A stretch of DNA of 64,000 nucleotides from an uncultured Bacillota bacterium (GTDB lineage Bacteria; Bacillota_I; Bacilli_A; RFN20; CAG-826), in the NCBI GenBank assembly GCA_949287245.1, contig CASEFL010000006.1, positions 1 to 64,000 on the forward strand, given 5' to 3'. Positions 1 to 64,000 of the stretch are shown here, piece after piece. Both the position numbers and the translations under genes were made by a program. Each line of letters starts with the position of its first letter. Position 1 is the first letter of the stretch. Under the pieces are notes generated by a model that worked only from the letters and a program-made list of their open reading frames with translations, did no database searches and was not told the origin of the DNA.

Positions 1-41
1 AATTTAACGAGGAATAACTTCTCCTCGAGTGTTCTTTTCAT
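1..41 (-). CDS. start of a protein running off the left edge
   Basis: A GGAGG lies eight bases upstream of an ATG, followed by MKRTLEEKLFLVK with no stop before the edge. Only about 13 residues are visible, so no function can be given. A second ATG inside the SD region opens a 17-codon frame that closes at once and is less likely. Confidence 0.45.
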   Translation of the reverse strand, partial: MKRTLEEKLFLVK

Positions 42-105
42 AGAAAAAATCCTCCATTCATCTTACCCTACTTGGGCAAAATTATGGGGGATATTTCAAA
101 ACGTT

Positions 106-183
106 TGGTCGGGATGGTGGGATTCGAACCCGCGATCTTCTGCTCCCAAAGCAGACGCGTTAACCAAGCTGCGCTACATCCCG
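106..183 (-). tRNA. tRNA-Pro(TGG)
   Basis: Cloverleaf read on the minus strand: acceptor CGGGATG/CATCCCG, anticodon stem TCTGC/GCAGA with loop TTTGGGA, T-arm GGTTCGAATCC. The 3' CCA is encoded in the DNA. Confidence 0.95.
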
Positions 184-264
184 GCAGGCATGAAGTATAA
201 AGAGAATGAAGGATTGGTGCAAGTTTTTTCCTGCGATTCTTTCTTTGCTAGTTAAAAAAGAAAA

Positions 265-284
265 AACAAGCTTTAGGACTTGTT
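265..284 (-). terminator. intrinsic terminator of the 129-aa membrane protein gene
   Basis: Stem AACAAG/CTTGTT with an 8-base loop followed by TTTTTTCTTTTTT on the minus strand, directly after the stop codon. Confidence 0.7.
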
Positions 285-286
285 CA

Positions 287-676
287 TTAAAGGGATGAAA
301 AAATAAGAATTAAGAAGACAATAGTTAAAATAATTGCCACAGTGACAATAAGAAAACTAAACAAGTTCGCCCCACGTTCGTCTTTTTTAAAGGAACCAAT
401 CAAAGTGACAATGAATAACATTCCTGAGGCAATCAAAACAGGTAAAGTAACAAGAATTAAGGTAAGAACACAGAAAAAAGTTCCGATAACAAAAAGAATA
501 AAGTCCTCATTTATTGTATAGTTGAACATGACTTTTAATCCGTAAACCGCAAGCAAGGAAATGCCTAACATGACCAATGTTTGGAAAGCATAAAATATTC
601 TTCTTTTCCCTGGAGCGGCAACAATATCTAGAACCATGCCGATTGGACTAAATTTGCTTCGAAATAAGTTCTTCAT
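287..676 (-). CDS. small membrane protein of unknown function
   Basis: 129 aa with a basic N-terminus (KNLFRSKFSP) and three or four hydrophobic segments, roughly residues 33-52, 60-90 and 104-128, separated by a short polar loop containing FKKDERG. I do not recognise the family. It is a single gene with its own terminator and no obvious partners. It has no signal peptidase site or soluble domain, so it is probably an integral inner-membrane protein. SD quality is modest. Confidence 0.6.
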   Translation of the reverse strand: MKNLFRSKFSPIGMVLDIVAAPGKRRIFYAFQTLVMLGISLLAVYGLKVMFNYTINEDFILFVIGTFFCVLTLILVTLPVLIASGMLFIVTLIGSFKKDERGANLFSFLIVTVAIILTIVFLILIFSSL

Positions 677-957
677 TTTTATATTCTATTGGAAGGTCTT
701 TTTTCAAACAATGTAAAGAATACCAAAATATCCAAACTCTCTTTAAAGTGTAGCTTGTAGTAACCACTATAATTTTAATTGTTTAGACCATTAACTCTTG
801 ATTTACCATTTTTATATGAAAGATTCAGGTTTTTTACATCGTGCATTGGGAGCTTGACCATATAAAGATCATCATTATAAATATTGATAGTTCATTCCCG
901 TTCGCGCCTCCGTATGTCTTTTTCTTGTTAGAAAATTGGTAAAATCAAACACGGTAT

Positions 958-1355
958 TTACCTCTCAAAGTATCTTTTCCTTAATCTATCAGTCTGCTCT
1001 TTTGAAATAAGGCATTCAATTTCGTCAACATTAATAGAACTGTTTAATTGGTCACTATAACAATCGATTAAAGAACTATTCTCACGTATAGATTTTCTAT
1101 ATTCTGAAATTGCATCATTTAAGAATGGAAGTAATAAAGTTTTAGATTCTTCTTTTTCTAGAGAAAGCAGTTTTTCATATGGATATATGTAAACCTTTTG
1201 ATATTTCTAATAATGTTTTACCAGAGCATTCTAAAATGTCTATTTTCCCCGAGGCAATATCAATTAAAGTAGTTTTCGGAATCCCGCTTTTTTGGATAAC
1301 GCATAAACGGTTGTTCTTTTAATGGCTAATAAATCAAAAATGTCATACAAAACTA
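958..1355 (-). pseudogene. broken XRE-type regulator (antitoxin-like)
   Basis: Conceptual translation across three frames gives a helix-turn-helix: FDLLAIKRTTVYALSKK, then GIPKTTLIDIASGK, then a helical C-terminus ending KEQTDRLRKRYFER and a stop. At least two frame changes are needed, one in an A-rich run and one near the Tyr-Pro-Tyr junction. The helix-turn-helix with SGIPKTTL-type recognition helix is typical of small XRE regulators and antitoxins. A perfect 12-bp palindrome sits just upstream. The roughly 280 bp between this remnant and the membrane gene (about 677-957) shows nothing I can name. Confidence 0.65.
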
Positions 1356-1357
1356 TA

Positions 1358-1369
1358 TCGGTATACCGA
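1358..1369. promoter_or_regulatory. operator-like palindrome TCGGTATACCGA
   Basis: Perfect 12-bp inverted repeat immediately upstream of the XRE remnant, where an autoregulatory operator would be expected. Confidence 0.5.
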
Positions 1370-1459
1370 CCTAAAAAATGGATTTAAGTTATTCATAGGC
1401 ATTATGTTACCAACTAATTAAAATAAAATTGTTGATTCATAAGAATATCTTTTTTAGAA

Positions 1460-1602
1460 GAAAAACATTTATCTAGTAGACTTCCTTTTTTCTAGTAGAA
1501 CCAAATTCTAAAATCCGTCAGTTTAAACTAATTTTTATCCACTATTGAAATGTCAAAAAATTAAAAAATGCTCGATTACTCGAACAAGTATTTGTTTCTT
1601 TG
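1460..1602. repeat. 143-bp direct repeat, copy A
   Basis: Matches copy B base for base without gaps, with about seven mismatches. It contains two CTAGTAG iteron units and a copy of the tRNA-Arg terminator region, but no tRNA. Confidence 0.9.
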
Positions 1603-1684
1603 TCTTTATGATTTCTTTTGATTTAAAAAGACACTCTTATAAAAGATTGTTTTTATCAATAATTTTTAGAAAATAACTTGTCGA

Positions 1685-2506
1685 TTATTCGAGGTGATGA
1701 TTGGCCAGTAGGATTTTGCTTTGAAAATATTTTTCTTGAAAATTAACCGCTTTTTCAATTTCTTCCTTAGAGTAGTCTTCGTTTTGACCACAAACGACCA
1801 ATTTATCTTCGATGTCGTTCTTTCTATTTATTATTGCTAAAACTTTTCCCTCAAACGTTTTAATTGGTTTATCTATTCCTAGAATATAAGCGTCTTGATA
1901 TTCTCCATCAAGTGCTTTAATTTCTTTAATATATCCATAATTTAATGAATATATAATTCCATCATGATTGTACCCAATTTGTCGATCAATAAATACTTTT
2001 ACTTTTTGGCCAATTAAGGTTTTGAGTTTTTCAGTGTAGAACAAACGCTTAGCAACTTTATAAGCTTTCTCGTTATTAGGGGAATTATCGTAATTAATGT
2101 TTTCTATCATTCTTTCGGCCGCATCAACTATGTCGAAAGTATGATAAATATTGTAGTATTTGATAATTTCCTTTGCGTTGAAAAGCTTATAGACGCTTTT
2201 GCTTGACAAGTTATATTTTAAGCAAAGACATCTATAAATATAACCTATCCAAAACATTTGGTCAGGACTATATTTTATTTCGCCATAATTACTTTTACCA
2301 AATTCTTTATCGATGATATCAAAAACTTCTTCCATGGCATCAAAACGATATAAATAAACTTTGTCATCAAATGATGTAGCAATAGAAGAATAGACAAAAC
2401 GCCTTATAAAAATTGGGGAGCTGTAAGTTGTTTTAATAACCGATGCTTCAAATATTTTAGCTTGTGCTTGGCATAATTTTAATTCAATATAATTAAGTGG
2501 TGTCAT
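1685..2506 (-). CDS. antitoxin-like protein with a C-terminal inorganic-pyrophosphatase-like domain
   Basis: 273 aa in two parts. Residues 1-150 are a helical domain (FIRRFVYSS, QMFWIGYIYR, SSKSVYKLFN) that I associate with partners of DUF3990-type toxins. Residues 163-265 resemble a compact family I soluble pyrophosphatase: NYGYI (189-193) then DGEYQDAYILG (200-210), comparable to NYGYI...DGDPxD in true enzymes, so acidic metal ligands D200, E202 and D205 are present. It starts ATGA-overlapped with the upstream ADP-ribosyltransferase-like gene, so the two are translationally coupled. Its role may be neutralising the toxin or hydrolysing a phosphorylated product. The antitoxin role is inference. 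Confidence 0.7.
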   Translation of the reverse strand: MTPLNYIELKLCQAQAKIFEASVIKTTYSSPIFIRRFVYSSIATSFDDKVYLYRFDAMEEVFDIIDKEFGKSNYGEIKYSPDQMFWIGYIYRCLCLKYNLSSKSVYKLFNAKEIIKYYNIYHTFDIVDAAERMIENINYDNSPNNEKAYKVAKRLFYTEKLKTLIGQKVKVFIDRQIGYNHDGIIYSLNYGYIKEIKALDGEYQDAYILGIDKPIKTFEGKVLAIINRKNDIEDKLVVCGQNEDYSKEEIEKAVNFQEKYFQSKILLANHHLE

Positions 2507-3357
2507 TTAAGTATTTCCTCAATATATCGGCCTTTATTCTTATATTGAATGCGGGCAATTTTAACTTTTTGAGATCCGTTATTTGTTAGTGTGGTTCTAT
2601 TATCAAGATAATGAGTTTTTTCTTTCTGACAAACAAACATTTCTTTTAGGAAGTTAATCTTCTTTAAAGCTTTGTTTGTCTTTAGGACATATTGAAAGCC
2701 TAAATTCGTTGCTGCTAGTGCGTGTCGACATTGCTCGTCAGTAATCTCGTTTCCTACAAATTCAGCGATGATATCAAACATTCGATTGTCGGCAATTGGA
2801 GCAACAATGACATCGTAGTTAGACAATTTGTCAATAAGGCTTTTGATTAAAGGACTATTTTTGTAATCAGCAAGCCAGCCTCGAAAATATGCAATGGCAA
2901 TCATCCATTCAGTATTCACGTTAAATTTATATGTATTTAATCCACTTAAGTTTAAGCAAAAACAATATACAATATTCTGATTTATAACTGAAATGTAGTT
3001 TGCACCTTGCTCAAATGTCTCTCCTAAATAAAAACCAATTCCAAAATCATTTGTTGGTTTAGAATTTGTAGCAAAATCTATTGGCATAGCGAATGGCCTT
3101 TTGGCTCCATGAAATAAAACAATGGTTTTCTTATTTTCATATTCTTCTTTTAAAAGTTGTTCGTATATTTTGTTTAAATATATGCCATTATCGTAAGCAT
3201 AAGAATATACTTTCTCAAGATTTGTGGATCCAATGCCTTTTCGCCCAAATTTCCAATTGTTTATCGTTTCTGACGAAACATTTAGTTTTTTTGAAAGATC
3301 GGACTCATTTATTTGCAAGACCTCGCTGATGATTGTAATTTCATTAGTCAAATTCAT
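2503..3357 (-). CDS. XRE helix-turn-helix plus DUF3990-type (ADP-ribosyltransferase-like) toxin
   Basis: 284 aa. Residues about 8-65 form an XRE helix-turn-helix (SSETINNWKFGRKG). Residues about 78-260 carry the DUF3990 pattern: VLFHGAKRP (His83), DFGIGFYLGETFEQGANY (104-121), YDVIVAPIADNRMFD and GFQYVLKTNKAL. This family is related to the ART fold and is found in toxin-antitoxin loci. The fused DNA-binding domain probably lets the protein autoregulate; tandem operator-like repeats lie directly upstream. The gene overlaps the next one by four bases. Target and NAD use are not visible from sequence. Confidence 0.75.
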   Translation of the reverse strand: MNLTNEITIISEVLQINESDLSKKLNVSSETINNWKFGRKGIGSTNLEKVYSYAYDNGIYLNKIYEQLLKEEYENKKTIVLFHGAKRPFAMPIDFATNSKPTNDFGIGFYLGETFEQGANYISVINQNIVYCFCLNLSGLNTYKFNVNTEWMIAIAYFRGWLADYKNSPLIKSLIDKLSNYDVIVAPIADNRMFDIIAEFVGNEITDEQCRHALAATNLGFQYVLKTNKALKKINFLKEMFVCQKEKTHYLDNRTTLTNNGSQKVKIARIQYKNKGRYIEEILK

Positions 3358-3384
3358 AAGATACCACCATTCCTAACTTGATTT

Positions 3385-3449
3385 TACAAAAGTTTAAAAA
3401 CAAGTTCAACAATTTAAAAACTTGTTAATACAAAAGTTTAAAAACAAGT
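3385..3449 (-). promoter_or_regulatory. tandem operator repeats upstream of the ART-like module
   Basis: An identical 21-bp unit (ACAAAAGTTTAAAAACAAG core) occurs twice, 44 bp apart, with an oppositely oriented related element (AATTTAAAAACTTGTT) between them. The spacing is close to four helical turns. Likely binding sites for the module's own XRE domain. Confidence 0.6.
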
Positions 3450-3552
3450 AAGTAATTAAAAGATAATTCACATTTTTCTCGTTCGAAATAAAATTATGTT
3501 TTAATGTAAAACAAAATCTTTGAATTTCCCATGAGAGTGGTTAATGAGTATT

Positions 3553-3803
3553 TCAACCTTTATCAAAGCCTCTCATCTTTCCTGCCAAACGAATATCAGT
3601 GCAAGGAAATGAATAGATCCATAAATCCGCTTTTGACCATCTATCTATATTTTTGATGTCACCTAAGTTATTAGTTAATCCGTGAAGTAACTCATATGCT
3701 TTGCTCGCGAATTTACCGTTTTCACTGACGTCTAAATTTTCCTACTCAATACTAGCTTCAACGCTTCTTTTTGACTTCCGATACCTGCAAAAAGTTCTAT
3801 CAC
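3553..3803 (-). pseudogene. truncated DNA (cytosine-5) methyltransferase fragment
   Basis: Two frames together read VIELFAGIGSQKEALKLVLS and then SKAYELLHGL...WIYSFPCTDIRLAGKMRG. These are C5-methyltransferase motif I (ELFAGIG) and motif IV (the catalytic PC). A frame change separates them and the rest of the enzyme, including the target-recognition region, is missing. It is a dead N-terminal fragment inside the tRNA-adjacent islet, probably left from a lost restriction-modification or prophage gene. Confidence 0.8.
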
Positions 3804-3895
3804 CTTTATCCTTTATAAACACCTCTCAAAGTCTTAAGAACTTCAAAAGGCATTTATTTCGCTAAAGCTAAGATTTTGTGCGGGGTATCATTTCT

Positions 3896-3959
3896 CTAGT
3901 AGGGTATCGTTTTTCTAGTAGAGAAACATTTATCTAGTAGACTTCCATTTTTCTAGTAG
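3896..3959. repeat. four iteron-like units with exact 19-bp period
   Basis: CTAGTAG begins at 3896, 3915, 3934 and 3953, each preceded by a T-rich stretch (TTTNTCTAGTAG). The last two units are within the 143-bp repeat and recur at 1473 and 1492 with the same period. Confidence 0.8.
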
Positions 3960-4063
3960 AACCAAATTCTAAAATCCGTCAGTTTAAACTAATTTTCATC
4001 CACTATTGAAATGTCAAAAAATTAAAAAATGCTCGATTACTCGAGCAAATATGAGTTTCTTTG
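3921..4063. repeat. 143-bp direct repeat, copy B, abutting tRNA-Arg
   Basis: Exactly 2,461 bp from copy A with no indels and about 95% identity. It begins inside the iterons and ends at the encoded CCA of tRNA-Arg. Confidence 0.9.
4031..4046 (-). terminator. tRNA-Arg(ACG) terminator
   Basis: Minus-strand stem GCTCGA/TCGAGC with a 4-base loop, then ATTTTTTAATTTTTTG. The copy at 1571-1586 retains most of the stem and may end the ART-like operon. Confidence 0.65.
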
Positions 4064-4138
4064 GCGCGCCAGGCAGGATTCGAACCCGCGACCCTCAGAT
4101 TCGTAGTCTGATACTCTATCCAGCTGAGCTACTGGCGC
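4062..4138 (-). tRNA. tRNA-Arg(ACG)
   Basis: Acceptor GCGCCAG/CTGGCGC, anticodon stem TCAGA/TCTGA with loop CTACGAA, canonical T-arm, CCA encoded. Its 3' flank is the duplicated 143-bp repeat. Confidence 0.95.
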
Positions 4139-4320
4139 ATTCCTATTTCTTAAAAATAGGCAAGCGCGATATTACCGCTTCCCTATCCTTGATGCAAGAA
4201 AAATCGTTGAAATCTTCTTATTTGACTTTATCACACCTAAAAGTAAATGAATTTTCTCATTTTCCTTCTTTCTTTTTTCTCTGAGTTTCTGGTTGTTCTT
4301 TCTCTTTTTTCTCGATAATT

Positions 4321-4877
4321 TCAGCAAGAATAAGCCCGCCAAAAAAGAAAGAAGAAAGCAAGAGAAACTCCTAAAATCCCATAGGGAGAATGAAGATAAA
4401 GGGTTAGTGCTCCAATTTGAGGAATGACCCCAACAACCTTTCCTTTTACATCATGAAAATCGACTACCCCATCAAGAATGTTATTCGCATCGCCTCTTGT
4501 CCATATTTTTTCCTCACTAACATCAATACGAACAATGCGGTGACACATTAAACCATAGTCATCATCAACAAAAAGAATCACATCGTAAATACCTAAATCC
4601 TCGATTGAATCTACCTCCAAAGCAAAGATTAAATCATTTTTGTAATAACGATCTTCATGTCCTTTTAAGAATTCAACATTCTCTTGATGAACACTAGCCA
4701 TCGATGAACTCGAAATTACGGATAAACGCAATCCAAATAAGGAGGCGTTATAACTTGTGTTAACCATAAGGAAAAAGCAAGAAAAAAGACCACAATAAAA
4801 CCAAGAATACTAGAACAAACTTTTAATAATATTGTTCTTATTCTCTTTTCCTTTGCATCTTTCTTTTCTTTTTCCAT
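4321..4877 (-). pseudogene. frameshifted type I signal peptidase (SipW-like)
   Basis: The downstream part (148 codons from an internal ATG at 4767) has the S26 pattern: LRLSVISSSSMASV with the likely catalytic Ser in the SSSM motif, then YDVILFVDDD, HRIVRID, WTRGDANN, and a C-terminal membrane helix. The required N-terminal membrane anchor lies upstream in another frame: MEKEKKDAKEKR then KVCSSILGFIVVFFLAFSLW. Joining them needs a -1 shift around T-rich runs. No good SD precedes the upstream ATG, and the usual SGSM is SSSM. This is either a recent pseudogene or a one-base sequencing error. If active it would process exported proteins. Confidence 0.65.
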
Positions 4878-4885
4878 ACAACAAA

Positions 4886-4915
4886 AGACGTAGAGAGGAA
4901 AGCCTCTCCACGTCT
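4886..4915 (-). terminator. terminator after the carbohydrate-binding-like gene
   Basis: Thirteen-base stem AGACGTGGAGAGG/CCTCTCTACGTCT on the minus strand (one G-U), loop CTTT, followed by TTTGTTG. The wobble pair is stable only in the minus transcript. Confidence 0.75.
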
Positions 4916-4930
4916 TAATTTTATTTATTT

Positions 4931-5512
4931 TTAATTATTTACGTTACTTGTGGTGATTTGATCAGAGCCAGTCCCTTTCCAGTAAACACCATTTAAACCA
5001 GCAGGAACCGTAAGGTTATCACCACTAGACCAAATGTCATTATTCTCGTGATGCGCTTTAATCTCTGCTCCTTCAGGGAGTTCTCCAAGCCACATCCATT
5101 CACAATCACCGCTTTCAATGTTCAGGACCATTTCGTAGTTATCATCGGCAGTATTCCAACCATTCATAGAACCTGTAACATAAGCGACTTGATAAGTAGG
5201 ATCATCCGTTAAGGAAATATCCACGGAATAGGTGGCTTCAGCGTAATTTGTTACATAATCCGCACCAGTTAAGGATTCATCAAGAGTCACCGTTAAAGAA
5301 ACAGGATTATAGTTTGCCCCCTCATTTCCTGGCGCAACAGTAAAATCATCTCCTACATAAATATAAGTGGAAAGAGTGCCGGTAATTGTACCAGTTTCAG
5401 CATTCGCTTCCCCAAACTCCAAAGTGTTAAGGGTAGCGGTATTTGCAAAATGAGTCCCTTCCTTATAAGTAATAGAACAGGTGGGAGTTAGATAATTGAC
5501 CAAACCTTTCAA
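4931..5512 (-). CDS. fragment-like protein with a starch-binding-type C-terminus
   Basis: 193 aa starting at a TTG ten bases after AAGGG; an in-frame stop lies just upstream, so no longer start is possible. Residues about 108-185 (YVTGSMNGWNTADDNYEMVL, WLGELPEGAEIKAHHE, GLNGVYWKG) resemble a beta-sandwich carbohydrate-binding module such as CBM20 or SusE-like domains. Residues 15-105 look like another beta-rich surface domain. There is no signal peptide, which such modules need. It is therefore probably a truncated remnant of a larger exported protein. The CBM assignment is tentative. Confidence 0.5.
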   Translation of the reverse strand: MKGLVNYLTPTCSITYKEGTHFANTATLNTLEFGEANAETGTITGTLSTYIYVGDDFTVAPGNEGANYNPVSLTVTLDESLTGADYVTNYAEATYSVDISLTDDPTYQVAYVTGSMNGWNTADDNYEMVLNIESGDCEWMWLGELPEGAEIKAHHENNDIWSSGDNLTVPAGLNGVYWKGTGSDQITTSNVNN

Positions 5513-5636
5513 GTTTGTAAGCCCTTACATGTGCATTGTTATAGAAATTGTGAAGATTTTTACAAGTGAAAATGAAAACGCTTATAAAAAATGAGAAAAT
5601 TATTCTTATTTTTAAATTTCATTGTTAATTTAATGA

Positions 5637-7547
5637 TTAAGATAAAGGCGCGCGAACACTTTCAACATAAGGAGTAGGATGGCATAAAGAAGGATTTTTA
5701 CTTGAAATTACTCCACCTCCAGTGATATTACCAAACATCTCTCCCCAACCATTTTCATAGTTTAAATATTCTTGAAAATCGTTGTAATGATTATAAGTAT
5801 AGAAAACATAACGATCCTCAGGACGAACTTCTTCTCCCGTATCTAGATAATAACGAGAATAGACGATTCTTGCCGCACCACGAGAAATTTCGTAACCATC
5901 GTTATAAATCTTATTAGGATAATTCGGATCGCAATCTGTCCCTGTCGTGCCTATATCTACTTCATAATAAAGCAAATTCCCTCCGCATCCTGCAATATGA
6001 GGAAGTTCCGGTTCATAAGGATAACTTTCCACGTCTCCATAAAACTCACTATGATTCAGCCTTAAATATTCACCCCAAGGAGAAGAGAAAGGATTCGCAC
6101 TTTTGCTTATAGAGTAATTAATCGGCACATCACCCCAAGCATAAATATAGGCGGATACTTCCTCTAGTGAGGTATAAGCAGCACCATAATAAACCGTAAA
6201 AGCATTATCGCCATTTTCGTCCATAACCGTATAGGCTTTTCCTTGTTCGGAATAGTTCATCACGGTGTTATGAATGTATTTTCCATCTTTTACTGGTCGA
6301 TTTGCAGAGATTTCCGGTTCTTGAGAAGGCACTTCCAGTGTACCGGACATCAGATAACATTCGCTTCGATAACAAGCATCTTGATAGGAAAAAGCAGGCT
6401 CATAAGAAGAGTAAAATTCCTCTTTTTTTATAGAAATATAAGGGTTTTCTTTCACTTCTTCGATTATTTTTATTTTTAAAGAGTTCGACATTTCTCCATA
6501 CATATCGTATAGATAAAATTCCACTTCTCCTAAAGCCTCACTTTGAAAAAATAAATCGCCCATCCCGTTTAAAACCAAGGTAAATAAAGAACTTTCAACA
6601 CTTGAATATAAGTGATTGATATTCCCTTGATAATTTCTTATATCAATTTTTTCATAATCACCAAGAACAATCGTTTGTTCTTTCATTTCAATTTTGAAAC
6701 TATAAATACGAATCGTTATGGTATTTGAAAAAATGCCATCATACTCCGCGCGCACTTTCATAATGCCGGGCGAAGAAACGTATAAATCAGACCCTTCAAA
6801 GGAACCAAGTTCTTCTCCTTCTAAAATCAAAAAATGCACTTTTTCCAAAGGGATAGAAGGATCAACAGATGAAACGAAGTTAACAAAAGAACCAGCTTGC
6901 ACTTCTTGGTCTTCTCCTATGGAAAAAGAAGTTATGCGAGATAAAACTTCAACATTTAATTTTGCTGTAATCCGTCCTTCATTCTTTGACAAGAAGGATA
7001 ATGTTATGACTGTGTTTCCTTCTTTTTTGCCAAAGAGAGTTAAAGAAGATGAGGTACTTTCCTTAACATCACAAATACGGGAATCGCTTATGGTTAATTC
7101 ATAATCCGAAGCGTTGGTTTTAAAAGAAACTATGACTTCTTCCCCTACTCTTAAAGAGCAAGAGGGAGATTCAAAAAAGAGGTATGGTTCCTCTTTTGTC
7201 GGGCAAACAATAACGTCTAAAGTATCCTCTAGATTCGAGGTAAATGCCTTTATCTTTGCATTTCCGACCTTTTTTGCGTGAAGATAACCATTCTCATCGA
7301 CAAAAACAAGGGAGGGATTTGAGGATTCATACGTTATCTTTTCTTCAATAAGGGCGCTTTCAATTTCTAAAGGACAACTTTCGCCCGGTACTAAAGTAAG
7401 TGGATCTTTATTTAAAATTTGAAGATAAGGAATAGGTTCTGGTGGAATATAGGATGTTGTTGCTTGAATCTTACAAGAAGATAAGCCTAATGGCATAAAA
7501 AGAAAACCGAATAATCCGATGAATAAGAAAGTTAATTTATTTCTCAT
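5637..7547 (-). CDS. Ig-like lipoprotein with a C-terminal barnase-like ribonuclease domain
   Basis: 636 aa from the ATG eight bases after GGAGG. It has a lipoprotein signal ending LGLSSC and a BIG2-like repeat (residues about 45-115, PGESCPLEI, SNPSLVFVDENGYL). Further beta-rich segments extend to about 370. Residues about 455-600 match barnase-family RNases: SLEEVSAYIYAWGDVPINYS parallels the barnase N-terminus, YEVDIG gives the catalytic Glu (529), ARIVYS gives Arg (560), and FYTYNHYNDF gives His (587). This predicts an extracellular, membrane-anchored RNase. No barstar-like inhibitor gene is visible nearby. The domain call is by motif recognition, without a search. Confidence 0.7.
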   Translation of the reverse strand: MRNKLTFLFIGLFGFLFMPLGLSSCKIQATTSYIPPEPIPYLQILNKDPLTLVPGESCPLEIESALIEEKITYESSNPSLVFVDENGYLHAKKVGNAKIKAFTSNLEDTLDVIVCPTKEEPYLFFESPSCSLRVGEEVIVSFKTNASDYELTISDSRICDVKESTSSSLTLFGKKEGNTVITLSFLSKNEGRITAKLNVEVLSRITSFSIGEDQEVQAGSFVNFVSSVDPSIPLEKVHFLILEGEELGSFEGSDLYVSSPGIMKVRAEYDGIFSNTITIRIYSFKIEMKEQTIVLGDYEKIDIRNYQGNINHLYSSVESSLFTLVLNGMGDLFFQSEALGEVEFYLYDMYGEMSNSLKIKIIEEVKENPYISIKKEEFYSSYEPAFSYQDACYRSECYLMSGTLEVPSQEPEISANRPVKDGKYIHNTVMNYSEQGKAYTVMDENGDNAFTVYYGAAYTSLEEVSAYIYAWGDVPINYSISKSANPFSSPWGEYLRLNHSEFYGDVESYPYEPELPHIAGCGGNLLYYEVDIGTTGTDCDPNYPNKIYNDGYEISRGAARIVYSRYYLDTGEEVRPEDRYVFYTYNHYNDFQEYLNYENGWGEMFGNITGGGVISSKNPSLCHPTPYVESVRAPLS

Positions 7548-7602
7548 TAACATTTCCTCCTAAGATAGATGACGTCTATCGAAAGAAAAAAGTTTTAAAA
7601 AA

Positions 7603-7619
7603 CCGATTCAAAGAATCGG
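7603..7619 (-). terminator. terminator of tRNA-Arg(TCG)
   Basis: Minus-strand stem CCGATTC/GAATCGG with loop TTT, then six T residues. Confidence 0.8.
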
Positions 7620-7627
7620 GAGAAACG

Positions 7628-7701
7628 CGCGCCAGGCAGGACTCGAACCCGCGGCCCTCAGGTTCGAAGCCTGATGCTCTATCCATCTGAGCTACTGGCG
7701 C
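7628..7701 (-). tRNA. tRNA-Arg(TCG)
   Basis: Acceptor GCGCCAG/CTGGCGC, anticodon stem TCAGG/CCTGA with loop CTTCGAA. It is close in sequence to the ACG isoacceptor in this window. CCA is not encoded, unlike the other four tRNAs here. Confidence 0.95.
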
Positions 7702-7847
7702 AAGCGCATGTATTATACGCATTTTTAAAAGGATATATACGATAAATACGCATAAAACTTTTTTATCGATTGTTTTATTTTTCTTCTTTTTTAAACAGAC
7801 TCTTAAGTAATTTCTATAAAAAAAGATAGTGTATTAAAACAGAAAAA

Positions 7848-7873
7848 ACCTCCTAGATAACAATCTAAGAGGT
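7848..7873 (-). terminator. terminator of tRNA-Cys
   Basis: Eleven-base stem ACCTCTTAGAT/ATCTAGGAGGT (one wobble) with loop TGTT, followed by TTTTTTC. Confidence 0.8.
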
Positions 7874-7883
7874 AACTTTATTA

Positions 7884-7957
7884 TGGAGCTTCCGAGCGGA
7901 ATCGAACCGCTGGTGAGTGAGTTGCAGTCACTTGCCTTACCGCTTGGCTACGGAAGC
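7884..7957 (-). tRNA. tRNA-Cys(GCA)
   Basis: Acceptor GCTTCCG/CGGAAGC, anticodon stem AGTGA/TCACT with loop CTGCAAC, discriminator T, CCA encoded. Confidence 0.95.
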
Positions 7958-8011
7958 AGTGCGCGAAGTATATAACAAAGTACGTCTTTTAGAAAGTAGA
8001 AAGCGTAAATC

Positions 8012-8359
8012 CTAGTTTTTTTCTTCTAGAATTTTAGTTAAGAAATCAGAAATTTCTTCAAGCGTATATCCTTCTTTGCATAAAGAAGAAAATGTTTCTT
8101 CTAATTTTTTATAGCGAGAAGAGTATTCTCCTTCGCTTCTTTTCACAAGATAACCTTTCCGGTCAATCGCATCAATATAACCTTCCTTTACAAGGATGCG
8201 ATAAGCGCGAGTTACGGTATTTGGATTTAAGGAAAAAGTTTCAGCAGTTTCTCTTGCCGTAGGCAAAAAGTCCCCCTCTTTAAAAGCCCCTAATAAAATA
8301 AGAGTCTTCATATATTCTGCTAAACGAAGATATGGCGCGCCTTTTCCTGGTAAATTCAT
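8012..8359 (-). CDS. GntR-family regulator, YtrA type
   Basis: 115 aa: winged helix at residues 8-75 (LPTARETAETFSLNPNTVTR, then the wing RKGYLVK) and a short helical tail of about 40 residues (EETFSSLCKEGYTLEEISDF), which is the YtrA subclass. It has no large effector-binding domain. A strong purine-rich SD (GGGAGAGGGAA) precedes the ATG. YtrA regulators normally sit with ABC transporter genes; none is adjacent here, and the gene is divergent from mutY. The regulated target is unknown. Confidence 0.85.
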   Translation of the reverse strand: MNLPGKGAPYLRLAEYMKTLILLGAFKEGDFLPTARETAETFSLNPNTVTRAYRILVKEGYIDAIDRKGYLVKRSEGEYSSRYKKLEETFSSLCKEGYTLEEISDFLTKILEEKN

Positions 8360-8390
8360 TTCCCTCTCCCTTTCTTATTTTAAAACGTTT

Positions 8391-8396
8391 TATACT
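8391..8396 (+). promoter_or_regulatory. -10 box of mutY close to its start codon
   Basis: TATACT lies nine bases before the ATG and no SD can be seen, so the transcript would have a leader of only two or three bases. Confidence 0.45.
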
Positions 8397-8405
8397 CAAT
8401 CGACT

Positions 8406-9416
8406 ATGAATGATTTTCTCTTCTCTCTTCTTACTTGGTACGAACAAGAAAATAGAACTCTTCCTTGGAGAAAAAAGGATGTAACTTTTTATGAAGTTCT
8501 TGTAAGCGAAACGATGCTTCAACAAACAAGAATTGAAACGGTAAAGCTATATTACGATCGTTTTCTTAAAAAATACCCTACGATTGAAAGTTTAGCAAAG
8601 GCCAAGGAAGAGGACGTTTACCATATTTGGCAAGGACTGGGTTACTATAATCGCGCAAAAAATCTTTTAAAAACGGCAAAAATACTAGTAAATTGCAAGG
8701 ATTTTCCAAAAACAAAAGAAGATTTGCTTCTTTTACCAGGAATTGGTGATTACACAAGTTCTGCGATTAGAGCGATATTTTTTCACCAAAAAGAGGTTGC
8801 CTTTGATGGAAATTTATATCGCCTAGGTGCAAGATTATTTTTAACTGATGACAAAGAAGAGATAAAAAGAAAGTTTCTTCTTTCTTTAAAAGAAAGCGAT
8901 CCTGCAATTTTTAACCAAGTATTAATGGATATTGGTCAATTAATTTGTATCCCCAAGGGAAATCCTCTTTGTGAACAATGTCCTCTTAAGTGTTTTTGTC
9001 TTGCTTATCAAGAAAAGAAAACACAAGAATATCCACAAAAGAAAAAGAAAAAAGAAAAAGCACTTGAGATAAGAAAGGTTTTTCTTCTTATTCAAAAAGA
9101 TAAAATTTTGCTTCATAAACGAAAAAGCACTGGACTTCTTTCATCTTTTGATGAATTTCCCAATATTTTAGCGTCAGAAAATTTCGAATCTTTAAAAATT
9201 AATGCCCATTCTCTTCGTAAAATTAGTTTCACCCATCACTTCTTCTCTCATAAAGTATGGGAAATGCATTATTTTCTCGGAGAGTTAGAAGAGTATCCAA
9301 AAGGCGAGGATTATTTTCTTCAAGGGATTACTTCTTTTGATGAGGTCACTCTCCCGTCCGCTTTTTCTTATGGCGTTGCTTATTTAAAATCGCTAGAAAA
9401 AAACCGGAGTATTTAA
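8406..9416 (+). CDS. mutY: A/G-specific adenine DNA glycosylase MutY
   Basis: 336 aa. It removes adenine mispaired with 8-oxoguanine in base-excision repair. The HhH-GPD fold is evident: SETMLQQTR with catalytic Glu35, PGIGDYTSSAI helix-hairpin-helix, and AFDGN with Asp134 in place of the usual LDGN context. Cysteines 181, 189, 192 and 198 form the 4Fe-4S cluster, with a C-x7-C first spacing rather than the usual x6. Residues about 220-330 are the NUDIX-like 8-oxoG recognition domain (LLHKRKSTGLLSSFDEFPN). It is divergently arranged with the GntR regulator and convergent with PFK. Confidence 0.93.
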   Translation: MNDFLFSLLTWYEQENRTLPWRKKDVTFYEVLVSETMLQQTRIETVKLYYDRFLKKYPTIESLAKAKEEDVYHIWQGLGYYNRAKNLLKTAKILVNCKDFPKTKEDLLLLPGIGDYTSSAIRAIFFHQKEVAFDGNLYRLGARLFLTDDKEEIKRKFLLSLKESDPAIFNQVLMDIGQLICIPKGNPLCEQCPLKCFCLAYQEKKTQEYPQKKKKKEKALEIRKVFLLIQKDKILLHKRKSTGLLSSFDEFPNILASENFESLKINAHSLRKISFTHHFFSHKVWEMHYFLGELEEYPKGEDYFLQGITSFDEVTLPSAFSYGVAYLKSLEKNRSI

Positions 9417-9424
9417 GACTCCGG
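9404..9424 (-). terminator. PFK terminator inside the 3' end of mutY
   Basis: Minus-strand stem CCGGAGT/ACTCCGG with a 7-base loop, then seven T residues. The hairpin overlaps the last codons of the convergent mutY gene. Confidence 0.8.
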
Positions 9425-9431
9425 CAATTTT

Positions 9432-10625
9432 CTATTTCACTTTCTCTAAGCGTAATTTTGCACTGGCGAAGATGCCATTTTCATTAATTACTTGTACACT
9501 GCGTGAAATTAATGGGGCAAGATACGCTCGAAAGGATTCCGAGAGTTCTTTTTCCGATAAAATCCATGATTTTGGGAACTTTCTTTCCCGATTGGCAATG
9601 TCTTTTACTGGCGCTAAAAACCATTCAACTTCATAACGGTCGCTAGGAACTCTACGCATCGCAACCATTTGTCCACTATGCCCCTCTAAAGCCATTCTTA
9701 CTGCGTACTTTCCTGCGGCAATAGCCTCTTCACGGTCACTTCTGGAAACAAGATATGGGTCGGCTCTTTGTGCCAAAGATAAATCCATGACCCTCGTCCC
9801 TAGTTTTAATCGCTCATGGATAAGTTCAGATAAATGGAAAGAAACTCCTTCTAAAGCCACATGACCAAAAGAGTCCACGCCACCTGTATTCCGACGTGGT
9901 AAATCTAGTCCTTCTGACATACAGACGACACAATAGCCTTTCTTTCGATAAATTTCCCGAACCTCATAAAGGAAGCGTTCTTGATCAAATTCCATTTCCG
10001 GTAAATAAATTAAATCCGGCCGTTCTTCTTCAGGAAGTAAATCAACAGAGGCTGTAAGCCAACCGGCATTTCTTCCCATGATCTCAATAAGAATGACTTT
10101 CCCAGCAGAATAAGCTTTCGCATCCAAAACCGCCATTTTCACGAGGTTCATGACGTGTCTTGCCGCAGAGGGATAACCAAGGCAATGGTCGGTCACAACT
10201 AAATCATTATCAATGGTTTTCGGAATACCTAAAACTTTGACATCTTTATGATTTTTTTCGAAAAATTCATGAAGTCTTAGGCAAGTATCCATAGAATCAT
10301 TCCCACCATTTACAAGAACGTACCCAATATTGTGTTTTTCAATGGTTTGAATAATTTTTCCAAAAAGAGGGTCTTCCTCGCCTGGTAATTTTTTACGTGA
10401 GGAAAGCAAAGCGGCACCAGGAGTTTGTTTTAGTAACTCTAACTGTTCTAAATCTTCTCTTCTTAAATCAGCAAGATTGTCCTCAATTAAACCTTCTACT
10501 CCGTGGATAGCGCCATAAACTCCATCAATTTCGCTATTTTTAAAAGCTTCGGCAATCACTCCATATAAAGAGCAATTAATAACGGCCGTTGGCCCCCCTG
10601 ATTGAAAATAAACTAACGAGCGCAT
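9432..10625 (-). CDS. 6-phosphofructokinase, probably pyrophosphate-dependent
   Basis: 397 aa, phosphorylates fructose 6-phosphate in glycolysis. Family motifs: QSGGPTAVIN near the N-terminus, NGGNDSMDT (residues 106-114) and PKTIDNDLVVTD (135-146). Asp110 after GGN corresponds to the residue that distinguishes PPi-users (GGDD) from ATP-PFKs (GGDG). IMGRNAGWLTA and the length also fit the PPi group, common in anaerobes. Asn109 replaces the first Asp of GGDD, so donor choice should be treated as likely rather than certain. SD GGAGGGG precedes the ATG; single gene with its own terminator. Confidence 0.88.
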   Translation of the reverse strand: MRSLVYFQSGGPTAVINCSLYGVIAEAFKNSEIDGVYGAIHGVEGLIEDNLADLRREDLEQLELLKQTPGAALLSSRKKLPGEEDPLFGKIIQTIEKHNIGYVLVNGGNDSMDTCLRLHEFFEKNHKDVKVLGIPKTIDNDLVVTDHCLGYPSAARHVMNLVKMAVLDAKAYSAGKVILIEIMGRNAGWLTASVDLLPEEERPDLIYLPEMEFDQERFLYEVREIYRKKGYCVVCMSEGLDLPRRNTGGVDSFGHVALEGVSFHLSELIHERLKLGTRVMDLSLAQRADPYLVSRSDREEAIAAGKYAVRMALEGHSGQMVAMRRVPSDRYEVEWFLAPVKDIANRERKFPKSWILSEKELSESFRAYLAPLISRSVQVINENGIFASAKLRLEKVK

Positions 10626-10698
10626 AGCACCCCTCCTCTAAAACTTCCTTATTATCGACAAGAAAGCGGTTTCAGAAAAGAGGTAAGTGAATTTTTTC

Positions 10699-12660
10699 TT
10701 ACTTTGTTTTCATTTGCGCTAAGCGTTCTTCTTTGCGAGTTTTCCTTAAAGAGCGCGAATGATGCTTCTTAAGAAAATAAGCACCAATCCCTCCACCAAT
10801 AAGAGCAATCTCTATAACAAGCATGATAATAACCCACATTTCTAAAGAATCGCTTTTGACGGCTTCCCAAATTCTTAAAACAGAGGCGTTATTATCCCCA
10901 TAATCTTCCATAACCGCTAACGAAGAAAGCATTTCAGGTAAGGGATATTGAGCATAAAATCCTCGACCAACAATAACCGTTTCTTCCCTACCATAAATAT
11001 TTGGTGCGGTAATTTCTTCTAATTCATCAGAATAAATAATGGCATCCCCTTCGACGGTTCCTTCAAAGAAATATGAAAGATCAACGGGAGTTACTTCCCA
11101 CTCGTTAGAAGCAAAATAAGTGTCCCAAGAAACCTCTTCTCCATTCACAAGAGCGGAATCTAAGGTTGAACCTTCCATATTATCCGCGCCAAAATCAACG
11201 TCATGATAAAGGATTCCGTCTACTTCAACATCTTGTAGGCCGCCACCATTTTGAAAGACGGGATTTCCTTCCTCATCGTAAAGGAAATCATGATATCCAT
11301 TATCATAATCTCCTTCATCAATATAAACATACATCGCGTAACTTCTAGCATCATACCAAGCGCGAACTAAATCCAGAATTTCCTCTCCTGCAATAAAAGG
11401 AGTATAGCCAATATAATCCATGTTTAAGGAAGCAATATCCGGACGCGAAAGGAAATCAACAAACTTTTGCGCGTATTCTTGATTTAATCCTGGATAATCT
11501 TGCATTACCCAACCATCAAACCAAATATTTCCTCCTGTTTTCGGAACAGAATAATAAAGTTCGACCCCTTCTTCAATTTCGCCTAATTCAATGGAATAAA
11601 CAGCATCTCCACTCCAAGCAATTCCAATTCCGCTTCGACCAACGGTAATGTCTTGTTTGCCGCTATCCACCTCAAGACCATAAGAATGATCAAAAAGGAT
11701 TCGTAAGGAACTTTCTGCTTTTTCTAAAATAGAATCCACAGTTTCTTCTACCGCCTCTTCCCCATATAAACGAGTAAGTAAGGCATTAAACTCATCCACT
11801 CTTGTTACATTATTAAAGATGGTATTCACGTCTTTTGCGTACTCTTGCTCAGTATAAGGGGTGCCATCAAGCCACGTTTCTTTTTCAAAACAATCTTTTA
11901 ATGTTTGTAGTTCGGCATCATAACTTTGCATCAAGGCAACAGAATACGTATCTCTCATCGAGTCTTTGATTTGGTAAGTTCCTTGGTAATGGTCATCTAG
12001 TAAAGTGACCCATTCACTCATTTGGACTTTTACTTCATCACTTGTTAAGCCGCGATTTTCAAAATCAACAAAGGTAGGATTATAAGTAAAACCTAACGTC
12101 CCCCACATGTATCCTTGGGCGTAATTCCCAATCGGAGAAGAAGTGCCATCAGGCAAAAAGCCTTCAATTTTCGAAAACCACTCATCCAAATAAGGAGAGG
12201 CATAATCTTCATAAGAATTTGGCCAATCCTCTAAGGAATCATTATGCGTGTAAAGATTTCTTTTTTCTTCCTCAAAGGCAAAAGGGTGAAGCATACCGTT
12301 TCGCATCATTCTTTGAATCATATAGTCGCTTGGACAAATCAAATCATAGGTAGCAGAGCCGGTTTCCACACGCGATAACATGGTTTCATTTGTATCAAAA
12401 GTTTCGTAAATCACCTCTAATTCGACGTTATCTTTTTCTAAGACATAGTCTTCAAACATTTGAATAATGTCGGGATCTTCAGAAATATAATCCGCAGAGT
12501 TATAAACGCGAAGCGTCATATATTCGCGAGGAGCTTCTTTTTTCTTAGGAACAAAAAGAGGCGAATAAGTAATTTCTTCCTTTTCTTCCATTTGAGGAAT
12601 AGAAGTAGAAAAAGAAGCAAAACTGAAAATGAATAAAGGAAGGAGAAATAACAATTTCAT
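10699..12660 (-). CDS. potD: PotD-like polyamine-binding protein with a C-terminal membrane anchor
   Basis: 653 aa, nearly twice the usual PotD length. An N-terminal hydrophobic segment (LLFLLPLFIFSFASFS) is followed by the PotD core: LRVYNSADYISEDPDIIQMF, YDLICPSDYMIQRM, WGTLGFTYNP, and NIWFDGWVM. Insertions fall at about 225-310 and 440-575. The last 45 residues contain a membrane helix (MWVIIMLVIEIALIGGGIGA) and a basic tail, so the protein is probably membrane-tethered instead of lipid-anchored; the signal lacks a lipobox Cys. It is the last gene of potABCD, starting one base into the end of potC. Spermidine/putrescine specificity is inferred from the operon. Confidence 0.87.
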   Translation of the reverse strand: MKLLFLLPLFIFSFASFSTSIPQMEEKEEITYSPLFVPKKKEAPREYMTLRVYNSADYISEDPDIIQMFEDYVLEKDNVELEVIYETFDTNETMLSRVETGSATYDLICPSDYMIQRMMRNGMLHPFAFEEEKRNLYTHNDSLEDWPNSYEDYASPYLDEWFSKIEGFLPDGTSSPIGNYAQGYMWGTLGFTYNPTFVDFENRGLTSDEVKVQMSEWVTLLDDHYQGTYQIKDSMRDTYSVALMQSYDAELQTLKDCFEKETWLDGTPYTEQEYAKDVNTIFNNVTRVDEFNALLTRLYGEEAVEETVDSILEKAESSLRILFDHSYGLEVDSGKQDITVGRSGIGIAWSGDAVYSIELGEIEEGVELYYSVPKTGGNIWFDGWVMQDYPGLNQEYAQKFVDFLSRPDIASLNMDYIGYTPFIAGEEILDLVRAWYDARSYAMYVYIDEGDYDNGYHDFLYDEEGNPVFQNGGGLQDVEVDGILYHDVDFGADNMEGSTLDSALVNGEEVSWDTYFASNEWEVTPVDLSYFFEGTVEGDAIIYSDELEEITAPNIYGREETVIVGRGFYAQYPLPEMLSSLAVMEDYGDNNASVLRIWEAVKSDSLEMWVIIMLVIEIALIGGGIGAYFLKKHHSRSLRKTRKEERLAQMKTK

Positions 12661-13547
12661 TATACATCCCTCCTTATAAGATGATGACGACTTTTCTTTT
12701 TCTTTTTCAGCATTAATACCGTTACAAGAATAACAACAAGAAGGACAAAAAGGAAAATCAAGGTGGTCAATGCCCGCATTTGTGGGGGTAAGGGACCTTT
12801 TTTAATACGCGCTTGCACCAAAGTAGAAATAGTTTCAATCATTTGGGCACCGGAAAGTAAACCTGAACCCCGCGTAAAGGAAGTAACAATAAAATCATCC
12901 AAAGACAAGGTCAAAGCAAGCAAAAAGCCCGATAATATACCAGGAAGTATGGCCGGCAAAGTCACTTGGTATAAAGCTTTTCGTGGAGTGGAACCAAGAT
13001 CTAAAGCCGCTTCATATAAGGCAGGATCCATTTGTAATAATTTTGGTTTAACGGATAAATACACAAAAGGCAAAGAAAGGCAAATATGACCGATTAAAAG
13101 TGTCCAAAAGGATAAGCCAAAGCCCTTATAGACATAATTGCCTAAGAAGACAAACATAATGACTAAAGAAAGAGCAAGAACAATCTCAGGAGTTACTACC
13201 GGGATTTGCGTTAACGACTCAGCAAAAGCCTTGCCTTTCCTTTTCCATTCATGAACACCTACTGCCCCAAGAGTCCCTAAAACTACCGAACAAAAGGAAG
13301 AAAGTAAGGCGAGAATTACCGTATTTCCTAAAGCCCTCATGATTTCTTCATCTTGGAATAAGGTCACATAAAGTTCAAAAGAAAACCCAGACCATGTTCC
13401 GAAGTTAACAGAACCCGTGAAAGAGAAAATAACTAAGGCTAAAACTGGGACATACATTAAAAATAGAAGAAGATAAATGTAAAAATTCGCGCCAACCTTG
13501 ATGGCTAAATCTCTTTTTTCTTTTAAAGAACGAACATGTTTTACCAT
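12660..13547 (-). CDS. potC: polyamine ABC transporter permease PotC
   Basis: 295 aa with about six membrane helices and the binding-protein-dependent permease loop EAALDLGSTPRKALYQV (residues about 180-196) that contacts the ATPase. It also has the PotC-like segment LDDFIVTSFTRG. It overlaps the end of potB and the start of potD (TAATG). A basic C-terminal tail follows the last helix. In the operon it pairs with PotB to form the channel. Confidence 0.92.
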   Translation of the reverse strand: MVKHVRSLKEKRDLAIKVGANFYIYLLLFLMYVPVLALVIFSFTGSVNFGTWSGFSFELYVTLFQDEEIMRALGNTVILALLSSFCSVVLGTLGAVGVHEWKRKGKAFAESLTQIPVVTPEIVLALSLVIMFVFLGNYVYKGFGLSFWTLLIGHICLSLPFVYLSVKPKLLQMDPALYEAALDLGSTPRKALYQVTLPAILPGILSGFLLALTLSLDDFIVTSFTRGSGLLSGAQMIETISTLVQARIKKGPLPPQMRALTTLIFLFVLLVVILVTVLMLKKKKKSRHHLIRRDV

Positions 13548-14368
13548 AATCCCCCTCCTCGAGATGTAGTCGGATCTTTTTCAAATTTCCGCGTGAAGAG
13601 CATCGATAAGCCAATCAAAATGAGAAAAATTAAAGCCATAAAGCTTCCTGCATTCCATTGAGAATTGCTGAAATTCAAATAAATACTATTGCCAAATAAG
13701 GTAATCTTTCCTTCGGATAAAGTATCAGAAATAACATAACTGCTCATAACTGGCATAAAAACCATTTCTGAGGCAGAAATAATTCCTGGAAGCGATTGCG
13801 GCAAAATATTTTTGAAAAATACACCCATAGGAGAGCAACCTAAATCCGCAGCTGCTTCCATTTGACTGCGGTCAAGTTTAAGCATCGTGGTATATAAGGG
13901 AAGAATCGTAAAGGGAAGGTAATTTTGAACCATCCCAATTAAGGTAGCCTCCCAAGGATGTGCCCCACCATCAAGCCCAATCGCCGAGAGCAAATCTCTT
14001 GTCGCACCCGTTCGAATAACAAAGTTAATCCACATGGGCATGATAAATAAAACAACTAAAACAGCGTTTTTATTAATCTTTTTATCCGCAAGAAAATAGG
14101 CTGCAGGATAACCAAGAAGAAGACAAATAATCGTAGTTTGTAAACCAACAAAAAGAGAAACAACAAGTACAGAAAGTTTAGAAGGAGTCGAGAAAAATTC
14201 TATCATTGCATCTGCACTTAAATTCCCATTAGCATCACTAAAAGCGTAGTAAATAATAAGAAGTGTGGGGATTAAAATGAACAAAATAAGGAAGAGGATG
14301 TAGGGGAAGGCAAGATATTTTCTTTTTAAAGAGAAGAAGCGTAAAGCTTTCTTATTCTTCCAAGACAT
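13541..14368 (-). CDS. potB: polyamine ABC transporter permease PotB
   Basis: 275 aa, six predicted membrane helices. The permease contact loop is MEAAADLGCSPMGVFFKNIL (about residues 170-189), and PMWINFVIRTGA is typical of PotB. The gene overlaps potA by 17 bases and potC by 7, so all four proteins are translated from one message. Confidence 0.92.
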   Translation of the reverse strand: MSWKNKKALRFFSLKRKYLAFPYILFLILFILIPTLLIIYYAFSDANGNLSADAMIEFFSTPSKLSVLVVSLFVGLQTTIICLLLGYPAAYFLADKKINKNAVLVVLFIMPMWINFVIRTGATRDLLSAIGLDGGAHPWEATLIGMVQNYLPFTILPLYTTMLKLDRSQMEAAADLGCSPMGVFFKNILPQSLPGIISASEMVFMPVMSSYVISDTLSEGKITLFGNSIYLNFSNSQWNAGSFMALIFLILIGLSMLFTRKFEKDPTTSRGGGLW

Positions 14369-15884
14369 AGTTGCTCAGTTCCTTTCGTAAACGGATATGA
14401 AGATGTTGAGGATCAACGTGAATTGCAACCTCATCACCAACATTCCATTGATATGGGGTATCGGCAACAAAATCTTCTTCCTCTTCCGTACGTACTAAAT
14501 ATTGATAATGGTCCCCAAGCCATACCGCAGAAATGATTCTTCCCCGGCACTCCCCTTTGGATAAGTCATCTTCAAGCTCAATCTTATCAAGAGGAATCGT
14601 TAAACGAACATCCGCATCCTTTAAGTCATAACGAAGACCGCTTTTCTTGTCTACTAAATAGCCGTCTTCATCAACTTCACTTCCTTTTAGTAATTGAGTA
14701 ACATCCACCGGGAAAGAAATATCTTCTTCCCCAATATAAACTTTTCCTTTTCCATCAAGCCAAGCATCTAAATACTCATTTTCTGTTAATTCTTTATGCA
14801 TGACTTGAATATTTTTAGGCAAAACAGAAATCGAAACTTTCTCTCCTACCTCATAAGACTCTGTAGAACGGCATAAAACTTCGGCTTTCCCAACAAGAAG
14901 AACGTATTGATACATTTCTCCTTTAAAAACTTTTGTCGCGACTTTTGCCTCAACTTTCCCTTTTCCCGGTTCAAAAATTTGTACATCCTCAGGGCGGACA
15001 ACAACGTCTACCTTCTCATTTAAAGGGAAATCGTCTACACAGGCAAAAACGCCTCCTAAGAAACGGACCGATTTATCTCCTACCATGGTCGCGTTATAAA
15101 TATTACTTTCACCAATAAAGTCCGCGACATAAGCATTCACCGGTTCGTTATAAATTTTTTCAGGACTTCCAACTTGTTCAATAGCCCCATCTTTCATGAC
15201 CACGATGGTATCGGACATCGACAATGCTTCTTCTTGATCGTGAGTAACATAGATAAAGGTAATGCCCAACTTCCGATGCATTTCTTTAAGTTCAAGTTGC
15301 ATATCTTTTCGCATCTTACGGTCTAAAGCACTTAAAGGTTCATCAAGAAGCAAAACTTGCGGTTCATTGACGATTGCTCTGGCAATCGCGACCCGTTGTT
15401 GTTGACCACCAGATAAAGAAGAAACATCGCGGTCTTCCATATCTTCTAAATCAACAATTTTTAACGCTTTTGCAACTTTTTCATCAATGACTTCAGGAGA
15501 TAGTTTCCGATATTTTGTTTTACTTCTTCCCCGCCAATCTTTTCCTTCATAAGGAATGCGTTTATTTTTTAAGCCGAAAGCAACATTTTCATAAACATCC
15601 AAATTCGGAAACAAAGCGTAATGTTGGAAAACCGTATTTACCGGCCTTTTATAGGGAGGAAGATTTGTAATATCTTCTCCATTAAGAAGAATGCGACCAG
15701 AACTAGGAATACTAAAACCTGCAATCATCCGCAGTGTTGTTGTTTTCCCACAGCCTGATGGCCCAAGAAGGGTGACGAATTCTCCGCGCTTAATGCCAAG
15801 GTGAAAATCTTCGACGGCAACAAAGCCATCGTCGAACTCCTTACGCACATGCTCGAGAGAGATAATAAGGGAATCAGCGTCCAT
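14352..15884 (-). CDS. potA: polyamine ABC transporter ATPase PotA
   Basis: 510 aa from an ATG nine bases after GGAGG; an ATG two codons earlier is too close to the SD, and in-frame sequence further upstream is a structured leader. Walker A GPSGCGKTT (41-49), Q-loop QHYALFPNLDVYENVAFG, signature LSGGQQQR, Walker B LLLDEPLSALD, switch His in YVTHDQ. The C-terminal half holds TOBE-type regulatory segments and an internal extension of about 80 residues (EDISFPVDVTQLLKGSEVDE) that makes it longer than the usual 370-380 aa. Confidence 0.92.
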   Translation of the reverse strand: MDADSLIISLEHVRKEFDDGFVAVEDFHLGIKRGEFVTLLGPSGCGKTTTLRMIAGFSIPSSGRILLNGEDITNLPPYKRPVNTVFQHYALFPNLDVYENVAFGLKNKRIPYEGKDWRGRSKTKYRKLSPEVIDEKVAKALKIVDLEDMEDRDVSSLSGGQQQRVAIARAIVNEPQVLLLDEPLSALDRKMRKDMQLELKEMHRKLGITFIYVTHDQEEALSMSDTIVVMKDGAIEQVGSPEKIYNEPVNAYVADFIGESNIYNATMVGDKSVRFLGGVFACVDDFPLNEKVDVVVRPEDVQIFEPGKGKVEAKVATKVFKGEMYQYVLLVGKAEVLCRSTESYEVGEKVSISVLPKNIQVMHKELTENEYLDAWLDGKGKVYIGEEDISFPVDVTQLLKGSEVDEDGYLVDKKSGLRYDLKDADVRLTIPLDKIELEDDLSKGECRGRIISAVWLGDHYQYLVRTEEEEDFVADTPYQWNVGDEVAIHVDPQHLHIRLRKELSNYVLEE

Positions 15885-15961
15885 AACCATGACCTCCAGT
15901 GTCCCAGAAATTAGGGTGACAGATTTCGCCAATCGCCGCTCCATACGAGCCGGTCTTTGAC
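15885..15961 (-). promoter_or_regulatory. structured 5' leader of potABCD
   Basis: About 77 nt, more GC-rich than its surroundings, between the predicted start of transcription and potA. Three hairpins can be drawn: CCG-CTC/GAG-CGG (15936-15953), GATT/AATC (15922-15934), and TGT-CCC/GGG-ACA (15900-15921). GACC near the 5' end can pair with GGTC overlapping the SD. I do not match it to a known riboswitch class. It may control translation in response to a ligand such as a polyamine. Confidence 0.45.
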
Positions 15962-15967
15962 GGGGCA

Positions 15968-15995
15968 ATAATAGGGGTAAAAAATCAAAATGCAA
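15968..15995 (-). promoter_or_regulatory. potABCD promoter
   Basis: -35 TTGCAT, 16-bp spacer, -10 TATTAT on the minus strand. The rest of the 228-bp divergent intergenic region is very AT-rich, with no other recognised element except the promoter of the facing gene. Confidence 0.65.
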
Positions 15996-16211
15996 AACAA
16001 TTTTTTTAAGAATTTTTATTTTTAAAAAAGGAAAGTGAAAAATATGTTTTCTCTTTTTTGATTTCTTTCCTTTATTTTTCTATTTTAAAATTTTAAAAAT
16101 TAAAAAAATTAGTCTAGTTTTTCATGGATTTTTAAATTTTCGTCTAATGAAAGACAACGTTTTTCATTCTTAAGCTTTGAACAAAAGTCGAGAATTTTTT
16201 CTATTACTGAG

Positions 16212-16217
16212 TATAAT
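16212..16217 (+). promoter_or_regulatory. -10 box placing the transcript start on the ATG (leaderless)
   Basis: TATAAT followed by TTTTTT and the ATG; no SD. The -35 region is weak. Confidence 0.6.
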
Positions 16218-16223
16218 TTTTTT

Positions 16224-17321
16224 ATGAAAAAATTTTGCTTTCCTTTTCTCCTTTTCTTCCCATTACTTGCTCTCGCCTCTTGTGATGAAGGAAAAATTGA
16301 CCCCTTAACTTTACCTATACGAAAAATGTATGAGGAAAATTCAACTTATGTTGAACGTTATCACGCGATTACGCACGCGGAATTTTTATCCTTTTGCGAA
16401 AGAAAAATGGACTTTTTATTGCTCGTTGTGGATCATGATTCCACCTGCACTTGCTATTTTTCATTCCAAGAAGCCCTTGAACCTTATCTTCAAAAGTATG
16501 ACGCTTTAATTTATTCCATCGACCCAAAAGAATTTTCTGGTGGAGAGAAAAAGGGTTTAAATATTATTTCAGGCAATGAAACTCTTGCAATTTTTAAAGC
16601 AGGAGAACTCTTAGAACAAAAAGTCACCGATTCGACTTCGGATCCTTTTACTTCGGATAGTAATGTTGTGAAAAACTGGTTAGAAGAACGCGTTTCCTGG
16701 GGTTCAGGGATGGAAATAACCCTTCCGCAGCTGAATAAGTTATATGAAGGCGACATCCCCTTTTCCCTTGCTTATCTTCGCTCTTCTTGTCCTGACTGTT
16801 TGACGTTAGAAGAAGAAATTCTTTATCCTCTTTTAAAAGAAAAACGCGGTACTCTTTATATGGTAGATACTGACGTTCCTGGAATTCGCTTTGATGAAGA
16901 GGGAAATTTTGATGAAACACAATGGAAAGCCTTTAAGGAAGAAGTCGGCCTAAGCGCAAAGGAAGATAATTGTCCAAGCGCTTATCAAGAAGGCTATGTC
17001 CCTTCCATCTTGTATATTGATCCAAATTTAGGTACAACCAAACGCGATAAAGTTGTCGCGGGAATGACCTATTTAAATGATCAAATTCAAAAAGACGAAG
17101 AAGGGTACTTTATTGCATCTTCCTTTTATAATGATGCAAGAATTCCTAACAATGAATGGTTAAGTAACAAAGAAGAAAAAATGCTTGAAGGGAAAAGATT
17201 AAAGGAAGAAGAAGTTCTAGTCTTAAACGATTCTTACTCTTGGAAAGTGGATTATGCCAAAGAATTTCATAATCCTCTTGCAGAAGAATTTCTAGATTTT
17301 TATTGTCCTGTTATGGGGTAA
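16224..17321 (+). CDS. thioredoxin-fold lipoprotein
   Basis: 365 aa, signal peptide with lipobox LASC (Cys20). Two thioredoxin-like segments are visible: residues 60-135 with a CTC pair (75-77) after a hydrophobic beta strand (FLLLVVDHD), and 165-290 with a CPDC active-site-like motif (189-192) in AYLRSSCPDCLTLEEE. It is likely anchored outside the membrane and could act in disulfide exchange or as a thiol sensor. Substrate unknown. It is a single gene divergent from potA, with a shared terminator against the next lipoprotein gene. No SD is present. Confidence 0.7.
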   Translation: MKKFCFPFLLFFPLLALASCDEGKIDPLTLPIRKMYEENSTYVERYHAITHAEFLSFCERKMDFLLLVVDHDSTCTCYFSFQEALEPYLQKYDALIYSIDPKEFSGGEKKGLNIISGNETLAIFKAGELLEQKVTDSTSDPFTSDSNVVKNWLEERVSWGSGMEITLPQLNKLYEGDIPFSLAYLRSSCPDCLTLEEEILYPLLKEKRGTLYMVDTDVPGIRFDEEGNFDETQWKAFKEEVGLSAKEDNCPSAYQEGYVPSILYIDPNLGTTKRDKVVAGMTYLNDQIQKDEEGYFIASSFYNDARIPNNEWLSNKEEKMLEGKRLKEEEVLVLNDSYSWKVDYAKEFHNPLAEEFLDFYCPVMG

Positions 17322-17363
17322 ATCTTTGCAAATTTAAACTTTTTATATAGATTTTACAAAAAA

Positions 17364-17385
17364 GAGGTTATCTTTTGATAACCTC
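17364..17385. terminator. bidirectional terminator between convergent lipoprotein genes
   Basis: Perfect 9-bp stem GAGGTTATC/GATAACCTC with a 4-base loop. T-runs follow on both strands (CTTTCTTTTT plus, TTTTTTG minus). Confidence 0.9.
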
Positions 17386-17405
17386 CTTTCTTTTTAGAAA
17401 GATTT

Positions 17406-20060
17406 TTAGTTTGTAAAGGTTCCTTTTGTAAGATCAAATACGTAGACATAGAAAGTTGCCGTAGATTTTTGGGCAATCTCTAATACAACTTCCCCGTCCG
17501 TAGACTTATATTGTTCATAAGTTTGACTATACGCGCTTGTGCTAGTGGAAGTAATTCGATAGTCATAAATAATTTCATCGGCATCTTCCACTTTATCAAG
17601 ATGACGATAACCCATCGCGGTTACTTTCGCCATATATGCTTCCATAAATTCTTCGCGATACGTTGAAGTAATACTAAAACTAATGGATAAATAGAATCTT
17701 TTGTTTACTGCATCATCTTCGGTAGCATTTTGGGAACCAGTATAGGCGCTTGCCCCGGTTAAATGTTCATCATAAACAAAGGGTACATATTCATCTAATC
17801 TTGCTTCTCCTTCTTCTTGAGTTAATCCACTTGGGGTTTTATCAGGATACTTGCTGTCGTTATAAAGGAAGTAATCCACCATATTTTGATAATTATTCGT
17901 CCCTGTAACTGAAGCCCACCACGCTTTCCAAGTTGAAGGTTCTACAAAAGCAGTTAAAAGATTAATCGTATCCGTATAAGTTTGAGGGAAATTGGCCGCT
18001 TCATCATAGGCAAACATATAGTGGTAATACTGTGTGCTTAAACTGGTGTAAGTGTAATCAACATACGCCAAAGTGTTATCTTGATTTAAGACAAAGATGA
18101 GATTTTCACCCATGGATACACCACTAAAGGGGAGATAAGTTCCTAAGGTGTTTACATCAATTTCTGGACGTAATACCAAATCTCCATCTTCATTTTCCAT
18201 GAAGGCTTCCGCGGCAATATGAATATTTAATAGATCTTCATAAGTACCTGGTTCGGAAGGTTTTGTCGCACTTGCTACATCATTACGAATAGTAAAAGGA
18301 ATAAGTCCTAAATCACCATCTTCTTTATAGCCATTAATGGAATTAATGGTTCCATTATAGCTATTTAATGTTTCTTCGACTAAAGAACGAGTATTAGGAT
18401 CAATATACGTACGTTTAGAAATTTGATAAGCACCTGTAGAGATATTTTGGGTACTTGTCTCCATTTTTACTAAATGTGTGCCATCAAACATGGAAACAGC
18501 AACTTCTGCACGTTCAGTAACTCCTTCAATCGCCTCTAATGGAGTAGGAATAGTAAGGGTAGGAACCTCTTCTTCCAAAGTAATATGAATTTCATAATGA
18601 TAATCAGGGAGCATATCTCCTGATCCTCCATCAGGGAAAATCGCAACAATTTCGTCAATAACGCCCTCATGAGCAATAAACTTTACCTGTTCTAAATATC
18701 CATAAAACATTCCAAAAGCCATATTGGCGCTAAATAAAGAGATAACGTCAATTAAAGCTGCAGCATCGGCCCCAATATAGTTCCATTCATTTGGATTAGT
18801 AGGATTCACAACAAGGTCATCACCACCAATATAACGAGAAATGTCAGTTTTCACTTCCACCCAATCATAGGGAAGATCATTATCATCGGTTACTGGTGTT
18901 TTAATAACTTCGTTTGCTGCCGTTAAGGTCACACGATTCGCTTTTCCATCGATATCAAAATATTCTTGTTTGGTTTTTAAAGCACCTGTTTTTGGGTCTA
19001 ATGTTTGATAGCTTTCTCCATTTTCAGCAAAAACAACACGACTCATACCTTCAATCGTAGGATCTTCCGCCCCACTTTTTGAAACAACCTCTAACGTGGC
19101 TAAAAAAGAAACATTTTTGGCATAAAGTTTGCTAAAAAGTTGATGATTTATGGTGGGCGCTTCCCCATTTGGGAACCGTTGTTCAATTTGTGTATCCTTT
19201 GCTTCACCAATTTGATCAATAACAAAGGTTTCTACAATTTCAAAAAGAGGATTTCCTTCTTCATCCGTTTCTGGATATCCCATTTCATCTAACACATAAC
19301 TTAATACGTCAAATTCTAAGGAATTATCATCATATAGACGTATCTCGCAGTTATGAGCAGATTGCAAATCCGTTAAAGTTAGAAGACTGCTAGCAACATA
19401 ACTCACTCCTGAGTTACTTGTATCAAAAAGTAAAGAATCTCCCTTGATGACAAACACATCTTCCGTCCAATATGCTTGATAATCTTCCACGGTTTTCATG
19501 GGGTTGAAATAATCAAGGTTATTAAGATACGTAGTATAAAACATTGCATCGTATAAATAGGGCACCCCAAGAGAAATAGAGCCATCTGTCTGATAATAGA
19601 AAGTATGAGCAACCTTGCTATAGCCAGTTACCAATGGATCAGATTCAATTAACACATAACCTTTATCGTATTCTTTTCTTGTAATGTAGTTTTCCGTATA
19701 AATATCGTCAATCTTTGACCCTTCTTTTAAACTAGTAACGTGGAAAGAAGTATTTGCTAAAGAAAGTAGTTTTTCTCTTGCTAAAGCAGGAGTTAAAGCC
19801 ACTTGTTTTTTTGTCGGTTCCGGTTCTGGCTCTGGTTCCGGTTCTGGCTCTGGTTCCGGGTCTGGTTCTGGCTCTGGGTCAGGATCAGGTTCAGGAATAG
19901 AGGAAGTTAATTCTCCTAGTGTTGTGCTTGTTGTTCCCTTAGAACTGGTGATTATTTCACTACTACTTTCCTGTTCACTTAAACTCGAAGTGGCAGTTGG
20001 ACCACAAGCAGCTAAAGTGAGAAGAGAAAGGCAAATCAGTAAAGGCGTTTTCTTATTCAT
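17406..20060 (-). CDS. large serine-rich lipoprotein of unknown function
   Basis: 884 aa. Lipobox LAACGPT, then a Ser/Thr-rich linker and a Pro-Glu/Pro-Asp repeat (about residues 55-85) that should hold the folded part away from the membrane. The remainder is beta-rich with repeated architecture around FYTTYLNNLDYFNPM and an ALAREKLLSLANTSFHV start. I do not recognise a domain. The protein that precedes it in the same operon (15 bp upstream) has a similar layout, so they look like a paralogous surface pair. A terminator follows. Confidence 0.75.
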   Translation of the reverse strand: MNKKTPLLICLSLLTLAACGPTATSSLSEQESSSEIITSSKGTTSTTLGELTSSIPEPDPDPEPEPDPEPEPEPEPEPEPEPTKKQVALTPALAREKLLSLANTSFHVTSLKEGSKIDDIYTENYITRKEYDKGYVLIESDPLVTGYSKVAHTFYYQTDGSISLGVPYLYDAMFYTTYLNNLDYFNPMKTVEDYQAYWTEDVFVIKGDSLLFDTSNSGVSYVASSLLTLTDLQSAHNCEIRLYDDNSLEFDVLSYVLDEMGYPETDEEGNPLFEIVETFVIDQIGEAKDTQIEQRFPNGEAPTINHQLFSKLYAKNVSFLATLEVVSKSGAEDPTIEGMSRVVFAENGESYQTLDPKTGALKTKQEYFDIDGKANRVTLTAANEVIKTPVTDDNDLPYDWVEVKTDISRYIGGDDLVVNPTNPNEWNYIGADAAALIDVISLFSANMAFGMFYGYLEQVKFIAHEGVIDEIVAIFPDGGSGDMLPDYHYEIHITLEEEVPTLTIPTPLEAIEGVTERAEVAVSMFDGTHLVKMETSTQNISTGAYQISKRTYIDPNTRSLVEETLNSYNGTINSINGYKEDGDLGLIPFTIRNDVASATKPSEPGTYEDLLNIHIAAEAFMENEDGDLVLRPEIDVNTLGTYLPFSGVSMGENLIFVLNQDNTLAYVDYTYTSLSTQYYHYMFAYDEAANFPQTYTDTINLLTAFVEPSTWKAWWASVTGTNNYQNMVDYFLYNDSKYPDKTPSGLTQEEGEARLDEYVPFVYDEHLTGASAYTGSQNATEDDAVNKRFYLSISFSITSTYREEFMEAYMAKVTAMGYRHLDKVEDADEIIYDYRITSTSTSAYSQTYEQYKSTDGEVVLEIAQKSTATFYVYVFDLTKGTFTN
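19805..19897 (-). repeat. Pro-Glu/Pro-Asp coding tandem repeat
   Basis: Short near-identical hexamer units (CCAGAG/CCGGAAC-like on the minus strand) encode the PEPEPDP linker of the lipoprotein. Such repeats can change length by slippage without breaking the frame. Confidence 0.8.
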
Positions 20061-20074
20061 ATTTTTTCTCCTTT

Positions 20075-22339
20075 TTACATTCGTCTAATACGAATTCCTT
20101 CGCTTAAAGTTTCCCCTACTTCAATCGAAACGATGCCGTTTTGATAAGTACCATCTTCTCCTAAAAGGTAACCCTTACTAAGAAGAAGAGCGGTGTAAGA
20201 AGAAAGGAAAGTCGAACTTTCTTCGGTGTTATATAAAGTGACGACTCCTCCGGCTGTTTTCCCTTTCCATGAGCCTTCTAGTGAAGCGTCATATAAGTAA
20301 GGAATTTCTACTTCATGGAAAAGAGTAGTAAGTAAAGTTCCAATACTAGAAGATTCTTCTTTCCAAGAGGTAGGCGCGTGATAAGGTTCAATAGAAGATA
20401 AGTCATAATCTTCAGAAATTCCTTGCTTATTCCAATTAATTTCCGCGTGAATATATCTTTCTCCGTACGCTCCTTTCATAAAGGCATAAGTAAACCCTGT
20501 TAAGGTGGCATCTTCCCCATCACCTGTAATTTTTAAGGTTAAAGAGCCCGTTAAATAGTAGTCAACAGAACTCTTAAGTCCTAAATAACCAGCCCCTTCT
20601 AAGGAAGTAATTCCGTCTTTTACCTCGATTTGATAATTTTTTGTTTGAAACATAGAAGGATTAAGATTTAAAAGGAAATCGGTAATCGATCCTTCATAAG
20701 GAAGAGAAGTAGCTACTAGAAGACCATCTACTTCTTCAAAAGGAGTAATCATTCCTTCACTTGCTTCCCTATAGCCATATCTTTTCGCTAAAAAGCCATG
20801 TTGATATTCTTCAATGAGTACAGCTTTTTGCGCACCATCATAAGTAAAATCAGTGAATTCGCTGGAAGTGGTCAAGTAAGGAGAATTCCCTTCGCTAAAA
20901 CGAATCGCATAGCAAGAATTTTCGTCCCACTTACTCAAAGCCGCTTCAATTTCATCTTCTGGTTCGGTAAGTGTTAAAGGTTCACGATCAGGAATTTCAA
21001 TTTTATCCCTTAGTTTTGCAGAGATTTCTAGATAATAATAGGTTTGCCCGTTTGTATAAACAACCGAACGAATGCGCATCTCATCAATCACTCCACTATG
21101 TTCGATAAGAGTAATCGATTCAAGAGTCTCACTCATTCCAGCAGGATAAACGCTATAAATAAGACTACTATAATCGCTGCCATAATAGCGATATCCTCCA
21201 TCACTTTCTTTGCGATAAGCTTCTGGAGTCATGATGTTTTTAAGGCGATAGAAACTATCATTAGTGTAAGAAGAGATTTTATTTGTGATTTCATTATTAA
21301 GCGCTAAACCACGTTCATAGAAAACGCCGTCCATCGTCAAGAAATCGTTTCTAGAAATAAGGTTTTCTTCTGCATCATAAATTAATGCCGTATAATCGCC
21401 TTTTCCATAAGAAACAATCGCACTTCCTTCTTCTACTGAAGTCCAACTTTTTAAATCTAAGGAAGTATAACGAGTTACTGTAGTTTCAATTCGCAATTCC
21501 TCTTTGAGAATTTTTGATAAAGAAGCATCCGTAGGCGTCTCTTCTGGAAGAGAAAAATCTTTAAAATGCGCTTCAAGAGCAGGATCTTTTGCAGTACCAA
21601 CTTCACTAAAGATTCCTTCTACAAGTGGAAGATAACTCCCCTCTTGTAAAATTCCCTCGACGTTAACTTTAAAAGTGCCATCGCTTAAAAAAGCAAAAAC
21701 AATGCGCGCAACATATCCATAATAAGCATACATGCCTGCCCCTAAAGCATAACTATAAGCCATTCGAGCGTAGTAATTTGTTGTCGCATAAGTTCCATCT
21801 TCAATAGCGATAAGGTTATTCGCGCTAAAACCCCACCCTTCCTCGGTAATTAATAAGGCTAAATTACTCACATCAAGGACACTTGTTGCGGGAATAGGAA
21901 ATCCTTCCGAAGAGTTTGTTGTAACGCTCGCACCTAAATGATATCCATCCTCATAACGACTATAAGAATAAAGATATCTACCCTCTTTTTTATCCCAAGC
22001 ATCAAGAGCAACATAGCCAGAATTTCCGTAACTAACGTATCGATCATTCCAAACTTGTTCATTTGTTACTTCTGGAGAGGTAGATTCCCAAGTGATAAGC
22101 CGATATTCGGACTTTGCCAGTTCAAGACTCATATCAATGACTTCTTGAGGACTATGACCTTTTTCTATTTCCACACTTGGGGGTAAAGATGAGGTTCCTG
22201 TGAAAGAACTCGTAGTTGAACTTGTTTCGATACTGGATGAACCATTTGATGATTTGCTTTCGCTTCCTTTTAAAGAATCACAGGAAGCAAGAAGAAAACT
22301 CAAAACCAATAACGGAACAATGATTTTTATTTTCCCCAT
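20075..22339 (-). CDS. large serine-rich lipoprotein, paralogue-like to its downstream neighbour
   Basis: 754 aa. Lipobox LASCDS, a Ser/Thr-rich linker (SKSSNGSSSIETSSTTSSFT), then a conserved start of the folded region, SPQEVIDMSLELAKSEYRLI, resembling the neighbour's. The rest is beta-rich with many Tyr and Gly and no recognised catalytic motif. It is probably a cell-surface protein. SD GGAGG is good. It is first of a two-gene operon. The 206 bp upstream of the start (22340-22545) holds no named feature beyond AT-rich promoter-like sequence. Confidence 0.75.
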   Translation of the reverse strand: MGKIKIIVPLLVLSFLLASCDSLKGSESKSSNGSSSIETSSTTSSFTGTSSLPPSVEIEKGHSPQEVIDMSLELAKSEYRLITWESTSPEVTNEQVWNDRYVSYGNSGYVALDAWDKKEGRYLYSYSRYEDGYHLGASVTTNSSEGFPIPATSVLDVSNLALLITEEGWGFSANNLIAIEDGTYATTNYYARMAYSYALGAGMYAYYGYVARIVFAFLSDGTFKVNVEGILQEGSYLPLVEGIFSEVGTAKDPALEAHFKDFSLPEETPTDASLSKILKEELRIETTVTRYTSLDLKSWTSVEEGSAIVSYGKGDYTALIYDAEENLISRNDFLTMDGVFYERGLALNNEITNKISSYTNDSFYRLKNIMTPEAYRKESDGGYRYYGSDYSSLIYSVYPAGMSETLESITLIEHSGVIDEMRIRSVVYTNGQTYYYLEISAKLRDKIEIPDREPLTLTEPEDEIEAALSKWDENSCYAIRFSEGNSPYLTTSSEFTDFTYDGAQKAVLIEEYQHGFLAKRYGYREASEGMITPFEEVDGLLVATSLPYEGSITDFLLNLNPSMFQTKNYQIEVKDGITSLEGAGYLGLKSSVDYYLTGSLTLKITGDGEDATLTGFTYAFMKGAYGERYIHAEINWNKQGISEDYDLSSIEPYHAPTSWKEESSSIGTLLTTLFHEVEIPYLYDASLEGSWKGKTAGGVVTLYNTEESSTFLSSYTALLLSKGYLLGEDGTYQNGIVSIEVGETLSEGIRIRRM

Positions 22340-22545
22340 TCTTCTCCTCCTTTCTTCGTTTGAATGGTGGCCCTAATTTCGAAGTTACACGAAAAAGAAG
22401 AAAAGGAAAGAAAAATCTTATAAATTTTACTCAAAATTATTCGATAAAACCTATATTTTTTATGGTTCTTTAACGTCCCAACTCTTTACTTTATATCAAT
22501 AGAGATAAACGTCAAGAAAGAAAAGATAATCTTTACAAAAAAGAA

Positions 22546-22568
22546 AAGTCTCTCGCGAAGAGAGACTT
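22546..22568 (-). terminator. terminator of the rubredoxin-like gene
   Basis: Nine-base stem AAGTCTCTC/GAGAGACTT on the minus strand with a 5-base loop, followed by TTCTTTTTT. Confidence 0.85.
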
Positions 22569-22571
22569 CCT

Positions 22572-22718
22572 TTATTCGTTAATATCGTTTCCGTCATCAT
22601 CAACGGGTACGAGCATTTCAAATGGTGCTCCACAAATTGGGCACGACCCATCTTCGTTAGGAATCACAATTTGACCACACGCTAAGCAACGATACTTTTG
22701 ACCAGGTTTTAATTCCAT
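22572..22718 (-). CDS. rubredoxin-like two-knuckle metal protein
   Basis: 48 aa. Two CxxC knuckles (YRCLACGQ and GSCPICGAPFE) spaced as in rubredoxins and rubredoxin-like zinc domains, followed by an acidic tail (VDDDGNDINE). SD AAGGAGG is ideal. Iron or zinc binding is expected. It could be an electron carrier or a simple metal-binding protein. It is a single gene ending in a strong terminator. Confidence 0.85.
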   Translation of the reverse strand: MELKPGQKYRCLACGQIVIPNEDGSCPICGAPFEMLVPVDDDGNDINE

Positions 22719-22772
22719 AGGTTCCTCCTTTCCTTATTTTGCCTTTCTTTTTCCTTCTTACAAGAAAAATGC

Positions 22773-25484
22773 TTATTCCACAGATTTTAATGACTCTACC
22801 ATAGGAACTTTGTTTGTTCTTAAGGCTAGCAAAAGATTAATTACAAAAGATAAAAAGAATGTAATAAGAAAGGCTATGAGATAAGTCCAAGGGTAAATCA
22901 TGTAAATATATTCCACAAGCGCAACTTTATTCGCCATTAAGACGGCAATTAAAAAAGGATAACCAAGAAGCATGCCAAAAAGAACGCCAACTGAGGTGAG
23001 AGATAACGATTCAAAAAGTAAGGAAGAGGCAATTTCTCTACGAGAAAAGCCTAGAACACGGAGAGTTGCAATATCACGTATTCTTTCCTTAAAAGACAAA
23101 AGAGCGAGATTGTATAAACTTGTAACAGCAAGAATAATGGCAAAAACTTTTACTGCGTTTGTCATAACGTAAACAGAAGACATAATATCTTCTATTGTTT
23201 GACGATAGGTACTCCGGGACTGGAGAGTGATCAAAGGCGCAATTTGTTTATTGTTTTGGAAACTTTCTTCAATTTGAATTTCCATTGTTTCTTCAGATAA
23301 AGATTCCTCTAAATATACCCAAAAATTTCCATAAGTTAATGGTTTATCTTTTAAGGAAGGATGAGTATCAGGAAGAATTAGCCCATGAAAAACAAAAGAT
23401 TCATAAATATCCGTAACGGGAGCTTCAAAGGATATACCCTCAAAAGAAAAAGAAACAATATCGCCAATTCCTACACCCAGTTCTTTTGCTGATTTTTGTG
23501 AAATATATAAACTATCTTCTTTAAAAGGAAGATGAATCGTGCTTTCTTTCCATAAACTAATCACCCGGACATCTAGTTCCTGTGAAATTCCGCCCTCCTT
23601 TTCTACAGGAAGACTCATCGAAAGATAAGGTTCACACTTTTTAATGCCATCAATGCTTTCTACAAAGGAAATTAATTGTTCTTTTTTCTCTCCTCGAGAT
23701 AATACCCCACTAAAATCTGCATCATAAAAAGAAGACATATCGTAGTCGACTCCATAATGAATCGTATCTTCAATGCCAAATCCCGTGACCAGAAGCATTG
23801 TGCAGCCCATAACCCCAACAATAAGCATAAAAGAACGGACCCATCCCACACGAATATTTCGCAAGGCCATCCTTAAAGAGAGAAAATAAGTCCCCTTCTT
23901 TCCCTTATTCAAAAAGGAAAAGTTTTTCTTTTTTGTTTTTAACTTTGGAGGTTTTGGACGCATACTTTCCGCAGGAGAAAGTTTTATCTCTCTTCGCGCC
24001 ATAAAGTAGGTAAAGGCAAGCGAACATAAAAGAAATACAAAAGAAGCAAGCAAAGCCTCCCACCAAGGAAAAATAAGGATTCTTGAAGGTAAAGTATAAA
24101 GTAAATCGTATTTAAAACCAAGAATAGAAGGGACAATGATAGGGCCTAAAATATTACCAAAAAGCGTTCCTAAAAAGGTAACAAGGAGCACAAATGAGAG
24201 AAAATACAAATAAATCTCCTTTTTTGATATTCCCATCGCTTTAAATGTTCCTATTTGTGTGCGGTTACGAATTAAAAGTTGCCCTGTTGTAGTTAAAACA
24301 ATAAGCAAAGCCACCGCGAAAAAGACAAAAGGAAAAACAAAAGTAAATTGCCTTGCTTGTTGAGCATCATTTTCGATTGTCAAAGCAAAAGCCATCTCAC
24401 TTCTTTTATTTAAGGAGACAAAATTATCGGGATGCTGAGAAAAATAACTCTGCAATTCTCCGCTAAAATTATCAATTTCTGCTGAATCCTCAAACGTAAA
24501 TAAATATTGATTTGGGTGAATAAAACTTTGGTCTTCTCGAAAAAATGCTAAAGGATTTGCGTCGAGTAAAAGAGAAAATCCGATTTTAAGAAGAGGAGAA
24601 ATATTCTCTTGAAAGTTCGTATCAATAAGCGCCTGAAATTGATCTTTAAAATACGAATCACTAATAAGAATGTTCGTCATTTGATAGGCACTCATTTGAA
24701 CATTTTCGGAAAACTTCATGCTTCCTGTGATGGTAAAGGGCAATACTAGACTATCTTCTTTAAGAATGTTTTCTCCCCCATCTTTAACATAAGGGTCAAG
24801 AAGAGAAAAAAGTTCCTCAAAATTGACATTCTCTTGACTAAGCGATTCGAATAATTCATCAACATCTTCTTTACTCAAACCCCATTCTGAAAAAAGAATC
24901 GATAAAAGAGGATATTGTTCCCAAAGCTCATTCCAAGAATTGGTTATCGAAGAAAAATCAAGAGAATTTAAAGCAACAGAAAGATAGGTTTGAAGAGGAA
25001 TTTCAAAATCTAGACGACCTCCAAGAAGCAAGTTCCCAAGACCATTTTCTCCTTCAAGTAATGAAGGATCCACAAAGCAAAAATTGGTGGCATCTTCGTA
25101 GCCATCGGCATAATTAACATCATAAGGAATACCAATGGTGGGCAAGCCATCATGGACTAAAAGATACGCATTTTTTCCTGAGGCTACTCCCAGCATTTGA
25201 TAACGAAAATCCATTGTTCCCTTGCTAGATAAAAGACTCTGAATTTCTTTTTCCTCTTCTTCTTGATAACGTGAAACTTTTAAAAAAAGGTCAGCACAAT
25301 TCCCATACTCATAAGCACGTTGGATTTGATTTTCAAAGGTAGCAGCATTTGATAAAAGACCAACAAAAAGGGTAACTGCCGTACAAGAGATAAGAAAAAG
25401 CGCGACAAACTGTAGCCATGCTGCTTTAAATTCTCGCCATCCCATCTTTATAAAAAGGGATAAAGTCTTTATTTTTTTCACCAA
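22773..25484 (-). CDS. MacB/FtsX-type ABC transporter permease
   Basis: 903 aa. One N-terminal membrane helix, a large extracytoplasmic domain (about 50-370), three helices (about 375-500), a second ectodomain, and three C-terminal helices. The two FtsX repeats are visible as IGTFKAMGISKKEIYLYF and IATLRVLGFSRREIASSL. The architecture is that of exporters or lipoprotein/antimicrobial-peptide handling permeases. It is co-transcribed with its ATPase. The start is TTG seven bases, or GTG ten bases, after GGAGG; the upstream ATPase ends across it. Substrate unknown. Confidence 0.88.
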   Translation of the reverse strand: MVKKIKTLSLFIKMGWREFKAAWLQFVALFLISCTAVTLFVGLLSNAATFENQIQRAYEYGNCADLFLKVSRYQEEEEKEIQSLLSSKGTMDFRYQMLGVASGKNAYLLVHDGLPTIGIPYDVNYADGYEDATNFCFVDPSLLEGENGLGNLLLGGRLDFEIPLQTYLSVALNSLDFSSITNSWNELWEQYPLLSILFSEWGLSKEDVDELFESLSQENVNFEELFSLLDPYVKDGGENILKEDSLVLPFTITGSMKFSENVQMSAYQMTNILISDSYFKDQFQALIDTNFQENISPLLKIGFSLLLDANPLAFFREDQSFIHPNQYLFTFEDSAEIDNFSGELQSYFSQHPDNFVSLNKRSEMAFALTIENDAQQARQFTFVFPFVFFAVALLIVLTTTGQLLIRNRTQIGTFKAMGISKKEIYLYFLSFVLLVTFLGTLFGNILGPIIVPSILGFKYDLLYTLPSRILIFPWWEALLASFVFLLCSLAFTYFMARREIKLSPAESMRPKPPKLKTKKKNFSFLNKGKKGTYFLSLRMALRNIRVGWVRSFMLIVGVMGCTMLLVTGFGIEDTIHYGVDYDMSSFYDADFSGVLSRGEKKEQLISFVESIDGIKKCEPYLSMSLPVEKEGGISQELDVRVISLWKESTIHLPFKEDSLYISQKSAKELGVGIGDIVSFSFEGISFEAPVTDIYESFVFHGLILPDTHPSLKDKPLTYGNFWVYLEESLSEETMEIQIEESFQNNKQIAPLITLQSRSTYRQTIEDIMSSVYVMTNAVKVFAIILAVTSLYNLALLSFKERIRDIATLRVLGFSRREIASSLLFESLSLTSVGVLFGMLLGYPFLIAVLMANKVALVEYIYMIYPWTYLIAFLITFFLSFVINLLLALRTNKVPMVESLKSVE

Positions 25485-26182
25485 GAAATATCCTCCGGCT
25501 TTTTTGGATGTTCTTGATAAATATCTTCTTCAAGTTCACCATCTCTTAGACGAATTAAATGTTCCGCACACTCCCCAATTAAAGAATTATGCGTCACTAC
25601 GACAACGGTTTTCTTCTCTTCGTGAGCAATAGAAAGAAGCAAAGAAACAATTTGACCACCGGTTTTTGAATCCAAAGCCCCGGTTGGTTCATCACAAAGC
25701 AGAAATTCAGGATTTTTTACAATCGCCCGCGCAATAGCGACGCGTTGTTGTTCACCACCGGATAAATTACTTGGAAAATGATGCATTCGATGAGCAAGAG
25801 AAACAAGTTCTAATACTTCTTTAGGATCACGAGGGTTTTTCGAAATAGAAGAGGCCAAAGCAACATTTTCTAAAGCGGTTAATTTTTCCATCAAATTATA
25901 AAATTGAAAAACATAACCCACTTCCTCTCGTCGATACATCGCAAGTTCTTTTTCATTAAAAGAAGTAACATCCTTATCCCCAACATATAAATGCCCAGAA
26001 GTGGCGCTATCCATACCGCCAAGAATGTTTAGCAACGTGCTTTTCCCAGCCCCACTTGCACCTAAAATCACCGTAAAACTTCCCTCTTTTAATGAAAACG
26101 AGACATCTTTTAGGGCAATCGTTTCGTTTTCTTGATGGGCGTTGTAAATTTTCGATAAATGGTCAGCAACAAGGAAGGACAT
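25478..26182 (-). CDS. ABC transporter ATPase (LolD/MacB type)
   Basis: 234 aa. Walker [13 protein letters not shown]-loop [17 protein letters not shown], signature [15 protein letters not shown], Walker [13 protein letters not shown], switch His in VVVVTHN. The length and EPTGALD are typical of the MacB/LolD group that pairs with FtsX-like permeases. It overlaps the permease gene. pepC lies two bases upstream, so transcription of the three is probably linked. Confidence 0.92.
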
Positions 26183-26183
26183 A

Positions 26184-27542
26184 CTATTTTGCTAAGGTTC
26201 CCATAGGATCCCAAGGCGGGAAATGAAGAGGTTCTTTCTTAATTATTTCTCTTTCCTTTTCATTTAATAAAGAACAATCAATAACGGCTTGATAAACAAA
26301 TTTTGAAAACCACGATTCGCTCATCACATAATAACCACTAAGACCATTATTCTCGCCCCAAGAATTCTCAATTTTCCACTTCAGTGGTCGCTCGTTTTCA
26401 TCAAGATCCACTCCCACGATAAGCATGGCGTGATTCATAGCACTTGCCCCATAAATGAGCATTTCACCTTTATTAAAATCAATAGGAAAACCTAAAGTAG
26501 AGGCATAATCAAAAGACTTATCATCCCATGCATAGGAATCATGATCGCGATAAAAAGAGACATCAGATCCAAACCACACAGGGATGCCCTTTTTTAATTG
26601 GGCAATGATAAGTTCTTCCATTCTTTCCATCGGAACATTTAAGTGATTAATCTTCTTTCCTTCCCAAACATTTCCTAAAGCATCAATCGTGTAGTTTTGA
26701 TAGAAAGGCTTATCGTAAGTAGGACTATTAATTAAAGATTGGAAGGAAAGTAAAAAATCTTTTCCTACATATTTTTCAAAAAAGGATTGCGGAGTTAAAT
26801 CTTTATCCACAATTACTTCATGGTCTTTGGTGTCATATTGAAAGGAAAAGGTTTTAGGAGGAAGTCCATTGGCGTTAAAAAATAACGTCGCAATTTCTTC
26901 CATTGTTTTATCTTTTAGCTTTCGTGCCTCTTCCTCTTTCCCTTCTTTAATAAGAGATAAGGCAATAGAAGCGAAATGTTGGATTGCATGAGTGACTGCA
27001 AAATCCAAATCTTTTGTATTTGAAGAATGAAAAGTTTCTAAAAAATTCTCTTTCGGCATCAAACCATACTTCAATACAAGATTCGTGAACATATCCCATT
27101 GTCCCCCATCATTAATTGGGGAGGAAAGAATAAAACGATAAAGACGATCATTCATCGGATCCGTATCTTTGTTACTTAAGGAAAGTAAAGTTTCTAAGGC
27201 AAAATTACTTTTTTCAATTTTGTCATATAAAGCAATGTAACTTTGTGAAAGTTCAAAACGGGCCATATTGCACTTTTTTGCAATGACTTCACGAAGTAAA
27301 TTTAATCCGGCAAAAATCCAGCAACGGCCACTTGCCTTTTGATTACAAACAGGCATTGTTTCAATGGAAATTGAAAAATGTGGAGGGAGTTGACTTAAAG
27401 CTTGTGGTTCATAAGTCGCGTGATTTAAGGGAATACGCGATAAAGAATGGCGAATTACTTTATTTAACGGATTATTTTCATAGTTTTGTTTAATTTTTTC
27501 CCAAGTTCCTTGATCAAGAGCACCATTTTGTGTTTTCTTCAT
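26184..27542 (-). CDS. pepC: aminopeptidase C (bleomycin-hydrolase family C1B)
   Basis: 452 aa, cytoplasmic thiol aminopeptidase. Papain-like catalytic residues: Gln68 and Cys74 in VCNQKASGRCWIFAGLN, His371 in AMNHAMLIVGV, Asn393 in KIENSWGENNG. The length is normal for the hexameric family. SD GGAG precedes the ATG. It is divergent from the peptidase T gene, which suggests joint use in peptide breakdown. Confidence 0.95.
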   Translation of the reverse strand: MKKTQNGALDQGTWEKIKQNYENNPLNKVIRHSLSRIPLNHATYEPQALSQLPPHFSISIETMPVCNQKASGRCWIFAGLNLLREVIAKKCNMARFELSQSYIALYDKIEKSNFALETLLSLSNKDTDPMNDRLYRFILSSPINDGGQWDMFTNLVLKYGLMPKENFLETFHSSNTKDLDFAVTHAIQHFASIALSLIKEGKEEEARKLKDKTMEEIATLFFNANGLPPKTFSFQYDTKDHEVIVDKDLTPQSFFEKYVGKDFLLSFQSLINSPTYDKPFYQNYTIDALGNVWEGKKINHLNVPMERMEELIIAQLKKGIPVWFGSDVSFYRDHDSYAWDDKSFDYASTLGFPIDFNKGEMLIYGASAMNHAMLIVGVDLDENERPLKWKIENSWGENNGLSGYYVMSESWFSKFVYQAVIDCSLLNEKEREIIKKEPLHFPPWDPMGTLAK

Positions 27543-27621
27543 AAAAAACTCCTAAAATACTATATGCATTCTAGGCAAAAGTTTGTTGCCTTCAATAGAA
27601 CAAATGAAAAAAGGAGAGAAA

Positions 27622-28833
27622 ATGAATATTTGGACGGAAAATGCTCTAAATAAATTTCTTACTTACGTAAAAATTGATACTCAAAGTGATGAAGAAAGTT
27701 CAACTTCCCCTTCGAGTATGAAGCAATATGATTTGCTCAATCTTTTGCAAAAAGAACTCAATGCTTTAGGAATTCCATCGGAATTGGATGAATATGGAAG
27801 ACTTTATGCCAAGATACCCGGAAAAGATGGTCTACCGACGATTGGGTTAAATAGTCATGTTGATACGGCTTTAGAGTGTAGTGGTTTTAACGTACGCCCA
27901 AAAATCATTAAAAATTATCAAGGGGAGGTTATCCAACTTAACAAGAATTACAGCATGTCTCCTAAGGAATTTCCCATTTTAATGGAACATATTGGCGACA
28001 CTTTAGTTACCACTAGCGGAGATACTTTATTAGGAGGAGACGATAAAGCAGGGGTAGCTTTAATCATGAATCTAGCGGAATTTTTAGTCAAAAACCCAAC
28101 GATCTCTCATTATCCTATCGCGATTCTTTTTACTCCTGATGAAGAAATAGGACGCGGACCAGAACATTTTAATAAAGAAAAGTTTGGCGCGGATTTTGCT
28201 TATACGGTCGATGGAGACTATCCTTTAGCCATTGATTACGAAAACTTTAATGCCGCAAAGGGTGACATCACCATTGAGGGAGTTGCCATTCATCCTGGTG
28301 AAGCAAAAGGAAAATTGATTAATGCTTTAACTCTTGCTGAAGAAATCGATGCCTCTTTGCCAAAAAATGAACGACCAGAAAATACCTCCCTTCGCGAAGG
28401 GTTTTTCCACTTAACCGAAATCAAAGGTACTTCCTCTTCTTGTTTTATGAATTACATTATTCGGGAGCACAACAAGGAAAAATTTATTCAAAGAAAAGAA
28501 CTTTTGGAAAAGATTGTTAAGAAAATACAAAGAAAATATCCAAAAGCAAAAATATCTCTTTCGATAAACGATCAATATCGAAATATGGAAGAAGTGATTT
28601 TAAAAGACCCACGGGTCATTGAACACGCAAAAGAGGCATTTAAAAAACTTAATTTAATTCCCAGCCATAACCCTGTTCGTGGAGGTACTGATGGGGCAAC
28701 CTTTAGCTTTTTGGGTGTACCATGCCCCAACTTAGGAACAGGAAGTTATAACCATCATGGGCGTTATGAATTTTTATCTTTAAGAGATTTTGATTTAATG
28801 CGTCAAATCTTAGAAGCATTAATTTGTCTCTAA
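27622..28833 (+). CDS. pepT: peptidase T (tripeptide aminopeptidase, M20)
   Basis: 403 aa from the ATG after AAGGAGAG; an in-frame upstream ATG lacks a comparable site. Zinc ligands: NSHVDTALE, GGDDKAG, DEEIGRGPEHF, and RGGTDGATFS. GSYNHHGRYEF gives the last His-rich motif. It cleaves N-terminal residues from tripeptides in the cytoplasm. It is divergent from pepC with about 80 bp between starts. Confidence 0.95.
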   Translation: MNIWTENALNKFLTYVKIDTQSDEESSTSPSSMKQYDLLNLLQKELNALGIPSELDEYGRLYAKIPGKDGLPTIGLNSHVDTALECSGFNVRPKIIKNYQGEVIQLNKNYSMSPKEFPILMEHIGDTLVTTSGDTLLGGDDKAGVALIMNLAEFLVKNPTISHYPIAILFTPDEEIGRGPEHFNKEKFGADFAYTVDGDYPLAIDYENFNAAKGDITIEGVAIHPGEAKGKLINALTLAEEIDASLPKNERPENTSLREGFFHLTEIKGTSSSCFMNYIIREHNKEKFIQRKELLEKIVKKIQRKYPKAKISLSINDQYRNMEEVILKDPRVIEHAKEAFKKLNLIPSHNPVRGGTDGATFSFLGVPCPNLGTGSYNHHGRYEFLSLRDFDLMRQILEALICL

Positions 28834-29106
28834 AATAGATAAAAATATATAGTTTTTGCGTTGATTTATCGATATTTCATAATCAGTTCTTTTTTATTGA
28901 TTATGAAACTTATGAAGAACAAAGTGGGATAAAAAGGGAAATTCATGTGAGAAGATATATAAATGATTAAGTATATTTTTATGATTTTACGGACTTGCGA
29001 ATTGATATTTATGGACTCAGGTTTATAAAACAATCCGAACAATCTCCCTATCCGTTTCTAACTTTTCTTGTGTTAATACGTAGGAATTTTTACTTAAAAA
29101 AGAAAA
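28834..29106. other. intergenic stretch with one long inverted repeat
   Basis: An 11-bp stem TTTCATAATCA/TGATTATGAAA (28875-28908) may end pepT, although it lacks a U-tract. The remaining AT-rich sequence shows no gene I can support. Confidence 0.4.
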
Positions 29107-29136
29107 ATCCCCTAAATAGAGAAGAACTTAGGGGAT
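29107..29136 (-). terminator. terminator of the GH13 amylase gene
   Basis: Nine-base stem ATCCCCTAA/TTAGGGGAT on the minus strand followed by TTTTCTTTTTT. Confidence 0.85.
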
Positions 29137-29155
29137 AAATAGGATTTTTACTTAC

Positions 29156-31201
29156 TTAACTCTTCCATGTAAAGCTTTGGGCGTCAAAGGATGAGGCCCC
29201 ACCGATAGAAACATCTCCTGTTTGGGTAATACATTGATCCCAAACATCTTCAGTTCCTGTAGGATGAACATTTGCAGGAAAGGATGCTAGTAAGAAGTTT
29301 GTATCTTCAATCGTAACAGCGAAGCGATAGGTATTTTCAGAAACATCTCCACTCACCCACCGTCCATCTTCTCCGCTTTTCCATACCCAAGCCATTAATG
29401 TGCGATTGTCAATATATTGATCATCAATATTAATTACTGTTATTTCTAGATGGTTAGGATCTCTTTTTAAATAAGTATATTCCCGCACGGTTTGTTTCTC
29501 TCCATTCCTTGCAACAACGCGGAGATGGATAATTCCCGAAGGAAGATTTTCTCCTAACCGAACAGTAACCTCATTTTCAAAGGAAACTTCTTCTCCATTA
29601 TCAATTTGATAATAGGAAGAAGTAGCATCGCGCACAGAAATTGTTACATCAAAGGCCTCGTAATAAGGAGAACTTTGATCTTTATCAACTTCAATAACAG
29701 GGTAGGAAGTGATTTTAGGAGTATAAAGAATCGCGACATCACTTTCTCCTAAAGTCCCTTCAAGTAGCGAATCATTTACGGTAAAAAGATTTCCGCTTAC
29801 TCGATCAATATATTCGCCATCAGGAAGTGTAGAAACAGGAAGAGAGACTTTTCCACTTGTTCCCTCATAAGCACCCCCTACAATTACCGCACCAAAATCA
29901 CCATTCTTGCTTTTTTCGTTAAGGAAAATGGTTTTATCTTCGCTCATCGAAAGATGGTTTTCAGAACCAATAAATTGATTATGGAAGCGATTGATTTCAC
30001 TAATCTCTTTGCTTTGCCAAGCAAAAGTTGATACTTGGCCAACAGTGGCACTATCGCTAGGTCTTGCAAAATATAAAGAAGGGAAATCATTCCGTGAGGC
30101 CTCAATAATATAGGCTTTATTGATCTTTTCTTGAGAAATCGAACGGGTTCCCCCACCATCATTGGCGTACGTATCATGACTTTCTGCCCATAAAACAACG
30201 TTATCGCCATTTGTATCTGGGTAATAGAAAATGTCTTCTTTAATCGCATCACCATATAAACCAGAGGTAGCTGTATAACGCATGTTATCAGAGGCAACCG
30301 TATCCGTAAAATGGATATAGGGAGTGTAATAAGTTACTTGACGATTTTGACTACGTCCCCCGACATTATTTAGGATTTCTCCATAAAAATATAATTCGTC
30401 ATTCCCTTTTTCTTCATTATATTCTTTAGCTCCATTAATTACGGTTGGCCAAAAATCAGAGGCATATTCGCCATCGGAGGGAGTTTCAATGTGCTTTGCA
30501 GCATCAAATCGGAATCCATCAACTCCGCAATCAATGTATTCTTTTAAAAGAGAAAGAACGCGATTTTGAACGATTGGGTTTTCTGTTGCTAAATCGGGAT
30601 AATCCCCAATCGCCCCTTGAACCGTCGCTTTTGTCGAGTCATCGTTTGCCATTCCAAAATCATGAATAAGTTTTTGTCGATAAATCTCCGGTTCATATTT
30701 TTCCACTGCAGGATCTAGTGTTTTTCTTGAGTCTCCCGCTAAATGGTTTGCCACAACATCGACAATAATTTTTATTCCGTATTGATCGGCTTCTCTGCAT
30801 AAAGCAATTAAATCGTCCTTATTTCCTAAAGAATGATTCTCCGTAGCAATAGAAAAACCAAGAGGCTGATATAATTTCCACCAAGCATCCGACCAACTTT
30901 GTTCTCCTAAGTAGTCTTTTTGTGGTTGCATAGGTGAAGTTTGAATGGTAGAAAAACCTGCCGCAGCAATTTCTGGTAAATAGGAAAGAATATTTTGTAA
31001 AGACCAATTCCAAGCATGGAGGATTTCTCCTTCATGGACAGTTTTTGCTAAACCATAATCTTCTGCATTTATCGAAACAGAAGTGGAATAGTAAGAATAA
31101 GTATCACTACTAGAAAGCAAAGAACTCCATTGGTGAGTAGGCCCACAACTAGAAGCAAGAAGTGATAAGGCAAAAATAGGAATGATTATTTTGTGTTTCA
31201 T
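29156..31201 (-). CDS. GH13 alpha-amylase-type lipoprotein
   Basis: 681 aa from the ATG that begins a signal with lipobox LASSC. GH13 regions I-IV are present: DVVANHLAG, GFRFDAAKH (nucleophile Asp), FYGEI (acid/base Glu), and WAESHDTYAND. The C-terminal 200 residues contain beta-sandwich modules, including SSPYYEAFDVTISVRDATSS (an Fn3/CBM-like segment) and a last region with AWVWKSGEDGRWV, probably starch-binding. It acts at the cell surface on alpha-glucans. A longer in-frame start 12 codons upstream would disrupt the lipoprotein signal. No SD; a TATCAT box sits eight bases before the ATG. Confidence 0.9.
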   Translation of the reverse strand: MKHKIIIPIFALSLLASSCGPTHQWSSLLSSSDTYSYYSTSVSINAEDYGLAKTVHEGEILHAWNWSLQNILSYLPEIAAAGFSTIQTSPMQPQKDYLGEQSWSDAWWKLYQPLGFSIATENHSLGNKDDLIALCREADQYGIKIIVDVVANHLAGDSRKTLDPAVEKYEPEIYRQKLIHDFGMANDDSTKATVQGAIGDYPDLATENPIVQNRVLSLLKEYIDCGVDGFRFDAAKHIETPSDGEYASDFWPTVINGAKEYNEEKGNDELYFYGEILNNVGGRSQNRQVTYYTPYIHFTDTVASDNMRYTATSGLYGDAIKEDIFYYPDTNGDNVVLWAESHDTYANDGGGTRSISQEKINKAYIIEASRNDFPSLYFARPSDSATVGQVSTFAWQSKEISEINRFHNQFIGSENHLSMSEDKTIFLNEKSKNGDFGAVIVGGAYEGTSGKVSLPVSTLPDGEYIDRVSGNLFTVNDSLLEGTLGESDVAILYTPKITSYPVIEVDKDQSSPYYEAFDVTISVRDATSSYYQIDNGEEVSFENEVTVRLGENLPSGIIHLRVVARNGEKQTVREYTYLKRDPNHLEITVINIDDQYIDNRTLMAWVWKSGEDGRWVSGDVSENTYRFAVTIEDTNFLLASFPANVHPTGTEDVWDQCITQTGDVSIGGASSFDAQSFTWKS

Positions 31202-31237
31202 ATGAATTAATGATAAGGCAAAAGAAGAAAAAACCAT

Positions 31238-31535
31238 ATAGATTCTTTTGTTTCTTATTTCACATAATCTATTTCTATAATGATAAAAGTACTGTTTTAA
31301 ATCCTAAGACTCGAATAGAAATAAAATTAATCATCTAAAAAAATTACGGACTATAGTTACTCTTTTTAAGGAGAACTTGTTGTTTATTGGTAGTTACTTC
31401 TGCTCCATCTTTTATGTTAAGAAAAAGAATCTAAGCCTCTTAAGAACTTTATTATTCCTAATGACTATTTCCTCTACATAAGCGTTCAAAACCTAAAAAT
31501 AATTGTTCCCGTTTATGTAGGCATACAAATTCTAT
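31238..31535. other. AT-rich intergenic stretch without a gene
   Basis: I see no open frame with coding character and no hairpin with a T-run. It lies between the amylase promoter and a DUF4143 pseudogene. Confidence 0.4.
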
Positions 31536-31860
31536 TTAAGGTTTCAAAGAGTTTATAGGAGTAACATAAATACCATCTAGACGTCTATATAATGGTCCAA
31601 ACGCCGTTAGAATCATCAAAAAAAGGCCTTTTCACTGCTTTTTCCACAATTTTGTTCTTAAGCTTTTTTAAGGGAGCGGTCTCCTTCTTCAATCGAATCT
31701 TCACCGCCAAGCTTAATTTCTATTGCCGCCCACCTTCCGTTAGGCAAATGCAGCACGGCATCACATTCAAGTCCTCCCTTGTCACGATAATGACGGATTT
31801 CTCCATCAAAAGTTAGGCATATATGGAAAATCTCTTACGGCAAAATCTTCATAGATGTGT
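31536..31860 (-). pseudogene. C-terminal remnant of a DUF4143-type AAA protein
   Basis: Translation across frames gives YEDFAVRDFPYM, TFDGEIRHYRDKGGLECDAV, AAIEIKLGG, and FLMILTAFGPLYRRLDGIYV, then TPINSLKP and a stop. These are the successive motifs of the PD-(D/E)XK-like C-terminal domain of the DUF4143 ATPase family. At least three frame changes are needed, two at A- or T-runs, and the N-terminal ATPase is absent. It ends 100 bp from tRNA-Gln. Confidence 0.8.
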
Positions 31861-31967
31861 ATAAAACACAGAAAGAATCAATGACTCCTACTCTTAATCC
31901 AATCAATTTTAGAAGTACTGACAAAAGAAAAACCGATGTAATTTATACACCGGGAATCAATAGATTT

Positions 31968-32042
31968 TGGCTGGGGTGGCTGGGATCGGACCAGCGCGTC
32001 TTGGATTCAGAGTCCAATGCCTTACCACTTGGCTACACCCCA
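31968..32042 (-). tRNA. tRNA-Gln(CTG)
   Basis: Acceptor TGGGGTG/CACCCCA, anticodon stem TTGGA/TCCAA with loop CTCTGAA, CCA encoded. The T-loop reads TCCGATC, with C at the position usually occupied by pseudouridine 55. Confidence 0.93.
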
Positions 32043-32173
32043 AGCGCGAAAAATTATACCTTGGGGAAAAGACGATGCAAGAGAGGGAAAATGCGAAAAA
32101 GAGGTGAATATTTTATGATATTTTCGAAAAAACTATCTTTTATTAATCTTTACTTTGTTATACTTAATATAAG

Positions 32174-32800
32174 ATGAAAAGACTTGTGGTTGCTATTGCT
32201 GGCGGCTCAGGTTCAGGAAAGACGCTCCTTGCGGAAACTCTTTGTGAAAAGCTAGGAGATGCCGTCATTCTGGGCCTTGATTCTTTTTACCGCGATCAAA
32301 GTGCTCTCACGCATGAAGAGCGAGCAAGAGTAAATTACGATGATCCTGAAACTTTGGACTTTGAAGAATATTGTGATGTTTTAAAGAAACTAAAAAATGG
32401 TGAGGACGAAGTTTATATTCCTGTATATGATTTTGTTGATCATGTCCGCTTATCACCTAGGAAATTAGAAAATGCTCCCATTATTATCACGGAGGGAACT
32501 TTAACATTAATCCCTGGTCCCCATCGTTATTATTTTGATTACACAATTTTTGTTAAGGCATCAGGAGATATTCGTTTATTAAGAAGAATTCGTCGTGATG
32601 TTGCTGAACGTGGACGCAGCGCTGCTAGTGTTTTAGATCAATATTTAAGCACCGTACGTCCGATGCACAAAAAATGGATCTCTCCTTGCGAAAAAGAAGC
32701 CAATTATGTTTTTCCTAACGATTCCATGGACGGCTTAGAAGAAGAACCACTAGAAGAACTTTTATATAAAATAAGGAGGTTAACCTATGAAAATCATTGA
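32174..32800 (+). CDS. udk: uridine kinase-like P-loop kinase
   Basis: 208 aa. P-loop GGSGSGKT (residues 10-17), LDSFYRD with the catalytic Asp region, DDPETLDFEEY and IPVYDFVDHVR as in uridine/cytidine kinases, and RLLRRIRRDVAERGR as the lid arginines. It phosphorylates uridine (and usually cytidine) in pyrimidine salvage. It overlaps the amidohydrolase gene by 14 bases. No clear SD; a TATACT box lies nine bases before the ATG. Confidence 0.9.
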   Translation: MKRLVVAIAGGSGSGKTLLAETLCEKLGDAVILGLDSFYRDQSALTHEERARVNYDDPETLDFEEYCDVLKKLKNGEDEVYIPVYDFVDHVRLSPRKLENAPIIITEGTLTLIPGPHRYYFDYTIFVKASGDIRLLRRIRRDVAERGRSAASVLDQYLSTVRPMHKKWISPCEKEANYVFPNDSMDGLEEEPLEELLYKIRRLTYENH

Positions 32801-33584
32801 TAGTCACATGCATATTGGGCATTGGCCAACTTTAAGAAAATGTGAAAACATGATTTTGCGAATGATGGAGGAAGAGAAGGTTTCTTTTGCTCTTATTAGC
32901 AATGCCGATTGCGCGGAATATCCTTCTATTTCTCGAGAAGGATGGGAACTTTATAAGGCAACGCAGGAAGAAGGATTAGAGGAAGCCATCCGCTTTGCAA
33001 GAAGAAATGAAGACCGGATTGGTGTTCTTGTTTGGGTTAATCCAAATAACGAGGTAATTTCAAAAGAATTACTTCAATTAATTTCCAATAATCGTGACTT
33101 AATTTATGGCTTAAAAATTCATCCTTGGGAAAGTCGTATTAAAATTACTCACGATAAAGTTATCCCCTATATTGAATTAGCAAGAGAATATCGTCTTCCA
33201 ATATTAGTCCATACGGCTAAAGATAAATATAGCGATATCCGTTACTTAGGCTATATGGCTAAAGATTATCCCGATGTCAAATTTGTTGCCGCCCATATGC
33301 AGTTAAATGGAAAAGCGGATGATTGTATACGTTTAATGAAAAATTATCCGAACATTTATGCGGATACTGCCTGGGTAAAACTAGAGACGGTTGAAAAAGC
33401 AATTGCCCAAATTGGTAGCGAACGAATTGTTTTTGGAAGCGATTCCCCCATTGATGGAGAGGGAACTTTAAAAGAGGAAATCTATCAAGATTATTTTAAA
33501 AACTCTCTCGCGCTTCCGAAAGAAGACATGGAAAACATTCTTTGGAAAAACGCCAAACGTTTATACAAAATTCGTTTGAAATAA
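32787..33584 (+). CDS. amidohydrolase-2 family metal-dependent hydrolase
   Basis: 265 aa TIM-barrel enzyme. Motifs: DSHMHIGHW (metal-binding HxH) at the start, GLKIHPWE, LVHTAKD, AAHMQLNG, and VFGSDSPIDG with the catalytic Asp. This subgroup acts as hydrolase or decarboxylase on cyclic or aromatic compounds. The coupling with uridine kinase hints at a nucleotide-related role, but that is weak inference. SD AAGGAGG lies inside the upstream gene. Confidence 0.85.
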   Translation: MKIIDSHMHIGHWPTLRKCENMILRMMEEEKVSFALISNADCAEYPSISREGWELYKATQEEGLEEAIRFARRNEDRIGVLVWVNPNNEVISKELLQLISNNRDLIYGLKIHPWESRIKITHDKVIPYIELAREYRLPILVHTAKDKYSDIRYLGYMAKDYPDVKFVAAHMQLNGKADDCIRLMKNYPNIYADTAWVKLETVEKAIAQIGSERIVFGSDSPIDGEGTLKEEIYQDYFKNSLALPKEDMENILWKNAKRLYKIRLK

Positions 33585-33588
33585 TGAT

Positions 33589-33614
33589 AGCCTAGGGCGC
33601 CTCCTCCCTAGGCT
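33589..33614 (+). terminator. terminator of the udk-amidohydrolase operon
   Basis: Nine-base stem AGCCTAGGG/CCCTAGGCT, 8-base loop, then seven T residues. Confidence 0.93.
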
Positions 33615-33618
33615 TTTT

Positions 33619-34299
33619 TTATGACTTATTTTCTTTTTCCTCATCAATAGGAGTAGAAGAAACATCAATGACTTCTACCCCTGGTCCTTCTAAACGGGAA
33701 GATAAATCTTCTCCCTCGAGAGGATTATCAGGAACATCATCAAAAGGTTCTTTCTTTATGGGCATATTTTCATCATATACATCATATGGTTCTCCTTCTC
33801 TTTCTTTATTAAAAAAGGAAGAAAAGGCTTTTTTTCGTGCTTTTTTAAGATAAAGCTCTACCCCTTTTGCCACAAGAAAACCCGCATCAACAAAAAGAGA
33901 AGTCCAAGATACGGTGTAACATAAAGCACCCGCCCAAATATAGGTATCATTCTTTAATAAGGTATTTAACTCTTGAATCGTGCACAAATAAAAAATTGCA
34001 GCAAGAAGCAAAAAGAAATGAATAAGAGGGGATAAAAAGGAAGCGCTTTTCGCAAGAGGAGGATAGTTTTCTTCCTGAAGAAAAAAAGGAATGAGAAGAA
34101 GGAATAAGGCGAAAAGGAAAGCAAGAAAAGAAAAAAGAAAACCCGTTAAGCTTAGAGCATAAGGAAAAGAAGAAAGCACCATTTGGGAAAGCAAAATTGA
34201 TCCAATGATGCTGCTTAATAAGACCCATGCACAAAGCACCCCTCTTGTATATAAGCGAACGCGCCGCTCTACGCTATTTTTCCATAACTCTTTATCCAT
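33619..34299 (-). CDS. four-helix membrane protein with an acidic tail
   Basis: 226 aa. Membrane segments at about 18-42, 48-72, 85-107 and 120-145, then a basic stretch (LKKARKKAFSSFFNKE) and an acidic cytoplasmic tail rich in Asp-Pro-Glu (DVPDNPLEGEDLSSRLEG). I do not recognise the family. It lies 29 bp after the TIR gene on the same strand but has its own -10 box seven bases before the ATG, so it may be expressed with or independently of the ESCRT-like operon. Confidence 0.65.
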   Translation of the reverse strand: MDKELWKNSVERRVRLYTRGVLCAWVLLSSIIGSILLSQMVLSSFPYALSLTGFLFSFLAFLFALFLLLIPFFLQEENYPPLAKSASFLSPLIHFFLLLAAIFYLCTIQELNTLLKNDTYIWAGALCYTVSWTSLFVDAGFLVAKGVELYLKKARKKAFSSFFNKEREGEPYDVYDENMPIKKEPFDDVPDNPLEGEDLSSRLEGPGVEVIDVSSTPIDEEKENKS

Positions 34300-34306
34300 G
34301 AACTAA

Positions 34307-34312
34307 ATTATA
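34307..34312 (-). promoter_or_regulatory. -10 box of a leaderless transcript
   Basis: Minus-strand TATAAT, seven bases before the ATG, with no SD between. Confidence 0.55.
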
Positions 34313-34328
34313 CAAAATGAGAAAAAAG

Positions 34329-37300
34329 CTAGAGAAGGAAAAGATAAATATTTGGGAAGTAAAAAAGAATATAGAAAGCGATAAAGGAAACAAAAAAGAG
34401 GAAGGAAAGAAGGAAGGAAACTCCTTTCAACACTCCAGAAAAGCTCACTTCATATACATTGGTTGAGAATTTATACGCTTTTTGATAAGGAACAATCGCA
34501 AAAACAATCACATGAATAAAAGTTAAAACAAAAAGCATAAAATGCGGTAAAAAGGGCGCCATACCAAGCAAAAGTTCGCCTGGATTAAAGGCATAATACG
34601 TAAAAGAGGAGAAAAGCCATAAAAAGCCAAGAAGAATGGATTGATATACACTTTTCCATAAGCGACGTTTTTGATAACCAGATACCCAAATACGAATAAG
34701 ATTCACGACAATGAGAAGCCCAAAGATAGAGGGTCCTGCGATATGGATGATTTTTGTATCGCCCCCAATAAACATGAATCCTAAGAGAAAAAGACTTAGA
34801 AGTAAGCTTTCAATATAGTAAGGAAGAATGCCTTTAAAAAAGGCTTTTAAAGAGGGATGCTTCCGTTTTCTTTTTTTAGAAGAAGTACCAGAACTACTCT
34901 TTTTAGGAGCTAAGCGATTTTTAATCGCATCATCTCTTTTTGAAGCATCACGATTTCTCTTTCGTTCCTCACGAATGGCTTTTCGTGAATGAGTTTTTGT
35001 TCTCTTTTGCGCAAAAGAAAGGGCAGTTTTTAAAGAATCAAGAGAATAATGCCAAAGGGCATCTACACGACTAAAGGAGTTAATTTTCCCTTCTTTTTTT
35101 GCATTTTTCGAAGAAATGGAGGCGATTTTGCGGAGAATTCGTAATTTTTTGCCTCCTTGCATTTGTAATGTTTCTACTTGGTTATATAAAAGCAAAGCGT
35201 GATTACGATCTCCTGATATTGCACAGGCCTCATCGCTACTTAAATCACCACGATAACGAATAAGCATTTCGTAACAGTTTATTTTTTTATTGGCTAATAA
35301 AAGTAAGCCAGAAATTCTGGCCACTACTTCCCCTTGTAAATAGCCGCGCTCAAGTAAGGCATGTAAAAATACCTTTGCCGAAGCAAATTCTTTTAACGCA
35401 ATCAAACGTTCACAAAAATTCAAAGTCCGTTCTTCTTGAAGAGCAAGACCAACACTTTGATAGTCGTGACTCTCGGGCATAATTTGGTATAAAGCTTCAA
35501 AAAGCGTAATGGCTTTCTTTTTGGTTTTGCCTTTCATTAACCCGTTATAAGAAGCCTCAAAAGCTTGATAAAAAACATTGTCACGTTCCCCATCAACTAA
35601 GGAATAACCCGCTTGAAGCATCTTTTCCATAATAGGAATAAGAGTATAAATATCGTTAAGGTAATTTGGCTTTGTTTCCCCTTTTGCTAGAAGGGAGGAA
35701 AGCCATAAGGCTTCCGGCTCATTTTCAAGGAAAGGAACGTCATTTTCTAAAAAACTGCATTTCCCTTTTAAGATGAAATTTAAGCAGTCTTGAGCCAGAA
35801 AGAAAAACTCTTTATTTTTGGTTTTTTCATATATAAGAACAAAATATCGAGCGGCTTTATTAAAAGTATCAATAATCTCTTTTGCCCCTATTCTTGCAAA
35901 ATGAGGATATAGCAAAGTCAAACTTTCTTTTGCCACAGTAGCCGTAAAAGTAGGATTCTTCTCTTTCTCACATTCATTGAAAAATAAATCGAATAGACGG
36001 TTAGATATTTGTGCATAAAAAGAGGAAGGATATTCTTTAAGAGAAACGTTATTTGGATTCACTCCAGGGATTCCGCTTAAAAAACGATATAAAGAAACCA
36101 TTTCTTTATAACTCATAGAACGCGGAAAACCATATATATTGCTCCCTTCGGTAAGAAAAGCAGTAAGAATAGGGATTAAACGCGTGAAGTAAGGAGAATT
36201 CTTTTGTAAGGCTTGTGCAGGCGTTCTTTTTGCATAAGCACTGGCGAGTAAACTTTGTAAAAAATCTAATGAAGCGTCATTGATTCCGTATAAAAGAAAG
36301 GAACATTCAAAAAGTAAAAAATACGTTTCTTCATCTTTCTTTTCTTCTGGTACATCAATTAAGGCATCAAACGCCCTTTTTAAATAAACTTTTTTCCGCG
36401 AAACCCGTGTTGTTTGAGCGTATAAACAAAGATTTTCTTTTGCACGCATAACCGCGTTTTTATCTGCTTCCTCATGAATAATCGATTTTCGCGAGGCAAA
36501 AGAAGAAGATTCATGTACTTCCACTTGTTTGATATTTAAGGATTGAACCTTATTGGTCATCACTTGATTAAGGTGAAAGGAAGAACGTCCATAAAGAACA
36601 CGCACCTCTTCAATAATTTTCTTTAAGTAGGAATCGTTCTTTTCAGGAATAAAACATTGGATTTTTTGTAAGGGGGAAGGAAGGTCACTAACCGAAAAAC
36701 CTTTATCGAGGACACTATAAAAAAGCAAATTTTCAGAAGCACTCATTCTTTTTAAATAACGATTCCATTCGTTATAAATCCAGCGCCCATCGTCCCCATT
36801 AAACCAGCCCTTATTACCTGAACAAACAAGAAGAAATACTCTTGAAGTGAATAAGGCTTGAAAAATTTGCGGTTCAAAAGGAATACCTTCCTTTATGCAT
36901 TCTGCTTCCTTTGCCGCCCAAAAAACACGAAATCCTTCTTTTTTTAAAGCACGATACAAAGTTTGCGCCATTAAGTAAGAACGATCATCCCCAGACTTAT
37001 AAGAAAGAAAAACATTATAAGGCTCAACATTTTTTAAAAGGCGGGAGGACCAATCGACAAGTTCATCGATTTCTAAGGCTTTCTTTTTATAGTATTTTTG
37101 TTCTTCTTCATTATTTTGAACATAAGAAAGCGCCGATAAGTAATCAGGGGAATCACTAAAAGGACGCGTTTCTAAAGTTGCTAAAGTAGGAGTGTCTAGC
37201 CATTCTTGCGATATTTGATTCCCTTGTTTATGAAAGGTTGCGGCATTCACATGAGAAACGCAATAAGATACTAATGCTCTTTGATAATAGTAATCCGCCA

Positions 37301-37601
37301 AATATCCTTGCAAAAGTTCTTTTTCTTTATCGTTTTTTGCTTTTTCTAGTGCATCTTTCGCGTCTGTAATCGCGGCAGTAAGCACCCGTTCAGCATCGTC
37401 AAAATTATATTCATTCCGCAGTTGAATCGCGGAATTTAAACGAAAATCCCAGTCATTTAAGTTGATATCCGTAATAGCATTCACTTTCCCACAGTAGGAA
37501 CATAAAACAACGCCTTTTTTAATCTCTTTGGCTTCGCTTAAAGATGCCCCACAGAAACGGCAAGTAAATGAATGATTGTTTAAACTATCTTTACCAAACA
37601 T
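34329..37601 (-). CDS. zinc ribbon-TIR-helical-membrane protein, last gene of the ESCRT-like operon
   Basis: About 1,090 aa from MFGKDSLNN; an in-frame start 12 codons upstream overlaps the AAA gene. A zinc ribbon near the N-terminus (CRFCGA...CSYCG) is followed by helices. Then comes a TIR domain at about 195-345 (YNVFLSYKSGDDRSYLMAQT, FRVFWAAKE, FEPQIFQALFTSRVFLLVCS, WIYNEWNRYLKR). A long helical, TPR-like region (about 370-870) follows, then a very basic linker (KKRKRKHPSLK), and five or six membrane helices. TIR domains act as NAD hydrolases or adaptors; which applies here is unknown. It should be membrane-bound with its TIR in the cytosol. Its operon context couples it to Vps4/ESCRT-III-like proteins. 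Confidence 0.82.
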   Translation of the reverse strand: MFGKDSLNNHSFTCRFCGASLSEAKEIKKGVVLCSYCGKVNAITDINLNDWDFRLNSAIQLRNEYNFDDAERVLTAAITDAKDALEKAKNDKEKELLQGYLADYYYQRALVSYCVSHVNAATFHKQGNQISQEWLDTPTLATLETRPFSDSPDYLSALSYVQNNEEEQKYYKKKALEIDELVDWSSRLLKNVEPYNVFLSYKSGDDRSYLMAQTLYRALKKEGFRVFWAAKEAECIKEGIPFEPQIFQALFTSRVFLLVCSGNKGWFNGDDGRWIYNEWNRYLKRMSASENLLFYSVLDKGFSVSDLPSPLQKIQCFIPEKNDSYLKKIIEEVRVLYGRSSFHLNQVMTNKVQSLNIKQVEVHESSSFASRKSIIHEEADKNAVMRAKENLCLYAQTTRVSRKKVYLKRAFDALIDVPEEKKDEETYFLLFECSFLLYGINDASLDFLQSLLASAYAKRTPAQALQKNSPYFTRLIPILTAFLTEGSNIYGFPRSMSYKEMVSLYRFLSGIPGVNPNNVSLKEYPSSFYAQISNRLFDLFFNECEKEKNPTFTATVAKESLTLLYPHFARIGAKEIIDTFNKAARYFVLIYEKTKNKEFFFLAQDCLNFILKGKCSFLENDVPFLENEPEALWLSSLLAKGETKPNYLNDIYTLIPIMEKMLQAGYSLVDGERDNVFYQAFEASYNGLMKGKTKKKAITLFEALYQIMPESHDYQSVGLALQEERTLNFCERLIALKEFASAKVFLHALLERGYLQGEVVARISGLLLLANKKINCYEMLIRYRGDLSSDEACAISGDRNHALLLYNQVETLQMQGGKKLRILRKIASISSKNAKKEGKINSFSRVDALWHYSLDSLKTALSFAQKRTKTHSRKAIREERKRNRDASKRDDAIKNRLAPKKSSSGTSSKKRKRKHPSLKAFFKGILPYYIESLLLSLFLLGFMFIGGDTKIIHIAGPSIFGLLIVVNLIRIWVSGYQKRRLWKSVYQSILLGFLWLFSSFTYYAFNPGELLLGMAPFLPHFMLFVLTFIHVIVFAIVPYQKAYKFSTNVYEVSFSGVLKGVSFLLSFLFFVSFIAFYILFYFPNIYLFLL

Positions 37602-37609
37602 AAGTAAAT

Positions 37610-38815
37610 TTATTTCGTTAAAGAAAAGCCGCCCCAAGCTGCGTAACGTTCTTCACTAGTTTCAGAATTACTCCGTCCAGCCTTGGCAAGAAGCAAAGAA
37701 TCTTGAATATCTTTCATGCGAATGGCACCGCTTTGATGAAGACGAAGCTTACGATAAGCTGCCTCCCTAGCCGCATGATCTAAGGAAGACATGATGTCTC
37801 CTCCCCCAAGGCCTCTTGAAACTTCAACTAATGTATCAATATTAAATTCTTCATCAACACCATTTTTGTTTTTATTTAAGAAGCGCTCAATCATTAACCT
37901 TCGTGCTTGATCATTAGGAAGCCCAACATAAACTTTAACGTCAATTCTTCCTCCACGCAAAATAGCAGGATCTAATGCCCAAGGAATGTTTGTTGCGGCT
38001 AGCAAAAATAAATCAGCTTTACGACCCGAAAAGCCATCTAATTGTTGTAAGAACTCACTCATTAAACGATTATCGTGAGGAGAATTTCCTTCCCTTGCTT
38101 TTAATAAAGCGTCACAATCATCTAAATAAATAACAGCCGCACCATCTTCCTTTGCCGCTTCAAATAAAGAAGCAAGATTTTGTTCTGATTCACCGACCCA
38201 TTTTGAAAGAAGTTCTGAGGGTTGAACTGGATAAAAGCGAGCGTTAATCTCATGCGCTACTGCTTTGGCTAATGTTGTCTTCCCTGTTCCTGGAGGTCCA
38301 TAAAGAAGAAGTCCTTTCCCACCTTTTAATCCATAAGAAGCAAATAGTTCTGGATGGGCTATAGGATCGATAAAATTTTGAAAAATCTCACGTTTGGCTT
38401 CCTCTAACCCAATTACATCATCAAAACTAACATTCGGTTTTTCTGCAGCAAGCCAAACCTTTTTCTTTTCATCATCGCTTGCGTGATGGTTTTCTTCGTA
38501 TGTTGGCGAAGGCATATCCTTTCCTGAAGGCGATTTTTTCACACGCGGCGGTCGCCCCTTCCAAGAAGATATTTGCTTTTCTGCCCAAGACTTTACAAGT
38601 TCTGCCTTATCCACAATGGATTTTGCGTGGGCAAATTGTGCTTTTCCTAAAGAAGAATGTTCTCCCCCATTTAATTTTGCAATTTGTACAAGCTCTTTGG
38701 CGGCTAAAAAATACTGACGAGAGGAATTATAAAAATCTCCTTTTTCCTCTAGTTCTTTCGCTTGTTCTAAGTAACTAGAATAACGAAATTGTAAGGTTTG
38801 AATATCCTCCGCCAT
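37610..38815 (-). CDS. Vps4-like AAA ATPase with N-terminal MIT-like domain
   Basis: 401 aa. Residues 8-80 form a three-helix MIT-like domain (YLEQAKELEEKGDFYNSSRQ, IVDKAELVKSW). After a Pro/Lys linker comes one meiotic-clade AAA module: VSFDDVIGLEEAK, Walker A GPPGTGKT (173-180), pore loop SKWVGES (204-210, Vps4-like), Walker B VIYLDD (228-233) with Asp233 where Vps4/katanin have Glu, sensor-1 ATNIPW, and arginine fingers in LRGGRID. The C-terminus (YAAWGGFSL) resembles the last helix of this clade. Expected to remodel an ESCRT-III-like polymer. It overlaps that gene at TAATG. Confidence 0.88.
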   Translation of the reverse strand: MAEDIQTLQFRYSSYLEQAKELEEKGDFYNSSRQYFLAAKELVQIAKLNGGEHSSLGKAQFAHAKSIVDKAELVKSWAEKQISSWKGRPPRVKKSPSGKDMPSPTYEENHHASDDEKKKVWLAAEKPNVSFDDVIGLEEAKREIFQNFIDPIAHPELFASYGLKGGKGLLLYGPPGTGKTTLAKAVAHEINARFYPVQPSELLSKWVGESEQNLASLFEAAKEDGAAVIYLDDCDALLKAREGNSPHDNRLMSEFLQQLDGFSGRKADLFLLAATNIPWALDPAILRGGRIDVKVYVGLPNDQARRLMIERFLNKNKNGVDEEFNIDTLVEVSRGLGGGDIMSSLDHAAREAAYRKLRLHQSGAIRMKDIQDSLLLAKAGRSNSETSEERYAAWGGFSLTK

Positions 38816-39435
38816 TACTTTTCTTCTCCTGAAGCAGATTTAGTTTGTATCTCTCCGGCAATACCCTTTTCAATGCGTCTCATCAAAGCGTCCATTTCAT
38901 CTTCTTTTCCGCTAAGAGCAACCTTTTCTCCTTCTCCTAATAACGAAACAATATCCTCATCTTTAATAGAGGAAATCGAAGAACTTTGCATTTCAAAAGC
39001 ATCTTGGGAACGCGCTAAGAAATCTCCAATTCTTTCTGTCTGTTTCTCATTTTCAGCAATTGCCACATCAAAGTCTTTCACCGCAGCAGCAAATTCTTTA
39101 TCACTAGTAAGTTTTGACATATCGCGGCTTATTCCCCGCATTGTTCCTAAAAATTCACGTGCCGTGGTTAATGTTTGCCAATTTTGAAACATGATTTCAA
39201 CATTTAATTTATAAGAACGAATTCTTGTTTGTTGAGCAATCGCGCTTTTTAAACCAGCAAGGGCTAAAGCAAGTTGATCTTTAATCCCAAAACGCATCGC
39301 CTCTTTCGCTTTTTCAATATAAGCAAGACGTGACTTTTCCATGCTTTCAATCGCCTTATCCATTTCGCGAATAGAACGGCGCACAGAAGAACGAAGTTCC
39401 ATCTCTTTTTGTGTACGACTTTTAAATAAACCCAT
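38815..39435 (-). CDS. ESCRT-III (Snf7/Vps2)-like filament protein
   Basis: 206 aa, almost wholly helical. The N-terminal half is basic (RSSVRRSIREMDKAIESMEK, IAQQTRIRSYKLNVEIMFQ), the middle has LGTMRGISRDMSKL comparable to the MxxxxKxM helix of Vps2/CHMP proteins, and the C-terminal third is acidic. The tail MDALMRRIEKGI (about 181-192) resembles the MIM1 motif (DxLxxRLxxLR) by which ESCRT-III binds Vps4 MIT domains. It lies directly upstream of, and overlaps, the MIT-AAA gene. PspA/Vipp1, the familiar bacterial members of the superfamily, lack such a tail. The role in membrane scission or repair is inference. Confidence 0.75.
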   Translation of the reverse strand: MGLFKSRTQKEMELRSSVRRSIREMDKAIESMEKSRLAYIEKAKEAMRFGIKDQLALALAGLKSAIAQQTRIRSYKLNVEIMFQNWQTLTTAREFLGTMRGISRDMSKLTSDKEFAAAVKDFDVAIAENEKQTERIGDFLARSQDAFEMQSSSISSIKDEDIVSLLGEGEKVALSGKEDEMDALMRRIEKGIAGEIQTKSASGEEK

Positions 39436-39449
39436 AAGAAAATCCTTTC

Positions 39450-40055
39450 TTAGTTTTCCTCTCCTTCTTTCGAAGAAGTTTCATTATAAACTGGCATTTC
39501 TTCAATGGACTGATTCTCCCATTGACTCAAAATATTATTTTCCTCCTCCCCAGGCTGATAATCAGGATTGCTTTGCAAAGTAGCGTTCATATTTGCCATG
39601 GCATCCATGCCTGCACGGATTGGTTGGGATAAACCGCGGTCTTCAACGAGAATTTCGTTCATTAACTCTTCGATATTCTCAGGATTTTTAATCCAATCGC
39701 CAAGTTTTCCTTTAATGCCTCTTACCACCGTTTTCGATTCAATGGCTCCCGCAAGTTCATCAAAAAAACTTTCTAGGCTTTGATAACGGATAACATAGTT
39801 TTGGTAACGCTTTAAGTCGCGTTGCTTTTGCGCCACTTGAGAGGCTAATATTTTCCGAAATTCAGGACGTTTTTCATTGATCCCTTGCTTATTTAATTTC
39901 GTAATTTCTTCATCGATAGCTAAACTTTTTTCCAAAAATTCTTGGACTTTAGAAGATACTTCTTCTTTGGCCTCTTTCACCTCTTGTACATCAGGAATTT
40001 TTCGGGGAGAGAAAAATCTTTTGATTCTTGTCCAAACACTTTCTTTTTCTTTCAT
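39450..40055 (-). CDS. second helical, possibly ESCRT-III-like, protein
   Basis: 201 aa. A basic, amphipathic N-terminus (SVWTRIKRFFSPRK) could sit on membranes. Long charged helices follow (EVSSKVQEFLEKSLAIDEEI, VAQKQRDLKRYQNYVIRYQS, FFDELAGAIES), then DWIKNPENIEELMNEILVED and a disordered acidic tail. The layout of basic helical front, acidic end and similar length matches the next gene and ESCRT-III subunits, but sequence similarity is weak. SD AAGGAG is strong. It is probably a partner subunit of the filament. Confidence 0.55.
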   Translation of the reverse strand: MKEKESVWTRIKRFFSPRKIPDVQEVKEAKEEVSSKVQEFLEKSLAIDEEITKLNKQGINEKRPEFRKILASQVAQKQRDLKRYQNYVIRYQSLESFFDELAGAIESKTVVRGIKGKLGDWIKNPENIEELMNEILVEDRGLSQPIRAGMDAMANMNATLQSNPDYQPGEEENNILSQWENQSIEEMPVYNETSSKEGEEN

Positions 40056-40058
40056 AGG

Positions 40059-40373
40059 TCACTCCTTGATTTTTCTTAAAGCGAGAAGGCGCTCTACTTG
40101 ATGTAAAGAGTACAGAAGTAAAGCTTCGCTTTGTCTATTATGATAATTTTCTCCCTCTTTTAACAATGTTAAAATTTTTAAATCGGCTTTTAAAATTTCT
40201 TCTGCATCCGAAGGAAAAAAAGAACATAAAGTTTCTTTAAGAGATAATGAAAGAGTTTTACTTTCTTCGTTAAGTGGCGAAGAAATGAAATAATCTAAAA
40301 AATGAATGGACTTTTGCAGGGTTTTTCTATCTTCATCCAATCTTTCTTTCCGTTTATTCCGTAATAAGCCCAT
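40059..40373 (-). CDS. small helical protein of the ESCRT-like operon
   Basis: 104 aa, charged and helical (LRNKRKERLDEDRKTLQKSI, EALLLYSLHQVERLLALR). No recognised domain and no membrane segment. It starts inside the end of the SPFH-like gene and is followed four bases later by the second helical protein gene, so it is surely co-translated. It may be an adaptor or assembly factor. Confidence 0.6.
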   Translation of the reverse strand: MGLLRNKRKERLDEDRKTLQKSIHFLDYFISSPLNEESKTLSLSLKETLCSFFPSDAEEILKADLKILTLLKEGENYHNRQSEALLLYSLHQVERLLALRKIKE

Positions 40374-41247
40374 TCTTCCTTCCTTCCCTAATTTCCTCTT
40401 CGTTTGTATTTAAACGTTGTTCCTTTTCATTATTTTGTTCTTCAAAAACTATTTTTTCTCCACAAGTTATGCAATATTTCATGTTTTTATCAACAATCCT
40501 ATGGCAAGAAGGACAACGCGAAATTGCCTTCCCACATGCTGGACAAAAAGAAACATCTTTCCCAATAAGTGAACCGCATTCAGGACAATAACTACCTTCT
40601 TTTCTTACTTGTTCTAAGGCCGTCTTCGATTCTTCGTCTAAATTTAAAGAAAGAAGAGAAAAAGTAGGAATTTCAATTCCATATTTTTCATTAAATAAAC
40701 GTGTTGCTTCTTTTCTTAAGTTTTCTCCTAAGAAAACTAAAGCTTTTTCTGGGGCTAATAAATCGATATTTTCTTTCCGAATTGTTTCTTCTATCATCGC
40801 AAGTAAATGAGCAAGGAAAAATTGCTGCAGACGATTTTGTAAGTCTTCTGAGGTAAAAGAAGCATTTTCCCCTACAAGCTCTTGGAAAAATTTCTTTGGA
40901 TTGCTTACTCTTGCTTCAAAAACTCCGTGAGCGCCAACGGTTAATAAAATATGATCTTGATAAAAATGAAGGCGTTCAGAAGTTCCCCATTTAATGGATA
41001 AACGATGGGAGGTATTTACCAAAACAACATCGACATTTTCTTTTTTTGAGAAAAAATGCGCGTCAGGGAAAATACGCATTCTCCCTCCTCCACTAAGAGG
41101 ATTTTGAGCTACTCCGTTTCGAATAAAAAAGGCAAACCATGTGGAAGGAAGAATCACTTCCGCGTTATAGGGATAATTTGATAAGCAGAAGCGTTCAAAT
41201 AAAGCATCCTCTTTTCCTTGAAGAACGACTAACTTATCTTTTTTCAT
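40354..41247 (-). CDS. SPFH-like protein with two C-terminal zinc ribbons
   Basis: 297 aa. Residues about 5-210 resemble bacterial SPFH/band-7-like proteins of the YdjP/virion-core-like group (EVILPSTWFAFFIRNGVAQN, SIKWGTSERLHFYQ, FLAHLLAMIEETIRKENIDL, EATRLFNEKYGIEIPTFSLL). Residues 221-262 carry eight Cys in four CxxC pairs, that is, two zinc ribbons. An acidic tail follows. It heads the operon and could act as the membrane- or protein-recognition component that recruits the filament. It has no signal peptide. A TATAAT sits seven bases before the ATG, with no SD. Confidence 0.75.
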   Translation of the reverse strand: MKKDKLVVLQGKEDALFERFCLSNYPYNAEVILPSTWFAFFIRNGVAQNPLSGGGRMRIFPDAHFFSKKENVDVVLVNTSHRLSIKWGTSERLHFYQDHILLTVGAHGVFEARVSNPKKFFQELVGENASFTSEDLQNRLQQFFLAHLLAMIEETIRKENIDLLAPEKALVFLGENLRKEATRLFNEKYGIEIPTFSLLSLNLDEESKTALEQVRKEGSYCPECGSLIGKDVSFCPACGKAISRCPSCHRIVDKNMKYCITCGEKIVFEEQNNEKEQRLNTNEEEIREGRKNGLITE

Positions 41248-41254
41248 GGAAAAG

Positions 41255-41260
41255 ATTATA
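41255..41260 (-). promoter_or_regulatory. -10 box heading the ESCRT-like operon
   Basis: Minus-strand TATAAT followed by CTTTTCC and ATG, in the short gap after the metal-exporter gene. It predicts a leaderless mRNA for the whole operon. The -35 region is weak. Confidence 0.55.
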
Positions 41261-41268
41261 CCTTTTCT

Positions 41269-42156
41269 TTAAAGAGGCAGGAAAGCATAACCAAGAATTA
41301 ATGCCGCAATAAATTGAAAAAGGAAGAGCAAAGCAATTTCTTTTGTCTTCTTTTTCCCCTTTAGTAAATAGAAAGGACCAAGGCCAGCATTCATCGTTAA
41401 TCCTGCAAGCAAAGCACCAAAAGGTAATGCACCACTTACATATAAAGTGCTCAACAAAACACTTGAAGCACAGTTTGGAATAAGCCCAATAAGAAGCGCA
41501 AGAAGGGGAGTGAAATAACGTTGTCCCTTTAAAAAAGTAGAAAGCGTTTCTTCTCCTACATAATAAACAAGGATGCCAAAGAGGAAAGAAATCAGAAAAG
41601 AATAAACAAAAATTTTTATACTATGAAAGAAAGGATGCAGAAAATGTTCCTTAAAAGGAGTGGTTTCTCCTTCAATTTCATGACCACAACATCCAATATG
41701 GTGTCCCCTTTCTCCCGAACAGTGCTCTAAATGTTCATCAATATCTTTTTGACTTTTCCGTAAAAGAAAATCGAGAAGATAACCAAAGAAAGCACCCCAC
41801 ACGACTTTGATTAAAAGAATCAAGAAAGCCATCCACCACTCTCCGGAAAAATTTCCTAAAAGAATAGGGAAAGCTTCATCACTACAAGAGATAAAAATAG
41901 CAAGAAGAGTGCCAGCACTTAAATGACCCTTTAAAAATAAATCACTTCCCACAACAGGAATGCCACATTGAGGAATTGCCCCACTAAAAGCACCAAATAA
42001 AGGCGCCCATTTTCTTTTCTTTTCTAAAAGAGTGGCAATTTTTCCTTCAAAAAAGGATAAAAGGACATAAACAATTAGGGCTAAAGCGAACACTTTTGTC
42101 GCATCAAGCAAAGAATCAAGAAATACTTCGAGCACAGTTAATAATATAGCGCGCAA
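41269..42156 (-). CDS. ten-helix heavy-metal exporter (ArsP-2 type)
   Basis: 295 aa, two sets of membrane helices around a His/Cys-rich cytosolic loop (EHLEHCSGERGHHIGCCGHE, about 143-162). The duplicated motif GAIPQCGIPVVGSDLFLKG and LIPNCASSVLLSTLYVSG is typical of the putative manganese/arsenic exporter family. The Cys residues and the loop suggest metal handling. It precedes the ESCRT-like operon on the same strand with a 21-bp gap that contains that operon's promoter, so a functional link is doubtful. Confidence 0.83.
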   Translation of the reverse strand: MRAILLTVLEVFLDSLLDATKVFALALIVYVLLSFFEGKIATLLEKKRKWAPLFGAFSGAIPQCGIPVVGSDLFLKGHLSAGTLLAIFISCSDEAFPILLGNFSGEWWMAFLILLIKVVWGAFFGYLLDFLLRKSQKDIDEHLEHCSGERGHHIGCCGHEIEGETTPFKEHFLHPFFHSIKIFVYSFLISFLFGILVYYVGEETLSTFLKGQRYFTPLLALLIGLIPNCASSVLLSTLYVSGALPFGALLAGLTMNAGLGPFYLLKGKKKTKEIALLFLFQFIAALILGYAFLPL

Positions 42157-42211
42157 AAGAGGAAAAAACAGGAAAAAAGGAATATAATCGCGAACAAGAA
42201 AAGAGGTTTTT

Positions 42212-43033
42212 ATGGCAGAAGAATGTAATCACCACTGCGAAGGGTGCTCCGTTGAAGGCTGCAGTTCGCGAATTGAAAAATTAAAACCCCATGCTTTATC
42301 GCATATTGGCAAAATTATTGCTGTTTGTTCCGGAAAAGGTGGTGTCGGAAAATCGATGGTCACCAGTTTACTAGCGGTATCTTTAAAGAATCAAGGAAAG
42401 AAAGTAGCGATTTTAGATGCGGATGTTACCGGTCCTTCTATCCCCCAAGCCTTTGGTTTTAAAGGATATGTAGCCCAAGGCTCTGAGGAAGGGATATATC
42501 CTGCTATCACAAAAGAAGGAATTGCCATGATGTCCGCTAATCTTTTAGTGGATGATCCCTCCACTCCTATCATCTGGCGGGGCGCTCTTCTTTCTTCTTT
42601 TGTTGGGCAACTTTTTACGGATGTTATTTATGGCGATATTGATGTTTTGTTAATTGATATGCCGCCTGGAACCGGAGATGTTCCTCTTACCATTTTCCAA
42701 CAAATTAACATGGATGGAGTCATTATGGTTTCTTCCCCTCAAGATTTGGTTTCCTTAATTGTGGAAAAAGCGGTGAACATGGCCAAAATGATGGACATTC
42801 CTCTTCTTGGATTAGTGGAAAATATGTCATATATCACTTGTCCCCATTGTGAAGAAAAGATTTATCCTTTTGGAAAAGGAAAATCCGCGGAAGTGGCAAA
42901 AAAATACGGAATTAAGCTTTTAGACGAACTTCCCATTAAAGAAGAAGTTCGAATGCTGGTCGATGAAGGAAAAATCGAAGAATATCAAGGAGATATGCTC
43001 AAAAATACCGTTGAGGCAATTCTTTCTTTATAA
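42212..43033 (+). CDS. mrp: Mrp/NBP35-type P-loop ATPase (Fe-S carrier)
   Basis: 273 aa. The N-terminal CNHHCEGCSVEGC resembles the Cys-rich segments of NBP35-like proteins. Deviant Walker A GKGGVGKS (41-48), VAILDADVTGPSIPQAFG, LIDMPPGTGD (Walker B/switch), and VENMSYITCPHCEEK, the CxxC that holds a bridging cluster. It transfers or assembles Fe-S clusters in the cytoplasm. SD AGAGG and a separate TATAAT are visible upstream. Confidence 0.92.
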   Translation: MAEECNHHCEGCSVEGCSSRIEKLKPHALSHIGKIIAVCSGKGGVGKSMVTSLLAVSLKNQGKKVAILDADVTGPSIPQAFGFKGYVAQGSEEGIYPAITKEGIAMMSANLLVDDPSTPIIWRGALLSSFVGQLFTDVIYGDIDVLLIDMPPGTGDVPLTIFQQINMDGVIMVSSPQDLVSLIVEKAVNMAKMMDIPLLGLVENMSYITCPHCEEKIYPFGKGKSAEVAKKYGIKLLDELPIKEEVRMLVDEGKIEEYQGDMLKNTVEAILSL

Positions 43034-43366
43034 AAAACGCATCCAAAGATAATAAAGAACAAGAAGAAGTGTTAAAAGAAGTAAAAAACTAGAGTAAACA
43101 AGGATTCCTATCGATATTATTTTTTGATAGGAATTTTCTTTTTTGTGCTTAAGAGTAAAGAAAAGAGAAGGGAAGAAAGATAAAAGCGCGAAAAGTGGAG
43201 TGCTTAAAATATAAAAAGCAATCACGTAAGACATATAAAAGAAACTGCTATTATGACTATAAGCAAAAATGAAGATCGAAATGATATTCAAAAGAAAAGT
43301 TATCGAAAGATAACTCCCCATAAAAAGAACGGCAAGAATAAAGGATAGGGAATACTTCTTTTTCAT
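43028..43366 (-). CDS. small membrane protein of unknown function
   Basis: 112 aa with about three or four hydrophobic helices (FILAVLFMGSYLSITFLLNI, FYILSTPLFALLSFFPSLFF, GILVYSSFLLLLTLLLVLYY). It overlaps the end of mrp on the opposite strand by six bases. Possibly a companion of the adjacent XRE and membrane genes. Confidence 0.6.
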   Translation of the reverse strand: MKKKYSLSFILAVLFMGSYLSITFLLNIISIFIFAYSHNSSFFYMSYVIAFYILSTPLFALLSFFPSLFFTLKHKKENSYQKIISIGILVYSSFLLLLTLLLVLYYLWMRFL

Positions 43367-43384
43367 TTTTTTATAACAAAAATG

Positions 43385-43717
43385 TTATTTCTCCTTTTTT
43401 GAATAATTTTGAAACAAAATTGTCGCAAGACGTGCCTTTTCCTCCTCTTTTAAAGAAGGCGCAGTTTTTTCTAAAAGAGTTTTTGTTATAAGAAAGGGAG
43501 AAGATAACTCTTCTTTTTCATTAAACAACTGTTCAGGAGAAATTTCTAAAGCCTCCATCAATAAAAGTAACGTAGAAACTTTTATATCACTTCCTTCACT
43601 TAACAGTCGGTTCAAGGTTGTAATGGGAATTCTTGTCTTGAAAGAAAGGTCACGCTGCGACAAATGGAGATCTTCCATTCTTTGTTTAATTTTTTCAATG
43701 ATGAATCCTGATTTCAT
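43385..43717 (-). CDS. XRE-family DNA-binding regulator
   Basis: 110 aa. Helix-turn-helix at residues 5-60 (EDLHLSQRDLSFKTRIPITT, LNRLLSEGSDIKVSTLLLLM) and a helical C-terminus of 50 residues. It overlaps the preceding membrane-protein gene at ATGA, and a second membrane protein follows. Such XRE plus small membrane protein groups are frequent in Bacillota; target unknown. Confidence 0.8.
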   Translation of the reverse strand: MKSGFIIEKIKQRMEDLHLSQRDLSFKTRIPITTLNRLLSEGSDIKVSTLLLLMEALEISPEQLFNEKEELSSPFLITKTLLEKTAPSLKEEEKARLATILFQNYSKKEK

Positions 43718-44055
43718 AAATAAGAAGAAATAATCCCAAAGAGAAAATAACCTGCACTTGCTAAGGAAACAAGAAAAGAAAAAATGCTTAATGCAAGAAC
43801 AACGTATTTAATGCGACTTGGTAGGTTTCGCCATTGAATAAAATAGGAAAACCCAAAAATGGAAGTAAGAAGAAAAAAGAGAAAAGTGAAAAGAGGAATA
43901 AAGAAAAGGACACCGGCCAGTAAAATCCCCCAGTTTCCACCGATTGCACCACCATAATGAACAATGAGGCAAAGGGCAATAAATCCAAGAATAGAGAAGC
44001 AAAGAAACACCCAAAAAAGGATAAAAGAAATCTTCTTACTCCCTCTTTCTTCCAT
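43714..44055 (-). CDS. small three-helix membrane protein
   Basis: 113 aa: helices at about 8-30, 40-68 and 82-110, with a Gly-rich first loop (HYGGAIGGNWG) and a short basic loop (IQWRNLPSRIKY). First gene of a two- or three-gene unit with the XRE regulator. It probably starts leaderless, with TATATA six bases before the ATG and no SD. Confidence 0.65.
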   Translation of the reverse strand: MEERGSKKISFILFWVFLCFSILGFIALCLIVHYGGAIGGNWGILLAGVLFFIPLFTFLFFLLTSIFGFSYFIQWRNLPSRIKYVVLALSIFSFLVSLASAGYFLFGIISSYL

Positions 44056-44061
44056 ATATTT

Positions 44062-44067
44062 TATATA
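44062..44067 (-). promoter_or_regulatory. -10 box of a leaderless transcript
   Basis: Minus-strand TATATA, then AAATAT and ATG. Confidence 0.45.
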
Positions 44068-44154
44068 ATCAAAATGAGAGAAAACCTCAATATTTATCCA
44101 AATCTTTTTTGAAAAATCATAAAAAAGATTGCTCTTTTGCGTAGATTTTAAAAA

Positions 44155-44172
44155 AAGCGGGCGAACCCGCTT
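44155..44172 (-). terminator. terminator of the tandem lipoprotein operon
   Basis: Stem AAGCGGG/CCCGCTT on the minus strand with loop TTCG, followed by TTTTT. Confidence 0.9.
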
Positions 44173-44175
44173 TTG

Positions 44176-46347
44176 TTAATATCCTACTTTCTCATCAATA
44201 ATCGTTTGTAAATCATCAACGCGGCTACTTGCCTCTAAAGTGAAGGGATCATCCGGTGAGTCATAGAAAACAATGCTTACTTCTAATGTATTGTTGGTTA
44301 ATACAGAAATAGAATGAATTTTTGCCTCGCCATACCCTGGTTCCTGATCATAGGTAAGAGAAATCGCTAAAGTGTTTTCGTCAATCGTGTAATGAAAATT
44401 TACGATTTCTTCAAAAGACCAAGCATAATCGTATGTCATATAGTCAAATTCATACGTTCCATAAACATAAGAACCGGTTCCGTCTTCATTAAAGTTCATG
44501 TAGAAAGCATCTTTTTCCGAATACCCACCATCTTCATAACTCATAGTAGAGGAAAGTAAGGTTGATAAAACATCTTCATAGTTTGGAGCTTGTATCACTT
44601 CAAAGGTAACAGAGGTAGAAATTGTTTCATCAATTAAGGAGGTAATCTTTAAGGTAACTTCTCCGATAGAAACACCAGTAAGAGTTGTGGTGTTATCTTC
44701 ATTTTTAGAAATAGTAACCTCTCCAAGACTACTTTCATCTATCTCTACCTTATAAGAGTTATCTGCGGCAGTTGGTGTGACATTAACGGATAAAGTTAAG
44801 TTACTACCAACAAATACCGAGTTTGAAGATAATGTAGCAGAAATTTTTGTGGGTTTTGGAGTAAGGGCATGAAGAGAAATTTCTTTTATCTCTCCTACCC
44901 CATTATCAAAAAGTAAAGTGAAATCACCTTCTTTAAGAACAACGTAATTTCCAGAGTAACTTTCTTCAATGAAGCCTTCTTCTTTTGCCCCAACAAGAGT
45001 AGGCTTTATCAAATATGGATGAGAATCCGAAGAAAGAAATTGGAAAGATAAAGTAGAACCAACTTCTACTTCCCCGTTTTTCACTTCTTGTTTCTCTCCT
45101 CCTTCTTGGGTATAGAAAATGGATACCTCATAATTATCCATGGCATAATCATGAAGAGAGATAGGAGAAACTTCATAAGGTTTATAGCCTCTTACGGCAT
45201 CCATATGAACGCTTCCCTCCTTCGTAGGATTTTTCTCACTTATGGGCTTTCCTGTTGCTTGATCAAAATCCTCATAAGCATATTCTTCAACCGAAGCATC
45301 AAAGTTAGTTAAAAAGGCATCCCCATCGAAAGTTAAGGCAAGAGAATAATAAGTAATCCCCAAATAGTTATCATCGTACCCTGTTAAGGTTGTAACAAAA
45401 CTTTTTCTTGTTTCTAAATTAAGTTCGTTACGAATGGTAATCGCACTTAGGGCAGCATAGCCAGTGAAGCTTCCTTCATAAGCATCTTCATTAAAGAACT
45501 CCCCTAAAATTAAATTTGGGAAATCATAAGAAGAAATATTCTTTTCTGCTTCTTCTTTTAAGATTTCATTTGCAAGGAAAGATTCTTCCTCAACAATATT
45601 CTTTACTTCTAAGCTTTCACTTGCATAAGGCGCGCTAGAAGTGCTAGATAAAGAATTTCCTTCCCATAAGTAAACGTAGTAACGATTCTCTTCGATACCC
45701 CGGATTTCTTTTCGATATAGCGAGGTTTGTTGGTTTAAATCAGAACGATAATTTCCTTGAATAAGAAGATGATCTTGTCTTGCTTCAAGCGCATAAGAGA
45801 ATTCTCGATCATAATCATCAACAGGATGCACTTCATAATTTCCTTTTTGGAAATATTTTCCCGAAACCGCGGAAGATTGATTTAATAAAGCAACAACTTC
45901 ATCCACGGTTGATGGAATTAACTCTTGTGTAACTTCGCTTATTTCTAAAAGACCTTCTTCTCCAAGAGTATGTAAGCTTACTTTAAGAGTTACATCGCTT
46001 TTTGGCATATAGAAGTAATAAATACCATCACTTGGCGTTAAAACTTCCGTCCCTAAGGTCACTTTATCAAGACTAAAACGTTCTTCAATTTCTAAAGAGA
46101 AAGAAATTTTTGCCCCTTCTTGATAATAAGAATCGCTTGTTGGTTCCAAAATGGTAACTTTGGCGCCTTCCGGAACGTCAATGGTTAATAAATGACTCTC
46201 AACTACAGGCAAAGGAAGACTACTCTCTTCGGAAGAAGTATTGCTACTTGAAGAAGTATCCTTACTTATAGAGGAGGAAGAAGAACTCTCTCCACAAGAG
46301 GCAAGAAGAAATAAAGAAGCAATGACAACTAAGGGAAACTTTTTCAT
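44176..46347 (-). CDS. serine-rich lipoprotein with an Ig-like domain
   Basis: 723 aa from the ATG after GGAG; a longer in-frame start would spoil the lipobox LASCGES. A Ser-rich linker (SSSSSISKDTSSSSNTSSEE) and a beta-rich body are followed by a BIG2-like domain at about 540-625 (ISATLSSNSVFVGSNLTLSV, NEDNTTTLTGVSIGEVTLKI). Family otherwise unknown; likely cell-surface. It lies 11 bp after a second lipoprotein gene of similar plan. Confidence 0.75.
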   Translation of the reverse strand: MKKFPLVVIASLFLLASCGESSSSSSISKDTSSSSNTSSEESSLPLPVVESHLLTIDVPEGAKVTILEPTSDSYYQEGAKISFSLEIEERFSLDKVTLGTEVLTPSDGIYYFYMPKSDVTLKVSLHTLGEEGLLEISEVTQELIPSTVDEVVALLNQSSAVSGKYFQKGNYEVHPVDDYDREFSYALEARQDHLLIQGNYRSDLNQQTSLYRKEIRGIEENRYYVYLWEGNSLSSTSSAPYASESLEVKNIVEEESFLANEILKEEAEKNISSYDFPNLILGEFFNEDAYEGSFTGYAALSAITIRNELNLETRKSFVTTLTGYDDNYLGITYYSLALTFDGDAFLTNFDASVEEYAYEDFDQATGKPISEKNPTKEGSVHMDAVRGYKPYEVSPISLHDYAMDNYEVSIFYTQEGGEKQEVKNGEVEVGSTLSFQFLSSDSHPYLIKPTLVGAKEEGFIEESYSGNYVVLKEGDFTLLFDNGVGEIKEISLHALTPKPTKISATLSSNSVFVGSNLTLSVNVTPTAADNSYKVEIDESSLGEVTISKNEDNTTTLTGVSIGEVTLKITSLIDETISTSVTFEVIQAPNYEDVLSTLLSSTMSYEDGGYSEKDAFYMNFNEDGTGSYVYGTYEFDYMTYDYAWSFEEIVNFHYTIDENTLAISLTYDQEPGYGEAKIHSISVLTNNTLEVSIVFYDSPDDPFTLEASSRVDDLQTIIDEKVGY

Positions 46348-46358
46348 ATCAACTCCAT

Positions 46359-48233
46359 TTATGCAGTAACCTTGCTTAAATCGCAAGAAAGCCAGAAAGT
46401 CCAGTAATCTGGATCACTAAATTGTAAATCAAGATGCGCACTGGTGCCATTTGCGTCAAATGTTGCATGGTTATTATCATAAACATAATCAAAGACATCG
46501 GTGCTAAAAGAAATAGTAGAAATCGAAATCTCGACCGTTTCAATGTCATTTTCGCCTAAAGCCGGTTCAATTTTCCAATCAAACTCATAAGCTTTGCCTA
46601 CTTCAAAGGTAAAGCCGGTTCCTTCTTTATTTAAAGTAAAGGTGCCTTTATACGTTCCTTCCTCCGAACCAACTTCCTTTGTAAAGGTAATAGTAACGGC
46701 ATCTTCAATCGTTTCTGTATACCATTGATCGGGTAAATCCCCTGTCCATGTCCCATAAATCGAGTCAATGATTTCTTCACGCGTTAAAGCTTTTTCAATG
46801 ACAAACTCAAAGCGTTTGCTCATACTAGGATTTTCTTCTACATAAGCCTCAATATAAGCAGGACCCTCGGATAAATAAGTAACAAAATAATCTCCCTCTT
46901 CGTCTTTAGAAATTTTTACATTATCCGAAGAACGTAAGGCAACAATTTGCAAACTATTGCTTGGCTCAGCAATAAGAATGACAAAATCCGTCTCGCCTAC
47001 ATACATATGCGTGCTGGGAATATTTAATAAGATTTCGTCAATTGCAGGAGCAACTACAGTAACATCAATTGTTTTGGTAATACCTGATTCACTACGGACG
47101 GTTAAAGTAGAAGTTCCCACACCGATAGCCTTCACCGAACAATCTCCATCCGTATAGGTTATGATTTTAATGACTTCTTCATTACTCGAATCAATAACGG
47201 TTAAATCAGTGTCTAAGGCTTTCTCAGGAGTAGTGTTTCCCGCGACCGCCTCTAAATAACAATCATAAGGAAAAGAAGTGGCCTCTACTTCGTATCGCTC
47301 CGAAGATAGTTCATCATACCAATATAAAGTCGGTGTGTAGTCGGTTAAGAAATAATCAAGAGGATTGAGTGGTACAAGTGTGTCACTTGACTCTACTTTC
47401 TCTCCATAAGTAATGACAAAGTTTTCTGAATAAGATTCTACAGGCGTCCCAATTAAACTTCCATCCTCTAATCCAAGGCATTCATATTCACAGGTAAACT
47501 CACTAATTTGTCCAGAAGCATTGATTGCTAAAGTAAAAGAAGCGGTGTTTTCAAATTGATAACCACTTAAATTTTCATTCCACTTCTCCGCATGACGATA
47601 AATTTCTTCGTTATATTCGTTTCTTGTTGGAACAATATCATCAAAGCCAGCAACAACGCGGCTCGCAAAATAGGCTTCATAGAAGGAAACAAATTTTGAA
47701 ATGACATTCGTGCTGGTAATTAATTCAACTTGCCCAGGAAGGAAGGCAGAAACCGCATCTTTTCTCGCACTATCATTATCTTTACCCGTAGCATAATCGG
47801 TCACTTGATAAAGGGTGTCATCAATGACTTTTGCAAGAAATTCATAATCATCTTCTTCCGTTTCATTTAATTCTGGGAAATATTCATCCACGGATTCCAC
47901 CTTTTGATGCCCAGAAACATATAAAACATCATCTGCGTAAGCGTGTCCTTCTTCCGTGATGGTCGTGGTAGTTGTTAATAAAGAAACATCCACCGCCTTT
48001 GAATTTCTTTCGTATTTTGTTGCGGAGGCAATCTCTTGATCTATCCCCTCTCCGGCAACATAGTCCATTAGATCAGTTAAAGTAGTAAACGTAGGACGAG
48101 AGGGAGTACTACTTGTAGAAGAAGAGACACTAGAAGAAGGATTTGTCGCACTGCTCGTATTACTAATTCCTTCATCAGTACAACCAGCAAAAAGCAAGGT
48201 TAAGGCAGGAAGAATCATCCATATTTTTTTCAT
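46359..48233 (-). CDS. serine-rich lipoprotein with an Ig-like domain
   Basis: 624 aa. Lipobox LFAGCTDEG, Ser-rich linker, then ADDVLYVSGHQKVESVDEYF, and BIG2-like repeats at about 330-480 (CSVKAIGVGTSTLTVRSESG, LNIPSTHMYVGETDFVILIA). The C-terminal 110 residues are beta-rich (GTWTGDLPDQWYTETIED) and resemble the end of the downstream neighbour. First gene of a two-gene operon; SD GGAG. Function unknown. Confidence 0.75.
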   Translation of the reverse strand: MKKIWMILPALTLLFAGCTDEGISNTSSATNPSSSVSSSTSSTPSRPTFTTLTDLMDYVAGEGIDQEIASATKYERNSKAVDVSLLTTTTTITEEGHAYADDVLYVSGHQKVESVDEYFPELNETEEDDYEFLAKVIDDTLYQVTDYATGKDNDSARKDAVSAFLPGQVELITSTNVISKFVSFYEAYFASRVVAGFDDIVPTRNEYNEEIYRHAEKWNENLSGYQFENTASFTLAINASGQISEFTCEYECLGLEDGSLIGTPVESYSENFVITYGEKVESSDTLVPLNPLDYFLTDYTPTLYWYDELSSERYEVEATSFPYDCYLEAVAGNTTPEKALDTDLTVIDSSNEEVIKIITYTDGDCSVKAIGVGTSTLTVRSESGITKTIDVTVVAPAIDEILLNIPSTHMYVGETDFVILIAEPSNSLQIVALRSSDNVKISKDEEGDYFVTYLSEGPAYIEAYVEENPSMSKRFEFVIEKALTREEIIDSIYGTWTGDLPDQWYTETIEDAVTITFTKEVGSEEGTYKGTFTLNKEGTGFTFEVGKAYEFDWKIEPALGENDIETVEISISTISFSTDVFDYVYDNNHATFDANGTSAHLDLQFSDPDYWTFWLSCDLSKVTA

Positions 48234-48295
48234 ATTTTCTCCTTTGCGCGCAAAAACGCGGTAATTATAAAGTCTTTGTATCCTTTTTTAAAACA

Positions 48296-48844
48296 TTATC
48301 GAAAGTCACAGTCGGAAAGATGGTCATTTCGATATCCAATAGATTGTAAAAATGAATAACATAAGATAGGTCCAAGATAAGAAAAACCACGCTTTTTTAA
48401 ATCTTTTGCTAGCGCAAAAGAGGCTTCATCTTTTGTAGGAAAATTGTCCATCGAGGTTAGATGATGATCAATTGGCGTTATGTTTAAGGAATGTAAATAC
48501 TCATGAAAGGAAGAAAACTCCTTAAGGATTTTAAGAAAGGCTTGGGCGTTTTTCTTTAAAGAATGAATTTTTCCCTTATTTTGAATCATTCCCTCTAAGG
48601 AGAGGATGTGGGCTTCCTCTTCCCTTGTTAAGGAAGATAAATAAGAAAGATCAAAGTTTTTTGTCGCTTTCTTTAAAATTTCTTCCTTTTTTAAAACAAG
48701 ATTCCAGGAAAGGCCACAAGAGAACACCTCCATCATTAAATACATGAAAGCCTCTTGATCATTTTGATAAGGTTTCCCCCAACGGGTATCGTGATATTCT
48801 TGAAGAAGAGAGGAAGTATTACACCAAGGACATCGTTTTTTCAT
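48296..48844 (-). CDS. tag: DNA-3-methyladenine glycosylase I
   Basis: 182 aa. Zinc-binding Cys (RCPWC) and His (EYHDTRWGKP) at the N-terminus pair with HLSDC at the end. FSCGLSWNLVLKKEEI and EGMIQNKGKIHSLKKNAQAF form the helix-hairpin-helix fold; the aromatic/acidic pocket around the LSWN region fits Tag. It removes 3-methyladenine in base-excision repair. TATCCT lies six bases before the ATG without an SD. Confidence 0.93.
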   Translation of the reverse strand: MKKRCPWCNTSSLLQEYHDTRWGKPYQNDQEAFMYLMMEVFSCGLSWNLVLKKEEILKKATKNFDLSYLSSLTREEEAHILSLEGMIQNKGKIHSLKKNAQAFLKILKEFSSFHEYLHSLNITPIDHHLTSMDNFPTKDEASFALAKDLKKRGFSYLGPILCYSFLQSIGYRNDHLSDCDFR

Positions 48845-48850
48845 ATTTTT

Positions 48851-48856
48851 AGGATA
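48851..48856 (-). promoter_or_regulatory. -10 box of tag (leaderless)
   Basis: Minus-strand TATCCT followed by AAAAAT and ATG. Confidence 0.5.
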
Positions 48857-48859
48857 ACC

Positions 48860-49115
48860 GATTTTCTTGAAGAAAAATCGTGAAAAAGAAAGAAAATAGT
48901 TTTCGAAATCAACGTTCTTGAGTCGACACTAAAAATGAAACCGCTATCATTAAAAATAATTTTTTATTCGATAAACACTATACTTTATATTTTAATGAAA
49001 AATGGGAAACGCTTTCAGAAAAGCCTTTCATAAGCAGAGCTCTTGCAGTTGGTCATTTTCGTTATATATTGATGTTGCTTTTCCCAAAAAGAAAAGCGTG
49101 AAAGGAGGACAACTC
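48860..49115 (+). promoter_or_regulatory. long leader of the 49-aa gene
   Basis: A TATACT/TATATT promoter region near 48980-48993 is followed by about 120 nt before the gene. A hairpin GCTTTTC/GAAAAGC (loop of seven) sits directly in front of the SD, so it could gate translation. An upstream ATG reads 12 codons (MKNGKRFQKSLS) and may be a leader peptide. Not matched to a known regulatory RNA. Confidence 0.35.
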
Positions 49116-49265
49116 ATGAGAACGAATGTAGAAAATATGGAATCTCTTTCTTTCCCTCATGTGGAGCAAGGCGCCCTCTATAGTTTCAAACTTGAGGAAA
49201 TTGCTGCGCAGGGACCTCTATTCTCGGATGACGAAGAATATATTCCTGATCCAGAACTCCAATAA
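49116..49265 (+). CDS. 49-residue acidic protein of unknown function
   Basis: Starts seven bases after a perfect AAAGGAGG and ends 26 bases before a strong terminator, so expression is well supported. The peptide has no membrane helix and no Cys; its end is acidic (SDDEEYIPDPELQ). A longer in-frame reading from 49002 lacks an SD and is rejected. It could be a small regulator or a peptide precursor, but no modification genes are adjacent. Confidence 0.65.
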   Translation: MRTNVENMESLSFPHVEQGALYSFKLEEIAAQGPLFSDDEEYIPDPELQ

Positions 49266-49291
49266 TTGAGAAAAGATTAGATCCTTATATG

Positions 49292-49306
49292 GCCGCTTTT
49301 AGCGGC
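49292..49306 (+). terminator. terminator of the 49-aa gene
   Basis: Stem GCCGC/GCGGC with a 5-base loop and seven T residues. Confidence 0.9.
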
Positions 49307-49314
49307 TTTTTTTG

Positions 49315-50577
49315 TTATTTTTTATTTATCGCGCTTGTCTCGTATTGTTTCTTTTCTTCAAAACTTAACGAGGAATCGCGTTTTTTTGTAAGGAAATTCG
49401 TTCCTTCATGAACCAAAAACATAAGGGTTCCAAAAAGAAGAGGAATTAGAGGAAGAAGATAGAAAGCATCTCCTAAAGAGTTTGCCATTAATCCAAATAA
49501 AGGAGATAAAGCAAGATTCCCCATGTAGGCAATGCCCATTTGTAAAGACATAGCATCCTGCGAGAGTTTTTTCGAAAAGCGATAAGGCGTTAATAAAATG
49601 ATCGAAGGATAAATAGGCGCGCAGCCAAGACCAACAAGAATGATGCCGATAGCAGAAACAAGGTAATTCGTAGATAACAAAGCTAAGATAGACCCACATA
49701 AAAGAAGAACTTCCCCAATACGAATAAGGTTTTTCGGAGAAATTTTAAAAGAAATTAAACCGGATAAAAATCGCCCACAGGCAATTCCGATATAAAAACA
49801 TGACCCAAGGGTTGCTGCTAAAGAAGCATCACATTCCCGCGCATAAAAGAAAAAGCTTGGAGCCCAAAATCCCGTTGTTGTTTCAAGCCCACAATAACAG
49901 AAAAAACCAATGCAAGAAAAATAAAATAACGGGGTTTTAAAGAGTTTTTTAATATTTTCTTTGGGAGAAGAAGCTATCGCCTCTTCTTTTTCTTCTTCCT
50001 TTTTCTCCTTCTTTTTTGCTACTTTTTCCCATAAAGGAAGAGTAAGAAAAGTCAAAAGAAGAATACCAAATTGGAGGTAAGAAAGAACTTGCACACCAAG
50101 TTGCCAACCCTCTCCCGTCTTACTATCAATAAAAGCCCCAAGAAGAAGGGGGCTTGTTAAGGCGCCAATTCCCCAACTGCAATGAAGCCAGTTCATATGG
50201 ACCGCTTTATAGTGAAGCGCGACATAATTATTAATTGCCGCATCAATTCCCCCTGCCCCAAAGCCAAGAGGAATCGCTAAAAGATAAAAAATCCACCCGT
50301 AGTTTTGAGGAATAAAAGAATAAAGAAGCAATGCACAGGCAGTTAAGGCAATATTTCCAAAGATATAAAGGCCTACTTTCATTCGTCTTAAAAAGAAAGA
50401 CGAAAGAAGAGAAGAAAGAATGGTAAAAATAGAGACCACCATCGCAATATAACCACCGGCATCACTATCCATTCCCATAGATGTAGAGATGGCAGGAAAA
50501 CTACTTCCTAAGAAAGAATCCGGAAGTCCAAGCGAAATAAAAATACAATAAATAACAAGCAGCAAAGCGAGAGTCAT
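49315..50577 (-). CDS. major facilitator superfamily transporter
   Basis: 420 aa, 12 predicted membrane helices with a charged central loop (KVAKKKEKKEEEKEEAIASS). Family cues: LGLPDSFLGSSFPAISTSMG at the start and GFGAGGIDAAINNYVALHY in helix 4-5, which occur in MFS proteins of the fucose/glucose-permease (FucP-like) branch. Substrate not determinable. It overlaps the CBS-domain gene upstream by four bases (ATGA). Confidence 0.85.
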   Translation of the reverse strand: MTLALLLVIYCIFISLGLPDSFLGSSFPAISTSMGMDSDAGGYIAMVVSIFTILSSLLSSFFLRRMKVGLYIFGNIALTACALLLYSFIPQNYGWIFYLLAIPLGFGAGGIDAAINNYVALHYKAVHMNWLHCSWGIGALTSPLLLGAFIDSKTGEGWQLGVQVLSYLQFGILLLTFLTLPLWEKVAKKKEKKEEEKEEAIASSPKENIKKLFKTPLFYFSCIGFFCYCGLETTTGFWAPSFFFYARECDASLAATLGSCFYIGIACGRFLSGLISFKISPKNLIRIGEVLLLCGSILALLSTNYLVSAIGIILVGLGCAPIYPSIILLTPYRFSKKLSQDAMSLQMGIAYMGNLALSPLFGLMANSLGDAFYLLPLIPLLFGTLMFLVHEGTNFLTKKRDSSLSFEEKKQYETSAINKK

Positions 50578-50999
50578 AAAGAAAAGTTTTTCTCAGGAAG
50601 TAAAGCATTCATGACTTTTTTTCTGGTAACAATGCCAATAAAAACCCCTTGATCATCAATAACAGGGGCAAAGTTTTGATCAAGCATCCGATCATATAAA
50701 GAATGGATATCTTCGCTTATCCCAATTGCCTTTATTTCTCTTGAAGGAAGGATGGAAGATAAAGGACATTGTTCAAGTGCTTTAAAAGAAAGGTGATTTT
50801 CTGCTAAATAATAAAGGAAATCCCCTTCTCTTAAAGAATAACAATATTTCCCTGTTTCCCGTTCAATAACAGGAATCATGCTGTACCGTTTTTCTCGCAT
50901 CTTTTCAATCGCTTGACGGACAGTAAAATCGGAATACAAATATTCAACGAAATTTTTCGGCGTCAGAAGTAACAAAATATTCGGGGTTATATTTTTCAT
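50574..50999 (-). CDS. CBS-domain pair protein
   Basis: 141 aa. Two CBS motifs: residues 15-70 (YSDFTVRQAIEKMREKRYSM, IPVIERETGKY) and 85-140 (DIHSLYDRMLDQNFAPVIDD, GIVTRKKVM). CBS pairs bind adenine nucleotides and regulate transport or enzymes. It overlaps the MFS gene, suggesting it senses energy state for the transporter or is simply co-expressed. Short N-terminal extension only. Confidence 0.85.
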   Translation of the reverse strand: MKNITPNILLLLTPKNFVEYLYSDFTVRQAIEKMREKRYSMIPVIERETGKYCYSLREGDFLYYLAENHLSFKALEQCPLSSILPSREIKAIGISEDIHSLYDRMLDQNFAPVIDDQGVFIGIVTRKKVMNALLPEKNFSL

Positions 51000-51043
51000 C
51001 TTCTATAGTCTACACGAGAATAGAAAAGGGAGAGAAAAAAATA

Positions 51044-51535
51044 TCAATCTTCCCTTCTTTTTTCTCTTCGATAATGGATTAAATAACGGATGCTGCGAAC
51101 AACTTCTTCTACGGATAAAATGAACACTCCTAAAGAAATCATAGTAATAATAAAAGTGTTCCATTCAAATTCATCAAAGGCCAAAATAATGAGAAAAGCG
51201 AGGAAAAAGACTAACGCGATCAAACCTAAAATTACATAAATGACAATATGGGCAATCGCTCTTGTAGGACTTAATGTCCGCTTTTTGGTGTCTACAATCC
51301 CACTTGGAGAAGAATCTTTTAAAGAACCTTCATAAGTCGATTTTGATTCCATTAAATCTTCAATCTGACAGTTTAAAACTTTTGAAAGGAGAGAATACTC
51401 TTCCGCAACGGGTAAAGAGGCTCCACTTTCAAGTTCTTCGATTCTTTCAAAAGATAAGCCAGAACGGCGAGAAAGTTCTTCTAAAGAAAGGTGCATAGCC
51501 TGTCTTTTTGCCTTAATTTTTTCTCCACTTGTCAT
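51044..51535 (-). CDS. XRE regulator with two membrane helices
   Basis: 163 aa. Helix-turn-helix in residues 5-62 (MHLSLEELSRRSGLSFERIE), a linker, then two membrane helices at about 93-118 and 125-145 and a basic end (RYLIHYRREKRRED). Membrane-tethered XRE proteins of this kind are common small regulators in Bacillota. It has an AAGG just before the ATG. It is divergent from a broken lipoprotein gene. Confidence 0.82.
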   Translation of the reverse strand: MTSGEKIKAKRQAMHLSLEELSRRSGLSFERIEELESGASLPVAEEYSLLSKVLNCQIEDLMESKSTYEGSLKDSSPSGIVDTKKRTLSPTRAIAHIVIYVILGLIALVFFLAFLIILAFDEFEWNTFIITMISLGVFILSVEEVVRSIRYLIHYRREKRRED

Positions 51536-51597
51536 ACCTTAGTTTACCTATCTTTTCTAGGAAAAGAAATGCATAATAAAGGAGTTTTGAACGAATT

Positions 51598-53386
51598 TTG
51601 AATGAAAAATCCATTTTCTATTTGGCCTTATCTCTTCTTTTTCTTGTCTCTTGTGATAACAATCTAGATGTCACTCTCCCAATAGACCCTGTTTCTAGCA
51701 CAACTTCCTCTTCTTTCTCCTCCACAAGTTCAGAAGGAGAAGATACATGGAAGGAAGACACTCTTACCTTAATGCATTCTCTTTTAAAAAATCATTCTCT
51801 TCCTTATATGGAGGATTTTAAAAACTATGACTATCCATCTTCTTCCTTAAGCAATAACGATTTCTCCTTAACAATAAAAGAAACTTTGCCTTTCTCTTTT
51901 TTAGAAAGTTATGAAGATATACTTCATCAAGAAGGATACCAAAACCCCATTGGAGAATATTCTTCTTATACGGGTATTTATTACGCGCAGAAAGAGTTTA
52001 CGGATGCAACAATCACCATTCAAATGGCTTTAGTGAATGATGAAAAACTTCCTATAACCGAAGGGAAAGGATACTTTGCCTTAAGAGCCTCTTTAAAAAG
52101 CGATGATCTTTAGCCACAAGAAAAGATAAATGAACTTCTTATCGAAGGTGGTTTTAAAGAAGAAGACATTCCTCCTTATTTTGCCTCTTCTTATGAAATT
52201 GACGATAGTTCTGTGCTCCTTGATGGAAAGTTCACCATCATGATGGATAACGGAGTAACCTTAAAAGAGTATAAAGACTTACTTGATAAAGTTGGATGGC
52301 TTATTGATGAAGATGGGTATGGAGGATATAACGCTTATAATCAAGAACATACTATCCACCTATATTTCCGTTTAAATGATTCTTCTACCATTTATTTAAC
52401 CATTGAACCCCTTCTTCCCTATATCTCCTGGCCAAAAGAAGAGATTGCTATGGGGATAGAAAAGTTAGGGGCAAAAGAAGTGACTTTCCCTGATTTATCA
52501 AGCGCCTATATTGCCGAAATTACCATTACATCAAAAGAAGACTATTTCCTTCTTGATTTATTTATGTGTAGTCAAACTTTCGAAAATAAAGCGTTAGAAG
52601 AAGCCTTTCTTTTGGGAAATTGGCAATATTCTTCTACATATGGAGGATATCGATAAAGAGGAAAGAGTTCTTGCAGAAGTTAGTGAGGAAATGGATATCT
52701 TAAAAGGAAAGTTTTATCACCAAATTAAAGTATCTTTGGTAGAAGGCTCTATAAATGGATGGCCAATGGAAAAAATTACCAATTTAGGGAATAGCATAGA
52801 AGATAGAAAAGAAGAAGCCTCTTCTTTTCTCCTCCCAGAGCCCTTAAGCAAGAATCCTTTAGAAGTAACTTTTCAAGAAGGAGCAACTCCTTCTCTTCGA
52901 ATTGGCAATATTTCGGAAGAAGAAGCGAATGCTTATCAATTAGCACTTTTAGAAGAAGGGTATGTTGATACAAAACTGGATGCTTATTTTGGAATAGACG
53001 CCGTATATGGCTCGAAGGAAAGCGATGTCGCACTGCTTATCGATTATGTAGATGAGGGTTTAGAAATTGAGTTATGTGCTTTTGAAAGCAATTTTGGTTG
53101 GGATCAAGAATATATTCAAAATATCATCAAGGAAGATTTAGGCATTTCTAACTTTACTCTTCCCTATTTAGAAGATACTTACTGCGTGATTGAGTTTTAT
53201 GGCGATTATGGATATGGCGCGACTTTGTATATATATGTTGGTGGCGATGTCTCGTTAAAAATGGGAGATGCTTTATTAGAACTTGGTGCAGATTTAGATG
53301 AATATGGCTACTATAACTTCCCTGAATGCTTTGTGACTGCTGATTACATGGAGGGAATTACTTATATCATGATTATGGCAAATTGA
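51598..53386 (+). pseudogene. lipoprotein gene broken by an in-frame TAG and a frameshift
   Basis: The reading frame starts at TTG with a lipoprotein signal (LALSLLFLVSCDNN) and a Ser-rich linker, runs to a TAG at 52111-52113, and then continues in the same frame for another 180 codons (PQEKINELLIEGGFKEEDIP). It ends in TYGGYR and a TAA, while the next coding segment is in another frame from 52640. All parts have coding character: acidic, repeated modules of about 90 residues such as LKEYKDLLDKVGW and NAYQLALLEEGYVD. The intact protein would be about 590 aa. Function unknown. Confidence 0.75.
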
Positions 53387-53447
53387 TTGTTTTAACAAGG
53401 TTTTGCCAAGATTTTTGTTTTCAAGTAGAAAAAATTAAAGCGTTTTT

Positions 53448-53453
53448 TATAAT
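53448..53453 (+). promoter_or_regulatory. -10 box of a leaderless transcript (pyridoxamine kinase gene)
   Basis: TATAAT followed by TCGCTT and ATG; no SD. Confidence 0.6.
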
Positions 53454-53459
53454 TCGCTT

Positions 53460-54308
53460 ATGAGAAAACAAAAAAGAGTTTTAACGATTCAAGATTATAG
53501 TTGTTTAGGAAGATGTTCTCTTACTGTCGCTTTACCCGTTCTTTCTTCTTTAGGAATCGAATGTGTAGGAATCCCCTCGATGGTTTTATCCAATCACACC
53601 GCAGGCTTTGCCTCTTGGGAAGAAATTGATTTAGAAGAGAAAATCCTTCCGATTCTTAAGAAGTGGGATAACTATAACCATCATTTTGACGCGATTTATA
53701 CGGGTTATCTCCCTACCAAACAAATCGCGATTATGGAAAAGGTTTTTCAAAAAGTAAAAGAAAAAGATACATGGATTTATATTGATCCTTGTTTTGGAGA
53801 TAAGGGGAAAATATATCCTGGATTTAATGAAGAACATGTAAAGAGAATGAAAGAATATATTCATCACGCGGATGTTCTTCTTCCGAATTTAACCGAAGCT
53901 TGTTTCCTTACAGATACTCCTTATAAGGAAGATTATTCTTTAATAGATGTCCTTCCTATTCTTGATAAACTTTGTTCTTTGGGCATTCAAAAAATCGTTC
54001 TTTCTGGCTTTAAAGAAAAAGAGAATCAATTAACTTCGATTGTTTATCAAAAAGAGAAAAAGATCATCAAAAGAAGCACTCCCTATTACCCATATCTTTT
54101 TCATGGAACCGGAGATTTATTTGCTTCTTCTTATATTGGTTTATCTCTTCTTGGCATAAAAGATGAAGAAATTTTATCGATCACCCATAAGTTTATCGAT
54201 GATGCGATTTCCGACACCTTAAAAGAAGGTACCCCCTCTTTATGTTATGGAGTGAATTTTGAACGCGCGCTTCCTACTTTAATAAAAGAAAATTCGAAAG
54301 AATCTTAA
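53460..54308 (+). CDS. pdxK: pyridoxamine/pyridoxal kinase
   Basis: 282 aa, ribokinase-like fold. IQDYSCLGRCSLTVALPVL at the substrate site, PSMVLSNHTAGF, IYTGYLPTKQ, YIDPCFGDKGKIYPGF, LLPNLTEACFLT, and the nucleotide-binding HGTGDLFASSYIG with the catalytic Asp. It makes the B6 vitamer phosphate for pyridoxal 5'-phosphate salvage. No neighbour is functionally linked. Confidence 0.92.
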   Translation: MRKQKRVLTIQDYSCLGRCSLTVALPVLSSLGIECVGIPSMVLSNHTAGFASWEEIDLEEKILPILKKWDNYNHHFDAIYTGYLPTKQIAIMEKVFQKVKEKDTWIYIDPCFGDKGKIYPGFNEEHVKRMKEYIHHADVLLPNLTEACFLTDTPYKEDYSLIDVLPILDKLCSLGIQKIVLSGFKEKENQLTSIVYQKEKKIIKRSTPYYPYLFHGTGDLFASSYIGLSLLGIKDEEILSITHKFIDDAISDTLKEGTPSLCYGVNFERALPTLIKENSKES

Positions 54309-54424
54309 TACTTGTAGTTTTATTCTTTATCAATGTTTTGGCGGTTTCAGCCCTGTTCTTGCCGTGCCTAGATAATGATATTTTGTGTATCTACCTTATT
54401 ATTTTGATAAGAATAACAAAAAGG

Positions 54425-55123
54425 TTATTTTTTCTTTATTGTTCTCTTTTTTATAAAAAATGAAACAAGAGAAGAAAAGAGAACGATAAATAGAAGCAAG
54501 ATCGAAATAATCTGACCCGTACTTAAATTAAGAAATACCTTTTGATCGTCACGGAAAAATTCACAAAGAAGGCGGATAATGGGGTAAATAGTTAAGAGCA
54601 ACCAATAATTATTTGCCTTAATCCACCTTTTTCTTTCATTAAAGTATAAAAAGGCAAAAGCGATTAAGTCTAAAACGGCTTCCATCATCTGAACAGGAAA
54701 ACGTGTAACCCCATCATAAGTAATGCCAAAATCGCATTGAATGCCATAGCAGCATCCTGCTAAAGTGCAGTTAATACGCATAACCGCAATAACGACCAAA
54801 ATAGTAGGAGCAATATAATTTAAAATATCAAAATACTTGTCTTTTCGATAAATAAGTTTGGCAAGAAGCATAAAGAAAGGTAAAAAGAGTAAGGCTCCAT
54901 ATAAAGAAGTGCTAAATGAAAAAAAGTCTTCTGGATGTTCAATATTCGCCAAGACAATGGTTCCGAATATTCCAAAAACCATTGTAAATAAAGAAAGAAG
55001 GAAAACTTTGAATTTATTAAAGCGATACACATCATTACGAATATAGTTAAAAAGAAGGAGAAAGAGGAAACTAATTCCCATGAAAATGTAATTGCTATAA
55101 GGAATAAGAACTGGAAATCTCAT
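54425..55123 (-). CDS. Lgt-like prolipoprotein diacylglyceryl transferase
   Basis: 232 aa with about seven membrane helices. Lgt signature RINCTLAGCCYGIQC around residues 116-130, a conserved FPVQMMEAVLDL, and RLLCEFFRDDQ with the usual acidic end, then LSTGQI. The N-terminal HG region of classic Lgt is replaced by STSLYGALLF. It would attach diacylglycerol to lipobox Cys, which fits the many lipoproteins here. Divergence means it may be a paralogue and not the main Lgt. It follows the large surface protein operon on the same strand. Confidence 0.75.
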   Translation of the reverse strand: MRFPVLIPYSNYIFMGISFLFLLLFNYIRNDVYRFNKFKVFLLSLFTMVFGIFGTIVLANIEHPEDFFSFSTSLYGALLFLPFFMLLAKLIYRKDKYFDILNYIAPTILVVIAVMRINCTLAGCCYGIQCDFGITYDGVTRFPVQMMEAVLDLIAFAFLYFNERKRWIKANNYWLLLTIYPIIRLLCEFFRDDQKVFLNLSTGQIISILLLFIVLFSSLVSFFIKKRTIKKK

Positions 55124-58100
55124 TTATTTAATAAAACCTCGGAAAGTCCATTCTTTTGTGGAAGTAGAGTAATAAATTAGACCATTATCGTATAAAGGAG
55201 ATAACTTAACCCCACTTTCCGCGCTTTGGGCAACATAAGATTCGTTTGTTATATCATAGGAATAACGGACTAGGTTATTTCCTACATAAGTAGCATTATC
55301 GCGATTTGAATGAAACTTTCTTAAATTAACGTGGAGGTTGTAGCCATTTCCAATTGTGTCACCTATTTGGTATCTAGCATCCAAAATCGGTACATAAATT
55401 CCGCAGTAGTAAACGTATTTATTTGAATCAATATCACGAATAATTTTGGCATTTACATCCGCGTAATCAATCTCTTTGATAGTAATGGCACGGTCTACCG
55501 TATTTCCTTGATGATCTCCATCACTTCCCTCACTATATAAATCATTATCCATGTGAAGGTAATACATTTTTTCGTTCGAAGTAAAAATACCGTTACTAGT
55601 GTCAAAAGTTCCTTTTAAATTGTGCGTATCATCAAGCAAATACGAAACATCATTTAAAATTAAAGGATTTAAATTAAAGCTTGTCGCTTTTTCGTATTGA
55701 CCGCTTAAACTTTGACTACTGCTGTTATACAAAAAGCCTCCATAAAGCTCTGCTTTCACATCATAAGTATGGAGCACATTCCGATTCTCAATTAACGAAG
55801 AAATAGCACTTTCGCTCATCGACATTTTGCCACTAATAAAGTAACGCCCATCTTCATGAGTTGTATCAATAGAAGTATCAAAAAGAAGGTCTCCTTCAAT
55901 GGCAATATTATTCGGTTTTACATAATTCCAGTAACTCGTTTGGGCATAAACCCCGACGCCAAAACGATTTCCACTATAGTTATAGTTGGCAGGGTTACGA
56001 ATATTTGTTGTATAAGACATTAAACCACCGGCAATATAGCGGCTTTCCCCGCTGATGGTTAAACTTGCCGCACCAACATCTTCAAAAGTCTTATAGCCTA
56101 CATATTTAAAAGATAAAGTAGAACCATTTTTGGTATAAAGACCACTTCCTGGATAAAAAGTCATCTTACTATAAAGTTCAAGGGTATATCCTGAATCTAA
56201 AACAAAATCCATAAGTGGACTTATAGGAAAATCAATTCGCGCAAAATCAAAATCAGTATTCACCGTTATTCCGCTAACGGTTAAAGAAGCGCTTATAAGA
56301 TAACTCCCGGCTTCTTGAACATTTGCGTGAAAAGTAAAGCGAGAACGTTGATTATACATTTTGGTGTAAATCGTACTCGTACTTGGGTTTGATAAGGAGG
56401 CAATTTTATATGGCTCATAAAGAATATAATCGCTTTCAAGAGAATCGCTTCGAAAACTAAATAAAGCACCATTTAAGGAGTTCCCTATAAAGCCAATCCA
56501 ACAATTTACAATTCCTAATTCCTGAAAATCAACTTTCGCATAGCCCACTAAAGAAGAACCTTTATAAAATTTACAAGGAACTTGGAGATAGGAGAGATTA
56601 TATTCGGTAAATAGACTTTGTCTTTTGCTTAAGCCAACGGCAGATTGATCTCTTCCTCGAGCATCCGCAATCGTTACAGTAGAAGTTACTTTGCCTCCTG
56701 GATTAACGATGATTTGACCGCCACCAATTGTATCTTTAATAAGGCCATAGTTATTTAAAACTCCTCCATCATTGATAATGATGTTGTGACCATGTAAATC
56801 TAAGAATGCATATCGGCCAATAATATAACTATAAAAGGTACTTGAGGAACGACCGCCAATTTGTGCACCAATATTTAAAGTACCATTAATCGTTAAATCG
56901 CCATTAAGAATAATATAAAGACTTGCTTGATCATAACCACAATAACTTAAAGGGCTAGTCCCTGTATAATCTGGCGCAATCGCATAATCATTTGTGGATC
57001 TATGATTTCCTAGTCCTTCCGAAATACTGCCTGTATTCGGAGAAATATAAATTTCTTCTGCCCCATAGGTAAAGTTAATAGTCGCTCCACTTTGAATGGT
57101 AGCCTCATCAATAAAAACACTGTTCGTTTCAATGTGGTAAGAATTATCCTCTCCTACATTTTTATCGTCATTGCCGTCACCGCTGCCAATCCGGTAAATA
57201 TCGTAAAAGGAAAGACTATTCCCGCTTGTAACATTAGTAATAGAGGCGGCAAGAGGCGCGCTTGATTGTATGAAGCGTAAATAAATGTCGCTGCTATTAA
57301 CAATCGGCTTAGTAAAGTCAAAATATTCGCTAAATTCAGGGTCTTTGTAATAACCATAATTCCGATAATTAGGGATATTTAAATCAATAGGAGTAATGAG
57401 GCTATTCTCCTTTACCTTAACTACATCAATAGAATCAACATAATAGGGAGTATCCGTTGTTCTTGTAATTTTCACCATCCGCACTTCATATTGGGGATAA
57501 TAAACCCATGTACTATAACCAATGGCGGCACATCCATCTCCGATTTGTCCATATGGCCTTTCTTCAGACTTATAAATCGTTATCCTCTGATAAATTAATT
57601 CAGTAACATAGACCCCATCGGATATCTTCTCGGTATGTTGACCAACAATCTGATCTCCTAAATAAACAGCACCAACGTCAAACATGACTCCATGGGTCAT
57701 ACTATTACCACTATCGCTTTGAAAATGAAGATAATCCTCGGTTCCATCGCTTTTTGTAACATTTGTTTGCCAAACAACTTCGTAACTTGTTTCATCTTCC
57801 ACCTGCGTCCAGCTTGTAACATCACAAGAAAAACTTTTAATTTGCTCAGGACCTAATGAGTTATTTCTTCGATTGATTTTGGTTCGTGTGCCATTATATA
57901 CGTCATAATAAATTTGAATTGGATCACCGTCTCCTGTTAAGGAACCATTATTCGGAGCCGCCATAACATCCTTTCCATAATTGTTCCCGTTTGCATCTAC
58001 ATCAGTAAGGCCGTGACTTATCGTGTATTCTTTCGGAATGTAGTATTCCGTATCCAAAACTAATCCGTCATCTAGAGTTTCATAATGAACATTGATATCA

Positions 58101-58243
58101 TAAAAAGTAGTTGTTTCATCGCTATGAGTAATATCTTCATCCGTATTTTTTGCTTCAAAAATAGCGTAACTACTAAAGCCAATAATTGTTCCAAATAAAG
58201 CAAGAAAGGCGAATCCAAAAGAAAGAAAATTTTTAACTTTCAT
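55124..58243 (-). CDS. very large exported surface protein
   Basis: 1,039 aa. Signal-like N-terminus (FGFAFLALFGTIIGFSSYAI) followed by a Thr/Asp-rich start. At about residues 285-335 an InlB/Listeria-Bacteroides-type repeat is suggested by GYYKDPEFSEYFDFTKPI. A beta-solenoid-like middle (GDLTINGTLNIGAQIGGRSS, HNIIINDGGVLNNYGLI) and a C-terminal YCGIYVPILD domain follow. There is no sortase motif. It starts at TGATG, directly coupled to the upstream gene. Likely a biofilm or surface component. Function unproven. Confidence 0.72.
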   Translation of the reverse strand: MKVKNFLSFGFAFLALFGTIIGFSSYAIFEAKNTDEDITHSDETTTFYDINVHYETLDDGLVLDTEYYIPKEYTISHGLTDVDANGNNYGKDVMAAPNNGSLTGDGDPIQIYYDVYNGTRTKINRRNNSLGPEQIKSFSCDVTSWTQVEDETSYEVVWQTNVTKSDGTEDYLHFQSDSGNSMTHGVMFDVGAVYLGDQIVGQHTEKISDGVYVTELIYQRITIYKSEERPYGQIGDGCAAIGYSTWVYYPQYEVRMVKITRTTDTPYYVDSIDVVKVKENSLITPIDLNIPNYRNYGYYKDPEFSEYFDFTKPIVNSSDIYLRFIQSSAPLAASITNVTSGNSLSFYDIYRIGSGDGNDDKNVGEDNSYHIETNSVFIDEATIQSGATINFTYGAEEIYISPNTGSISEGLGNHRSTNDYAIAPDYTGTSPLSYCGYDQASLYIILNGDLTINGTLNIGAQIGGRSSSTFYSYIIGRYAFLDLHGHNIIINDGGVLNNYGLIKDTIGGGQIIVNPGGKVTSTVTIADARGRDQSAVGLSKRQSLFTEYNLSYLQVPCKFYKGSSLVGYAKVDFQELGIVNCWIGFIGNSLNGALFSFRSDSLESDYILYEPYKIASLSNPSTSTIYTKMYNQRSRFTFHANVQEAGSYLISASLTVSGITVNTDFDFARIDFPISPLMDFVLDSGYTLELYSKMTFYPGSGLYTKNGSTLSFKYVGYKTFEDVGAASLTISGESRYIAGGLMSYTTNIRNPANYNYSGNRFGVGVYAQTSYWNYVKPNNIAIEGDLLFDTSIDTTHEDGRYFISGKMSMSESAISSLIENRNVLHTYDVKAELYGGFLYNSSSQSLSGQYEKATSFNLNPLILNDVSYLLDDTHNLKGTFDTSNGIFTSNEKMYYLHMDNDLYSEGSDGDHQGNTVDRAITIKEIDYADVNAKIIRDIDSNKYVYYCGIYVPILDARYQIGDTIGNGYNLHVNLRKFHSNRDNATYVGNNLVRYSYDITNESYVAQSAESGVKLSPLYDNGLIYYSTSTKEWTFRGFIK

Positions 58244-58935
58244 CAGTGAGTAATCCCTCCTAAATTCGTCAAAAAGTGAAAGGATAACTGAGGGAAAATG
58301 GCATCGTTATCAAGGTTTAAATTAATAAACTCAAAAGAAATTTGAAAATAGACATACGCCGTCCCTGTTTGGTAGTCTTTTGTTAAGGAATATAAACACG
58401 GTTTACTTTCACTATAAGCAAGAATATTCCCTTGAAGAACGTAGGTAGTCTCATTTACATAGGAACTTTCTCGATAATCTAAATCCGTGCTAAATAAAAA
58501 TCGATTTTCACTTGTTTCTAATTCGCATTTAAAGTTTTGAGGAACGATTAAAATTTGGTTATTTTCTTCAAAAATATTGTAATTTTCTAACGTATAGTAA
58601 TCATAAGTTATGCCAAAAGTTATCGCGACCTCTTTTGAGGCAAACATCGTTTTTAATAAATCTGGACGACATTTCCCGCGAATAGAAAAAGTAGTTTTCG
58701 TGTAATAATGACGATTACTATAAGTATAAAAATCAAAACCTTTTTCACTGCCGGCAATATAGTAAGCAGAATTAGAAAAATTAAGTTTTGCGACATCCCC
58801 AACATTAACATTTGCGGATAAACTAGCAGAATTCCCAATCGCCCAACTAGCAGAACCCAGGCAAAGTAAACTTAAAGTAAGAAGAGATAAAATACCCCCC
58901 CCCGAATATATTAGATTTTTCTCGAGTAGTTTCAT
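58243..58935 (-). CDS. exported camelysin/TasA-like small surface protein with a G9 tract
   Basis: 230 aa from the ATG at the start of MKLLEKNL; a TTG 23 codons upstream is an alternative and no SD is good for either. A membrane helix at 16-34 (LSLLTLSLLCLGSASWAIG) followed by SASLSANVNVGD resembles camelysin/TasA-type proteins that SipW-like peptidases process; this family match is weak. The coding sequence contains nine consecutive G (Gly-Gly-Gly) 11 codons from the start, the classic place for slippage. It is coupled to the 1,039-aa gene. Confidence 0.6.
   Translation of the reverse strand: MKLLEKNLIYSGGGILSLLTLSLLCLGSASWAIGNSASLSANVNVGDVAKLNFSNSAYYIAGSEKGFDFYTYSNRHYYTKTTFSIRGKCRPDLLKTMFASKEVAITFGITYDYYTLENYNIFEENNQILIVPQNFKCELETSENRFLFSTDLDYRESSYVNETTYVLQGNILAYSESKPCLYSLTKDYQTGTAYVYFQISFEFINLNLDNDAIFPQLSFHFLTNLGGITH
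58895..58903 (-). repeat. G9 homopolymer inside the signal region
   Basis: Nine G on the minus strand read TCG GGG GGG GGT. It is the only such GC homopolymer noticed in this AT-rich window. Gain or loss of one base would stop both coupled surface genes. Confidence 0.9.
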
Positions 58936-59071
58936 CGTAACTTTGTCCGCGACCTTTGGTTTATTAAACGTGCGAATTTTAGAATAAATGTAAAGTAGTT
59001 TCAAGAAAGCCGATTGTTACTTGTGCTCTTGTTTTCTTTATAAAAAAAGCTATTTTTGAAATAAATTATGC

Positions 59072-60967
59072 CTAATTTTTAGAAAGAATAATCTTTTTAA
59101 CCTCATCAACTTTTGGCTGTAAATCGTCCCAATAAATTTTTAAAGTTTGATAGTAATTCGCATCTTTTTTAAGAAAATTCGATTCATTTAATGAAGCATC
59201 ATTGCCTTTGCTACTTTGATATAACATGTGCGCCCGTTTAATTATTTCCTTATAGAGGATATAAAGGACTTCATCAAATTTGTCTTTATCACGGAATAAG
59301 TTAGTTGGAAATAAAGAATCCTTAATAGCACTAATGTCTGAAAATTTTTTATAAATCTCAGAACTTTCTAAATTTGATTCAAAAACTTCGTTGAGGATGT
59401 CACACATACCTTTTTCGTCTAGCAAATATCTAGCAGCAAAAGAGGCAAAGGCTACACAAATTGTTCGAGCATTTCTTGCCAATGGAACTAAAGTTGTTTT
59501 ATTTGGACTGCGTTCAGCCTCATCTTTTATGTACTTATTAATAAACGTTTCTGTAAAGTAATAGTTCATATATAAAAGTTGTTGAACAATTCGAGCAATT
59601 TTTGCCTGATCATTGTTGAAAATTAAATTGTAATATTCATCCTTATACAAATCGGATGGACGATTACGACTGCGAGCAGGTAATTGAAATATGCCTATCA
59701 TGCAAAGTTTGCCAGTATCATTTAAATCCGTGTTTAAATACGTTTTTTTAAATTCATTAGGTATTTTTTCACCGCGTTTTGTTTGATAAAAAATACCACA
59801 GGCTTTCATTGCTTCAATAAAACGCACTTGTTCCGGAGCGTTTGCTTTTAAATCAATTGGTTTAATTGCCTTTTGTGAGTTTGTAGCTTTAGCAATTTCT
59901 AAAGCGAATTTTCGTTTGTCATCCTCGCTATCACCTTTAATACGAATGATCTTACACTGAAGATAAAAATCTTTATCTTTAGTTAAAGAATTACTTTTAA
60001 ATAAGTTATAAGTGGTTTGACCACCATTAACGACAGAGAAGTTTGTTAATTTAATTTCTCTTCCATCAATTTCAAAATTATCACAAAGAATAATAAGACC
60101 ATTATTTTTATACCAAAAATAAGCAGGCTCCTTTTGGATGGATTCTTTAATCTCCTTATCAAGAGAGGTTTTAATATGATAACGAAGATTCATTGAAAGC
60201 AAATTAATTGTATTTTTGGCATATAACTCTTTAATCGAAAAAGCGGATGTATTAACAATAATTGCGTCTTCTTCATTGTTGTACTTAAGATAATTTTCAG
60301 ATTCATCAATGATGATTTTTCCTGAATCAACGCTTGGCCTTCGCGATTCCTGATCTTTAATTTTTTCGCAAATATCTTCGTTAAATAGCAAACGAAATTC
60401 GAATTTAGAACTATCAAGATTGAAGTTTCTAAAACAAGAGTCAACTTTCGTAATTGATGATTTATTAAGCTTATCTGCTTTTGTATAAATAACAAAAATT
60501 ATCTTTGATTCCTCCCCTATCTCAGAAAAAAGAGTTTGAAAACGGGAGACAACACGATCTTGAAAATCATTAAATTGACCGTTCGTTAATTGTTTGTAAA
60601 AATTGACAAGTTTTGATAGAGCATCACAAAGTTCATCTGCATTAATACTTTCCCAATACTTTGATTGACAAATAACTAAATTACGCGCCCCATCATCACT
60701 AGGGTCTAAAAATATGATATCAGCACCGCCGTCATTAGGGCCATCAATTATACTTTCTTGAATAACTTCATCATTAAATGTTAAATATGGGTTCGCATAA
60801 TAGTCACAATTCATGCAAACTACAAAAAAACAAAAATCATCACTTTTTTGTTTTAAAAACGGGTAGAGATTTTTTAATTTGCTAATTTTATCTTGAATTT
60901 TCTCTTTATAATTATTTTCCATACCTAAAATTAGATCATAGAATTTTAAAAAATTCAAATTTTCCAT
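59072..60967 (-). CDS. AIPR-family (abortive phage infection) protein
   Basis: 631 aa from MENLNF; other starts (an ATG 23 codons upstream, or MENNYK) are possible and none has a strong SD. The AIPR core is clear: YKNNGLIILCDNFEIDGREI, FSVVNGGQTTYNLFKS, FALEIAKATNSQKAIKPIDL, and AMKACGIFYQTKRGEK. An upstream half (NDGGADIIFLDPSDDGARNL) may be a nuclease-like, PD-(D/E)XK-type domain, with the Asp and Gln-Ser-Lys motif VICQSKYW. AIPR proteins are tied to phage resistance and restriction-modification loci. No methylase is adjacent here. Confidence 0.85.
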   Translation of the reverse strand: MENLNFLKFYDLILGMENNYKEKIQDKISKLKNLYPFLKQKSDDFCFFVVCMNCDYYANPYLTFNDEVIQESIIDGPNDGGADIIFLDPSDDGARNLVICQSKYWESINADELCDALSKLVNFYKQLTNGQFNDFQDRVVSRFQTLFSEIGEESKIIFVIYTKADKLNKSSITKVDSCFRNFNLDSSKFEFRLLFNEDICEKIKDQESRRPSVDSGKIIIDESENYLKYNNEEDAIIVNTSAFSIKELYAKNTINLLSMNLRYHIKTSLDKEIKESIQKEPAYFWYKNNGLIILCDNFEIDGREIKLTNFSVVNGGQTTYNLFKSNSLTKDKDFYLQCKIIRIKGDSEDDKRKFALEIAKATNSQKAIKPIDLKANAPEQVRFIEAMKACGIFYQTKRGEKIPNEFKKTYLNTDLNDTGKLCMIGIFQLPARSRNRPSDLYKDEYYNLIFNNDQAKIARIVQQLLYMNYYFTETFINKYIKDEAERSPNKTTLVPLARNARTICVAFASFAARYLLDEKGMCDILNEVFESNLESSEIYKKFSDISAIKDSLFPTNLFRDKDKFDEVLYILYKEIIKRAHMLYQSSKGNDASLNESNFLKKDANYYQTLKIYWDDLQPKVDEVKKIILSKN

Positions 60968-61036
60968 AACGTTAAAAAGTAGTTGCAAAAATACGCTTTC
61001 CAAAATGGAAAAAATATAAATGCATAACGTTTGCAT

Positions 61037-61362
61037 TATTGGAAATTCAATAAAATTTTAAACATTGTTAACAATTCGAAGTTTACTTAGAGAAGTGAGG
61101 TTATTTAGATTGTATTCTATTTTACTTACTTGAAAAATTAACATAATGCCAAGAATAAAAGATTATTTAAAAACATCTAAAAAATAATGCCATTCGATAC
61201 TTTGGCACTTTTATAATCTTCTCGAAATTAGCACCTCATAAAACGAGTTGAATCAAAATTCAATTTGTGAATTACATAAAAATTAACCTAAATATTTTGC
61301 CATTTAAAAGGCGCTATGAACTAAACACAAAACTTGTATAAAAGCGCTTGGCAATAAATAAA
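61037..61362. other. AT-rich intergenic stretch
   Basis: No gene, terminator or RNA that I can support. It separates the AIPR gene from a decayed gene. Confidence 0.4.
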
Positions 61363-61723
61363 TTAATCTACTTTGCTATATAAGACTGGATTTGCATTTC
61401 CTTTTGACAATATTTTGAAGGAATTTTCTTACCTAAAATAGTTTCTCAATTTCATGTTCAACTTAAACACCTGTAAATTCACATCTGCCCCATTCAGTTT
61501 TATGCCACTCCTTTACTTTATAAACTGCCTTAACAACACCATAAGTAACTGATAATACATATGGATATTCTCTTGTTTTATTAGTATCCGCCTTCCATGA
61601 GCTTGTAGTACATTCATATCGATTCTTGCGCTGATTAAGCCAATAATCCTTAACTTTAATAATTACATACTGAGGATTATCTAGGCTATCTTCATATTTT
61701 GATATATTAAATAAAGTTTCCAA
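61363..61723 (-). pseudogene. decayed gene of an unnamed defence-associated family
   Basis: The main part reads ISKYEDSLDNPQYVIIKV, NRYECTTSSWKAD, YVLSVTYGVVKAVYKVKEWH and RCEFTG. After a stop, later frames give VEHEIEKLF, LGKKIPSKYCQK and KGNANPVLYSKVD with a final stop, which joins smoothly if two frame changes are allowed. The first part lacks an ATG; only a TTG exists. I recall this pattern (strand-rich, ending in a KG.ANP-type motif) near restriction or defence genes, but cannot name the family. Confidence 0.55.
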
Positions 61724-61799
61724 TGTTAAAGCATTAACTGACTCTGTAGACTCACATCCTTTGATTTTATTGGTAAGTTCTCTTTTTATTGATACTTAT

Positions 61800-62066
61800 T
61801 CAATAAGCACACTCAATAAAAGAATTCCAAGCTATCGCTTTTAATTCATCATCATTCGCATCAATCAAGTACTTTGTTATTTTATTGATTTGTTCAATGT
61901 CATAAGAAGGGTGTTCACTATCGTTATCTAAAATAGCGTTATTCGTTAATCCAGTAATGATTCTTAAGGTTAAAGAAACGTATTTACCATATGGACCATC
62001 AAAGAAATAATTATCGTCAATTGAAATATCGTAGTGGTAACCAGCATTTTTAAGGCAGTCTCCCAT
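61800..62066 (-). CDS. small protein of unknown function in a defence-like region
   Basis: 88 aa, acidic, no membrane helix. Text features: HYDISIDDNYFFDGPYGKYV and a helical end (ITKYLIDANDDELKAIAWNS). The start has a weak SD. It lies between the decayed gene and the large unknown protein on the same strand. Function unknown. Confidence 0.5.
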   Translation of the reverse strand: MGDCLKNAGYHYDISIDDNYFFDGPYGKYVSLTLRIITGLTNNAILDNDSEHPSYDIEQINKITKYLIDANDDELKAIAWNSFIECAY

Positions 62067-62267
62067 TTAAATTACAATCCATAATTTATCGCATCAGTTT
62101 GAATCAAACTTTTTATTTTAAGAGATTATTGGCTTCCTTTATATTAAATATTGCAATAAAAAATTGCTTAAGTTTCGCAAAACAAAATAGACATAAATTT
62201 TGAAATAGACAAAAATCTATTAAAAATTTCCGAGTTCGATACTATCCCAATTTCAATCAACATTAAA

Positions 62268-64000
62268 TTACTTTTTTGGATTCAGTGAATATGCTAAATA
62301 TTTGCTGCTATCAATTTTCATTTTTAACTCAAAAAATATCACCACAAAAATTCTTTTCTTCTTAAGAATATCAAATAGTTCTTCCCTGCTTAGTAATATT
62401 CCTTTTGTGTCATCATTACTATATTCGTTATAAAAATATGCTCCATTAATGATTTTATATGATTCATCTATAATTCTATTCACTTCATTGTCATCTAAAA
62501 ATCTTACAAAACTCTTTGCTTCGTTAATATTTACTAAAAACTCTATAAACTTATCTTTCCAAAAAACACCATTGGGCATTAGACCGTTAGAATCATTTTT
62601 AAGTTCAAATATTTTTTTACTTACATCTTCGCTAATCTTTTTTAAATCGCTATATTTGCACGATTGATTTATTGCATCAAAATCTAAAAACTCTTTAATT
62701 GTTTCATCTGTTAATGATTCTCCCTCAATAACCTTTCTACTTATAAATTTATTTATTTCTTCTCTAATTAGTCTTTGTATTTCGCATTTTAAATAACACG
62801 ATAAAGAATCAATTGAAAAATCAGTCTGATATAATTCCAAATTCATAGGACAATAATAATTTTTACAAAAATCAGCATTTTCAAGTTCTTCATTAAAATA
62901 AGAAAAAGTTTTAATTTGATTGTTTAATGAGGAAATTAGATGACTTTTAATTTCATTAAGATTGGTCCCCTTAAAACATTCGTTTGTTTCTTTTTGTATT
63001 TTTTCCGTACGCCTATCATTTAAAAATTTGAATAATGCTTTTTCATACTCTTCATAGGCATCAATGGCTTTATAATCATTGAAACAAGTCAAAGAATAAA
63101 AATCTAAGAAATCAAAGTGCTTCTCAAAATTGGAAAATTTTCCAACACAATCTAACCACTTTTCTGAAATAACGTCTAAAACTGAACTCTCATATTTTTG
63201 TGAGATTGAATCAAGAATTTTATTAATATCGTTTATATCACAATGTCTTAATATAACGATTTCTAAACATATATTTATAATAAAATTTTCGTCAAATTCT
63301 TCGTTAGAATCAGCAAATCCACTATCACTATCTAAGGTTAAAAGGTCATATGTGCATTTATTAATTAATTTATATATGTTCAATAATCTAGATACGAAAT
63401 CAGAATCACTTTTTATATAACTAAGCATATAATCTAATGATTTTGACCATGTTGCATCAAATGAATTTAGCCCTTTCGATTTTTCTTTAACAAAATTTGA
63501 CAGTTCTTCCTTCTTGGCATACGAAATATTGCCGTTTTTATAAATAAAATAGAGCAAAAACGAAAGAAAAAGTCCTATATCACATTTCTCATAAGAAAAA
63601 ATGGCTGATGAATGACAATTGTTGTCCCTTAAAGCAGTATAAAACCATAAATCACCTTCTTTAATTGTATTTATCCCCATCTGCAAAATGTAAGGATAGT
63701 TTAAATCTCTTGTTTCAGCAGAAAAACACGATTCAATAAATGAAGAAATGATGCGATTTATCCATGATAATTCTTTCTTATTTAAATCGAAAACACTATT
63801 ACAGATTCTATGTAAGGAAAAGGTAAGTCTTGTAAGATGATATGTTTTGTCTATTTTTGGAAAAAGTGAATTGTAATTTTTGGATTTATCTGAACTTGTT
63901 AAAATATAAATATTGCTAAAAGCTGAATTAATGTTCTTTTCTAGAGAAGAATCCATATCATTATCATAAATTCCAGCTTTTATTGCTCCTTCATTCTCGA
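62268..64000 (-). CDS. large unrecognised protein, 5' end outside the window
   Basis: 577 residues are visible and the frame is open to the window edge, so it is partial at its N-terminus; an internal ATG (MDSSLEKN) exists but the upstream codons (NEGAIKAGIYDND) also look coding. The sequence is helical and rich in Asn, Ser and Lys with conserved-looking motifs LTRLTFSLHRICNSV and GDLWFYTALRDNNCHSSAIF. I cannot assign a family. It is in line with the AIPR gene and could be a helper or sensor of a defence system. Confidence 0.6.
   Translation of the reverse strand, partial: ENEGAIKAGIYDNDMDSSLEKNINSAFSNIYILTSSDKSKNYNSLFPKIDKTYHLTRLTFSLHRICNSVFDLNKKELSWINRIISSFIESCFSAETRDLNYPYILQMGINTIKEGDLWFYTALRDNNCHSSAIFSYEKCDIGLFLSFLLYFIYKNGNISYAKKEELSNFVKEKSKGLNSFDATWSKSLDYMLSYIKSDSDFVSRLLNIYKLINKCTYDLLTLDSDSGFADSNEEFDENFIINICLEIVILRHCDINDINKILDSISQKYESSVLDVISEKWLDCVGKFSNFEKHFDFLDFYSLTCFNDYKAIDAYEEYEKALFKFLNDRRTEKIQKETNECFKGTNLNEIKSHLISSLNNQIKTFSYFNEELENADFCKNYYCPMNLELYQTDFSIDSLSCYLKCEIQRLIREEINKFISRKVIEGESLTDETIKEFLDFDAINQSCKYSDLKKISEDVSKKIFELKNDSNGLMPNGVFWKDKFIEFLVNINEAKSFVRFLDDNEVNRIIDESYKIINGAYFYNEYSNDDTKGILLSREELFDILKKKRIFVVIFFELKMKIDSSKYLAYSLNPKK

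Follow-up and report, generated by a model that had tools for sequence, protein, structure and literature searches.

Among the closest described systems are the ESCRT-III and Vps4 proteins of archaea and eukaryotes (CdvB/CdvC; Snf7/Vps24/CHMP with VPS4), and a 2024 survey stated that the pairing of an ESCRT-III filament with Vps4 is absent from bacteria. A tie between an ESCRT-III superfamily protein and bacterial immunity has come from B. subtilis expressing a CBASS cyclase, where PspA was conjugated to the cyclase and proposed to keep it inactive (PMC11153139). Here, the window, a 64,000-nucleotide stretch from an uncultured Bacilli bacterium with a tiny genome, was found to hold a six-gene operon that we read, with somewhat better than even confidence, as encoding a bacterial membrane machine of the ESCRT-III/Vps4 type, in which an SPFH protein serves as adaptor and a TIR protein as effector.

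Operon architecture and distribution

All six ORFs lay on the minus strand in the order SPFH, 104 aa, 201 aa, 206 aa, ATPase, and TIR (Table 1), with overlaps or gaps of at most 14 bp; the first-pass annotation had described six same-strand genes within about 15 bp of each other, and every ORF was where it had been placed. The SPFH and 104-aa genes overlap by 20 bp, gaps of 3 bp and 14 bp separate the 104-aa from the 201-aa gene and the latter from the 206-aa gene, and the stop of the 206-aa gene and the start of the ATPase gene overlap in TAATG. The TIR gene either overlaps the ATPase gene by 28 bp (TTG start at 37637) or follows it after 8 bp (ATG start at 37601); the ATG is the probable start.

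Table 1. Genes of the operon, in order of transcription, with the basis for each description
Feature	Coordinates	Strand	Basis
SPFH (Band_7_1) protein with C-terminal zinc ribbons, 297 aa	40354..41247	-	PF13421 6.6e-16, zinc ribbons 5.5e-10
104-aa helical protein	40059..40373	-	ORF
201-aa helical protein	39450..40055	-	position conserved in relatives
ESCRT-III-like putative filament subunit, 206 aa, C-terminal MIM1-like motif MDALMRRI	38815..39435	-	hhalign, AF2, motif
Vps4/CdvC-like ATPase, 401 aa: predicted MIT (1-86), AAA (128-397)	37610..38815	-	AAA 7.5e-38
Zinc ribbon, TIR (209-329), helical/TPR-like region, 4-5 TM segments, up to 1102 aa	34329..37637	-	TIR_2 1e-8

The same gene set and order were found again in other genera and families, and the operon is therefore more than a chance arrangement. 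This recurrence bears out the proposal that the SPFH/zinc-ribbon, ESCRT-III-like, MIT Vps4-type ATPase, and zinc-ribbon/TIR/membrane genes form one conserved operon, the survey of gene set and order having found the unit conserved in related genomes. Within the genus of the window, the locus occupied a fixed chromosomal position with conserved housekeeping genes on either side. Four genomes of this genus shared these flanks, and archaeal or eukaryotic contamination was rejected on that ground.

The 206-aa protein family (termed E3, defined by a profile of the window protein and its relatives) was encoded by 6 of 146 genomes in the family. GrpE proteins of G413, G816, and G1020 also came up as E3 matches and were rejected as members since their genes adjoin dnaK/dnaJ; G896, a broken fragment, was left uncounted. 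Most of the genus lacked the locus. The MIT-ATPase was recovered at E < 1e-190 in exactly the 6 E3-bearing genomes (Fisher p = 8e-11), and filament and MIT-ATPase genes lay together in 18 of 19 loci. Such strict co-occurrence supports an ESCRT-III/Vps4-type core, binding between the two proteins being putative. E3 was not found in plasmid and phage records by tblastn, and its sequence patterns had no match in IMG/VR.

Exchangeable outputs and a predicted adaptor

TIR_2 was matched in all six aligned relatives of the zinc ribbon-TIR protein, and the Glu of the W-x-x-N-E-W motif (E290) was invariant among the aligned TIRs. The TM segments were placed by hydropathy at the C terminus (941-1091). 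Given its TIR fold and catalytic-type Glu, the protein is a putative effector; a match to ThcB4 was weak (2.9e-5) and far under the cut-off, and the PADLOC 2023 defense families gave AAA-domain matches on the operon, such as IetA and TRIP13, and none beyond generic AAA. Other loci carried trypsin, RuvB-HEPN, or kinase/phosphatase genes (kinase/PP2C/VWA genes in L064/L065), with BrxL also among the conflict-type domains. Two genomes (G037 and G109) encoded SPFH and TIR without the ESCRT core, and others (G393, G465, G284, and G306) encoded the core with no TIR gene within the stretch read. In G111, at the same chromosomal site, the core was absent and the TIR gene was a relic without recognizable TIR or TM segments, an observation that speaks for the main reading. 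The TIR gene is thus an exchangeable output, and the modules are separable in both directions; the earlier suggestion that the remodeling cycle controls the TIR effector is a tentative one.

In relatives, too, the operon begins with the SPFH gene. Its product, in which hydropathy identified no TM segment and to which DrmA gave a weak match (E = 0.028, PADLOC), is predicted to be a YdjI-like membrane/adaptor hub. The 104-aa protein had no Pfam match; its counterpart was fused to the following gene in loci of the G047, G043, G393, and G465 type (317 aa in L007, 324-325 aa in L038/L039, 348 aa in L066, and 318 aa in L068). In profile comparison, the 201-aa protein matched ESCRT-III weakly (score 24.6; shuffled maximum 18.1) and scored 17.8 against the E3 profile; Pfam gave a weak match to Mod_r (3.6e-3). 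It may be another, diverged subunit of ESCRT-III-like or ESCRT-I-like type.

These observations bear on the alternative that survives best, although we consider it rather unlikely: housekeeping envelope repair, wherein SPFH/ESCRT-III/Vps4 would replace PspA-YdjI in a lineage without PspA and the TIR protein would be a scaffold that causes no death. PF04012 (PspA_IM30) had no match in genome G000, PspA was rare in the class sample, the YdjI-PspA pair offers a parallel (PMC8581546), the site in the genus is fixed between housekeeping genes, and TIR-less loci retain SPFH-E3-ATPase. Such a role does not predict the patchiness described above, however, and it sits poorly with outputs that are conflict-type domains (TIR, HEPN, trypsin, and BrxL) and with TIRs that keep their catalytic-type Glu.

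A candidate ESCRT-III/Vps4-type core

The ATPase has a single classical AAA domain with a Vps4-type K-W pore loop, SKWVGES (204-210), which reads SKWMGES in yeast Vps4 (reference letters in the alignments are those of PDB sequences). Its Walker B is YLDD, with Asp in the window and its genus relatives (LDDCD) and Glu in other families and in the G018/G081 versions; ATP hydrolysis in the window genus may therefore be slow. Pfam MIT had no match in the window ATPase and was the commonest match among its relatives (5/14, best 9.8e-5). In the AF2 model, the N terminus formed three helices (pLDDT 82.5), for which the top seven Foldseek matches in the PDB were all MIT domains (prob 1.00, E 0.05-0.2), including SKD1, VPS4A (TMt 0.80, rmsd 1.9), VPS4B, and archaeal Vps4. 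For the ATPases of L064 (219 bits, 1-368/370) and L009 (217 bits), the top-ranking model was NCBIfam CdvC, matched end to end. In a tree that was unrooted and contained few references, the 15 ATPases from these loci grouped as a single clade (98/95); a branch supported at 96/85 parted them, together with Vps4/CdvC/spastin, from Cdc48/FtsH. By predicted fold, model match in relatives, and tree position, the protein is a Vps4/CdvC-like ATPase with a predicted MIT domain, much as the first-pass annotation had it. Its further placement in the meiotic clade is too firm: the locus ATPases adjoin Vps4/CdvC/spastin but form a clade of their own beside these proteins and not within them. Recent transfer from archaea was rejected on the basis of that separate clade, in a tree with few references.

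The ESCRT-III-like assignment of the 206-aa protein, weak by Pfam, was backed by profile-profile comparison and predicted helix layout. Snf7 scored 16.2 bits, under its cut-off of 27.3, and matched at all in just 3 of 18 E3 members; a PF03357 search of the protein's own genome found nothing. By hhalign, E3 matched six eukaryotic ESCRT-III sequences over 150 columns (prob 88.6, E 2.6e-6), with a score of 46.6 versus a maximum of 21.5 in two shuffle sets and 12.9 when reversed, and of 42.6 with the window genus left out. The AF2 model (mean pLDDT 74; helix 5 region below 50) placed helices at 7-49, 52-110, 113-150, 159-175, and 178-204, in the layout of an ESCRT-III alpha1-alpha2/3 hairpin followed by alpha4 and alpha5. 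The best Foldseek match was CdvB at a nonsignificant E of 0.08 (prob 0.98), with BAR/SMC coiled coils close behind. A C-terminal motif with MIM1 spacing was present in 18/18 E3 members; its i, i+4, i+7 spacing is that of CHMP MIM1 and occurred in 14/14 nonredundant members versus 1.7 expected (maximum 6 in 2000 shuffles), for a pattern drawn up after the sequences were seen. The conserved Arg of MIM1 is absent, and the motif is a candidate MIT-interacting motif. PspA/Vipp1 identity was rejected, as PspA scored at chance level against E3 (hhalign 16.2); PspA against ESCRT-III scored 22.7, within its own shuffled range.

Could the 206-aa protein instead be a helical coiled-coil protein of unrelated origin that partners a MIT-AAA unfoldase, its likeness a product of coiled-coil composition? 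The subthreshold Pfam score and nonsignificant Foldseek match would allow it, and the E3 profile scored GrpE at 39.5, so that helical look-alikes can mislead this profile. GrpE, however, had no match to ESCRT-III (15.5), a pre-chosen ESCRT-III reference stood about 13 SD over block-shuffles and was colinear through helix 5, and an ESCRT-III protein would require just such a MIM1-spaced C terminus beside a MIT ATPase; we regard the coiled-coil explanation as improbable. The case for an ESCRT-III-like protein is good but not conclusive, filament formation and membrane remodeling by it are putative, and an ESCRT-III/Vps4-type identity of the core is very likely.

Proposed mechanism and comparison with known systems

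The operon probably serves to sense envelope damage or phage. We envision that the SPFH-zinc ribbon protein would assemble where the inner membrane is stressed or perforated and recruit the 206-aa subunit, as YdjI does PspA in B. subtilis, with the 104- and 201-aa proteins perhaps acting as nucleator or partner. The filament would grow, and the membrane would be sealed or pinched. The ATPase hexamer could then hold the C-terminal motif via its MIT domain and draw subunits past the SKW pore loop, this extraction recycling the polymer; given the core identity, such recycling is likely. More tentative, and short of an even chance, is the TIR protein as a damage-gated effector: anchored in the membrane, it would be kept at the SPFH scaffold, perhaps via zinc ribbons, and if damage persisted and the assembly went uncleared, clustered TIR domains might activate, with NAD+ cleavage and arrest of the cell as the probable result. 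A broader view, which we hold doubtful, is of a deep bacterial ESCRT-III/Vps4 branch, sister to the archaeal-eukaryotic one, that guards the inner membrane with interchangeable zinc-ribbon effectors, TIR and trypsin among them; adaptor and filament would sense and seal lesions, and effectors would kill the cell or arrest it if the ATPase failed to clear the filament.

With its MIT and MIM-like parts, such a conserved pair in bacteria would take the ESCRT-III/Vps4 machine to the third domain and provide a compact model for reconstitution. It would also inform the question of whether the partnership with Vps4 predates archaea or passed from one domain to another. Through TIR and the further effector genes beside the pair, membrane remodeling would be linked with bacterial cell-death signaling, which fits the PspA-CBASS cyclase finding (PMC11153139).

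Among known systems, the IetA profile of anti-phage IetAS matches the AAA domain (131 bits), but CdvC, PAN, and CDC48 models outscore it and the IetS protease was not seen. Type III Thoeris/ThsB shares a TIR domain with a Glu motif, whereas here no ThsA-type partner was seen and the TIR domain shares its chain with a zinc ribbon, helical repeats, and either TM segments or LRR. Bacterial transfers of a Vps4-like ATPase with a TPR/6TM protein (PMC11237479) likewise place the ATPase near a TPR-like/membrane protein, but there snf7 was displaced, according to the authors, while here an ESCRT-III-like gene adjoins the ATPase. B. subtilis PspA-YdjI-YdjG/H (PMC8581546) similarly combines an SPFH-type adaptor, an ESCRT-III superfamily protein, and membrane proteins in complex; in contrast, the 206-aa subunit has no PspA match and a dedicated MIT-AAA is present.

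In the methanogen Meth_adaptin loci (PMC10936438), too, an SPFH-coiled coil-zinc ribbon protein is paired with a Vps4-type ATPase, but the host here is bacterial, adaptin appendage, GOLD, and ProX genes were not found, and a TIR effector is present instead. Regulated protein sorting as in archaeal ESCRT loci, with SPFH/zinc-ribbon proteins gathering cargo, the filament budding vesicles, and effector-like proteins as cargo or regulators, has little probability: this pairing and the Ser/Thr kinase and phosphatase of archaeal main-clade loci (PMC10936438), which match the kinase/PP2C/VWA genes of L064/L065, speak for it, but Pfam found no adaptin, wH, GOLD, or ubiquitin-type cargo domains in the window operon. 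From archaeal/eukaryotic ESCRT-III and Vps4, the locus differs in its Bacilli host, a subunit under the Snf7 cut-off, an ATPase clade beside Vps4/CdvC, its linked effector genes (TIR and others), and CdvA, ESCRT-I, and an ESCRT-II wH partner not being found here, whereas it shares with them an ESCRT-III-like gene directly upstream of a MIT-AAA, a MIM1-spaced C-terminal motif, and an SKW pore loop.

Conservation and layout of the gene set

The six genes that the first-pass annotation had placed on one strand were all found, on the minus strand, with the spacing of a single transcript. The genes for the 206-aa protein and the ATPase overlap in a common TAATG, and the listed TTG start of the TIR gene (37637) falls within the ATPase gene; the ATG at 37601, 8 bp past the ATPase stop, is more probably the true start. 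The host genome comprises 1.12 Mb in 13 contigs, and its gene-carrying kin are on record as uncultured Bacilli/Firmicutes MAGs.

The filament subunit (E3, the 206-aa protein and its relatives) was found in 6 of 146 family genomes, 14 of 279 order genomes, and, once one GrpE match is set aside, about 2-3% of the genomes sampled at class and phylum level; a second phylum sample, around genome G697, held one true case among 398 genomes. High-scoring MIT-ATPases in the family occurred in exactly the six E3 genomes (Fisher 8e-11). Our survey bore out a gene set kept as a unit, with E3 adjoining the MIT-ATPase, or one gene off, in 18 of 19 loci examined and the usual order being SPFH, small helical, helical, subunit, ATPase. 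Fusion of the two helical genes in four locus types suggests that their products act together.

The genus site is flanked by an ArsP-type permease/Mrp on one side and a membrane gene/amidohydrolase/uridine kinase on the other. Genome G104 has the same flanks and no operon, while in G111 all that remains is an 856-aa TIR-gene relic in which neither a Pfam TIR nor TM segments were found, a single case of what is expected if a TIR gene without the core (E3 plus MIT-ATPase) loses its use. A membrane protein of 226 aa is encoded downstream of the operon and also in G111, at the site that keeps the relic alone; it is probably outside the system.

Coordinates of features in the window and in loci (L) from related genomes (G)
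Feature	Location	Strand
226-aa membrane protein	33619-34299	
Zinc ribbon-TIR-TM protein	34329-37637	-
MIT-AAA ATPase (Walker B, residues 229-235)	37610-38815	-
206-aa filament subunit	38815-39435	-
ATPases of 595-598 aa	L071:6374-8170; L130:541-2328	
Second AAA ATPase, G205	L035:5917-7155	
BrxL (BREX Lon-like) gene, flanked by MIT-ATPase and TIR genes	L011:5528-6952; L033:5352-6791	
Core surrounded by three VWA genes plus PP2C and Ser/Thr kinase genes	L064:2240-12097; L065	
E3 gene, then ESCRT-III-like domain fused to FtsK/SpoIIIE ATPase, then zinc ribbon-TIR-LRR, G178	L037:7601-10042	

The putative filament subunit and its MIM-like tail

The proposed ESCRT-III-like identity of the 206-aa protein was supported by profile comparison and predicted helix layout but only weakly by Pfam, where Snf7 was among the best families yet sub-threshold. 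For that reason, an E3 profile (18 members) was compared by hhalign with six ESCRT-III sequences, in letters as printed in the PDB search output, giving a probability of 88.6 (E = 2.6e-6) over 150 columns spanning helices 1-5. Profiles shuffled in seven-column blocks averaged 13.6-13.9 (maximum, 21.5), the reversed profile reached 12.9, and E3 without the window's genus still reached 42.6. PspA, the accepted bacterial ESCRT-III homologue, scored 22.7 against the ESCRT-III reference and gave no match to E3. Caution in the assignment comes from GrpE, a false match in genome scans, which scored 39.5 against E3 but only 15.5 against ESCRT-III. The AlphaFold2 (AF2) model has the helix order and lengths of ESCRT-III; Foldseek ranked Sulfolobus islandicus CdvB first (probability, 0.98; E = 0.08); CdvB2, Loki CHMP4-7, and VIPP1 ranked lower, interspersed with BAR and SMC entries. 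The N-terminus, MGLFKS, resembles that of CHMP3 (MGLFGK).

All 18 E3 members carry phi-[DEQ]-x-x-phi-x-x-phi within the final 32 residues (e.g., IDKELEEL, IEKKLNQL, MDALMRRI); among non-redundant members the count is 14/14 versus 1.7 expected, for a pattern composed after the sequences had been seen. Its i, i+4, i+7 spacing is that of CHMP MIM1 (MQSRLATL in CHMP3, LSQRLARL in CHMP1B), whereas the MIM1 arginine is not conserved. In L037 the motif lies in helix 5, with no copy at the C-terminus; this is the sole locus where an E3-FtsK fusion replaces the MIT-ATPase, and no MIT-AAA was found near its E3 gene.

A Vps4-like ATPase

The claim of a MIT-bearing AAA was upheld: the AAA domain is clear (Pfam, 7.5e-38), MIT was detected by Pfam in 5 of 14 relatives, and the N-terminus, folded with 14 sequences, was confidently predicted by AF2 as a three-helix bundle (residues 2-86). 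Its top seven PDB matches in Foldseek were all MIT domains (SKD1, VPS4A alone and in complex, VPS4B, a mouse MIT domain, archaeal Vps4), with no other fold above them, at E-values (0.05-0.2) that are weak, as with any small helical domain. Archaeal CdvC was the best NCBIfam model for the relatives L064 and L009, covering them end to end including MIT; for the window ATPase, CDC48 and PAN models scored slightly above CdvC. Fifteen ATPases of these loci and one membrane-type ATPase from G697 formed one clade (98/95), and a 96/85 branch separated Cdc48/FtsH from this clade plus Vps4/CdvC/spastin. Since the tree is unrooted with few references, a sister relationship to Vps4 is the best reading, short of proof. 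In the window genus Walker B has LDD in place of IDE (the window protein reads YLDDCD, its genus relatives MDDCE), and other families keep Glu; such a change could perhaps mean slow turnover or a specialised ATPase.

The L071 and L130 ATPases share the AAA type, have an N-terminal lipoprotein/TM-like signal, and lack a nearby ESCRT-III-like gene; L055, the ATPase from L071, falls inside the bacterial clade. The second ATPase in G205, a long-branch clade member, is encoded after a helical gene of 228 aa; this locus may be a variant with two motors.

Exchangeable outputs and a proposed mechanism

Outputs of the loci, by genome
Output	Genomes
Zinc ribbon-TIR with TM	window, G047, G096, G263, G081, G133, G018, G159
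Zinc ribbon-TIR with LRR repeats	G189, G697, G173, G178
Zinc ribbon-trypsin	G189, G043, G465
RuvB-HEPN	G043; G064 by matching gene order
BrxL alongside TIR gene	G018, G159
VWA, PP2C, kinase genes	G306; G284 by matching order

Because outputs vary, and because in G037 and G109 SPFH adjoins or lies near a zinc ribbon-TIR gene while neither filament nor ATPase genes were found, SPFH is the common hub, and the filament core can be separated from the effector as a module. Both the SPFH protein and the effectors bear zinc ribbons, which therefore may be a docking part.

SPFH would bring the filament to damaged membrane, by analogy with YdjI-PspA, a precedent for such recruitment (PMC8581546), and MIT-MIM contact would let the ATPase thread and recycle subunits; both steps draw on family knowledge and the parts found here. 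The TIR protein would be anchored close by and, we guess, fire if the assembly persists, a guess that gains weight from the variety of effectors, the patchy distribution, and a glutamate invariant in the TIRs.

No published description of this gene set was found in a search of mainly open-access journal papers. Bacterial Vps4-like ATPases with snf7 displaced have been described, as have some bacteria in which Snf7/PspA proteins occur with AAA ATPases (Ravi et al. 2024, PMC11237479). The VWA/PP2C/kinase setting of L064 and L065 recalls TerY-P-type systems and also those ESCRT loci of archaea that carry a kinase and a phosphatase.
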